Source of the DNA: a virus
Reading direction: 5' to 3' (one strand)
IMG/VR virus record: IMGVR_UViG_3300042691_022010
Coordinates: 1-35,944 of that record
Length of the DNA: 35,944 nucleotides
Shown here piece by piece: positions 1 to 35,944 of the stretch (positions are counted from its first letter, which is position 1; each line of letters opens with the position of its first letter). The position numbers and the translations under genes were made by a program. The notes beneath the pieces are model-generated. The model was not told where the DNA came from, ran no database searches, and saw only the letters and a program-made list of their open reading frames with translations.

Positions 1-2
1 GC

Positions 3-302
3 ATTTCGCACCATTCCGGAGAGCTCACCAACGGCTACACCTACCGCAACGTCCCCTGCGAGGTTCGCTTCGACGCGCCGAAGAAGGGCATGAAGCAGAC
101 CGTCCGGCTCGACACCGGCGAGACCATCGAAACGGCCGCGATGACCCTGGGCGAGATGCAGGCCGAGTTGCCGGGCATTCCGGCCGAGGCGACCGCCACC
201 CGGCCGGAGCGCAAGCCCTCCCGCACCGTTTCAGCGAGCGGAGTCGTCGTCACCGACGGTGACGGGGACGCCTTCCTCGACGACCAAGACACCAACCCCT
301 GA
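3..302 (+). CDS. Partial hypothetical protein (5' end outside window)
   Basis: The frame is open from the first bases of the window to a TGA at 300-302, giving about 99 residues of a C-terminal part. An internal ATG at 90 exists, but the frame continues upstream with normal codon use, so the true start is probably outside. The visible sequence is hydrophilic, has a Thr/Glu-rich middle and ends in an acidic tail (GDGDAFLDDQD). I do not recognise the family. It lies 13 bases before the P-loop ATPase gene and in the same direction, so it is probably part of the early replication/recombination operon. Confidence 0.6.
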   Translation: MSHHSGELTNGYTYRNVPCEVRFDAPKKGMKQTVRLDTGETIETAAMTLGEMQAELPGIPAEATATRPERKPSRTVSASGVVVTDGDGDAFLDDQDTNP

Positions 303-315
303 CCATTTTTTCACC

Positions 316-1539
316 ATGCCACTCAACATCATTCGCGGAAAGAAGGCCGGAGCCATCCGCGCCGTCATTTACGGGACCGAGGGGATCGGCAAGTCGACCC
401 TCGCCGCCCAGATCCCAGGCGCTGTCATCATCGACACCGAGGACGGGACGGGTCAGATCGACGCCGCCCGCGTTCTCGCGCTCGACTGGCGGGCGATCGA
501 GCACGCGGTCAAGGAATTGACCGCCGACCCGCAGGGCTTTTCTGCCGTCGTCATCGACACCGCCGATTGGCTCGAAAAGGCGCTGATCGAACACGTCCTC
601 CGGCAGGCGGGAAAAAAGTCGATTGAGGACTTCGGCTACGGGAAAGGCTACACGATCATCCAAGAGCACGTCGTCCGCTTCCTCGGATCCGTTGACCAGC
701 TAGTTGCGAAGGGAGTCCACGTTGTCTTCGTCGCCCATTCGAAGGTCACGCGGACCAGCCCGCCGGATCAGACCGACGGCTATGACCGCTTCGAACTCAA
801 GCTGACCAAGCAGGTCGCCCCCCTTCTCAAGGAGTGGGCCGACTTGGTTATCTTCTGCAACTACCGCGTCCAGATCGTCGAGGGCACCGATGGCCGACTG
901 AAGGCCCAAGGCGGCCGCGAGCGGATCATGCACGCCGTCCATTCGGCCGCGTGGGACGCAAAGAACCGCTTCGGGCTCCCGGACGAGCTCCCGATGGAGT
1001 TCGCGAAGATTGCGCACCTCTTCACCGGGCACGCTTCCCGAACGGAACCCGAGGCCAAGGCGGCCGCGGTCGAGGCTGCGCTCATCGCTGACCCCAAGCC
1101 TGCTCCCGCCCCTGCCCAGGCTGCTCCGCCGGCGAAGCCCGAGATGATTGAGTTGTCGCTGGCGACCAAAGAGCAGGTCGCGCAGCTCGACGCTTTGAGA
1201 GGTAAGCCCGGCAGCCGCGCTTTTGAAGTCATCGACGACTACATGGAGCGCCTCAACGCCCTAGACTTCGGGGAACTCACGGTCGAGCAGGCCGCCGAGC
1301 TTTTGAATCTACTGCAAAACGGTCCGGCCGGCTGGGAGAAACACAGCGCTCGCCTCGCCTGGCTTGAGCAGAACAGCGAGGCCGCCACGGCCTACCTCCA
1401 ACGGGTCGGTTGGGTCTCCGCCGGCCAGACCTGGCGAGACCTTCCGGCTGACCGCGTGCAGACCTGTGTCGAGAAGTGGGAAAAGTTCACGCAGGCGGTC
1501 CTCGCGCCCGCCGCAAAGACCGGGAGGAAGGCCGCATGA
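316..1539 (+). CDS. P-loop ATPase, Sak4/RecA-like recombination protein
   Basis: This 407-aa protein has a Walker A at residues 20-28 (GTEGIGKST), a Walker B at 77-82 (AVVIDT) and a VAHSK sensor-like segment near 139-143. That order fits the AAA_24/Sak4-type phage ATPases, which are RecA-like and help single-strand annealing or recombination. After about residue 250 an Ala/Pro-rich linker leads to a C-terminal helical part of about 130 residues that I do not recognise; Sak4 proteins are usually shorter. The ATG at 316 was chosen over the upstream ATG at 259 because it removes a low-complexity leader, avoids a 44-base overlap with the previous gene and has the CCATG context common here. A DUF669-like gene, a helicase and a nuclease downstream support a recombination/replication role. 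The annealing function is inferred from family. Confidence 0.8.
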   Translation: MPLNIIRGKKAGAIRAVIYGTEGIGKSTLAAQIPGAVIIDTEDGTGQIDAARVLALDWRAIEHAVKELTADPQGFSAVVIDTADWLEKALIEHVLRQAGKKSIEDFGYGKGYTIIQEHVVRFLGSVDQLVAKGVHVVFVAHSKVTRTSPPDQTDGYDRFELKLTKQVAPLLKEWADLVIFCNYRVQIVEGTDGRLKAQGGRERIMHAVHSAAWDAKNRFGLPDELPMEFAKIAHLFTGHASRTEPEAKAAAVEAALIADPKPAPAPAQAAPPAKPEMIELSLATKEQVAQLDALRGKPGSRAFEVIDDYMERLNALDFGELTVEQAAELLNLLQNGPAGWEKHSARLAWLEQNSEAATAYLQRVGWVSAGQTWRDLPADRVQTCVEKWEKFTQAVLAPAAKTGRKAA

Positions 1540-2267
1540 GCGACTCCCTCCTTATCACTCCAGCCTTGGCCGATGCAGCCGTCACGGCCGCCGACGCCGC
1601 CCGACTTGAGCGAGACGATCTGGTCGCCCGCTCCCAGTCCATCACGACCGTCTCCGACCGCCTCGACGCTGATCACGCGACCGCGTTCCTCCGCGACGCG
1701 AAAAGCTACCTGACGGGAATCGAAGCGGCCCGCACCCGGGCCAAGGCTCCGGTCCTCGAGATCGGCAAGCGCATCGACGCCCTCGCGAAAGATCTCGTCG
1801 CCCAGGTTCAGGCCGAATCGACGCGCATCTCTCGCGTTCTCGGAGCCTTCGAGCTTGAAGAGAAGCGCAAAGCCGACGAGGCCCGATGGCTCGCGGAAAA
1901 CGAAGCTCGCCGCGTCGCGGACGAATCACTCCGGAAAGCAGCGGCCGCCCGAAGCGCCGCACCCGACGCACTCGCCGCCGATCGGGCCGCCGACGTGGTC
2001 ACCGCTCAGGCAGCCGAGCAGATCGTCGCCCTAAAGCAGGCGGCCGCCAACGCCGCGCCCGCCCGCCAAGCGGGGACCGCAGTCAGGGAAGACGTCGTCT
2101 TTGAGGTCACCGACATCCGTGCTCTCCACTCCGCTCATCCCGAGCTCGTGACGCTCGAGCCTAACGGCGCCGCGATCCGGGCCATCCTCCGCGCAAACCC
2201 CAACCTTCAAGTCCCAGGCCTCCGCCATTGGCGCGAGGCGAAGCTCAACATTCGCAACCATGCCTAA
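1536..2267 (+). CDS. Coiled-coil protein of the recombination module
   Basis: This is a 243-aa protein whose ATG overlaps the stop of the ATPase gene (ATGA), with GGGAGGAAGG as a clear ribosome-binding site. Residues about 40-150 are rich in Ala, Glu, Lys and Arg with heptad-like spacing and probably form a long helix or coiled coil. The last 60 residues form a compact domain (FEVTDI, HPELV, PGLRHW) of a type often seen in phage early regions beside Sak4-like and DUF669-like genes. I cannot assign a biochemical function. Its position suggests an accessory factor for the ATPase or for ssDNA handling. An upstream in-frame ATG at 1476 was rejected because it lies inside the ATPase gene. Confidence 0.75.
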   Translation: MSDSLLITPALADAAVTAADAARLERDDLVARSQSITTVSDRLDADHATAFLRDAKSYLTGIEAARTRAKAPVLEIGKRIDALAKDLVAQVQAESTRISRVLGAFELEEKRKADEARWLAENEARRVADESLRKAAAARSAAPDALAADRAADVVTAQAAEQIVALKQAAANAAPARQAGTAVREDVVFEVTDIRALHSAHPELVTLEPNGAAIRAILRANPNLQVPGLRHWREAKLNIRNHA

Positions 2268-2742
2268 CCTAGAAAATCCCGGCCGCTACGCGGCCCAAGT
2301 AAACGAGGCTGAATTTGGTGAGTCCCAGACCGGGACGCCATACGTCGTCCTCCGCATCGCCACCGATGGGGGCGCGTTCATCAACGCCTACCTCTACCTT
2401 TCCGAAAAGGCCCTTGCCAACTCGGTCAAAACGCTCCGCGACGCGTTCGACTTCAACGGCGACTTCGAGACTCTGGTCGAGCAGGTCGTCACGAAGCCGT
2501 GCTCCATCACGGTCGAGACTGAAGTGTACGAGGGGAAGGAGCGCCTTCGCGTGAAATGGATCAACGGGCCGCGCACCTCAAAGCCGATCGACAACCAAGA
2601 GGCGTTTTTGAAAGCGCTCTCCGCGAAGGCCGCACGGATCCCGAAGGATGCCCCGAAGCCTGCGCCGAAGGCTGCGCCTTCAAGCGCACCGACGCGGCCC
2701 GCCCCCGCCCCTGCACCGAAGCCCGCCACGAATCCCTTCTGA
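2260..2742 (+). CDS. DUF669-like putative ssDNA-binding protein
   Basis: This is a 160-aa protein. Residues 1-105 form a beta-rich domain with alternating hydrophobic strands (TPYVVLRI, AYLYLS, ITVETEVYEGKERLRVKWI). Residues 106-160 are a Lys/Pro/Ala tail ending in NPF. A globular fold followed by a flexible tail with a terminal Phe recalls phage SSB-like proteins such as DUF669, where the tail contacts partners; that comparison is from family knowledge, not from an alignment. It overlaps the preceding gene by 8 bases and its stop overlaps the helicase start. Binding of ssDNA during replication is inferred from the fold pattern and neighbours. Confidence 0.65.
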   Translation: MPNLENPGRYAAQVNEAEFGESQTGTPYVVLRIATDGGAFINAYLYLSEKALANSVKTLRDAFDFNGDFETLVEQVVTKPCSITVETEVYEGKERLRVKWINGPRTSKPIDNQEAFLKALSAKAARIPKDAPKPAPKAAPSSAPTRPAPAPAPKPATNPF

Positions 2743-3830
2743 TGAAGCTCCGCGAGTACCAGTCCCACGCGGTCGACTTTCTTTTGCCTCGCCAACGCGG
2801 CTTTATTGTCGCGCCGGCCGGCAGCGGGAAGACGATCATGGCAGCAAGCGCCGCGGCGCGGCGGGCTGCGGCTTTCGACCGCGTGGTCTGGCTCGCCAAC
2901 ACGCGGGAGCAATGCGAGCAGGCCCGCGCCGCCTGCCTGCGCCAACTCTGGCAGGATCCGGTGGAGATCCACGTCGCCTGCGTCGCTGCTCGGCCCGACA
3001 TTACCGGCGCCGCGATCGTCATCATAGACGAGGCGCATCACACGCCCGCCCAGACCTGGTGGAATACCGTCAGCGGGGCCAATTGCGTGGTTTGGGGCTT
3101 CTCCGCGACTCCCTGGAGCGGCGACTGGGAGCGGGACGGGACGCTCAAGGCCTTTTTTGAGGACGCATTCCACGTCGTCCCGCGTGAAGAGGTTCAAGCC
3201 GGCGGATCCATCACGCCGGGCAAAGTCATCGTCCACGACCTCGACACCGAGGGGCAGTTCGACGCCGAAATCGACCGCCTGACCGCCCAGGAGGTCATCA
3301 TTCGAGCCCGCCGTCACCCGTACATTCCCCGCGACGAGCACGAACGACGCGCCCGCTGGCAGTTCACGGCCGAGGCCATCCGCACGAACGGCGCCCGCAA
3401 CGCCCGGATCGTCGACCTCGCCAACACCGCGGCCGCTTCCGTCCTAGTGCTTGTCTCGACCATCGAACACGGGCAAGCGCTCGAGACTCAGATCCGCGGG
3501 TCTCTCCTGGTCCACGCCAAGCTCGCGAAGAAGAAACGGGCAGCCGCAATCGAAGCCTTCCGGGCAGGATCCCTGCGCTGCATGATCGCGACGAGCCTCG
3601 CGGATGAGGGCTTAGACGTGCCGAGGGCAGCGGTCCTCATCCTCGCAGCTGGCGGCCGCTCACCGGGCAAGCTCGAGCAACGCGCCGGCCGCGTCATGCG
3701 GCCGCACGCCGGAAAGGAGATCGGGACCGTGCACGACTTCTCCGACCGAGGCGCAGGCCTCGCCGCCAACCAATTCAAGGCCCGCGCCCGGACCTACCGA
3801 AAGCTCGGCTACTCAATCAACGCCGCATGA
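2742..3830 (+). CDS. DEAD/DEAH-box helicase (superfamily 2)
   Basis: This 362-aa protein carries the standard SF2 motifs in order: an early aromatic/Gln region (LREYQ, residues 3-7), Walker A APAGSGKT (24-31), DEAH (96-99), motif III SAT (121-123) and motif VI QRAGRVMR (about 313-320). It therefore unwinds or translocates on nucleic acid using ATP, and belongs with the phage-encoded RecG/RecQ-like or type III restriction-like helicase set. The ATG overlaps the previous stop (ATGA at 2742). A longer reading from ATG 2556 would overlap the SSB-like gene by 190 bases and adds a leader of no recognisable fold, so it was rejected. The next gene is a nuclease, which suggests joint action on branched DNA. 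Confidence 0.88.
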   Translation: MKLREYQSHAVDFLLPRQRGFIVAPAGSGKTIMAASAAARRAAAFDRVVWLANTREQCEQARAACLRQLWQDPVEIHVACVAARPDITGAAIVIIDEAHHTPAQTWWNTVSGANCVVWGFSATPWSGDWERDGTLKAFFEDAFHVVPREEVQAGGSITPGKVIVHDLDTEGQFDAEIDRLTAQEVIIRARRHPYIPRDEHERRARWQFTAEAIRTNGARNARIVDLANTAAASVLVLVSTIEHGQALETQIRGSLLVHAKLAKKKRAAAIEAFRAGSLRCMIATSLADEGLDVPRAAVLILAAGGRSPGKLEQRAGRVMRPHAGKEIGTVHDFSDRGAGLAANQFKARARTYRKLGYSINAA

Positions 3831-4132
3831 AGGCCGACCCGAATTTTTTTGCCCTGCACGGGCTTGCCACTCCGGTGGCGGAATACCGCTTCCACCCGGA
3901 GCGACGGTGGCGCTTTGACTTGGCCTGGCCCGAGTACCGGCTCGCACTTGAGATCGAAGGCGGGCTTTGGGTCGGCGGCCGCCACAACAGCCCGCAAGGC
4001 TTTTTCCGAGACCTTGAGAAATACAACGCCGCGGCCGTCCTTGGTTGGCGGATCCTCCGGGTGACGCCGAAGGCCGTCGGGACGCTCGTCACGATTCAAC
4101 TGGTGCGGGACGCCATGAAGGCCAGCGCATGA
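3827..4132 (+). CDS. PD-(D/E)XK-type endonuclease (DUF559/VSR-like)
   Basis: This is a 101-aa protein. The segment FDLAWPEYRLALEIEGG (residues 30-46) places D31 and E42/E44 as in the D...ExE/K core of small PD-(D/E)XK nucleases. It is followed by GGRH (50-53), an EKYN segment (64-67) and the closing strand GWRILRVT (73-80). This pattern is typical of phage endonucleases annotated as DUF559 or VSR-like. It overlaps the helicase stop by four bases (ATGA). The likely role is cutting branched or damaged DNA with the helicase, by inference from pairing. A TTTTTTT run occurs at codons 6-8 but shows no sign of use. Confidence 0.75.
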   Translation: MKADPNFFALHGLATPVAEYRFHPERRWRFDLAWPEYRLALEIEGGLWVGGRHNSPQGFFRDLEKYNAAAVLGWRILRVTPKAVGTLVTIQLVRDAMKASA

Positions 4133-4329
4133 GCGCCATTCCCGAGTCCCTCCGCCGAGTTCTGGCCGCTCAGAAGACCGGGGCCACCCCCCCCTTTCCT
4201 GCCCGGCCGATCAAGTTTCCGGCCGCTCAAAAGGCCGACATCACTTTCACCGCCCGCAGCGGCCGCGTTTGGCGCATGACCGGCGACGGCGCATGGCGCC
4301 ACCTGTACGACATCGACCCCCTTCCGTGA
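4129..4329 (+). CDS. Small hypothetical protein
   Basis: This is a 66-aa ORF linked to its neighbours by ATGA at its start (4129) and GTGA at its end (4326), which argues strongly that it is translated. The first 35 residues are basic and Pro/Ala-rich. The rest (ADITFTARSGRVWRMTGDGAWRHLYDI) looks like two beta-hairpins with conserved-looking Trp residues. I do not recognise it. It sits between the nuclease and the primase-helicase and is presumably an accessory of replication or host takeover. Confidence 0.65.
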   Translation: MSAIPESLRRVLAAQKTGATPPFPARPIKFPAAQKADITFTARSGRVWRMTGDGAWRHLYDIDPLP

Positions 4330-6425
4330 CCTCTCACGCCCCATCTTCGACCGCCCGCATTCTACGCGAACAGGGCATTTCCACCGTCCCGATCAAAGCG
4401 GGTGACAAGGTTCCGCTCGTTGCCTGGAAAGCCTACCAGCAGCGCCTCCCCGAGCAGGCCGAGCTCGAGCGCTGGTTTGCCCGCCCCAACACTCGCATCG
4501 CACTCATCGCGGGCGGAGCGGTCGGCGTTGGTTGCCTCGACTTCGACGAGAAATACGGCCGCGGCATCCTTGCTCGCTTCGCCGCCCGAGCCGAGGAAGT
4601 TGGCCTCGACTACCTGATCGGGCAGCTGATCCGCCAGCGGACGCCATCCGGCGGCTTCCACCTAGTCTGGCGGTGCTCCGGCTGGCCGATGGTAAACCAG
4701 AAGCTCGCCAGCCGGCCGCCCACCGACTCCGAAGTTCAGGCTTCCCCCCACCTTCGGGAATTGACCCTCATCGAAACCCGAGGCGAGGGCGGCTATTTCG
4801 TCATCGCCCCGAGCGACGGCTACGCCCTCGAGGCGGGCGATTGGTCGTCCATACCTTCGATCACCGAGGAAGACCGCGAGGCACTTCTCGACCTTGCCCG
4901 CACCTTCGACGAGCGGGCGACAACCGCCGCGGAGCCCGAGGCCGCGCCAGCCGCTCCGACCGCCCACGCCGGCGAACTCACGCCCGGCGACGACTACGAC
5001 GCGAAGGCCGACGTCCCGGCCTTGCTCAAGGTTCACGGCTGGCGCCCTTGCGGCCCGTCGGGAAAGTACTGGACGCGCCCCGGGAAGGCCCGCGGCATCT
5101 CCGCGTCGTGGGACGTGGTCCCCGGGCGTTTTTTCGTCTTCTCGAGCTCCACCGAATTCACGCCGAGCCGCGTCTATCGTCCCTGGCACGTCTACGCTAC
5201 GCTCGAGTGCGGAGGCGACTTCTCACGCGCCGCCGCCGAGCTCCGCCGTCAAGGCTTCGGAGGGGCCGCCCGAAAGAAGACCCGCGACGTCATACCGTGG
5301 GACCAAGTCCACGACGCCGAGGCCCCAGGCGTCGAGCCCGCGCCAGAGGATCCGCCGGGCGTCGAGGGCGCCGACCCTCACGGGCAGGCTCCGACGACCG
5401 AGAACGAAGACGACCGCATCCGCAGGCTTCTCCGGGCTCGCGCTTTCGACCCGTCGAAAACACCGCCACCCCTCCGGCCGATCTTCACACTCGGGGGCGT
5501 CGTCATCGCGACTCCTGGCAATCTCGTCGCCATCACGGCGCAAGCGAAGGTCGGAAAAAGCGCTTTGGTCTCCGCCCTGACGGCCGCCGCCATGGTCTCC
5601 GAGGATTCCGAGGCCGACCTTCTCACCGCCACCGGCTTCAACGCCGCCGGCAAAGGCCTGCTCTACTTCGACACCGAGCAAAGCCCCGACGACTTCTGGC
5701 ACGCCGTGGCACGGGCCAAGCGCCGCGCCCAGGTCGAAAGTCTCCCCGCGTGGCTCCACGCCTACTCGGTCGCGGATCTCCCCGCGCAGATCGCAAGGAA
5801 AGCCGTCGCCGTCGCCATGGCCGACACCGCCGAGGCCCACGGCGGCATCCACGCCGTCATCATCGACGGCGTGGCGGATCTCGTCCTCGACGTGAACGAC
5901 GCCGAAGAGTGCAACGGCATCGTCGCTGAGCTCCACGCTCAGGCCATCCGCTACGACTGCGCCATCCTTTGCGTCATCCACAAGAACCCGGGCTCCGAGA
6001 AGGTTCGAGGCCACCTTGGCTCCCAGATCGAGCGCAAGGCCGAAACCAACCTGTCGCTCGACAAGGAAGAAGAGGTGACCGTCGTCTGGTCGAATAAGCA
6101 GCGCCGGGCGCCGATCGACAAGAAGACCGGGCCGCGCTTCCGGTGGGACGACGAGCTCAAGATGCACGTCACCGCCGAGGTGCAGTCCAAGCCCGCCGCA
6201 AAGCTGGTCGAGCTCGTCACCTTGGCCGAGGCCGTACTCAAGCCGGGCGAGCGGATGAAGTGGTCCGACTTCGTGGCTGCCCTGAAGGCCGCCAGATCCA
6301 CGCCGGAGCGCCAGCCCAGTCAAGCCACGGTGGAACGCTGGATCTCCGCCATGCGCCAGGCCGAGGTCATCGTCTCAGCTTTCGGAAGCTATCAACTGAA
6401 CCCGAAAAACTACCTCAACCCGTGA
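4326..6425 (+). CDS. Primase-polymerase fused to RepA-like helicase
   Basis: This 699-aa protein starts at GTG, overlapping the previous stop (GTGA). Residues 1-175 are a bifunctional primase/polymerase (Prim-Pol) domain: motif I LDFD (D72, D74), a second motif with S108 and H112 (SGGFH) and a third acidic site E150 followed by APS (161-163). Residues about 225-310 form a linker domain with aromatic strands. Residues about 385-600 are an AAA_25/RepA-type hexameric helicase: Walker A AQAKVGKS (405-412), Walker B VIIDG with D514, and H552 in the following HKNPG strand. The C-terminal 80 residues look like a winged helix. The protein should unwind and prime phage DNA. The heptamer repeats begin at its last base, which fits an origin next to the initiator/helicase. 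Confidence 0.9.
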   Translation: MTSHAPSSTARILREQGISTVPIKAGDKVPLVAWKAYQQRLPEQAELERWFARPNTRIALIAGGAVGVGCLDFDEKYGRGILARFAARAEEVGLDYLIGQLIRQRTPSGGFHLVWRCSGWPMVNQKLASRPPTDSEVQASPHLRELTLIETRGEGGYFVIAPSDGYALEAGDWSSIPSITEEDREALLDLARTFDERATTAAEPEAAPAAPTAHAGELTPGDDYDAKADVPALLKVHGWRPCGPSGKYWTRPGKARGISASWDVVPGRFFVFSSSTEFTPSRVYRPWHVYATLECGGDFSRAAAELRRQGFGGAARKKTRDVIPWDQVHDAEAPGVEPAPEDPPGVEGADPHGQAPTTENEDDRIRRLLRARAFDPSKTPPPLRPIFTLGGVVIATPGNLVAITAQAKVGKSALVSALTAAAMVSEDSEADLLTATGFNAAGKGLLYFDTEQSPDDFWHAVARAKRRAQVESLPAWLHAYSVADLPAQIARKAVAVAMADTAEAHGGIHAVIIDGVADLVLDVNDAEECNGIVAELHAQAIRYDCAILCVIHKNPGSEKVRGHLGSQIERKAETNLSLDKEEEVTVVWSNKQRRAPIDKKTGPRFRWDDELKMHVTAEVQSKPAAKLVELVTLAEAVLKPGERMKWSDFVAALKAARSTPERQPSQATVERWISAMRQAEVIVSAFGSYQLNPKNYLNP

Positions 6426-6477
6426 ACCCTCAACCATCACGAACCCTCATTCAGCCCTCATTGAGGGTAAAGGGTAA

Positions 6478-6495
6478 TTCATCCGAAAGGATGAA
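6478..6495. other. Perfect hairpin with GAAA loop
   Basis: TTCATCC (6478-6484) and GGATGAA (6489-6495) form a 7-bp perfect stem closed by GAAA, a GNRA-type tetraloop if transcribed. There is no T-tract after it, only AAAGA, so it is not a normal intrinsic terminator. It sits inside the heptamer array and could be a single-strand initiation or primase site, or an RNA structure. Confidence 0.45.
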
Positions 6496-6560
6496 AAAGA
6501 CCCATCAACCCTCAACCCTCAAAGAACCCTCATTTGACCATCAATGAGGGCCAACCCTCA

Positions 6561-6593
6561 ACCCTCACCCCCCTATATATAGGGGGTGAGGGT
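6561..6593. repeat. Large palindrome centred on TATATATA
   Basis: Arms ACCCTCACCCCC (6561-6572) and GGGGGTGAGGGT (6582-6593) are perfect complements and enclose C plus TATATATA, itself self-complementary. The whole is therefore a 33-base near-palindrome with one bulged C. Each arm contains a heptamer repeat, so two copies face each other across the most A/T-rich point of the region. A DNA-unwinding element or a dimeric initiator site is the simplest reading; a TATA-type promoter core or repressor operator is also possible. Confidence 0.6.
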
Positions 6594-6642
6594 GAGGTGA
6601 GGGTTGAAGGTGACCATCAACCCTCACGCCGACCCTGACCCC

Positions 6643-6846
6643 ATGAGCTACGCAAACACCGCCTGCCCTTGCGGCGGCCGGAAGCGGACCGAGACCATGC
6701 TTTGCAATAACTGCGAGCAGGCTTTTGCCGCCACGCCCGACCGCCAGCGCATGGACGACCCGACCGCGCCCTGGGAGTCCCGCCGCGCCGCCGCGATTCG
6801 GATCCTTGCCGCCGCACGCCGCCGCTGCCGGAAGGAGGCCGCATGA
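6643..6846 (+). CDS. Small zinc-ribbon protein
   Basis: This is a 67-aa protein with CPCGG at residues 8-12 and CNNC at 20-23, a four-Cys arrangement that should bind one zinc ion. The C-terminal half is basic and Arg/Ala-rich, and probably helical. An in-frame TTG at 6604 lies within the heptamer array and was not chosen; ATG 6643 is the first good start. Its stop overlaps the next start (ATGA), and GGAAGGAGG just before 6843 is a strong ribosome-binding site for the next gene. A DNA- or protein-binding role is inferred; it could be an origin-binding or host-takeover factor, but nothing in the sequence proves that. Confidence 0.65.
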   Translation: MSYANTACPCGGRKRTETMLCNNCEQAFAATPDRQRMDDPTAPWESRRAAAIRILAAARRRCRKEAA

Positions 6847-7052
6847 GCGCCGCCAACTTCGCCACCCTGACCCCGGCCGACTGCGACCGGCTACTGCGCC
6901 AGGCACGCCACCGCCGGCGCTCCCGCCCCACCCTCTCCACTTTCGCCCGCGCACACCGCGCAGCCTCCGACGGGAAACCGGAGGCCGTAGGGCCGCAAAA
7001 GCGGTCCTCGGGCGGATCCTTTCACCACCACCCAACTCATCCCCGCTCATGA
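6843..7052 (+). CDS. Small basic hypothetical protein
   Basis: This is a 69-aa ORF with the strong ribosome-binding site GGAAGGAGG and ATGA overlaps at both ends. Residues 1-40 (LTPADCDRLLRQARHRRRSRP) are helical and very basic, suggesting nucleic-acid binding. The last 25 residues are low complexity (HHHPTHP). A 7-bp inverted repeat, GCCTCCG/CGGAGGC (6963-6985), lies inside. The family is unknown. Confidence 0.55.
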   Translation: MSAANFATLTPADCDRLLRQARHRRRSRPTLSTFARAHRAASDGKPEAVGPQKRSSGGSFHHHPTHPRS

Positions 7053-7249
7053 CCACCGCGCTCAATCTCTTCGCCGTCCTCGCCTGTCTTCTCGTCGCCG
7101 TCGTCTGCACCATCGTCGCCCTTTCCGCCTTCATGATCGACGAAACCGACGAAGACGCGCCGCAAGGCCGTTGGCTCGGCGTCACCTTCGCCATCATCCC
7201 CGCCTGCTTCTTCACCGCCGCCGCGATTCAAATCCTCTTCACCCTATGA
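7049..7249 (+). CDS. Small inner-membrane protein, two helices
   Basis: This is a 66-aa protein with hydrophobic segments at residues 4-30 and 43-66, separated by a short acidic loop (DETDEDAPQGR). By the positive-inside rule the charged loop gives little guidance, so topology is uncertain. It overlaps the genes before and after by ATGA. It lies in an early accessory cluster far from the tail-end membrane genes, so superinfection exclusion or membrane takeover is as likely as lysis. A holin role cannot be excluded because two-helix holins are this size. Confidence 0.65.
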   Translation: MTTALNLFAVLACLLVAVVCTIVALSAFMIDETDEDAPQGRWLGVTFAIIPACFFTAAAIQILFTL

Positions 7250-7566
7250 GCGCGGTCAGCGACTGCATCCGCACCCTCGGGTACTTCAAGCGCAAGTACC
7301 GCCACCTCATGACCGGGCCCGACGACATCGTCGGACCTGATCGGAAGGCCGGAGGGAAGCGCAGGACCGGACAACGCGGGACCTCTATCTCGCCCGAGGA
7401 GCACGACCAGATTTTTGCCGAAGCCCAGCGTCCCGACCTAAGCCTTGCGATGATCGCCCGGAAGCACGGCCGCGCCATCTCGCTCATCTGCCGCGTGAAG
7501 AACCGCCGCCACCCGCTCTACGACGCCAACCGCTGCGAACCCGCAGCCAAGGAGGCCCAGTCATGA
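7246..7566 (+). CDS. Putative HTH DNA-binding protein
   Basis: This is a 106-aa protein that starts in an ATGA overlap. Residues 1-45 are basic with Gly/Lys/Arg stretches. Residues 48-88 (SPEEHDQIFAEAQR then LAMIARKHGRAISLICRVK) look like a helix-turn-helix of the homeodomain or sigma-4 type, where 'IARKHGRAISLICRV' would be the turn and recognition helix. It precedes the terminase genes and could be a late-gene or origin-binding regulator. This reading rests on the helical pattern only. Confidence 0.6.
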   Translation: MSAVSDCIRTLGYFKRKYRHLMTGPDDIVGPDRKAGGKRRTGQRGTSISPEEHDQIFAEAQRPDLSLAMIARKHGRAISLICRVKNRRHPLYDANRCEPAAKEAQS

Positions 7567-7694
7567 CGCCCGACCCCACCCCCCCCATAAGGAATCTTTT
7601 GCCGGGTCGGACGCTCGCAGGGGCCAAAACCAGACCGGTCCTTAACCGAGCGTTAAATCCTGGGTTCCCCCTTAACTCCAACCCCCTCCGATGA
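7563..7694 (+). CDS. Tiny ORF (43 aa) or cos-region spacer
   Basis: An ATG at 7563 overlaps the previous stop and runs 43 codons to a TGA that overlaps the small-terminase ATG at 7691. Both junctions are ATGA, like the other coupled genes here, which is the main reason to think it is translated. The peptide has no recognisable domain and its codons are less GC3-biased than in its neighbours. The alternative is that this stretch is noncoding: lambda-like phages with Nu1/GpA terminases carry the cos site just before the small terminase gene. The palindrome GACCGGTC lies in the middle. Confidence 0.4.
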   Translation: MTPDPTPPIRNLLPGRTLAGAKTRPVLNRALNPGFPLNSNPLR

Positions 7695-8329
7695 CTCAAG
7701 CCGACTATGCCAAGACCGCCGGGCTGACCCGCGCCCGCGTTTGCCAGATGGTCAAGGCCGGGATGCCGCTCGACTCGAAGGAGGCCGCGGACCAATGGCG
7801 ACTCCGCCACGTCAACGGAGCGGTCCACCGCCAAGGCCTCGGGCTCGCAAAGGCCGCGGAGGCTGATCCCTACGCGCAGCCGGCGGTCGCCCCCTCTCGA
7901 CCGCCCGAGGCGGACCAGCCGGTTGAAGGCGCCAAGGCCTCGGACGACACGCCTCAAGGAGCCTACGAACGCCAGCGCCAGATCGAGCGGGCCGCCTACT
8001 CCCTCGCCGCGAAGGCGCTGAAGGAGCAGCGGGCCGAGGCAAAGAACTTGGTCGCCGTCCACGGCCAAGCCGCCCGCAACCTGGCGCAACTCCGCCTCGA
8101 GGTCCTCGCGGTCGCGGAGCGGGAGCGGACTTTGGTCTCGGGCGAATGGGTCCGGAAGATCATCACCGAGCACGACGGCGCAGTCGTGCAGCTCGTCCGA
8201 GCCATGCCGAAGCAGCTCGCTGGCCGAATCTCGCCCCATGACCCCGAGCACGCCGAGCGAGAGCTCGAGCGCTGGGCTCAGGAGGTCTTCCTCAAGACGC
8301 TATACAAGACCGACCCTTTCACGAAATGA
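7691..8329 (+). CDS. Terminase small subunit (Nu1-like)
   Basis: This is a 212-aa protein. Residues 1-45 are a winged-helix/HTH of the Nu1 type (TQADYAKTAGLTRARVCQMVKAGMP), which in lambda binds cosB. A Pro/Ala linker follows, then a long helical region from about residue 95 for self-assembly, and a C-terminal part that should contact the large subunit. The GpA-type large subunit downstream supports the call. One gene, the HKD protein, separates the two subunits, which is unusual. The start overlaps the previous stop and has no clear SD sequence. Confidence 0.82.
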   Translation: MTQADYAKTAGLTRARVCQMVKAGMPLDSKEAADQWRLRHVNGAVHRQGLGLAKAAEADPYAQPAVAPSRPPEADQPVEGAKASDDTPQGAYERQRQIERAAYSLAAKALKEQRAEAKNLVAVHGQAARNLAQLRLEVLAVAERERTLVSGEWVRKIITEHDGAVVQLVRAMPKQLAGRISPHDPEHAERELERWAQEVFLKTLYKTDPFTK

Positions 8330-8333
8330 CCGC

Positions 8334-9032
8334 ATGATCGACGAGCTTGCCGACATCATCGCCGCCGCGCCCGACCTCGAGGGCGTCGACCTGGACGCCA
8401 TCGACCTGGACGGGCTACCAACACGTCCGACCGAGCGCCCGCCGGGCAAGGAGAAACCCAAGCCACCGGGCGAGGCAGCGGGAATCGGTTTCCGGACCAA
8501 GGTCACGACCACGGTCGAGCGCCGCCGTTTCTACGACCTCCGAAACGTCCCGAACGCGGTCGAGCTGATCCGCCCGCTCCCCAAGCGCCGCGAAACGATT
8601 CACGCCATCATGGGAGGCGACTTCACCGCCTGGGACCTAGTCCCGGCAATTCTCAACCTCGCCGGCAAACCCGCCCGCGCTTTCTTCGCCGCCACCCTGG
8701 GCTTCAACGCGCAAAACAGCCACCACCTCTGCCAGCTCATGGCCGCCGGTGAGATCCAGGCCGCGACCGTCCTCTGCTCCGACTACTTCTCGAAGGCGGA
8801 CGCGAAAACCTACGGTGAAGCAAAGACCAAGCTCGCCAAGGTCGGCGGAGTCCTCAACTCGACGCGCAACCACGCCAAGATCCTGGCGCTGGACTTCGGC
8901 GCTGACGCCTACGTCGTCGAGGCCTCGGCGAATCTCCGGTCCTGCAATAACCTGGAGCAGATCGCGCTTTCCAACGACCGCGCCCTCTTCGACTTCCACC
9001 GCTCCTGGATTTCCTCCGTCACCTCGACATGA
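8334..9032 (+). CDS. Single-HKD phospholipase-D-like putative nuclease
   Basis: This is a 232-aa protein. Residues 1-50 are an acidic, then Pro-rich, tail. The domain from about 55 contains one HKD motif, HAKILALD (H180, K182, D187), followed by SAN (S198, N200) at the spacing of the GSxN element of the PLD superfamily. PLD enzymes use two His residues; proteins with one motif, such as Nuc or BfiI, form a dimer site. Most phage PLD-like members are nucleases rather than lipases. It lies between the terminase subunits and overlaps the large-subunit start (ATGA), so a role in packaging or genome-end processing is likely. No second HKD or other nuclease motif is visible. Catalytic activity is inferred. 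Confidence 0.65.
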   Translation: MIDELADIIAAAPDLEGVDLDAIDLDGLPTRPTERPPGKEKPKPPGEAAGIGFRTKVTTTVERRRFYDLRNVPNAVELIRPLPKRRETIHAIMGGDFTAWDLVPAILNLAGKPARAFFAATLGFNAQNSHHLCQLMAAGEIQAATVLCSDYFSKADAKTYGEAKTKLAKVGGVLNSTRNHAKILALDFGADAYVVEASANLRSCNNLEQIALSNDRALFDFHRSWISSVTST

Positions 9033-10864
9033 CCGCCGCCACCTTGAACGACCTCCAGCGCTCGCTCCTCGACTACCGCAGAAGCATCTACCGCCCGACC
9101 CCGAAGAAGACGGTGGTCGAGTGGTGCGAGGAAAACCTCCGCCTGACGACCCGCCAGACCGAGCACCCCGGCCCTTTCTCGACCGCCGTCCGCCCCTACA
9201 CCCGCGAGGTCTTGGAATGCTTCAAGGATCCCGCCGTGACCGACGTGGTCCTCTGCTGGGGCTCGCAGACCGCCAAGACGATGAGCCTCATGGCCGGGCT
9301 CGCGTGGCTCATAGACAACGAGCCCTCGCCGCTTTTGTGGCTCATGCCGACCGAGAGCCTGGCGAGATCCTTCGCGAAGACCCGGTGGCTTCCGATGCTC
9401 GCGGACTCCCCGACTATGGTCCGCCACTTCCCGGACGACAGGCACAAGCTCACCACGCTCGAGCAGCATTTCGACCATTGCACGCTCAACTTCGTCGGGA
9501 GCAACTCGCCGGCAAACCTCGCCTCCCGTCCGATCCGCGTCCTGGTGGCGGACGAGGTCGACAAGTTCGCCCAGGCGACCGAGCGGGAAGCGGCCGCGCT
9601 CGACCTGGCCATGCAGCGCACGAAGAGCTTTTCCAGCTCGAAGCACTTCCTCACCTCGACGCCGACCGTGTCCGAGGGTGACATTTGGCAACAGTTTCTC
9701 CGGGGCGACCAGCGGCGCTATTTCATCCCTTGCCCGCATTGTGGCGAAAAGATCCGGCTCGAATGGAAGCAGGTCAAGTGGGAGACCGAGAAGGACGAGG
9801 CCGGCAAAACCAACCTCGCCAAGGTCCGCTCCTCGGCACGCTACGAGTGCCAACTTTGCGGAAAGGACATCTCTGACGCGCACAAGGTCGCCGCGCTCCG
9901 GGCGGGCGAATGGAGGCCCGAAAACCCGAGCGCCATCCCCGGCGTCCGGTCCTACCACCTTTCCAGCCTCTACTCGCCCGACAGGAAATGCACTTGGGGC
10001 TTGCTCGCGGTCGCGTTCCTCGAGGCCAAGGAAAGCCTCAGCACCCTCGCGCTCCAGGGCTTCATCAACGGGATGCTCGCGGAACCATGGGAAAACCAAG
10101 GAGCACCGGCCGAGCGGACCGAGATCATCGTCTCCTCCGCCGAGGCCATCGACCAGACGGCGGTCAAGTTCCTGACCGTCGACTTCCAAGCGCGGGCGCC
10201 GTTTTTCTGGTTCGTGGTCCGCTCCTGGGACGCCGCCGGCAACTCCCGAGCAATCGACGCCGGTCCGCTCGACACTTGGCAGGACATACGGGACAAGCAG
10301 GTCGAGCACGACATCCACGATACTCACGTCTGCATTGATTCAGGCTATGAAGCGTCGACCGTGTATGCGGAGTGCTTGCGGTGGGGAAAATTCCACCAGC
10401 GCAGCTTCAAAGTCCCGCTGTTCCTTGGCTGGATGCCGTCAAAGGGCGTCCCTCGCCGCGGCTGGCGTGACAAAAAATCCGGAGTCGAAGTCCCCTTTTT
10501 TTTGCAAGGCATCGACCCGCGAATCGGAACGACCAACGGAGCCAAGCTGGAGCTCAAACTTCTGGAATTCGCCACCGACACCACCAAAGACATCCTGGAG
10601 CGGATCCGCCGGGGCCAAGTCGCGCAACGCTGGGAGGTCGCGGACAAGGTAGCTACCCCGGAATATTGGCGCCACCTCGACGCGGAGCGCAAGGTCGCCA
10701 AGTTTTACAGCAACTCGGGCCGCACGACTTATACCTGGCTTCCGAAAAGCCGGAAGTGGCCGAACCACCTCTTCGATTCCGAGGTGATGCAAGTCGCCAT
10801 GGCAGTCTTTCACAACCGCCTACGTTTCCAGGCGGCCGCCGAAAATGAGCAACCCGCACCCTGA
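9029..10864 (+). CDS. Terminase large subunit (GpA family)
   Basis: This 611-aa ATP-driven packaging motor and nuclease has an N-terminal ATPase with Walker A GSQTAKT (78-84) and Walker B VLVADE (171-176). A four-Cys zinc ribbon follows (C235, C238, C274, C277), as in many GpA-family members. The C-terminal nuclease domain has acidic residues near D385 (TVDF) and D437 (CIDSG). Length and motif order fit the lambda GpA family, which normally cuts at cos sites. The start overlaps the HKD gene. A run of eight T at 10496-10503 lies in frame (Phe-Phe-Leu) and shows no sign of a functional frameshift. Confidence 0.95.
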   Translation: MTAATLNDLQRSLLDYRRSIYRPTPKKTVVEWCEENLRLTTRQTEHPGPFSTAVRPYTREVLECFKDPAVTDVVLCWGSQTAKTMSLMAGLAWLIDNEPSPLLWLMPTESLARSFAKTRWLPMLADSPTMVRHFPDDRHKLTTLEQHFDHCTLNFVGSNSPANLASRPIRVLVADEVDKFAQATEREAAALDLAMQRTKSFSSSKHFLTSTPTVSEGDIWQQFLRGDQRRYFIPCPHCGEKIRLEWKQVKWETEKDEAGKTNLAKVRSSARYECQLCGKDISDAHKVAALRAGEWRPENPSAIPGVRSYHLSSLYSPDRKCTWGLLAVAFLEAKESLSTLALQGFINGMLAEPWENQGAPAERTEIIVSSAEAIDQTAVKFLTVDFQARAPFFWFVVRSWDAAGNSRAIDAGPLDTWQDIRDKQVEHDIHDTHVCIDSGYEASTVYAECLRWGKFHQRSFKVPLFLGWMPSKGVPRRGWRDKKSGVEVPFFLQGIDPRIGTTNGAKLELKLLEFATDTTKDILERIRRGQVAQRWEVADKVATPEYWRHLDAERKVAKFYSNSGRTTYTWLPKSRKWPNHLFDSEVMQVAMAVFHNRLRFQAAAENEQPAP

Positions 10865-11078
10865 GCCCCTGTTCACGCCGAAGGAATTGGCCGTGCTCCT
10901 GAAGAGAGCAAGGAGCTATGTTTTCGCCATGAAGCGCCGAGGGTTTCGCATGGTCAACAACCGCGCCACGCTGACCGAAGCGCGGGCATGGTTGGCCGCG
11001 AATCCGTTGCCGCGGGCGTCCGCCCGAGCATCACGGGACACTATGGAACGCCGCGGAACATCGCCGCCCTTGCGGTGA
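10845..11078 (+). CDS. Small HTH protein after terminase
   Basis: This is a 77-aa protein. Residues 8-55 (FTPKELAVLLKRARSYVFAMKRRGFRM) resemble a MerR/excisionase-type winged helix with a basic recognition region. The tail is Arg/Ser-rich. It overlaps the terminase 3' end by 20 bases. Its place between terminase and portal is where a head-completion protein often lies, but the sequence looks DNA-binding rather than gpW-like. It could also be a second small packaging factor. Confidence 0.6.
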   Translation: MSNPHPEPLFTPKELAVLLKRARSYVFAMKRRGFRMVNNRATLTEARAWLAANPLPRASARASRDTMERRGTSPPLR

Positions 11079-11092
11079 CCGTGACGAAGGCC

Positions 11093-11106
11093 CGCCCTTT
11101 AGGGCG
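11093..11106. other. Short hairpin at a GTG start
   Basis: CGCCC (11093-11097) and GGGCG (11102-11106) form a 5-bp stem with a TTTA loop. The last base of the stem is the G of the GTG start at 11106, so folding would hide the start unless ribosomes arrive from the upstream gene. No T-tract follows. Confidence 0.35.
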
Positions 11107-11471
11107 TGGCGATTTCGTCAACCTTCGCTCGCGGCTTCGTCCGCAAACTTTGGCGCGATGCTCAAGCGTCGGGCAAGCCATTGCTTGCAGTCCTCGAAGC
11201 CGCCTCCGACTCCGCGCAGGCTTCCGCCGGATCCGGCAAGACCATCGCCGCGACGAGCGGGAACGGGCGCTCGGTCACCTACCAAGTCACAAGCGGAGAC
11301 GCCTCCCCTGCTGACATCCTCGAATTGACCGCCCGGCTCCTCGACCTTTACGACCGCGCAGTCGCAGAGCTCGGCGGAGCTCCGACGGACGCCGCAACCT
11401 TCGGCAAAATCCTCTCGTATCTAGTCGGCGTCCGCTCTTTCCGGCCGCGATTCCTCACGCTTGAACGATGA
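11106..11471 (+). CDS. Putative head-completion/connector protein
   Basis: This is a 121-aa protein with a GTG start; upstream stops close the frame at 11076-11100. The N-terminal half is Ala/Ser-rich. The C-terminal half has helices (DILELTARLLDLYDRAVAELG) and a basic end. It lies directly before the portal gene and overlaps its start by four bases, the position of gpW in lambda, but I see no clear gpW signature and it is longer than gpW (68 aa). The role is from position only. Confidence 0.5.
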   Translation: MAISSTFARGFVRKLWRDAQASGKPLLAVLEAASDSAQASAGSGKTIAATSGNGRSVTYQVTSGDASPADILELTARLLDLYDRAVAELGGAPTDAATFGKILSYLVGVRSFRPRFLTLER

Positions 11472-12943
11472 AGATCGCCGACGCCACCCGCTCTTTCTTC
11501 CGCAGGTTCCGCAACCGCTACGAAGGCGCCCGGCAGAGCCCCGGCCGGTCCCGCGTCCCTGGCGTCGTCCAGGCCGCCCGCTTCGACGCGACGGTCGCGG
11601 ACCGGACCGAGCTCGTCCGAAAGGCCCGCTACTTCGAAAAGAACAACGCCATCGTCAACCGGATGGCGGACCTCTTCGAGCAATACACCGTCGGAAACGG
11701 GCTCCAATTCTTCGCCGCGTCCAGCTCGCCCGCCTGGAATGTCGAGGCGAGCGCCTTCTGGTCCGAGTGGAAGCGTTTCGCCGACCTGTCCGGCCCTCTC
11801 AACTTTGACTCCCTCCAGGGCATCATCGCCCGGACGCTCTTCGTGGACGGCGAGGTTTTCATCGTCCTGACCAAGGGCGCCACGAACCGCCCGCGGATCC
11901 AGCTCATCGAGGGGCACCGTTGCGCGACGCCTGGCACGATGAAGGAGGGCGAGGGCATCATCGACGGCGTCGAGATCGACACCAACGGGCGGCCGGTCGC
12001 CTACCACTTCCTCGAGAGCGAGGACCAGCTCACCAAGAAGACCTTCCGCCGGGTCGCCGCCGACTTCGTCATCCACATTTTCGAGCCGAGCCGCGCCGGT
12101 CAATATCGGGGCATCCCGTACCTTCACCCGGTCATAAATGACCTGAACGACCTCGACGATCTCCAAAACCTAGAAATGAAGGCCGCGAAGGACGCGGCCG
12201 CCATTTCCCGCGTAATCAAGACCGAGACGGGCGAGATCGAGGACGAAGATTTGCTTCGCGGAAGCGTCACGCAGTCGGACAACTCCACCCGCGACGAATA
12301 CTACAAGGACGTTTTCGGCCCCGAGGTCAAAGTCCTCAAGACCGGCGACGAAATGGAGCAGTTCGCCTCCAGCCGGCCGAACGTCGCGTCCCAAGATTAC
12401 TGGGACTACCTGACCGCCAAGGTCTGCGCCGGCGTCGGAATCCCCAAGGAGCTTGTCCTCCCGTCCAGCATCAACGGCACCATGACCCGCGCCGTCCTGG
12501 ACATGGCGAATACGTTTTTCCGCACGCGGAGCGCAGTCCTCGCCGATCACCTTCGGCACGTCTACGAATACGTTATTGAGTCAGGGATCCGGCTTGCCCC
12601 TACCCTGCAACCTCCCCCGCCCGATTGGTTTCGATCCGTTGCCCGCGCTCCGCGTGCGGTCAACGTCGACGTGGGTCGCAACTCCGCCGCCATGATCGCG
12701 GAGTGGAAGTCCGGGATGCGGACGCTCCAGGACATCTACGCCGAGGTCGGACAGGATTGGCGCGAACAGCTCACCCAGAAGGCCGAGGAAATGGCCTTTG
12801 TGAAACAGCTCGCCGAAGGCCTCGGGCTTGAACGCGCCGAGATTGTCCAGCTCGACCCGAACGAACTCTCCGCCGCAAACGCCCAGGCGACACTCGCCGG
12901 CCCCGACGACCGCGAAGACGACGACGAAAACTCAACCCCCTGA
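11468..12943 (+). CDS. Portal protein (lambda gpB-like)
   Basis: This is a 491-aa protein. Features fitting lambda-type portals (Phage_portal_2) are the basic N-terminus, YFEKNNAIVNRMADLF, the strand-rich FVDGEVFIV segment near residue 120, 'IHIFEPSRAGQYRGIPYL' near 200, and a helical C-terminus ending in an acidic tail. It forms the dodecameric ring at one capsid vertex through which DNA passes. It overlaps the previous stop (ATGA). The protease/scaffold gene follows directly, the same order as B-C-Nu3 in lambda. Confidence 0.9.
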   Translation: MKIADATRSFFRRFRNRYEGARQSPGRSRVPGVVQAARFDATVADRTELVRKARYFEKNNAIVNRMADLFEQYTVGNGLQFFAASSSPAWNVEASAFWSEWKRFADLSGPLNFDSLQGIIARTLFVDGEVFIVLTKGATNRPRIQLIEGHRCATPGTMKEGEGIIDGVEIDTNGRPVAYHFLESEDQLTKKTFRRVAADFVIHIFEPSRAGQYRGIPYLHPVINDLNDLDDLQNLEMKAAKDAAAISRVIKTETGEIEDEDLLRGSVTQSDNSTRDEYYKDVFGPEVKVLKTGDEMEQFASSRPNVASQDYWDYLTAKVCAGVGIPKELVLPSSINGTMTRAVLDMANTFFRTRSAVLADHLRHVYEYVIESGIRLAPTLQPPPPDWFRSVARAPRAVNVDVGRNSAAMIAEWKSGMRTLQDIYAEVGQDWREQLTQKAEEMAFVKQLAEGLGLERAEIVQLDPNELSAANAQATLAGPDDREDDDENSTP

Positions 12944-12947
12944 CGCC

Positions 12948-14051
12948 ATGAGCAACGCCCGGACCTGGTACAGCATCAAAAACGCAGCCGACGCCGGCCG
13001 CGCCGAGGCCTTCATCTACGACGAAATTGGCATCTTCGGCGTGAGCGCAAAAGGCTTTATCGACGAGATCCGCGCCATGAAGCCCCAGGCGCTGACCGTC
13101 CGGTTGAACACCGTCGGCGGATCCGTCTTCGACGGGCTCGCCATCTACAACTTCCTCAAGAGCCTCCCGGACGTCACGGTCAAGATCGACGGACTGGCCG
13201 CGTCCATCGGGTCGATCATCGCGATGGCCGGCAAGCGGGTCGAAATGGCCGCCAACGGCTTCCTCATGATCCACAACCCCTCGAGCTGGGTCGACGGCGA
13301 GGCCGACGACATGAGGGAGACGGCCGACTTCCTGGACAAGATCCGCGACTCTCTGGTCACCACCTACGCCGCCCGCACGGGCAAGGACGCTGCGACCGTG
13401 AAAAAGTGGATGAACGAGGAGACCTGGTTCTCCGCCCAGGAGGCGAAGGACAACGGCTTTGTCGACGTCATCACCGACGAGCTGGCCATGGCCGCCAGCG
13501 CCAGCGTCTCGCGCTTCGCTCACCCGCCGGCCGCCCTGACCGCTACCGCCAGCGCCGCAGAGACGGTGAAAATCCAAATTTCCGGCGGGACTTCCCCCGC
13601 CCCCACCAACACCCGAAAGGAAACCATGCAGACGATCATCAACTCTTTGGTGGCGGCTAAGGTCCTCGCCTCCGCTGAAATCGCCGAGGACAAGCTCGCC
13701 GACACCATCACCGCCGCCTTCGCCGCCCTGACCGCCGAGCGCGACACGCTCCGGGCTCAGGTCCTCGAGCACGCACAGACCGAGGCCACGCGCCTGGTCG
13801 AGGCCGCCGTCGCCGACGGTCGCATCGTGGCGGAGAAAAAGGATCATTGGGTCAACGAGCTCCTTACGAACGCGAACGCCCGCGAGCTCCTTTCCGCAAT
13901 CCAGCCGGCAAACCTCGGCACGGAGCCCGTCAAGGTCGCGCCGGCCGCCAAGTCCCGCGAGACCCTGCTCGCCGAGTTCAACGCCCTCCTCGACCCCAAG
14001 GCCCGCACCTCTTTTTGGCGCAATCACAAACGCGATTTGCTCAAGAACTAA
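12948..14051 (+). CDS. ClpP/S49-like prohead protease with C-terminal scaffold
   Basis: This is a 367-aa protein. Residues 1-185 form a ClpP-like serine protease: GGSVFDGLAIYNFL (58-70), the nucleophile S86 in GLAASIGS, H109 in MIHNP, and a typical FSAQEAKDNGFVD end (161-173). Residues 227-367 are a separate helical region that is likely the capsid scaffold. An ATG at 13626, preceded by AAAGGAAA, could start the scaffold alone, as Nu3 is nested in C in lambda. The annotated ATG 12948 was preferred to ATG 12828, which lies inside the portal gene. The substrates should be the scaffold and perhaps the portal. Confidence 0.88.
   Translation: MSNARTWYSIKNAADAGRAEAFIYDEIGIFGVSAKGFIDEIRAMKPQALTVRLNTVGGSVFDGLAIYNFLKSLPDVTVKIDGLAASIGSIIAMAGKRVEMAANGFLMIHNPSSWVDGEADDMRETADFLDKIRDSLVTTYAARTGKDAATVKKWMNEETWFSAQEAKDNGFVDVITDELAMAASASVSRFAHPPAALTATASAAETVKIQISGGTSPAPTNTRKETMQTIINSLVAAKVLASAEIAEDKLADTITAAFAALTAERDTLRAQVLEHAQTEATRLVEAAVADGRIVAEKKDHWVNELLTNANARELLSAIQPANLGTEPVKVAPAAKSRETLLAEFNALLDPKARTSFWRNHKRDLLKN
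13626..14051 (+). CDS. Nested scaffold protein (internal start)
   Basis: This is an in-frame ATG within the protease gene, with AAAGGAAA 5 to 8 bases upstream and the CCATG start context. It would give 141 residues: a helical, Ala/Glu-rich segment (ITAAFAALTAERDTLRAQVLEHAQTE) followed by a basic C-terminus (SFWRNHKRDLLKN) suited to binding capsid protein. Lambda uses the same device (C/Nu3). Translation from this site is inferred. Confidence 0.5.
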   Translation: MQTIINSLVAAKVLASAEIAEDKLADTITAAFAALTAERDTLRAQVLEHAQTEATRLVEAAVADGRIVAEKKDHWVNELLTNANARELLSAIQPANLGTEPVKVAPAAKSRETLLAEFNALLDPKARTSFWRNHKRDLLKN

Positions 14052-14079
14052 CTGAACGAAACCTCAACTCACATAAGCC

Positions 14080-14976
14080 ATGCCCAACACCATCGACTCC
14101 GCCCTGAACGGCACGCTCATTTCGCAAGCCGCCCTCGAGGCTTTCACCGGCAGCTTCGCGCCGATGAACGCCTTCACGACCGACTTCGACCCGGCTCCCG
14201 CGTCCAAGTCTGACACGATCCACGTCCCCTACGTCCCCGCGGCTTCTGCCGCGACGGACTTCGTCGTCGCCAGCGGCTACACCCGCCAGGACTCGACGCT
14301 CCAGAAGAAGACCATCACGCTCAACCGCCACAAGTTCGTTTCCTGGACGGTCACGGACTTGGAGTCCGCCAAGAGCCCGGTCATCTCCATGGAGCGCTTC
14401 GGCCGCCAGAAGGGCTACCAGCTCGCCAAGGCCGTCTTCCAGGACGTCCTTTCGTCCGTCACGCTGGCGAACTTCGGCGCCGCCGCCTTCACGGGCCTGG
14501 CCTCGACCTTCGACTACGCCGACGTGGTCGACATCAAGGGCGCTTGCGACACCGCCGAGATCCCGGAAAATCCGCGCTCGCTCGTCCTCGCCGCCGGTCA
14601 CTACAACGCCCTCCTCAAGGACAGCGTGGTTAAGGATCTGAGCGTTTACGGTCTGAACTCGAACCAGACGGGCCGCGTGGGCCGCCTGGCAGGCTTCGAC
14701 CTCTTCGACTCGACCCTGGTCCCCGCAAACGCCCAGAACCTGGTCGGCTTCGCTTGCTATCCCTCCGCGCTGATCGTGGCCATGCGCTACCTCAACCCGG
14801 CCGGCGGCGGTGGCGACGGCGTCTACCGTCCGGTCGCGGACGAGAACACGGGCATCACCCTCGGATACCGCGAGTGGTACGACAACGACCTGGGCACCCG
14901 CGTCGCGGTCCTTGAGGCCTTCTACGGCTTCAGCGTTGGCGAAGCCGCCGCGCTCAAGCGCCTGGTGTCCGCCTAA
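14080..14976 (+). CDS. Major capsid protein
   Basis: This is a 298-aa protein, called from position after protease/scaffold and before neck genes, and from its beta-rich, Ala/Gly/Asn-rich sequence without Cys-rich or enzyme motifs. Segments such as DTIHVPYVP, SWTVTDLESAK and a C-terminal GYREWYDNDLGTRVAVLEAFYGF fit the E-loop, spine helix and P-domain plan of HK97-fold coat proteins of this size. No separate decoration gene was seen before it. A CCATG start follows a 28-base A/C-rich leader with no SD sequence, although this should be one of the most expressed genes. Confidence 0.85.
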   Translation: MPNTIDSALNGTLISQAALEAFTGSFAPMNAFTTDFDPAPASKSDTIHVPYVPAASAATDFVVASGYTRQDSTLQKKTITLNRHKFVSWTVTDLESAKSPVISMERFGRQKGYQLAKAVFQDVLSSVTLANFGAAAFTGLASTFDYADVVDIKGACDTAEIPENPRSLVLAAGHYNALLKDSVVKDLSVYGLNSNQTGRVGRLAGFDLFDSTLVPANAQNLVGFACYPSALIVAMRYLNPAGGGGDGVYRPVADENTGITLGYREWYDNDLGTRVAVLEAFYGFSVGEAAALKRLVSA

Positions 14977-14986
14977 TCGCTGACCT

Positions 14987-15205
14987 ATGCGCACCGCGCT
15001 CCTGATCGCTGACGGCCGGGTCCTTGCGGGCCCGGCTCCTGCCTCCGAAATGGAGGCCGCGTTCAAGGCTTCCGTCCTGGCCGGTGGCGAAGGCCACGCC
15101 AGAATTGAGCTTTGGACGGAGGACCGCGGCATTGCCCGCTACCAGAAGTTCACGCCCACCGAACCGAAGGCCGAATCGGCCGCCGGTAAGAAGAAGAAGT
15201 CGTGA
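14987..15205 (+). CDS. Small hypothetical protein after capsid
   Basis: This is a 72-aa protein with alternating beta strands (RTALLIADGRVLAGP, ARIELWTEDRG) and a Lys-rich tail (GKKKKS). It follows the capsid gene by 10 bases and its stop overlaps the next GTG start. Its size and place suit a head-completion or decoration role, but the family is not recognised. Confidence 0.65.
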   Translation: MRTALLIADGRVLAGPAPASEMEAAFKASVLAGGEGHARIELWTEDRGIARYQKFTPTEPKAESAAGKKKKS

Positions 15206-15519
15206 GCCTGGCCGACGACGCTCTAAAGGAAGGCTTCACCTCCCTGCTCGCGACCGCGGGCGAGGAGGTGACCTTCCGCACGGGCGCCGTCACCGCGCTG
15301 GTCGACCGTACCGCGTACACCGACCCCAAGCGCGAGAAGCAACTCCCCGATTTCGACGCCAACGCCATCTCGCGGATCGAGTTCGCGATTGAAGACATAA
15401 CGGGCCGCCCGAAGACGGGCGAGATCATCACCGACTCCCGCGAGATCAACCACCGCATCAAACGCGTGACGCACACCGGGCTTGCCTGGGCGTGCGACTG
15501 CGAGGTCCTCGAGGAATGA
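15202..15519 (+). CDS. Putative head-tail joining protein
   Basis: This is a 105-aa protein with a GTG start in a GTGA overlap. It has a beta-rich core (EVTFRTGAVTALVDR, ISRIEFAIEDITG, HRIKRVTHTGLAWACDCEVLEE) similar in plan to the small stopper/head-tail joining proteins (gpFII class) that seal the neck. It sits between the capsid and tail-completion genes, the normal order for that role. The call rests on size, strand pattern and place. Confidence 0.65.
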   Translation: MSLADDALKEGFTSLLATAGEEVTFRTGAVTALVDRTAYTDPKREKQLPDFDANAISRIEFAIEDITGRPKTGEIITDSREINHRIKRVTHTGLAWACDCEVLEE

Positions 15520-16226
15520 CGCCCACCGTCCAGTCCAATGTCCGGCAGTTCAACGCCGCGTTTCTCCGCTACATGGAGGTTACGTCGCGCACGCCGGCGG
15601 AGGCCGTCCTCAAGCAGTCGCAGGAGTTCGCCTATGCGCTCCGGCGCCGGCTGCAAACCCTCGCGCCGCTCAAGGGCGCAGTCCGGGCGCAGCGTCTCGC
15701 CGCGCTGGCTTCGGGCGGAGGCCTCCGGATCCGTCCCGCCGTCCGGGACTTCGTGAAGAAAAACACGACCGCCACCCTCTCCGACATCGCGACCCGCCGC
15801 GAGGGCTCCTTCATGGAGACGACGAAGCGCGGCCGCCTCAAGAAGAACGGGCGCTCCTGGTGGCAGTTGGCCGTCGACAAGGAGCTCGGGATGCGCGAAC
15901 GCGGCCGGGGCTTCGTCGCTTACTCGTCGCGATTCAGCGGGATGAGCAAAATGGCCGCAGGCCGAGGCAAGCAACGCCAACAGGTCCTCGACCGCTACAA
16001 GCGCTTTCTCTCCGCCGTCGGCGTCACCGTGAATCCGAACGACGCCTCCGCCGTCTTCGCGTGGGGCGGCAATCGCTCCTCCGGCGAGGTCGCCAAGGTC
16101 TTGAAGCAGGGCAAAGGGCAGCAGGCCGTCGCGGATGCGCTCGGTGACGCCCGCGACAACATGATGGTTTACGTCCGCCGGAAGCTCGCCGCCAACGCCG
16201 CGCAGACCGTCGGGAGGGTCCGATAA
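15516..16226 (+). CDS. Putative tail-completion protein (gpZ/HK97 gp10-like)
   Basis: This is a 236-aa, very basic protein with long helices in the first half (EAVLKQSQEFAYALRRRLQTLAP) and a basic, Gly-rich middle (RRGRLKKNGR). Proteins of this length and charge between the stopper and tail terminator are commonly the Z or HK97 gp10 neck/tail-completion factors. It overlaps the previous stop (ATGA) and is followed by the terminator (TAATG). Exact function is inferred from order. Confidence 0.65.
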   Translation: MTPTVQSNVRQFNAAFLRYMEVTSRTPAEAVLKQSQEFAYALRRRLQTLAPLKGAVRAQRLAALASGGGLRIRPAVRDFVKKNTTATLSDIATRREGSFMETTKRGRLKKNGRSWWQLAVDKELGMRERGRGFVAYSSRFSGMSKMAAGRGKQRQQVLDRYKRFLSAVGVTVNPNDASAVFAWGGNRSSGEVAKVLKQGKGQQAVADALGDARDNMMVYVRRKLAANAAQTVGRVR

Positions 16227-16678
16227 TGCTTTCCCTCTCCAATCTCCAGACCACGGTCGCCGCCGCGATCACGGGGCACACGTTCTTTTCCACCGCGCCC
16301 GCCGTCCCGGTCATCGTCGACGACGGGACGAGCAAAAACGGACTCGAGACCGCGCTCCGGACCAAGGGCTTTGCCGTCCTGGTGCTCCCCGTCCTGGGCG
16401 TCGACCTCAAGGACCAGGGCGACGGGAAGACCTTCACCGGCGAGGCCGAGGTCATGGTCAAGCTTCTGGTCAATCCGCACATCAACCCCCTCCCCACCGG
16501 GGCGCAGCGCAACATCCACGGCGCCATCTCCGCGGCCGTCGCCGCCGTCCTCGGATGGACGCCGGGACTTGGCGACCGCCGCTTCAAGGTCGCGGATCAG
16601 TCAATTTCCATTTCCGCCGCCGACGAGGGTCTCTTGGCCTACGACGTCGGCTTCACGAAACAAATCACCCTCAACTAG
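16226..16678 (+). CDS. Tail terminator (gpU-like)
   Basis: This is a 150-aa protein with alternating alpha/beta sequence: an N-terminal helix (LQTTVAAAITGHTFF), a central strand pair (GFAVLVLPVLGVDL, EAEVMVKLLVNP) and a helix (NIHGAISAAVAAVLGW). Length and fold order match tail-terminator proteins of the gpU class, which cap the tail tube. It joins the previous gene by TAATG. The next gene is the tube protein. Confidence 0.7.
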   Translation: MLSLSNLQTTVAAAITGHTFFSTAPAVPVIVDDGTSKNGLETALRTKGFAVLVLPVLGVDLKDQGDGKTFTGEAEVMVKLLVNPHINPLPTGAQRNIHGAISAAVAAVLGWTPGLGDRRFKVADQSISISAADEGLLAYDVGFTKQITLN

Positions 16679-16687
16679 CCTACCACC

Positions 16688-17224
16688 ATGCCACTCACCA
16701 CCGGCTCCTTCATCATCGGTTCGCACGCGAACTTTTTCCGCGACGGCGACTCCTTCACCGTCCCCAGCTCCGGCACCGCCAGCCGCTCCGCCAAACCCGG
16801 CTCCGCCGATACGGGGTGGATCGACGTCGGCATAGTTCAGGATGTCGGCATCACCCACGACATGGACGAGCGCGAAGTTTACGCCCCGACGCCGGGCAAG
16901 CTCCGCCTTCACGACGTCATCGCGACGAAGGATCGCCTTTCGCTGAAACTGACGCTCAACGAAATGAGCCCGCTCGCCTTCGAGTTGCTGTTCGGCACCC
17001 TCGCGCTGACCTCGGCTTCGACGCAGTATAACCCCCTCGAGGGCCTCACGAAGAAAGGCTGGCTGAAGGTTCAGCAGTACAACCAGAGCGACGCCGCCTT
17101 CAACGTCCTGGACGTTTACTGCCATCTCAAGGTCGACGGTGAGGTCCGGTTCGACGACAACATCGTCAACGTCTCGCTCATGGCCCGAGTCCTTCACTCC
17201 ACCCTGAACACGGGCACGATCTAA
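16688..17224 (+). CDS. Major tail (tube) protein
   Basis: This is a 178-aa beta-rich protein with strands typical of the tail-tube fold: GSFIIGSHANFF, WIDVGIVQDVGITHDM, LSLKLTLNEMSP, YCHLKVDGEVRFDDNIVNVSLMARV. Its position after the terminator and before the tail region fits the tube. The start lies in ACCACCATG with no SD sequence. Unusually, the next genes are adhesin-like rather than the tail chaperones. Confidence 0.78.
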   Translation: MPLTTGSFIIGSHANFFRDGDSFTVPSSGTASRSAKPGSADTGWIDVGIVQDVGITHDMDEREVYAPTPGKLRLHDVIATKDRLSLKLTLNEMSPLAFELLFGTLALTSASTQYNPLEGLTKKGWLKVQQYNQSDAAFNVLDVYCHLKVDGEVRFDDNIVNVSLMARVLHSTLNTGTI

Positions 17225-17243
17225 CGCGAAGGGCCGCGCTCCC

Positions 17244-17816
17244 ATGCCCTTCACCGATCCCTTCTCGAACACGCCCCCGGACACGCGGACCATCGGCCGC
17301 GGGGCCGCGTTCGACAACACGGCGCCCGCCTTCTCGGCTCCCACTCGCGGGGCCGCGTTCGACAACACCGCCCCAGCCTTCTCCGCGCCTTCACGCGGGG
17401 CCGCGTTCGACAACACCGGCCCGACCGCCGCGACGATCACGCGGGGCGCCGCCTTCGACAACACCGCCCCAGGCCTGACCGCAACGGGCACGGAGAGCTT
17501 CACGGCGCGGGCGCAGACCACCGCCAGCGTGACGGTCTCGACGCTCATCATCGGCGCAGCCGTTGACGGCGTGACGCTGGCCTCGGGCGATCTGGTGCTC
17601 GTCGCATCCCAAGGCACCGCGTCGCAAAACGGGCTCTACCGCGTGACCGCTGGCGCTCCGGTGCGGGCAAGCGATCACGCCTTCCCCTTCAGCGTCCGGG
17701 TCGGACCGGCGGGCACGGCGAACAAAGGCAAGGCCTTCGCCTACTTCCCAATCACGCCCTACGTCCTCGACACCACCGCCGTCAACTTCACCGCCCTGGT
17801 CGCGGTCGCGCACTAA
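17244..17816 (+). CDS. Repeat-containing tail-fibre-like protein
   Basis: This is a 190-aa protein. Residues 19-82 are four copies of a 16-residue repeat starting RGAAFDNT at 19, 35, 51 and 67. Residues about 85-190 match the beta-rich element often seen in phage tail fibres, where a 'GD.VLV..Q....NGLYRV..GAP.RA' pattern is present (here GDLVLVASQGTASQNGLYRV). It is likely an attached fibre or head/tail decoration module; repeats may act as a stalk or multivalent binding site. It begins a long adhesin-like cluster after the tube gene. Confidence 0.7.
   Translation: MPFTDPFSNTPPDTRTIGRGAAFDNTAPAFSAPTRGAAFDNTAPAFSAPSRGAAFDNTGPTAATITRGAAFDNTAPGLTATGTESFTARAQTTASVTVSTLIIGAAVDGVTLASGDLVLVASQGTASQNGLYRVTAGAPVRASDHAFPFSVRVGPAGTANKGKAFAYFPITPYVLDTTAVNFTALVAVAH
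17298..17489 (+). repeat. Four 48-bp tandem repeats (RGAAFDNT units)
   Basis: Starts at 17298, 17346, 17394 and 17442, exactly 48 bases apart. The core CGGGGCCGCGTTCGACAACA is nearly identical in the first three, while the fourth has diverged to GGCGCCGCC at the same codons. The retained amino acids, with partly changed codons in unit four, suggest selection on protein rather than recent slippage only. Confidence 0.85.
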
Positions 17817-17822
17817 GAATCC

Positions 17823-18170
17823 ATGAGCTGCCCCAGCCGCAAAGCCGTTTGCCTGCCGAACCTCATCCAAGGCGAGACGGGTCAATGGGCCATCACGATC
17901 ACCGACCAGGACGACGCCGCGGTCAACATCACCGGGGCGTCGATTGAGTTCCGCGTGACGGCTCGGGACATCGTGGCCGCCAGCCTGACGACTTCTCCGG
18001 GCGTCCAGGTGACCAACGCGGCGCTCGGGCAGATCGTCGTCACCCTCGCGACGGCGAGCCTGCAACCGTGGCTCTACGACGTCCACCTCATCACCACCGA
18101 CACCGGCGGGCGCACTCACATGACCCCGGCCTCCCTTCGCATCCTCCCGAAACCAACCTCGACTCCCTAA
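17823..18170 (+). CDS. Ig-like phage structural protein (BppU N-terminal-like)
   Basis: This is a 115-aa beta-rich protein. It starts with a Cys-containing segment (SCPSRKAVCLPNL) and then an Ig-like strand pattern: GETGQWAITITDQDDAAVNITGASIEF, a middle strand pair, and WLYDVHLITTDTGG. The 'W.I.I.D..G..V...GA.I.F.V' pattern recalls the N-terminal domain of BppU-type baseplate proteins. It likely docks an adhesin. Next to other fibre genes and without enzyme motifs. Confidence 0.6.
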   Translation: MSCPSRKAVCLPNLIQGETGQWAITITDQDDAAVNITGASIEFRVTARDIVAASLTTSPGVQVTNAALGQIVVTLATASLQPWLYDVHLITTDTGGRTHMTPASLRILPKPTSTP

Positions 18171-18173
18171 CAC

Positions 18174-18575
18174 ATGAGCAAGAGCAACTACTACGAGGGG
18201 ATTACCCTCGACCTCGCCTTCGCCGCCGCTCCTTCCGGCTTCACGCGCACGAACGGCAACCGCTGGATCAGCCTCCACACCGCCGACCCCGGCGAAGACG
18301 GCACGACCGGCGAGGCCTCCGGATCCGGCTACGCCCGCGCCCAGTACAACGCCGGAACCGGCTGGACCCGCACGGCCAACAGCGTCGTCAATAACGCCGA
18401 GATCACGTTCGGTACCCTCTCGGGCGCCCTGGGCCCGATCACCCACTTTGCCGTTTTCGACGCGGTGACGGCCGGAAACTGCCTCTACAAGGGCGCTTTC
18501 TCGACGTCTCGCTCCTTCCTCTCGGGCGATACCCCGAAGATCAACGCCTCGGGCCTGACCATCACCGAGGAATAA
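18174..18575 (+). CDS. Fibre-associated beta protein (LHTADPG type)
   Basis: This is a 133-aa protein with the element 'WISLHTADPGEDGTTGEASGSGYAR' near residues 31-55, which I know as a recurrent feature of small phage proteins placed beside tail fibres. The rest is beta-rich (ITHFAVFDAV, KINASGLTITEE). Function is not established; structural or adhesin accessory is the likely role. The start ATG follows a short A/C leader with no SD sequence. Confidence 0.68.
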   Translation: MSKSNYYEGITLDLAFAAAPSGFTRTNGNRWISLHTADPGEDGTTGEASGSGYARAQYNAGTGWTRTANSVVNNAEITFGTLSGALGPITHFAVFDAVTAGNCLYKGAFSTSRSFLSGDTPKINASGLTITEE

Positions 18576-18578
18576 TTC

Positions 18579-19637
18579 GTGGGCCTAGACGCCGATTTCC
18601 GTCCGCAGACCACGTCCGGAGCGTTTGGCTCCCGATCGCTCAAGGCGCTCTTCGGGGCGCGGGGCAACCGAGCCGCGTTTCGAGCGCTGGTTCCTTTGCG
18701 GGCAGCAGACGCCAACGCCCTCATCGGAGGGCTGGCAGAGGGCTCCGCGTCTTTGTCCTCTTTGGTCTCGGCGATCATCCGGCTCCTCGGCTCCGCCACC
18801 GCCCAGGCGACCGCCGCGGGCGTCATGGCCGGCGGACTTCTTCTCGGGTCTGGCACCGCGGCCGGAGCCGCCAGCGTGGCGGGCGGACTTTCGGGAGGCT
18901 ACGCCGTTTCCGGCTCGGCTTCAGGCTACGCCACCGTTGCCGGCTCCATCCCCGCGCTCCCGCTCGCCGGGGGCACCTCCGCCGGATTGGCGACCGTCGC
19001 GGGCATCTTTACGGTCCCCGGCTTCACGGGCGGAACCTCGGACGGCTTGGCCACGACCGGCGCCGCCCTGGTCGGCCGCCTGGCGGGCGCCGGCTCGACG
19101 GCTGGCACCGCTACCACCGCGGGCATCCTTCCCGCCATCCAGCTCACCGGGGGAACCTCGGCAGCTTTTGCCACGGTCTCGGGCTTGCTGCCCGTCCTCC
19201 CGCTGTCCGGGGGAACGTCCTCGGGCTCCGCGACGGTCTCGGGCATCTTCACCGCGCCAGGCTTCACGGGAGGCACCGCCGACGGCTCCGCCACGACGAC
19301 CGCAGACCTCGACGGGCGCCTGGCCCTGGTCGGCTCGACCGCAGGCTCCGCGACGACCTCGGGCAATCTCCTCCCGCAGCCGCTGGCCGGCGGCACCGCG
19401 GCCGGATCCGCTACGACGACCGCAGACCTCGACGGACGCCTCGCGCTAGCTGGCAGCGTCTCGACGACCGCTACCACGACCGCGGACCTCGACGGCTTGC
19501 TCGCCCTGGTCGGATCCGCCGCCGGCTCCGCGACTACCGCGGGACAACTCGCGGACGGCATTCCGGCCGACGCGATCCTCGACTCTGCGGGCGTCCCGAT
19601 CACCGACAGCGCCGGGAACATCATCACCTACGCCTAA
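18579..19637 (+). CDS. 20-residue-repeat protein, putative adhesin or solenoid fibre
   Basis: This is a 352-aa protein with a GTG start. Residues 1-72 are a unique N-terminus. Residues 73-325 are about twelve repeats of exactly 20 residues, pattern (S/T)xxGxAT(T/V)xGxLxxxxxLxGG, with no insertion or deletion. The end (residues 333-352, DSAG and DSAGN) resembles the common C-terminus of phage fibre proteins. Composition is nearly all Gly, Ala, Ser, Thr, Leu, Val and Pro, with no Cys. A beta-solenoid or extended filament is likely. There are no enzyme motifs. Confidence 0.72.
   Translation: MGLDADFRPQTTSGAFGSRSLKALFGARGNRAAFRALVPLRAADANALIGGLAEGSASLSSLVSAIIRLLGSATAQATAAGVMAGGLLLGSGTAAGAASVAGGLSGGYAVSGSASGYATVAGSIPALPLAGGTSAGLATVAGIFTVPGFTGGTSDGLATTGAALVGRLAGAGSTAGTATTAGILPAIQLTGGTSAAFATVSGLLPVLPLSGGTSSGSATVSGIFTAPGFTGGTADGSATTTADLDGRLALVGSTAGSATTSGNLLPQPLAGGTAAGSATTTADLDGRLALAGSVSTTATTTADLDGLLALVGSAAGSATTAGQLADGIPADAILDSAGVPITDSAGNIITYA
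18795..19553 (+). repeat. Array of about twelve 60-bp in-frame repeats
   Basis: Units begin every 60 bases from 18795. Three subtypes can be told apart by the second half: P type (as LPLAGG), F type (PGFTGG) and R type (GRLALVG). Order from the third unit is P-F-R-P-P-F-R-P-R-R, so larger blocks such as P-F-R seem to have been copied as well. Nucleotide identity is high among late R units (GCAGACCTCGACGG). Confidence 0.82.
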
Positions 19638-19640
19638 CCC

Positions 19641-20060
19641 ATGCCGAACCGGATCAAAGACTTCTCCACTACGGCGACGGCGCCAGCCTCGGACGACTTC
19701 GTCGCGCTCGACGGAACGACGAACGGAAGCCGGAAGATCTCGGGCAACGTGCTGCTCGCGAACATCTCGACGCAGCTCGTCCAGCCGACGGGCACGATCA
19801 ACGGCACCAACACCGCCTTTACCCTCCCGGTCACGCCGGCGGGCGACGTCCTGGTCCTCCTCAACGGGCTCCAGGTCGCGGAAAGTGGCTACACGGTCAG
19901 CGCCACGACGCTCACGATGACGACCGCCCCGCAGACGGGCGACCGGCTGGACGTTGCGGTCGCGACGCTACTCGCGGGTGTGCAGCGGGAGATCGGGATC
20001 GGCACCTCGCTCCCGGGCACGGCCAACGAAGGCGACATTTTCGGCGTCTACACTCCCTAA
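19641..20060 (+). CDS. Fibre-module protein
   Basis: This is a 139-aa protein. Residues 1-40 (RIKDFSTTATAPASDDFVALDGTTNGSRKIS) match the N-terminal 'IKDFxTTAxxxASDDxxAxDG' element common in phage fibres. Residues 45-110 (PTGTINGTNTAFTLP, GDVLVLLNGLQVAESGYTVSATTLTM) match a small beta domain also common there. It could be a stand-alone fibre module or a linker to other adhesins. The start has the CCATG context. Confidence 0.68.
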   Translation: MPNRIKDFSTTATAPASDDFVALDGTTNGSRKISGNVLLANISTQLVQPTGTINGTNTAFTLPVTPAGDVLVLLNGLQVAESGYTVSATTLTMTTAPQTGDRLDVAVATLLAGVQREIGIGTSLPGTANEGDIFGVYTP

Positions 20061-20072
20061 CCACTCACCACC

Positions 20073-20516
20073 ATGGCAGACGACATTCAAATCACGCCGG
20101 GCATCGGCGCTCCGGTCGCCACCGACGAAATCGCGGGCCGACACTTCCAGCGGATCAAGATCACGCACGGCGACGACGGGACCGCGACCGACACGAGCTC
20201 GGTGAATCCGTTCCCGGTCCAGCCGGGCGGTGAAATGCTCGAAGCGATTGAGGCGCTGCGCATGGCGATCAACTCACTCACGCGCACGGTGGGGCTGACC
20301 TCGCCTGACCTTGCGGGCCGCCTACGCGTGCTCGCGGAGAATCCCACCGCAGGAAACTTACAGGCAACCGTTTCGCTCGCGGGTGGTCAGACGCTCACGA
20401 CGCTTTCAACGCTCACAAATCAAACCCAGATCGGCGGATTCGCCGCAAACGATCAGATCCCGGCAATCGTCAACATCAACGCCGCATCGCTGCGCCGGAA
20501 CATTTCGACCTCTTAA
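20073..20516 (+). CDS. Phage structural protein (MADDIQITPG type)
   Basis: This is a 147-aa protein opening MADDIQITPGIGAPVATDEI, with HFQRIKITHGDDGTATD after it. This opening occurs in many phage genomes near fibre genes; its function is unknown to me. The middle is a helix (MLEAIEALRMAINSLTRTVG) and the end is beta-rich and Asn/Thr-rich. The start is CACCACCATG with no SD sequence. Codon use shifts toward GCG/ACG compared with GCC/ACC in the head genes. Confidence 0.68.
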   Translation: MADDIQITPGIGAPVATDEIAGRHFQRIKITHGDDGTATDTSSVNPFPVQPGGEMLEAIEALRMAINSLTRTVGLTSPDLAGRLRVLAENPTAGNLQATVSLAGGQTLTTLSTLTNQTQIGGFAANDQIPAIVNINAASLRRNISTS

Positions 20517-20528
20517 CCACTACTCGCC

Positions 20529-21968
20529 ATGCCCACGACCAACGGAAACCGGAAGCTGCTCGATCTCAAAGCTTGGAACTTCTGCACGCCTTCGCCCAGC
20601 GCGACCGTCGCCGGTTCGCTTATCATTTCGTCGCGCCACTACCGCCAGCAGCAGCTTCTGGTCACGTCTACGACGCAGGCCATCCTATACAATCCTAGCG
20701 AGGACGGCTGGGTACAGGTTCCGTCCCCCGCGCTCGCGGGTACGTTTGGCGCCGGTGCTGCGGGCACGGCTGGCTCGTTCTCGACCGGCACGACCGTCGG
20801 GGCTTCTTCGCTGACCGCGACGGCTGGCACGACGACCAGCATCACGACCAACCAGACGCTCGCCCGCGATCTGCGCGGCTACTCGGTTTACTTCGTCGGC
20901 GGGACGAACGCGGGCAAGCTGAAGACCATCGCGTCGAACACCATTGGCGCGAACGCGGTTATCACGTTTGACTCTGCCGAAGCGGCGGCGTTCGACGCAA
21001 CCTCCCAGTATCGCATCAAGGCTCCGGTGTTCTATCTCCTCGGCGCTGGTACGCTCGCGTCTGGGTCGTTCAAAAAGTACGACTTCGCAACCAACACTTG
21101 GACGACGCTATCCAACACCGGACTGCCCGCGTCACTCGCGACTGATGGGCGCATGGTGGGAACTCCCGCATGGATCGACAGCGGCTTCAAGTCATTCGCC
21201 ACCGGAACGGCCACGGCTGGCGGCGCTACGACGTTGACCAACTCGGGAAAGAACTGGGCCACGAATCAATGGGCCAACTCGTGCCAAGTGCGCATCACGG
21301 GCGGCACGGGCACGGGGCAGATCCGTATCATCTCATCGAATACGGCAACGGCGTTGACCGTCTCCACTGCGTGGACGACCAACCCCGACGCAACCTCGAC
21401 GTACAGCATCGAAGGCAACGACGACTACCTGTACTACATGGGCAACAACGCGGTGACGCTGTACCGCTACAGCATCGCGGGCAACACGTGGACGACGCTA
21501 TCGCCCGGCGTGGCTCGCGCTGGCGCTCCGGGCGCTGGCATGGGCGGCTCTTGGGTGCATAGCGTTCCCGCCGCAGACTGGAACGTCGAGAACACCATCC
21601 TGAACGGACGCTACATCTATGCGTTCCGTGGCGGTGCCACCGCTGCGCTGGACCGCTACGACATCGCGGCTAACTCTTGGACCGCTCTGACCTATGCGCC
21701 CGCGACTGAGACCTTCACGGGCGGGACTAAGTACGTCTATAACAAGGACCGGATCTATCTGACGAAGGAAGCGACGGGCCGTTGGTTCTATTTCGACATT
21801 GCCGAACAGGCCATGCACGGCTGGACGACCGTCCTGTACACGCAGGGCGCGGCAATCGTGGGCGACACGGCGTTTGATGTGACGTACAAGGACGGGGCAA
21901 CGGAAATCGAGTACATCTACTTCGTCTTCAACACCTCGACTGTCCTTTACCGCCAGATGGTAATTTGA
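20529..21968 (+). CDS. Kelch/beta-propeller-like putative receptor-binding protein
   Basis: This is a 479-aa protein. Three 'Y(D/S)(F/I)AxNxWTxL' blades are clear (near codons 183, 315 and 375), plus further Gly/Trp-rich segments, as in kelch propellers. Two similar inserts of about 75 residues (near 85-165 and 222-296: a Thr-rich strand, then 'G(K/Q)(L/I)(K/R)(T/I)I(A/S)SNT') sit between blades. A glycan or surface-protein binding role is likely. Base use differs from flanking genes (more GCG, ACG, GAA), which suggests it came from another source. No enzyme motif was found. Confidence 0.68.
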   Translation: MPTTNGNRKLLDLKAWNFCTPSPSATVAGSLIISSRHYRQQQLLVTSTTQAILYNPSEDGWVQVPSPALAGTFGAGAAGTAGSFSTGTTVGASSLTATAGTTTSITTNQTLARDLRGYSVYFVGGTNAGKLKTIASNTIGANAVITFDSAEAAAFDATSQYRIKAPVFYLLGAGTLASGSFKKYDFATNTWTTLSNTGLPASLATDGRMVGTPAWIDSGFKSFATGTATAGGATTLTNSGKNWATNQWANSCQVRITGGTGTGQIRIISSNTATALTVSTAWTTNPDATSTYSIEGNDDYLYYMGNNAVTLYRYSIAGNTWTTLSPGVARAGAPGAGMGGSWVHSVPAADWNVENTILNGRYIYAFRGGATAALDRYDIAANSWTALTYAPATETFTGGTKYVYNKDRIYLTKEATGRWFYFDIAEQAMHGWTTVLYTQGAAIVGDTAFDVTYKDGATEIEYIYFVFNTSTVLYRQMVI

Positions 21969-21970
21969 CC

Positions 21971-22135
21971 ATGAACATCCCCGATCTTATCGCGCTGCTC
22001 AAAAAGCGCCTAGTCTATCTTAGCTCGCTCCGCTCCTCTGCGGCTGCGCTGGGCGACCTCGCGCAGATCGAGCGCATCGACTCCGACATTGCCGAGACTC
22101 AGGCGACTCTGAATCAGATCCAAACGCTGAACTAA
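21971..22135 (+). CDS. 54-aa coiled-coil protein
   Basis: This short ORF starts at ATG 21971 in CCATG context. The peptide (LIALLKKRLVYLSSLRSSAAALGDLAQIERIDSDIAETQATLNQIQ) is one helix with clear heptads and resembles small coiled-coil phage proteins found after fibre genes. It sits 2 bases after the kelch gene and 7 bases before the next ORF. It might be a trimerisation or assembly accessory of the fibre. Confidence 0.65.
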   Translation: MNIPDLIALLKKRLVYLSSLRSSAAALGDLAQIERIDSDIAETQATLNQIQTLN

Positions 22136-22142
22136 TCGCGCC

Positions 22143-22298
22143 ATGCTGCTCTCGCTCCTCCGCTCGGCGCCCACGGCGCAGACGCAGTTTTCTTACCGGA
22201 CTTCGGGCGCCTGGAAACTTTTGACGTTCTACCGCTGGACCTCTGGCGCGTGGAAACTCCTCGTTTTTTCGGTCCGCGTCTCGGGCAACTGGAAATAA
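22143..22298 (+). CDS. 51-aa SGxWK-repeat protein
   Basis: This short ORF begins at ATG 22143 in CCATG context. It has three copies of SG(A/N)WK (residues 21-25, 34-38 and 47-51) at an exact 13-residue spacing, joined by hydrophobic/aromatic strands. Such 'sGaWK' repeats occur in small phage proteins next to fibres. The fold should be a small beta sheet with exposed Trp. A carbohydrate-binding role is only a guess. Confidence 0.6.
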   Translation: MLLSLLRSAPTAQTQFSYRTSGAWKLLTFYRWTSGAWKLLVFSVRVSGNWK

Positions 22299-22307
22299 CA
22301 CCCTCCC

Positions 22308-24113
22308 ATGTCACGCCCCAAAATTAAGCCGAACCAAGTCGACGCCGCCGGCACCACCGCCGGCCAGGTCCTCACGTCGGACGGCACCAACGCGGCCTTC
22401 ACCACGCCGGCGCCTAAGCTGGATGCACTCCCCAACGGCACCGCGGTCAGCGTGGCCAAGGTCTTTTCTTCCGCCGGCGACACCAACGGCGTCTTCTACT
22501 TCCTCGGGACTCAGCTCGGCACCTCGACCTGGGCGAACCCGCAAACCACCGCGCAGATCGTCGCCGTCCGTTCGACGAACGGGGCCGGCACGGTCGCCGA
22601 CATCTTCGACCGAACGACAAACGCCACCTACACCGACGGCGGCGCCCTGGGCGACTTTGTCTTCGTTGACCTCGGGGCAAACCGCTCCCTTGTCCCGAAC
22701 TATTACAGCCTCCGGAACTACAACCAACCGAACCGCGAGTTGCGGACCTGGAAGCTCCAGGGCACGAACTCGGTCGCCGGGACATCGGTCGCGCAGATTA
22801 ACGCCGCCACTTGGACCGACCTCGACGTCCGGTCGGGCGATACGACGATGTCAGGCGCCAGCGCCTGGGCGAACTACACGCCGAACCAGTCGAACACCAT
22901 CGCCTTTCGCTATCTCCGGATCCTCCAGACGGGCAACGATGCGCTTGGGCAGCCGTACATCTGCGTCGCCGAGTGGGAGATGTATGGGACGTTCACCTAC
23001 ACGTCATCCGCTCTCGTCGACGGGCGCATCGTCCAGGTTGACGGGACGGGCGGACTGAACCTCCGACAAACGGCATTCTCGGCCGTGGGCGGAACGCTCA
23101 GTTCGACCGGCGACGTGACCATCACGTCGGCCGCCACCAACGGCAACGTCACCCTCACGCCGACGGGCACCGGATCGATCACGCTCAACGGGCCGATCAC
23201 AGCTTCCGCGCTGAATGCCAATGTTCAGACCTTCGCTTCCTCGGGGACTTGGACCAAGCCCGCCGGCGCAAAGGTGGTCGAGGTCTTATTGCTCGGCGCA
23301 GGCGCTGGCGCCGGAGGCGGGCAAAAAGTTAGCGGAGCCAACGGCGCCGGCGGAGGCAGCGGTGGCGGTGGTGGCGCATACTCTCGCGCCGTCTTTCGTG
23401 CCGACGACCTCGGCGCAACCGAGACCGTAACGGTCGGAGCTGGGGGCGGAGGCGGCGCAGGTCGCAGCACCGACGGCATCGGCAACAATGGGGCCAACGG
23501 AGGCGACAGCACATTCGGCACTTGGTTAAAAGCCGGAGGCGGACAAGCGGGCAGCGGCGGAAATGTTCCTAACGGGCAAAACGGAGGAACCGGAGGAAGC
23601 GTCCTTGGCGGGTCTGCTTTCAGCAGCACAACCGGAGCCCTGTCTGGTCAAGGAGGCGGAGTTGCTTCTGGCGCAGTTCCTCGCGCCGCGGAGTTTGGCG
23701 GCGGAGCGGGGGGTGGCTACTCCGATGAAAACGCTTCCTACGCGGGCGCAAGCTCAATTTGGGGCGGGCCCGGCGGTGGACACGGAGGATTCCGCATCAC
23801 CGGGACCGATTACGCACCGAGCGCGGGCGGGACCGTTCGCGATTACAGCATCGCCGGCGGTGGAGGTGCTGCGGGATCCAACGGGGCGAGCGGAGGCACC
23901 GCGGGAAGCGCTGGCGCCGCGCCGTCCATTTCCTTGGCTGGGACCGGAGGGGGCGGAGGCGGCGGAACTACTACCACGGGCAACGGAGCCAACGGTGGCA
24001 ACGGTGGCCGCGCCGCGGGCGGTGGAGGCGGTGGCTTTTGCAACAGCACCGGCAACTCTGGCGCCGGCGGCAACGGCGGCAACGGGCTTGTGATCGTCAT
24101 CACCTACAAGTGA
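22308..24113 (+). CDS. Tail fibre adhesin: discoidin-like plus glycine-rich domains
   Basis: This is a 601-aa protein. Residues about 1-50 are a 'AGTTAGQVLTSDGTNAAF' fibre start. Residues about 55-230 look like a galactose-binding/discoidin (F5/8 type C-like) domain (RELRTWKLQGTNSV, FRYLRILQTG, EWEMYG). Residues 235-310 are beta-rich connector. From W315 (WTKPAGAKVVEVLLLGAGAG) to the end is a glycine-rich domain with many GGxGG segments, similar in kind to glycine-rich receptor-binding proteins that form polyglycine-II sandwiches in some phages. It is the best single receptor-binding candidate here. A short protein follows that may assist it. Confidence 0.8.
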   Translation: MSRPKIKPNQVDAAGTTAGQVLTSDGTNAAFTTPAPKLDALPNGTAVSVAKVFSSAGDTNGVFYFLGTQLGTSTWANPQTTAQIVAVRSTNGAGTVADIFDRTTNATYTDGGALGDFVFVDLGANRSLVPNYYSLRNYNQPNRELRTWKLQGTNSVAGTSVAQINAATWTDLDVRSGDTTMSGASAWANYTPNQSNTIAFRYLRILQTGNDALGQPYICVAEWEMYGTFTYTSSALVDGRIVQVDGTGGLNLRQTAFSAVGGTLSSTGDVTITSAATNGNVTLTPTGTGSITLNGPITASALNANVQTFASSGTWTKPAGAKVVEVLLLGAGAGAGGGQKVSGANGAGGGSGGGGGAYSRAVFRADDLGATETVTVGAGGGGGAGRSTDGIGNNGANGGDSTFGTWLKAGGGQAGSGGNVPNGQNGGTGGSVLGGSAFSSTTGALSGQGGGVASGAVPRAAEFGGGAGGGYSDENASYAGASSIWGGPGGGHGGFRITGTDYAPSAGGTVRDYSIAGGGGAAGSNGASGGTAGSAGAAPSISLAGTGGGGGGGTTTTGNGANGGNGGRAAGGGGGGFCNSTGNSGAGGNGGNGLVIVITYK

Positions 24114-24121
24114 GCGCAGCC

Positions 24122-24544
24122 ATGAAATACCACCTTGTCAGAACCGCGACCGAGACGACGACCATCCTCTGGGACGGCGTCACACCGTATAACCCGCCCG
24201 ACGGCTGGCAGCTCCTCAACGAGGCCCAGTTCGCCGAGTGGCGGGCGCAAAACCCGCTCCCACCTCCTCCTCCGGACCCGGTCCCGCAGACCGTCGGCTC
24301 GGGTCAGATCCGCGCCGCCATGATTGCCTCCGGCTATGCTTCCGACGACGACGCCCTCTCCGCCACGATCGAGGCCATCCTTTTCCAGATCCCCGACCAG
24401 GATCACCGGGCCATTGCCGTCACGCTCTGGCGCAATGCCGCGGAATTCCGCAGGAACCACCCGTTCCTCGGTGCCGTCCAGGCCGCGCTCGGGAAGACCG
24501 ACGCCGACATCGACGACCTGTTCCGGCTCGCCGCTACCTTCTGA
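24122..24544 (+). CDS. Fibre-adjacent protein (possible fibre assembly)
   Basis: This is a 140-aa protein. Residues 1-47 are a small beta domain, then a Pro-rich stretch (PPPPPDP) and a helical domain of about 80 residues ending IDDLFRLAATF. The helical part (RNHPFLGAVQAALGKTDADIDDLFRLA) is a type often found downstream of phage tail fibres. Fibre attachment or folding help is inferred. It overlaps nothing, and the spanin-like gene starts 2 bases after its stop. Confidence 0.65.
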   Translation: MKYHLVRTATETTTILWDGVTPYNPPDGWQLLNEAQFAEWRAQNPLPPPPPDPVPQTVGSGQIRAAMIASGYASDDDALSATIEAILFQIPDQDHRAIAVTLWRNAAEFRRNHPFLGAVQAALGKTDADIDDLFRLAATF

Positions 24545-24546
24545 GG

Positions 24547-25296
24547 ATGCCCGCCCGCTTTCCACTCCTCGCGGCGCTCACGCTCTTCCTCGGAGGCTGC
24601 GCATCTCCGACGGGCTCCGCCGGGAAGGTCACGGCGTGGAACCCGTTGACGTGGTTTTCCGGGTCCGAGGGGCGAGGGGCCGGGCGGGCGGACGAGCGGC
24701 AAGCAAAGGCCCGCGATGCGGTCATCGAGGCCGCGCAGAAGACCGCCCACGAAACCGCCGAGGCCCTCGCCTCCGCTCCCGCCAGCCGGCCGGTCGAGGT
24801 CGCCCGAGAGTCCGCCGGCGTCACCGTGACCCTACTCGACCAGGCCGCCGGTCCCCTGACCGCCGAGGAAAGCGCCCGGATCCGGGAGCAAGTCCGAAAG
24901 CTCCTCTCCGACAACGACGCCCTTCGACGCGAAGGCGAGCAACTCCGGGAAGACCACCGCGAGGCGGTCGGCGTCCTCTCCGGGAAGCTCCAGCAGGCCG
25001 AGGCCGGGCGGGCCGCCGCGACGAAAGACCTCCAAGCCGCCTTCGCCAGGGAGAACGAGCTCGCGAACACGCTCCGCAACCAGCGTTTCATTCTTTGGGG
25101 CGTCGTGATCCTGGCGGCCATCGGCTACCTGGGCGTGCTCTACCTACGGTTTGCCTACGGGGGCGTGCCGAGCGCCATCGGGCGAGGCCTCGCAGAACTG
25201 CGGACCAAAAACCCGGACGCGGGCAACCTCGCGACGTCCATCTTCGACTCTTACCTCAACCGGGCAGAGCAACGCCGCATCGCCCGCAACACCTGA
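24547..25296 (+). CDS. Lipoprotein with C-terminal membrane helix, spanin-like
   Basis: This is a 249-aa protein. Residues 1-18 are a lipoprotein signal with lipobox LGGC (C18). Residues 50-175 are Ala/Glu/Arg-rich with a strong coiled-coil look. Residues 181-203 are a membrane helix, followed by 46 cytoplasmic-looking residues. A lipid-anchored outer-membrane end joined by a coiled coil to an inner-membrane helix is the plan of unimolecular spanins, which break the outer membrane during lysis. The tail after the helix is longer than in known u-spanins. Alternatively it may be a phage exclusion lipoprotein. It lies beside a small one-helix membrane protein. Confidence 0.6.
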   Translation: MPARFPLLAALTLFLGGCASPTGSAGKVTAWNPLTWFSGSEGRGAGRADERQAKARDAVIEAAQKTAHETAEALASAPASRPVEVARESAGVTVTLLDQAAGPLTAEESARIREQVRKLLSDNDALRREGEQLREDHREAVGVLSGKLQQAEAGRAAATKDLQAAFARENELANTLRNQRFILWGVVILAAIGYLGVLYLRFAYGGVPSAIGRGLAELRTKNPDAGNLATSIFDSYLNRAEQRRIARNT

Positions 25297-25300
25297 CCGC

Positions 25301-25546
25301 ATGAGCACCGACGCCAAACACCGCCTCGAAATTATCGGGCTTCTGATCTCCCTCGCCGTAGGCCTCGCCGCGTTCGGCAAGGCATGGTTCACGCTTCCCT
25401 ATCGGCTCGACCAGGCCGAGGTCGCCATTGCCGCCGCACGGACCGACCGCGAGCTCCTCGTCCGGATCGACGAGCGCCTTCGTCAGGTACAAGACGACGT
25501 CCAAGAAATGAAGCGGCACCAGCCCGCCGCCGCGTCCATCCGCTAA
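25301..25546 (+). CDS. Small one-helix membrane protein, holin or spanin candidate
   Basis: This is an 81-aa protein. Residues 10-28 (EIIGLLISLAVGLAAFGKA) are a membrane helix, then 'AWFTLPYRLDQAEVAIAAARTDRELLVRIDERLRQVQDDVQEMK' is a heptad-rich helix, like the inner-membrane partner of a two-part spanin or a one-helix holin. It starts 4 bases after the lipoprotein gene. The pair forms the only obvious lysis-like cassette in the window, but no endolysin is next to it. Confidence 0.6.
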   Translation: MSTDAKHRLEIIGLLISLAVGLAAFGKAWFTLPYRLDQAEVAIAAARTDRELLVRIDERLRQVQDDVQEMKRHQPAAASIR

Positions 25547-25555
25547 CCCCCTTCC

Positions 25556-25939
25556 ATGAGCACCACCACGCCCAACGACAAGATGCAGACGCTCCTCGGC
25601 TACTCCGAGGTCCCGGTCACGTTCGCCACCGGCGAAACGGCCACGGTCAAGATCCGGCAGTTGCCGGTCCGCCTCCTCTCCGCCTACCTCCTCAAGATCG
25701 ACGACGAGGCGGGAGCGGTCGAGCTGTTCACGAACCAGCCGGAAGGCTGGGCGGACACCCTCACCCTGGAGAGCTTCGAGGCCATCTTGAAGGAGGGGGA
25801 GCGCCTGAACTCGGAGAGTTTTTTCGCGTGGCTGCGGCGAAGGGTCGAGCGCCAGGAGCGAATCGCGCCGGGCACGACGGGCGACGCGGGCAAAGTTCTG
25901 CTCTCGCACTTGCCGACTTCGTCGCAGAAGTCGCCGTAA
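25556..25939 (+). CDS. Tail assembly chaperone, short product (gpG-like)
   Basis: This is a 127-aa protein. The N-terminal domain (EVPVTFATGETATVKIRQLPVRLLSAYLLKI) is beta-alpha, then 'AGAVELFTNQPEGWADTLTLESFEAILKEGERLNSESFFAWLRRRVERQE' is helical; this is the plan of gpG-type chaperones that bind the tape measure. Its place directly before a second frame and the tape measure supports it. The slippery heptamer at 25819-25825 lies inside. It starts CCATG after a C-rich leader. Confidence 0.78.
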   Translation: MSTTTPNDKMQTLLGYSEVPVTFATGETATVKIRQLPVRLLSAYLLKIDDEAGAVELFTNQPEGWADTLTLESFEAILKEGERLNSESFFAWLRRRVERQERIAPGTTGDAGKVLLSHLPTSSQKSP

Positions 25940-26151
25940 GATGCGGGATGCCGCTCAATGAAGCCGTTGACCTATCGGTTGCTCAACTCCGGCTTTTGTC
26001 GGATGCTGCGGCGCGGGTGGAGGCGGCTCGGGCTCTCCTCCACGCCCAGGGAAGCTACGCCGGCGCCGCCGCGTCGGTCTCGCGTGAAGGTGGCAAGGTT
26101 TACGATCGACTGACCAAGCAACTCGTCAAACAGACCAAAGGGGAGACCTAG
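25556..26151 (+). CDS. Predicted gpGT-type fusion by -1 frameshift
   Basis: Reading 25556-25825 in frame, then slipping back one base and reading 25825-26151, gives about 198 residues. The T part has LALADFVAEVAVRCGMPLNEAVDLSVAQLRLLSDAAARVEAARALLH, which looks like genuine helical protein and has no convincing own start except ATG 25948. Lambda and most siphophages make a G/GT pair this way. The early 23 residues after the slip (RVAAAKGRAPGANRAGHDGRRGQ) look less natural, so the slip could be further down. A separate 68-aa ORF from 25948 is the alternative. Confidence 0.6.
25819..25825 (+). other. Candidate -1 slippery heptamer TTTTTTC
   Basis: In the frame of the chaperone gene it reads T TTT TTC after AGT, the X XXY YYZ form used for -1 frameshifts. 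It lies 114 bases before the zero-frame stop. In lambda the site is only a few codons before the end of G, so this placement is atypical. GC-rich sequence follows that could fold, but no specific stem was calculated. Confidence 0.55.
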
Positions 26152-26154
26152 ACC

Positions 26155-28380
26155 ATGGCAGACACTCGCCTCAACATTCAGCTCGGCATGACCGGCGCCT
26201 CGACGGTCGCCTCGGGGCTCCGCTCGGTCGTCGGACAGCTCGGCGCCCTCACCGCCGGCTTTCTCGCGGTCAACTCGCTCAAGCAATTCGGGCTTGAGGC
26301 GCTCAAGCTCGGGGGCGACCTCTCCGAACTGTCCGCCCGGACGCGGATCGGCGTCCGCGACCTCGCACTTCTTCAGCAGGCATACCGCAACAACGGCATC
26401 GAGGCCGGGGCGGTCGCGAAGCACGTCGGACTTCTGCAAAAGAAAATCTACGAGGCCGCGAACGGCAACAAGGCCGCCGCCGAGACCTTCCGCGAGCTCG
26501 GGATTTCCGCCCTGGGCCTGCAAAAGCTCGCGCCGGCGGAGCAGTTCGCCGCCATCTCAAACGCCATCGCCGGAATCGAAGACCCCGCGACGAAGGCCGC
26601 CATGGCCATGGAGGTCTTCGGGAAGTCCGGGGGCGAGCTTCTCGTCCTGTTCAATGAGAAGGGCGCCATCGACAACGCCGCCTCCCAGCTCGGCGTCCTC
26701 CCGACCGTCCTCGCCCGCAACGCCGCGCTCTTCGATGACATCGGCGACGCGCTCGCCCGGATCCGAAACATCCCGCGCAACTTCTTTGTCGGGCTCTTCG
26801 ACCAGCTCGCGCCACTCCTGAAAAAAGTCACCGACGGCATCGAGGCCATCGACTTCACGCTTATGGGTCAGAAGTTCGGCGCCTTCGTCAACGTCGCGAT
26901 TGACTTCTGGAATGCGGGCAAGTTCGACGAATTCATTTCCCTGACCTTCCAGGCGGGCATCGAGCAGGCTCAGACCTCCTTCGCCTCGTTCTTCCAGTCC
27001 ATCCAGGCGGGCCTCGGGAACATCTTCAGCGCCGACAACATCGGCAACCTCCTGCTCCGCCTGCTCCTCTACACCTCGCGAGGCATCCTGACGACGCTCT
27101 CCGACCTCCTGGGCTATGGGGCCATGCTCATGACCCCGATCACCGCGGGGATGGAGTTCGCTTTCGAGCAGACCAAGGAGTTTTTCGTCGGCATCGGCAA
27201 CGCCATCCTCGGCGCCTTCGAGTCGGTTATCAATGCCATGATTTCCGGCATCAACCGGGGCATCAATTTCGCCTTCGACGCCACCAACCGGCTCCGGACG
27301 GCGCTCGGGATGCGGACGATGGAGGATACCTTCGGAATGAGTCGCCCGCAGGCTGGCAACGTCGCGCTCCCGCGCATCGACGGAGGCCAGCCGCGCAGCT
27401 TCGAGCAGATCCTGGGCGAGTCCCAGGCCGGCGTCGTCGAGCGCATGGGAGCCCGACGCGAGGGCATCCGGGGCTTCTACCAGCCCGCCTTTGAGTCCCT
27501 GGGCAGCAACGGGAGCCTCTTCAACTTCGAAAACACGGGCGCCGCCGGCAGACTCGGGTCGCTTGTCAACGCCCGCATGGGTCAGGGCGGAGCCGCACCA
27601 GCGGCACAAGCGGCCGCCGGCGCCGTTCCCGTCGAGGGCCTTCTCGAGAAAGCCAACAAGGCGCTTGGCAAACTCTACCAGCAATTCACCGACGTCTCGC
27701 AGCAGATCGCGGACACGCTGACGAGCGTCATCGGCGCCGCGGTCGATGGGATTTCCGGGTCCATCCAGGGCCTCATCACCGGGACCATGAGCTGGGGCGA
27801 CGCCCTCCGGAACATTTACGACACGCTCATGCAGTCGGTCATCAAGGGCATCGCCGACATGGCCGCGCAATGGATCGTCTCCCACGTCATCATGAAGGGC
27901 GTCTCAATCGGCTTCGATGCCCTGCTTTCGATGCTCGGCTGGAAGAAGGTCGCGGAGTCGAACGCCCAGGAGGCCGCCAAGACGCCCGCGCTGGCGACCA
28001 ACGCCGCGCTCGCGTCGGCCGGATCCTTCGGCACCTCAGCCATCGTCGGAATCGCCGTCTTGCTCGCGATGCTCGCCGGGATCGGTCTTGCGGGCGGATT
28101 CGCGGAGGGCGGCTACACCGGACCGGGCGGAAAGTACGACCTCGCCGGCGTAGTCCACCGGGGCGAATACGTCATGCCGCAGACCGCCGTCAACCGGATC
28201 GGCGTCGATAACCTCGAGGCCATGCGCCAGGGCGGCGAGCTTCCGACCGGCCGGCCGATGCAAGTCGTCGTTACCGACTCCCGCCGCGTCACCGACCAAC
28301 TCGCCCAGGATCCCAACTTTGAGACCGTCATCATGGACACCGTGACCCGCAATCGCGCACGCCTCGGGATTCAAACGTGA
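26155..28380 (+). CDS. Tape measure protein
   Basis: This is a 741-aa protein placed after the chaperones. It has long helical, Ala/Gly/Leu-rich stretches and several hydrophobic segments (LLLRLLLYTSRGIL, SAIVGIAVLLAMLAGIGLAGG). The C-terminal AEGGYTGPGGKYDLAGVVHRGEYVMP is typical of tape measures. At about 0.15 nm per residue, its length suggests a tail near 110 nm (family rule, not measured). GGGGAG, 5-10 bases upstream of the CCATG start, is one of the few SD-like sites here. It guides tube length and probably enters the cell with DNA. Confidence 0.9.
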   Translation: MADTRLNIQLGMTGASTVASGLRSVVGQLGALTAGFLAVNSLKQFGLEALKLGGDLSELSARTRIGVRDLALLQQAYRNNGIEAGAVAKHVGLLQKKIYEAANGNKAAAETFRELGISALGLQKLAPAEQFAAISNAIAGIEDPATKAAMAMEVFGKSGGELLVLFNEKGAIDNAASQLGVLPTVLARNAALFDDIGDALARIRNIPRNFFVGLFDQLAPLLKKVTDGIEAIDFTLMGQKFGAFVNVAIDFWNAGKFDEFISLTFQAGIEQAQTSFASFFQSIQAGLGNIFSADNIGNLLLRLLLYTSRGILTTLSDLLGYGAMLMTPITAGMEFAFEQTKEFFVGIGNAILGAFESVINAMISGINRGINFAFDATNRLRTALGMRTMEDTFGMSRPQAGNVALPRIDGGQPRSFEQILGESQAGVVERMGARREGIRGFYQPAFESLGSNGSLFNFENTGAAGRLGSLVNARMGQGGAAPAAQAAAGAVPVEGLLEKANKALGKLYQQFTDVSQQIADTLTSVIGAAVDGISGSIQGLITGTMSWGDALRNIYDTLMQSVIKGIADMAAQWIVSHVIMKGVSIGFDALLSMLGWKKVAESNAQEAAKTPALATNAALASAGSFGTSAIVGIAVLLAMLAGIGLAGGFAEGGYTGPGGKYDLAGVVHRGEYVMPQTAVNRIGVDNLEAMRQGGELPTGRPMQVVVTDSRRVTDQLAQDPNFETVIMDTVTRNRARLGIQT

Positions 28381-30134
28381 GCTTCCCAATCGTCACCCAC
28401 AACGGGAACACCATCGCGCTCCTGACGCCCTCCCCCAACATGGGGGCGGGCTACTCGATCGCCTACACCGTCGCGACCTCCCTCGACGAGGGCCTCGGGG
28501 GCCGAGAGTCGCGCCGGATCCGCCACGAAGCGCTCCGCCTGGAGCAGACCGCGACGTACATCTTCGAGGCCACGGAGGCGGACGCCTTCCGAAAAATGCT
28601 CCCCAATCTCGGGACCGCCTACGTCGGCGTCCCGCTTTGGTGCGATGCGCTTCTCGGGTCGCAATGGTCCGACCGGATCCACGACGCGCAATACCTCGTC
28701 CGCTTCTCCGACAACGCCATCGTCTCAAGCGGCATCAGCCTCGACGCGAACACCTACTACGCGCCGCTCCTGGTCGGCCGGCTGAAGGACAAGCCGAGCG
28801 GGGCCGCGCTCAACGAGCAAGTCCTCGAGCTGACCCTGACGGTGACCGAGGATTCCCCGTGGGAATATCGCATCGGCCCGAAGGACACGGTCAGCAACGC
28901 GACATTCCCAGGCAATCTTGCGCCCGATTGGACCTCCGTCGAGGACCGCTGGGCCGATGGGATCGAGCTCGAGCGCATTGGCGACGGCCGGGTTTCTTCC
29001 CTCGACGGCGAAGAGAAGGCGCCGAAGTGGGGCGAGGTCGCCGGCTTCACCCTGGGCAGCCGGTCCGAGATCCGGACCATGGTCGGCTTTTTCGCCGCCG
29101 CCCGCGGGCGCTGGGCTTCGTTCACCGCGCCGCTTTGGTTTCGCCCAGGCACCAGCACCGCAGCGGTCCCGCACACGACCAAGACCCGCTTCGCCTCTGA
29201 CTCCCTCAAGCTGGACTTCGAGGCGGGGGACGTGGCGACCACGCAAGTCTCCCTCTGGCAGGTCCCCTGGGAGGTCAACGGCGTTGCCGGCGAAACCCCG
29301 CAGCAACCGGCGCGGGCGTTCTTCTACAAGTTCACCTACGACCTCCCGACGCCCGAGGTCACGCGGTGGACGAACTACGAGAAGCCGCTCACCCGAACGA
29401 GCGACGGCACCTACACGCCCGCACGCATCGAGCACGACGGCTTGAAATACGGGCTCAATCTCGACGGGGGGAAGGTCAACCTCCGGAGCGACCGCTTCAG
29501 CGGCAACCCGCTGCTCCGGTTCATCCCGTTCAACGCGGAGGCCAAGCTCCTCCTCGAAATCCGCGAAGGCTCCCCGGACGCACCGGACGCCGCGACCGTG
29601 GTCTGGATTGGCGAGATCACCGAGGCCACGGGCCTCGGCAAGCGCATCAGCGCCACGGGCGACGTCTTCGGGGGCGTCTTCGAGCGCAAGTTTCCGCGCT
29701 TTCTCATGCAGCAAGGCTGCAACGTGACGCTCTTCTCGACCGCGTGCGGAGTGAACAAAGCCACCTACGAAATCACCGGCACGCTCACGACGAGCATCGG
29801 GAACGTCCTCACGATCACTTGCGGGAGCACCCAGGCCGCCGACTACTACGCCCGCGGCGAGGTCTGGGTCGGCTCCGGGTCCACCCTCGAGCGCCGACTC
29901 ATCCTGAGCAGCTCGCCGGGCAGCGGAACGCAAGTCCTGACCGTCGACCGTCCAATCGTGACGAACGGGGCCGGCGGAGTCTCCGCGACCTTTTGGCCAG
30001 GCTGTGACGGGCAATTCTCCACCTGCGGGAGCAAGTTCTCGAACAAGCTCCGCTTTCGCGGTCACCCGTTCATGCCTCGCGACAACCCCGCGCTCAAGCG
30101 TGTCGCGACGAACCCTGACGCCCGGAAAAAGTGA
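28377..30134 (+). CDS. Distal tail/hub fusion protein (DUF2163-type C-terminus)
   Basis: This is a 585-aa protein with a GTG start in a GTGA overlap. The N-terminal half (about 1-290) is beta-rich with aromatic strands (GYSIAYTVATSL, SPWEYRIG) like distal-tail proteins. The C-terminal half (about 330-585) ends with 'FWPGCDGQFSTCGSKFSNKLRFRGHPFMP', the signature region of DUF2163/BR0599-type hub proteins, with Cys at GCD and STCG. In gene-transfer agents and related phages these are two genes followed by an NlpC/P60 peptidase, as here. A fusion is the simplest reading; assignment of the N-terminal half is weaker. Confidence 0.72.
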   Translation: MSFPIVTHNGNTIALLTPSPNMGAGYSIAYTVATSLDEGLGGRESRRIRHEALRLEQTATYIFEATEADAFRKMLPNLGTAYVGVPLWCDALLGSQWSDRIHDAQYLVRFSDNAIVSSGISLDANTYYAPLLVGRLKDKPSGAALNEQVLELTLTVTEDSPWEYRIGPKDTVSNATFPGNLAPDWTSVEDRWADGIELERIGDGRVSSLDGEEKAPKWGEVAGFTLGSRSEIRTMVGFFAAARGRWASFTAPLWFRPGTSTAAVPHTTKTRFASDSLKLDFEAGDVATTQVSLWQVPWEVNGVAGETPQQPARAFFYKFTYDLPTPEVTRWTNYEKPLTRTSDGTYTPARIEHDGLKYGLNLDGGKVNLRSDRFSGNPLLRFIPFNAEAKLLLEIREGSPDAPDAATVVWIGEITEATGLGKRISATGDVFGGVFERKFPRFLMQQGCNVTLFSTACGVNKATYEITGTLTTSIGNVLTITCGSTQAADYYARGEVWVGSGSTLERRLILSSSPGSGTQVLTVDRPIVTNGAGGVSATFWPGCDGQFSTCGSKFSNKLRFRGHPFMPRDNPALKRVATNPDARKK

Positions 30135-30616
30135 CGCCGTTCTTCAATACTCCCGACCGCATCGCCGCGCTCGACCGCGAGGCCAAGACGTGGCTCGGGA
30201 CGCCTTTCTTCGCGCACTCCTGCGCGAAGGGTCCGGACGGGGGCGTCGATTGCGTGCATCTCGTCCAGGACATTCTCACCGCGTGCGGGGCGATGGAGCG
30301 CCAGGTCCTCCCGTCCTTCCCGATGGACTGGGGCGACCACCGGAGCGAATCTGCGGTCCTCGGCGTCTTCACGGGCGACCGTTACTTCGTCGAACACTTT
30401 GTCGCGCTCCCCTTCCCCGAGACGCCAGCCGAGCCCGGCGACATCCTCTGCTTTAAGACCGGCGCCTGCGTCCATCACATCGGGCTCACGCTTTCGGGCG
30501 GGCACTTCATCCACGCCCTCAAGCCCGAGGGAGCGACCGTCCTCCCGCTCGACGTTGCCTTCGCCGGTCAAAAGATCCTCGGCAAAATCGTCCGCCTCTA
30601 CCGTCCCGTTTCCTGA
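30131..30616 (+). CDS. Tail-associated NlpC/P60 peptidase
   Basis: This is a 161-aa protein with a GTG start in a GTGA overlap. It is an NlpC/P60-type cysteine peptidase: catalytic C41 in VDCVHL, H116 in HHIGL and a later His (H125 or H128 in GGHFIHA). It should cut peptide bridges in cell-wall murein during entry. Its position between the hub and tip genes matches GTA gp14 and lambda K, so it is a tail component rather than the lysis endolysin. Confidence 0.88.
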   Translation: MTPFFNTPDRIAALDREAKTWLGTPFFAHSCAKGPDGGVDCVHLVQDILTACGAMERQVLPSFPMDWGDHRSESAVLGVFTGDRYFVEHFVALPFPETPAEPGDILCFKTGACVHHIGLTLSGGHFIHALKPEGATVLPLDVAFAGQKILGKIVRLYRPVS

Positions 30617-30618
30617 CC

Positions 30619-33600
30619 ATGTTCTCCGCCCCCAAAATCCCCGCACCGGAGCAGAAGACCCTCGGCGTCGATCCCTCCCGCCTTTCGAGCAACGAGAGCG
30701 GCATCGCGCTCCCGTGGGGCGTGGGGAAGAATGTTTTCGCGCTGAAGTGGCTCACGCCCGCCTACAACCAGAAAACGACCACCATCACGCAGCGGGTCGG
30801 AAAGAGGAACCAGACCACCGGGTACAACGTCTACGCCGACGTTGCGGGGGCGGTCTGCGCGGGGCCGGTCGACCAGCTCGAGAAGGTCATCATCGACGGC
30901 GTCGTCGTTTGGGCTTCGGCAAACGCGGTCCGGGACGGAACGAACCCGCACTTTTACCAGGGAACGGTCCCCGGCTATGGCACCTTCCGCATCTACTGGG
31001 GGACCTCGACCCAACCGAAAGACGACCTGATCCTCAACTTTTCCGCCGGGACGACCATCGTCTGGGAGGACACCGAGGAATTCTGGGAGTTTCAGAACCG
31101 CTCCGGGACGACCAGCCAGCCGGTTACCTACACGACCACCGCCTGCCCGGACGACCACCCCGCCTACCTCGACCAATGCTACATGGTCTGGAGCCAGCTC
31201 TTCTGCGGGCAGAACCGCGAGAGCGTCCCCAACGTCGAGGTCATCGTCGGCAAGAAGGCCCGCCCCTTCGTCGAGCTCGACCCCGACCTCACGGACGAGG
31301 GCGTCAACCCGGTGTTCGCGGTCGCGGAAGTGCTGACGAATGAGCTGTTCGGCGCCGGGCTCCCTCTCTCGGCGCTGAGTGGCGTCACTCAATGGAACGG
31401 CGTCGCGACCACCGCCGCGAACCTCCGCACCTTTGCCCGCCCGACCGCCCCGAGCTCGCCGGTCAGCGTTCCTTTCGGTCACATCTCCCCCATCGTCGAC
31501 CGCCAGGTCACGGTCAAACAGGTCATCAACGAACTCCTGGCCTACTTCGACGGATGGCTCCGCCCGAAGGACGGAAAGCTCGAGGTCGGCCACTTCCCTC
31601 ACGACGGCGCAACCCCGACCGGGCTCACGACGCTCACGCTCCAGGACGACACCGCCCTTCCCGAATACCAGCCCGGCTCCTGGAATGACACCCTTTCCCA
31701 GGTCACAATCACCCACCGGGACTACGCCCTCGAATTCAAGGAGAACGCCGAGACGTGCCAGCAACCGCTCGCCCTGGCCATCACGGGCCAGCCCAAGCGG
31801 GAAAGCCTCGCCCGCCCCTACTTCATCACCCGGTGGCAGGCCCAAGACTACGCCGCCCGCTGGTCCCGTATCCACGCGCACCCCGCGAACCTCGTCCGGG
31901 GCCGGATCCGCGTCCGCTCCGAACGCGCCGTCCACTCCTCGGGCCAGCCGATCCTCGCAGGCGACCGCTTCATCTTCGACTACCAGCCCTACAGCCTCCA
32001 GATCGTCGCCCGCGTCACCTCTCGCCAGGACGACAGCTCGGGGGGCGAGATCTCGCTCGAGTTCGAGGCCGAGCGGGGCCTGGCGCCGCTTCCGTACGTT
32101 ACCGCCGGCGACGGGCGACCGGCCGTCGTTCAGGTTGTCCCGACGACCATCGTCAACGCCCGCATCTTCCAGCTCCCGACCGGCTACCTGGGCGAACCGA
32201 CGCCCGCCGTGGTCCCGCTGGCCGAGCGCCCGGCCGCCGCCGTCGTCGGCTTCAATGCCTTTTGGTCGACCTCGGGCTCGTCCTACGACCTCCTCGGGCA
32301 AGTCCCAAACTGGGCCGTCCGGGGGGCGCTCGTTTCAGGAATCACCACGGGCGACGCGACGCTCACCCTGTCCGCCTCGGGCCGCGACCTCGCAAAGCTC
32401 CAGGGCCAAAGCTCCGACGCCCAAGCAGACAACACGTTGCTCCTGTTTCTCGGCAACGAGATCCTTTCGGTCGGAGCCATAACCGCGCTCGGCGGCGGGC
32501 AGTTCACGGTCGGCATACTGCGGGGCCGCTTCGGATCCGTGGCGACCTCGCACTCGACATCCGCCGTCGCCTACGTCCTCCCGAAATCCGAGCTGGCGGT
32601 TTACACCAACGCCAACTTCCCGCGGACGCCGAACACCCGCTATTTCAAGCTCCAGAGTTACACTTTCAACGACCAGGAAGACCTTTCCGGCGCCCTGGCC
32701 ATCACCTACACTTTCCTTGACCGGACAGTCGCCGCGCCGACCGGGCTCACCGCGACCGGAGTCGCCGGCGGTGTCCTGTTTGAATGGACAAACCCGGACG
32801 ACCCAGACTTCAAGTTTGCCGAGCTTTACGTTTCGACGACCACGACCAAGCCGACAAGCCCGACCTACTCCATCCCCGGAATCCCTGGGCAAAAATCCTC
32901 CTACCGCCTCGAGCCGGTCCCCGCCGGGCAGGCCCGCTACGGCTGGGTCCACGCGGTCGACACGACCAACAACAAGAGCGCCACCGGAGCGGGCCCGGTC
33001 AACGCCCAGGCCGCCACTTCGGGGGCGGACGCTTACTCGGTCTACCTGGACATGGCCGCGCCCGTAGTCCGCGCCGACTCCACCGGGGCCGCCGTCTCGG
33101 GCGAGCTTGGCGCTGGCGGCCGCGTCCGGACGACCGTCTTCGTCAATAAGGGAGGCAACACCCTGTCCGCCACGACCTCGACGCCAGGCAACGGGCAATT
33201 CCGAGTCGTCGCCAACGGGTCGCCGGTCAACTCGACCGCCACCATCTCGGGCGGGAACGTGATCCAACTGGACACCGTCACCGCAGACACCGGGACCATT
33301 TACTACAAGGTCGAGCTAGAGAGCACCTCGGTCTTTTTCGCGCTCAACTGGGCCTGGATCAAATCGAAGGACGGGGCCGCCGGGGCCGCGGGCGCCGCGG
33401 GGCTCAACAACGCGGTCATCACCCTCTACACGCGCAGCGCCAGCAGCCCGAGCGTCCCGAGCGTCTCGACGACGTACACCTTCGCGACGGGCGTCCTCAC
33501 CGGGGCGAACAACGGCTGGACGCAAAGCCCGCCGGCAAGCAACGGCAACCCGCTCTGGGTCACCGCCGCCAGCGCATCCGCTACAACCGCCACGGACACC

Positions 33601-35778
33601 ATCGCCGCCGGCGAGTGGGCCGCGCCGATCTCCATCCTCAACGAGGCGGTCAAAACGGCGACGATCTACCTTTTCCAGCGGGCCGCCTCGGCTCCCGCCG
33701 TCCCGAGCAGCTCGACCACCTACACCTTTTCCACGGGGCTCCTCACGGGCACTCTGGGAAGCTGGGCCCAGACGATCCCGAGCGGGACGAATCCGATCTA
33801 CGTCACAACCGCCACCGCGACCTCGACGACAGACACGGACACCATCGCGACGGGCGAGTGGGCCGCCGTGACCATCATGGCGCAGAATGGCACCAACGGA
33901 ACCAACGGGACAAACGGAACGAACGGGACCAACGGACTCAACAACGCCGTGGTCACGCTCTACATCCGAAGCGCCACGACTCCGACCCTGCCGAGCGTTT
34001 CCACGACCTACACTTTCGCCACCGGAGTCCTCGCCACGCCGAACAACGGCTGGACCCAGGCGACGCCAACCAGCGACGGGAACCCCCTCTGGGCGACCGC
34101 AGCCACCGCCAGCGCCAACGCCACCACCGACACGATCGCCGCCGCTGAATGGGCCGCGCCGGTTTCCATCCTGGGCGAGGCCGTCCGCACCGCGACCGTC
34201 TTCCTCTACCAGCGGACGACCTCCGTGCCGGCAGTCCCTGGGGCCGCCACCACCTACACGTTCAACACGGGCGTCCTCTCCGGATCCCTCGGGAGCTGGA
34301 CGCAGAACATCCCCGCCGGCTCCGACTCTCTGTACGTCACCACGGCGACGGCTATCTCGACCACCGCCACCGACAGCATCGCCAACACCGAATGGGCGAC
34401 GCCGCGCATCCTCGCGCAGAACGGAACCAACGGCGCCGGCTACGGCGGGACGTCAATCACCTCCCTCACTCTTGGCACCGGGTCCAAGACGCTGACCACC
34501 CAGGCCGGGCTTGCTTACACCCCAGGCGACCTCGTCCGCGTGAAATACACGACCGACCCGGCGCAATGGATGGAGGGCGTGGTCACCGCCTACAACTCCG
34601 GGACCGGCTCCCTGACCTTCACCTCCAACCTCTACCTCGGAAGCGGAACCTATACCACCTGGACGCTTTCCCTGGCCGGTCAATCGGGCACGGGCGGAGT
34701 CTACGTCGGCGAATTCGTGAGCGGGACCGCTTACTACCAGGACAGCGTCCGCTTTGACATCGTGAGCGTCGCGGGCACCTACTACCGCGCAAACAACCCG
34801 GCAAAATCGGGCCTCACGACCTGGGGCACGCCGAGCGTCTCCTCGGACTGGATCAGCGCCGGAATGACGCTCAAGTTTGCCGCCTCCGACCTCTTCCTGG
34901 CACGCGACGCGACCGTCCTCAAGACCCTGGTCATGGGAGACGGCGCGACCATCAACGCGGGCATCATCCGCAGCGCCGGGGCGACCGCCTACGGCACCGG
35001 GAACGGCTACTGGTTGAACCCGAGAAACAGTTCAGGCGCCGTCGAATTCCGCGTCGGATCCCCGACCGGCTACCGGATCGCGTTCAACGGGACCGACGTC
35101 GACCTCAACAGCTCCTTGGTCATCGTCGGCGACTCGAGCGGGATCGACGATACCGTCGGGAAGCTCCAGGTCAGCGGAAACACGTCCGGCCGCGCTTTCG
35201 GGACGGGCGCTCAAAACGTAGGCTACACGGGCACCGTCGCCCAGGGCTCCATCGGCTCACCTAGCGCCACCGCCGCGGCTTCCTTCGTCGCGCTCCGCTT
35301 TCGAGGCTACGACGGGACCGTCTTCACCAGCTCCGCCGCGCTCCGCCTGAAGGCCGCCGCCGCCTTTACCTCGGGCAATACGCCCACGGAAATGGAGCTC
35401 CTGGTAAATACCGGATCCGGAGCGAGCCAGTACCTCTATTTTTCCAAGGACGGGAAACTTGAATTCGCCGGCACCAGCGCGACCCGCGACAACGCCAACC
35501 TCTACCGCTCCGCCGCCAACACTCTCAAAATTGACGGGACGCTCGAGGTCGGCGTCCTGAAGCAGTCGACCTTTGAGGCCGGCGTCACGACCGCGGTCGA
35601 CGTCAAAGGCGTGAACCTCCGCCTTTACTCCGGAGGCACGCAGACCGCCCGCATCGACTACACGAACGGCCGCTACTACGTCCAAGGAAACGCCGTTCTA
35701 AATACTCAATACGCCACGACCCCGACGACGCTCGCGGACGTGATCGCCATCCTCCAGCACCACGGGCTTTCCGTTTGA
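30619..35778 (+). CDS. Tail tip/host-specificity protein (J-like) with repeat region
   Basis: This is a 1719-aa protein. Residues 1 to about 700 form the J-like tip core (opening PKIPAPEQKTLGVDPSRL, VRDGTNPHFYQGTVPGYGTF, LTNELFGAGLPL). About 706-800 is an FN3-like domain (APTGLTATGVAGGVLFEWTNPDDPD). About 929-1270 holds four 'LYxR..S.P..PS..TTYTF.TG.L' repeats. A GTN collagen-like linker is at 1091-1106. The C-terminal 430 residues are beta-rich fibre-like segments. It forms the central tip and contacts the receptor. No intramolecular chaperone signature was seen. No SD sequence precedes the CCATG start. Confidence 0.85.
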   Translation: MFSAPKIPAPEQKTLGVDPSRLSSNESGIALPWGVGKNVFALKWLTPAYNQKTTTITQRVGKRNQTTGYNVYADVAGAVCAGPVDQLEKVIIDGVVVWASANAVRDGTNPHFYQGTVPGYGTFRIYWGTSTQPKDDLILNFSAGTTIVWEDTEEFWEFQNRSGTTSQPVTYTTTACPDDHPAYLDQCYMVWSQLFCGQNRESVPNVEVIVGKKARPFVELDPDLTDEGVNPVFAVAEVLTNELFGAGLPLSALSGVTQWNGVATTAANLRTFARPTAPSSPVSVPFGHISPIVDRQVTVKQVINELLAYFDGWLRPKDGKLEVGHFPHDGATPTGLTTLTLQDDTALPEYQPGSWNDTLSQVTITHRDYALEFKENAETCQQPLALAITGQPKRESLARPYFITRWQAQDYAARWSRIHAHPANLVRGRIRVRSERAVHSSGQPILAGDRFIFDYQPYSLQIVARVTSRQDDSSGGEISLEFEAERGLAPLPYVTAGDGRPAVVQVVPTTIVNARIFQLPTGYLGEPTPAVVPLAERPAAAVVGFNAFWSTSGSSYDLLGQVPNWAVRGALVSGITTGDATLTLSASGRDLAKLQGQSSDAQADNTLLLFLGNEILSVGAITALGGGQFTVGILRGRFGSVATSHSTSAVAYVLPKSELAVYTNANFPRTPNTRYFKLQSYTFNDQEDLSGALAITYTFLDRTVAAPTGLTATGVAGGVLFEWTNPDDPDFKFAELYVSTTTTKPTSPTYSIPGIPGQKSSYRLEPVPAGQARYGWVHAVDTTNNKSATGAGPVNAQAATSGADAYSVYLDMAAPVVRADSTGAAVSGELGAGGRVRTTVFVNKGGNTLSATTSTPGNGQFRVVANGSPVNSTATISGGNVIQLDTVTADTGTIYYKVELESTSVFFALNWAWIKSKDGAAGAAGAAGLNNAVITLYTRSASSPSVPSVSTTYTFATGVLTGANNGWTQSPPASNGNPLWVTAASASATTATDTIAAGEWAAPISILNEAVKTATIYLFQRAASAPAVPSSSTTYTFSTGLLTGTLGSWAQTIPSGTNPIYVTTATATSTTDTDTIATGEWAAVTIMAQNGTNGTNGTNGTNGTNGLNNAVVTLYIRSATTPTLPSVSTTYTFATGVLATPNNGWTQATPTSDGNPLWATAATASANATTDTIAAAEWAAPVSILGEAVRTATVFLYQRTTSVPAVPGAATTYTFNTGVLSGSLGSWTQNIPAGSDSLYVTTATAISTTATDSIANTEWATPRILAQNGTNGAGYGGTSITSLTLGTGSKTLTTQAGLAYTPGDLVRVKYTTDPAQWMEGVVTAYNSGTGSLTFTSNLYLGSGTYTTWTLSLAGQSGTGGVYVGEFVSGTAYYQDSVRFDIVSVAGTYYRANNPAKSGLTTWGTPSVSSDWISAGMTLKFAASDLFLARDATVLKTLVMGDGATINAGIIRSAGATAYGTGNGYWLNPRNSSGAVEFRVGSPTGYRIAFNGTDVDLNSSLVIVGDSSGIDDTVGKLQVSGNTSGRAFGTGAQNVGYTGTVAQGSIGSPSATAAASFVALRFRGYDGTVFTSSAALRLKAAAAFTSGNTPTEMELLVNTGSGASQYLYFSKDGKLEFAGTSATRDNANLYRSAANTLKIDGTLEVGVLKQSTFEAGVTTAVDVKGVNLRLYSGGTQTARIDYTNGRYYVQGNAVLNTQYATTPTTLADVIAILQHHGLSV
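33403..34434 (+). repeat. 534-bp in-frame tandem duplication in tip gene
   Basis: Segment 33403-33936 and segment 33937-34434 align in frame at an offset of 534 bases (178 codons). Each has an A half ('LNNAV.TLY.RSA' start) and a B half ('AV.TAT..L.QR' start, at 33646 and 34180). A and B are also related to each other, so two rounds of duplication are likely. The linker at 33889-33936 is expanded in the first copy. Confidence 0.8.
33889..33936 (+). repeat. GTN triplet-peptide repeat (collagen-like)
   Basis: Sixteen residues read as five GTN triplets plus G, encoded by repeated ACCAACGG-type 9-mers with different third bases. Collagen-like GxN/GxT stretches act as flexible or triple-helical linkers in phage fibres. 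The second duplicate has only a single GTN here, so copy number seems to vary. Confidence 0.8.
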
Positions 35779-35791
35779 GATTGAAAACGCC

Positions 35792-35944
35792 ATGACCATC
35801 ACCCCGGACATGATTTCCAAGCGCCTGGCAGAAGCCGAGGCCGCCCGCGACGAAGCGCTCCGGGCCGCGCAGTTTCACGAAGGCCGGGCCGCCGAACTGA
35901 GGCAGCTCGCCACCTTGTTCACCCAGCCCGAACCGGAGGCGCAG
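35792..35944 (+). CDS. Partial small coiled-coil protein (3' end outside window)
   Basis: ATG 35792 in CCATG context starts an open frame of 51 codons that runs off the end. The peptide (ISKRLAEAEAARDEALRAAQFHEGRAAELRQLATLF) is a single amphipathic helix and looks like the small coiled-coil proteins that follow fibre/tip genes. The gap after the tip gene is 13 bases. Function unknown. Confidence 0.55.
   Translation, partial: MTITPDMISKRLAEAEAARDEALRAAQFHEGRAAELRQLATLFTQPEPEAQ

What the first reader, a model, noticed from the sequence alone, without database searches (positions are those of the whole stretch)
8334..9032. PLD-type (HKD) putative nuclease between the terminase subunits
Seen: one HxKx4D with SxN at PLD spacing, in a gene lying between Nu1-like and GpA-like subunits and overlapping the latter. 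Known: HK97-like cos phages often need an HNH endonuclease beside terminase for packaging; PLD nucleases with one motif dimerise. Inference: this protein may replace HNH as a packaging cofactor, or trim genome ends. I know of no described role for a PLD-type enzyme there.
Basis: partly seen in the sequence, partly recalled or inferred. Interest (0 to 1): 0.75.

Follow-up and report, generated by a model that had tools for sequence, protein, structure and literature searches.

The report
Terminase-linked PLD nuclease in phages
A phage gene wedged between the two DNA-packaging genes encodes a Nuc/NucT-type nuclease, and relatives of it sit just upstream of the packaging motor gene in dozens of unrelated phages, which suggests a little-noticed accessory nuclease of phage DNA packaging.

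Summary
Window 8334-9032 encodes a 232-aa protein between a TerS-like gene and a GpA-type TerL gene; its stop codon overlaps the TerL start (ATGA). The predicted fold (pLDDT 86) matches the PLD nucleases NucT (Z 14.1) and Nuc (Z 14.0). In 62 non-redundant relatives H180, K182, S198, N200 and E208 are essentially invariant; the motif Asp is not. 54 of these 62, found with PLD-only queries, have TerL within 2.3 kb downstream on the same strand, across seven local TerL groups, and the tree needs at least 14 switches of TerL type. So the association with the packaging locus is recurrent. It is an accessory: only 2 of 80 close TerL relatives carry it, the same slot elsewhere holds DNA-modification genes or nothing, and TerL keeps its own nuclease triad. 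Replacing HNH is not shown: HNH is absent beside PLD in the contigs sampled, but two isolated phages carry both. Best reading (about 50%): a dimeric, metal-independent nuclease acting on DNA in or before packaging. Rivals: modification-linked defence nuclease, or general nuclease parked in the late operon. I found no paper describing the terminase link; SEA-PHAGES annotators already name some relatives 'NucT-like nuclease'.

The parts
7691..8329 (+). terminase small subunit-like gene (TerS, Nu1-like by position and HTH), 212 aa
   Evidence: phrog_57 E 0.009; predicted N-terminal HTH plus long helices, pLDDT 72; conserved next to GpA TerL in most of the control loci
8334..9032 (+). PLD-type nuclease, 232 aa
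8334..8507 (+). N-terminal low-confidence tail, acidic/hydrophobic (residues 1-58); a similar tail recurs in relatives
   Evidence: pLDDT 53-73 by block; composition and alignment
8586..9029 (+). PLD fold domain (residues 85-232)
   Evidence: VIA-align ranges against NucT 6ehi and Nuc 1byr, Z 14
8871..8894 (+). HxKx4D motif (H180, K182, D187)
   Evidence: H and K invariant, D variable
8925..8933 (+). S198-A-N200 of the PLD motif
   Evidence: S 61/62, N 62/62
8955..8960 (+). E208-Q209, probable active-site Glu (counterpart of the conserved Glu of Nuc-type enzymes)
   Evidence: E 62/62, Q 56/62; counterpart role is inference
9029..9032 (+). ATGA overlap of nuclease stop and TerL start (possible translational coupling)
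   Evidence: the next gene starts at or before the PLD stop in 32 of 62 relatives
9029..10864 (+). terminase large subunit, GpA type, 611 aa, ATPase and nuclease domains
   Evidence: PF05876, PF20454; phrog_15 6e-122; D385, D437, D583 invariant in close relatives
11468..12943 (+). portal protein, lambda family (context)
   Evidence: PF05136 5.5e-59

Best explanation
The gene encodes a small Nuc/NucT-type phosphodiesterase with one catalytic motif that probably works as a homodimer, using two H180 at a shared active site and no metal, and expressed in one operon with TerS and TerL. It most likely processes phage DNA at or just before packaging: removing single-stranded branches, flaps, gaps or nicks from replicated concatemers, or helping TerL at the initiating or terminal cut. 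Shown here: fold, conserved catalytic residues, purifying selection, and recurrent placement beside the terminase. Inferred: nuclease activity, dimer, substrate, and action in packaging.
For: Fold: AlphaFold model pLDDT 86; VIA-align Z 14.1 NucT, 14.0 Nuc, then SauUSI, Zucchini, PLD3, NgoAVII and BfiI. Catalytic set H180/K182/S198/N200/E208 nearly invariant over 62 sequences under 80% identity. dN/dS about 0.08-0.28 in pairs of relatives. Synteny: 54 of 62 non-redundant relatives, found with PLD-only queries, have TerL 2.3 kb or less downstream on the same strand; one more has it at 4.2 kb, and two (the L059/L064 group) have a TerS-like gene directly downstream and a Terminase_6N-type gene about 7 kb downstream. 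TerL types: GpA, phrog_2, phrog_38, phrog_979, Duneviridae type, Gordonia type. The PLD tree needs 14 TerL-type changes against a minimum of 7: the terminase is swapped but the neighbourhood stays. Next-gene overlap in 32 of 62. In Gordonia BetterKatz the gene is gene 1 at the left genome end, ahead of TerS and TerL. NucT prefers single-stranded regions, gaps and 3' overhangs and works in EDTA (PMC5714352).
Against: It is dispensable to this terminase type: 2 of 80 close TerL relatives carry it, and 3 of 80 phrog_2-type ones. The slot also holds modification genes unrelated to cutting, so position alone does not prove a packaging role. TerL keeps its own nuclease triad. Some relatives lie away from terminase (Arthrobacter LittleTokyo; L031) or beside the portal with TerL several kb upstream (Bacteroides BT-TP2). 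No biochemical data.
Confidence: 0.5

Rival explanations
1. It is the nuclease arm of a DNA-modification or defence cassette that happens to sit at the terminase: it cuts DNA lacking (or bearing) the phage's modification, like PLD restriction enzymes (BfiI, NgoAVII, SauUSI).
For: 24 of the 100 PLD loci examined carry a ParB/methyltransferase gene, in most cases directly next to PLD, including the close relatives L017, L037 and L038. In related phages the TerS-TerL slot holds Mom, TAGT glycosyltransferase, Tet/JBP or methyltransferase genes. Fold neighbours include NgoAVII, SauUSI and BfiI.
Against: No such methyltransferase was detected in about three quarters of the PLD loci (many are short, so its share is a lower bound), and none among the window genes scanned. 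There is no recognisable DNA-specificity domain. An unpaired restriction enzyme would attack its own genome.
Confidence: 0.2
2. A general phage nuclease (host DNA breakdown, nucleotide scavenging, repair or recombination) that is merely parked at the start of the late operon.
For: Nuc and NucT are non-specific. The Arthrobacter relatives lie near an SSB and other DNA-metabolism genes. The slot tolerates varied cargo. The window also has an exonuclease, SSB and Sak4-like annealing gene.
Against: Cargo drift should scatter the gene; instead 54 of 62 relatives stay within 2.3 kb upstream of TerL through 14 inferred changes of TerL type.
Confidence: 0.22
3. A non-nuclease PLD activity, such as removal of protein or phosphate adducts from DNA ends (Tdp1-like) or a lipid phosphodiesterase.
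For: The PLD fold also serves TDP1, PS synthase and polyphosphate kinase.
Against: The best structural matches are the small single-motif nucleases NucT and Nuc; no membrane segment or signal peptide is evident in the sequence.
Confidence: 0.06

Closest known systems
NucT of Helicobacter pylori and Nuc of plasmid pKM101 (PLD nuclease subfamily)
   Same: Same fold (Z 14.1 and 14.0), single catalytic motif, His/Lys/Ser/Asn kept
   Different: About 10% sequence identity; no signal peptide evident; acidic N-terminal tail; motif Asp not conserved and motif loop longer; tied to phage terminase genes
'NucT-like nuclease' of SEA-PHAGES Gordonia and Arthrobacter phages; PHROG families 16945 (endonuclease) and 20533
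   Same: Detectable homologues; same fold (Arthrobacter phage Galaxy); in Gordonia BetterKatz also ahead of TerS/TerL
   Different: Annotated by resemblance only; Arthrobacter copies are not next to terminase; no packaging role stated in the records
Terminase-associated HNH proteins (HK97 gp74)
   Same: Small accessory nuclease coded beside TerS/TerL; in five control records HNH lies about 0.9-1.5 kb upstream of TerL, the same slot as PLD
   Different: Unrelated fold and chemistry (HNH is metal-dependent); gp74 stimulates cos cleavage by TerL (PMC9410871), nothing comparable is known for PLD; both occur together in BetterKatz
PLD-type restriction enzymes BfiI, NgoAVII, SauUSI
   Same: PLD catalytic domain with related fold
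   Different: They carry DNA-recognition or helicase domains; none seen here, and no methyltransferase partner found among the window genes scanned

Membership tests
PLD superfamily, Nuc/NucT nuclease subfamily | alpha/beta PLD fold of about 150 residues | tested here: met
   Model residues 85-232, Z 14.1 NucT, 14.0 Nuc
PLD superfamily, Nuc/NucT nuclease subfamily | Catalytic His and Lys (HxK) conserved | tested here: met
   H 61/61, K 60/61 of aligned non-redundant relatives
PLD superfamily, Nuc/NucT nuclease subfamily | Full HxK(x)4D(x)6GSxN signature | tested here: inconclusive
   HxKx4D and SxN present, but A for G and 3 extra residues; Asp not conserved in the family. Pfam PLDc_2 not hit by the window protein; relatives hit it just below cut-off
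PLD superfamily, Nuc/NucT nuclease subfamily | Homodimer with a shared active site, metal-independent | not testable with these tools
   One motif per chain implies it; no complex prediction available
Terminase-associated packaging nuclease (as for HNH gp74) | Gene recurrently adjacent to TerS/TerL | tested here: met
   54 of 62 within 2.3 kb upstream of TerL, same strand
Terminase-associated packaging nuclease (as for HNH gp74) | Stimulates cos cleavage / needed for packaging | not testable with these tools
   Needs biochemistry or phage genetics
Terminase-associated HNH family | HNH (beta-beta-alpha metal) domain | tested here: not met
   PLD fold instead; no PF01844 in the window record
PLD-type restriction endonuclease | Partner methyltransferase | tested here: not met
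   None among the window genes scanned (not every tail-side gene was scanned); present in 24 of 100 related loci

The most novel reading that the evidence does not exclude
A widespread second class of packaging nuclease: a metal-independent PLD dimer that works with TerS/TerL (cutting, trimming or debranching DNA for packaging), acquired or retained repeatedly across several terminase types and filling a role comparable to HNH proteins.
Probability: 0.35. Interest if true: 0.75.

Novelty: new variant of a known kind. Interest (0 to 1): 0.55.

Why it matters
Terminase accessory nucleases are known mainly as HNH proteins. A PLD nuclease family that stays beside the terminase while the terminase itself is exchanged points to a DNA-processing step in packaging that is not in current models, and isolated phages (Gordonia BetterKatz, Flavobacterium Duneviridae) make it testable now.

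Tried and rejected
Close-relative scan of IMG/VR with the window protein alone found nothing; profile scans did. The E2F-like hit over residues 61-80 is judged a chance match (RRRFYDLRNV). No similar plasmid gene. TerS fold search gave no significant match, so TerS identity rests on weak profile, shape and position. The idea that PLD is a hallmark of this TerL type was rejected (2 of 80). Simple PLD/HNH replacement was rejected as unproven. R-M pairing for the window is disfavoured for lack of a methyltransferase in the genes scanned. Literature searches found no paper on a PLD-terminase link, but the library lacks most subscription journals and the key HNH paper.

Full report
What is there. 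The window is a 35,944-base virus record. ORF 8334-9032 encodes 232 aa, starts 4 nt after the upstream gene's stop and ends in ATGA shared with the TerL start. TerL is a two-domain GpA-type protein whose presumed RNase H-like nuclease triad (D385, D437, D583) is invariant in close relatives (assignment of the triad is mine). The upstream gene is TerS-like by weak profile, an HTH plus helices prediction and position; a fold search did not settle it.

Is it a PLD protein? Pfam does not hit it, but distant relatives hit PLDc_2 just under threshold, and PHROG families 20533 and 16945 ('endonuclease') match. A model built on 48 relatives has pLDDT 86. Foldseek ranks NgoAVII, SauUSI, NucT, PS synthase and Zucchini high; VIA-align puts NucT (Z 14.1) and Nuc (Z 14.0) first. 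The nearest viral models include a NucT-like nuclease of Arthrobacter phage Galaxy.

Is the catalytic set kept? Over 62 sequences below 80% identity: H180 61 of 61 aligned, K182 60 of 61, S198 61 of 62, N200 62 of 62, E208 62 of 62, Q209 56 of 62; D187 is variable. The exceptions are one contig lacking the motif stretch (L046), one fused or frameshifted ORF (L111) and Arthrobacter with T for S (L114). dN/dS in pairs is about 0.08-0.28. The strict motif is rare by chance.

Is the terminase link real? Relatives were found with PLD queries only, so the neighbourhood was not selected for. TerL was found with local HMMs seeded from annotated or profile-confirmed TerLs, except the Duneviridae-type seed, which is called TerL from its similarity to the annotated terminase of Bacteroides phage BT-TP2. 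Of 62 non-redundant members, 54 have TerL within 2.3 kb downstream on the same strand, one at 4.2 kb, two contigs are too short, and five lack it within the held DNA. Two of those five (the L059/L064 group) have a TerS-like gene directly downstream and a Terminase_6N gene about 7 kb on; the Bacteroides phage has the gene next to the portal with TerL upstream; L031 and the Arthrobacter phage are real exceptions. Orders seen: TerS-PLD-TerL (window), TerS-MTase-PLD-TerL (L037, L038), TerS-PLD-ParB-MTase-TerL (L017), and most often PLD-TerS-TerL. The next gene overlaps the PLD stop in 32 of 62.

Does it follow one terminase? No. The tree needs 14 changes of TerL type where 7 is the minimum (quick tree, long branches, so approximate). 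L040 and L043 have similar PLD proteins but different TerL families. Conversely, among 80 relatives of the window's TerL only 2 have PLD, and both were already in the PLD set; among 80 phrog_2-type TerL loci, 3. So PLD is an accessory that comes and goes, but when present it is nearly always at this place.

What else fills the slot? In window-type phages the TerS-TerL gap is empty or holds ParB-like plus methyltransferase, Mom (PF25680), TET-associated glycosyltransferase (PF20691) or Tet/JBP (PF12851) genes. This supports a rival in which the slot is a DNA-modification island. Against it, the methyltransferase was found in 24 of 100 PLD loci and not among the window genes scanned. HNH (PF01844) was found over cut-off in 2 of 49 PLD records and 9 of 49 controls; by my arithmetic on the coordinates it lies within 2.3 kb upstream of TerL in 0 and 5 respectively (one-sided Fisher about 0.03, records related, so descriptive only). 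BetterKatz has both enzymes.

How it may work. By analogy to NucT (dimer, active in EDTA, endonuclease on single-stranded regions and gaps, catalytic His; PMC5714352), the protein would pair two H180 across a dimer and cleave without metal. A nuclease preferring single-stranded features could clean flaps, gaps and branches from concatemers so that the motor does not stall, or assist the initiating cut. HK97 gp74 shows that a small phage nuclease can stimulate cos cleavage by TerL (PMC9410871). Substrate, dimer and packaging role are inference. The acidic tail might dock a partner or guard the active site; that is speculation.

Verdict. Observation confirmed; interpretation partly supported; a known enzyme kind in a recurrent, apparently undescribed association.

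Noticed in passing
L115-L194 (TerL relatives), e.g. L160:1846-2610, L128:1684-2577, L177:4192-5022: The TerS-TerL junction of window-type phages is a variable slot holding DNA hypermodification genes (Mom, TAGT glycosyltransferase, Tet/JBP, methyltransferase), usually behind a ParB-like gene, or nothing.
   Followed up: partly
window 8334-8507; L102:2017-2100: The PLD family carries an N-terminal acidic/hydrophobic tail (e.g. MKTDFNFDLNIDVDIDIDL) of similar character in distant members; role unknown.
   Followed up: partly
L064:6602-7576, L029:6050-7117, L028:4822-5583: TerS-like genes following PLD share a roughly 40-aa N-terminal motif although their bodies differ.
   Followed up: no
L046:3434-4066: A PLD relative lacking the stretch that holds the HxK motif while keeping SANL and EQ; assembly error or inactive copy.
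   Followed up: no
window 259-2742: Recombination module: Sak4-like annealing protein, exonuclease and SSB-like genes.
   Followed up: no
L113:139-792 and L195:9907-10269: Gordonia phage BetterKatz has NucT-like gene 1 near the left genome end and an HNH gene near the right end, so the two nucleases coexist in one phage.
   Followed up: yes
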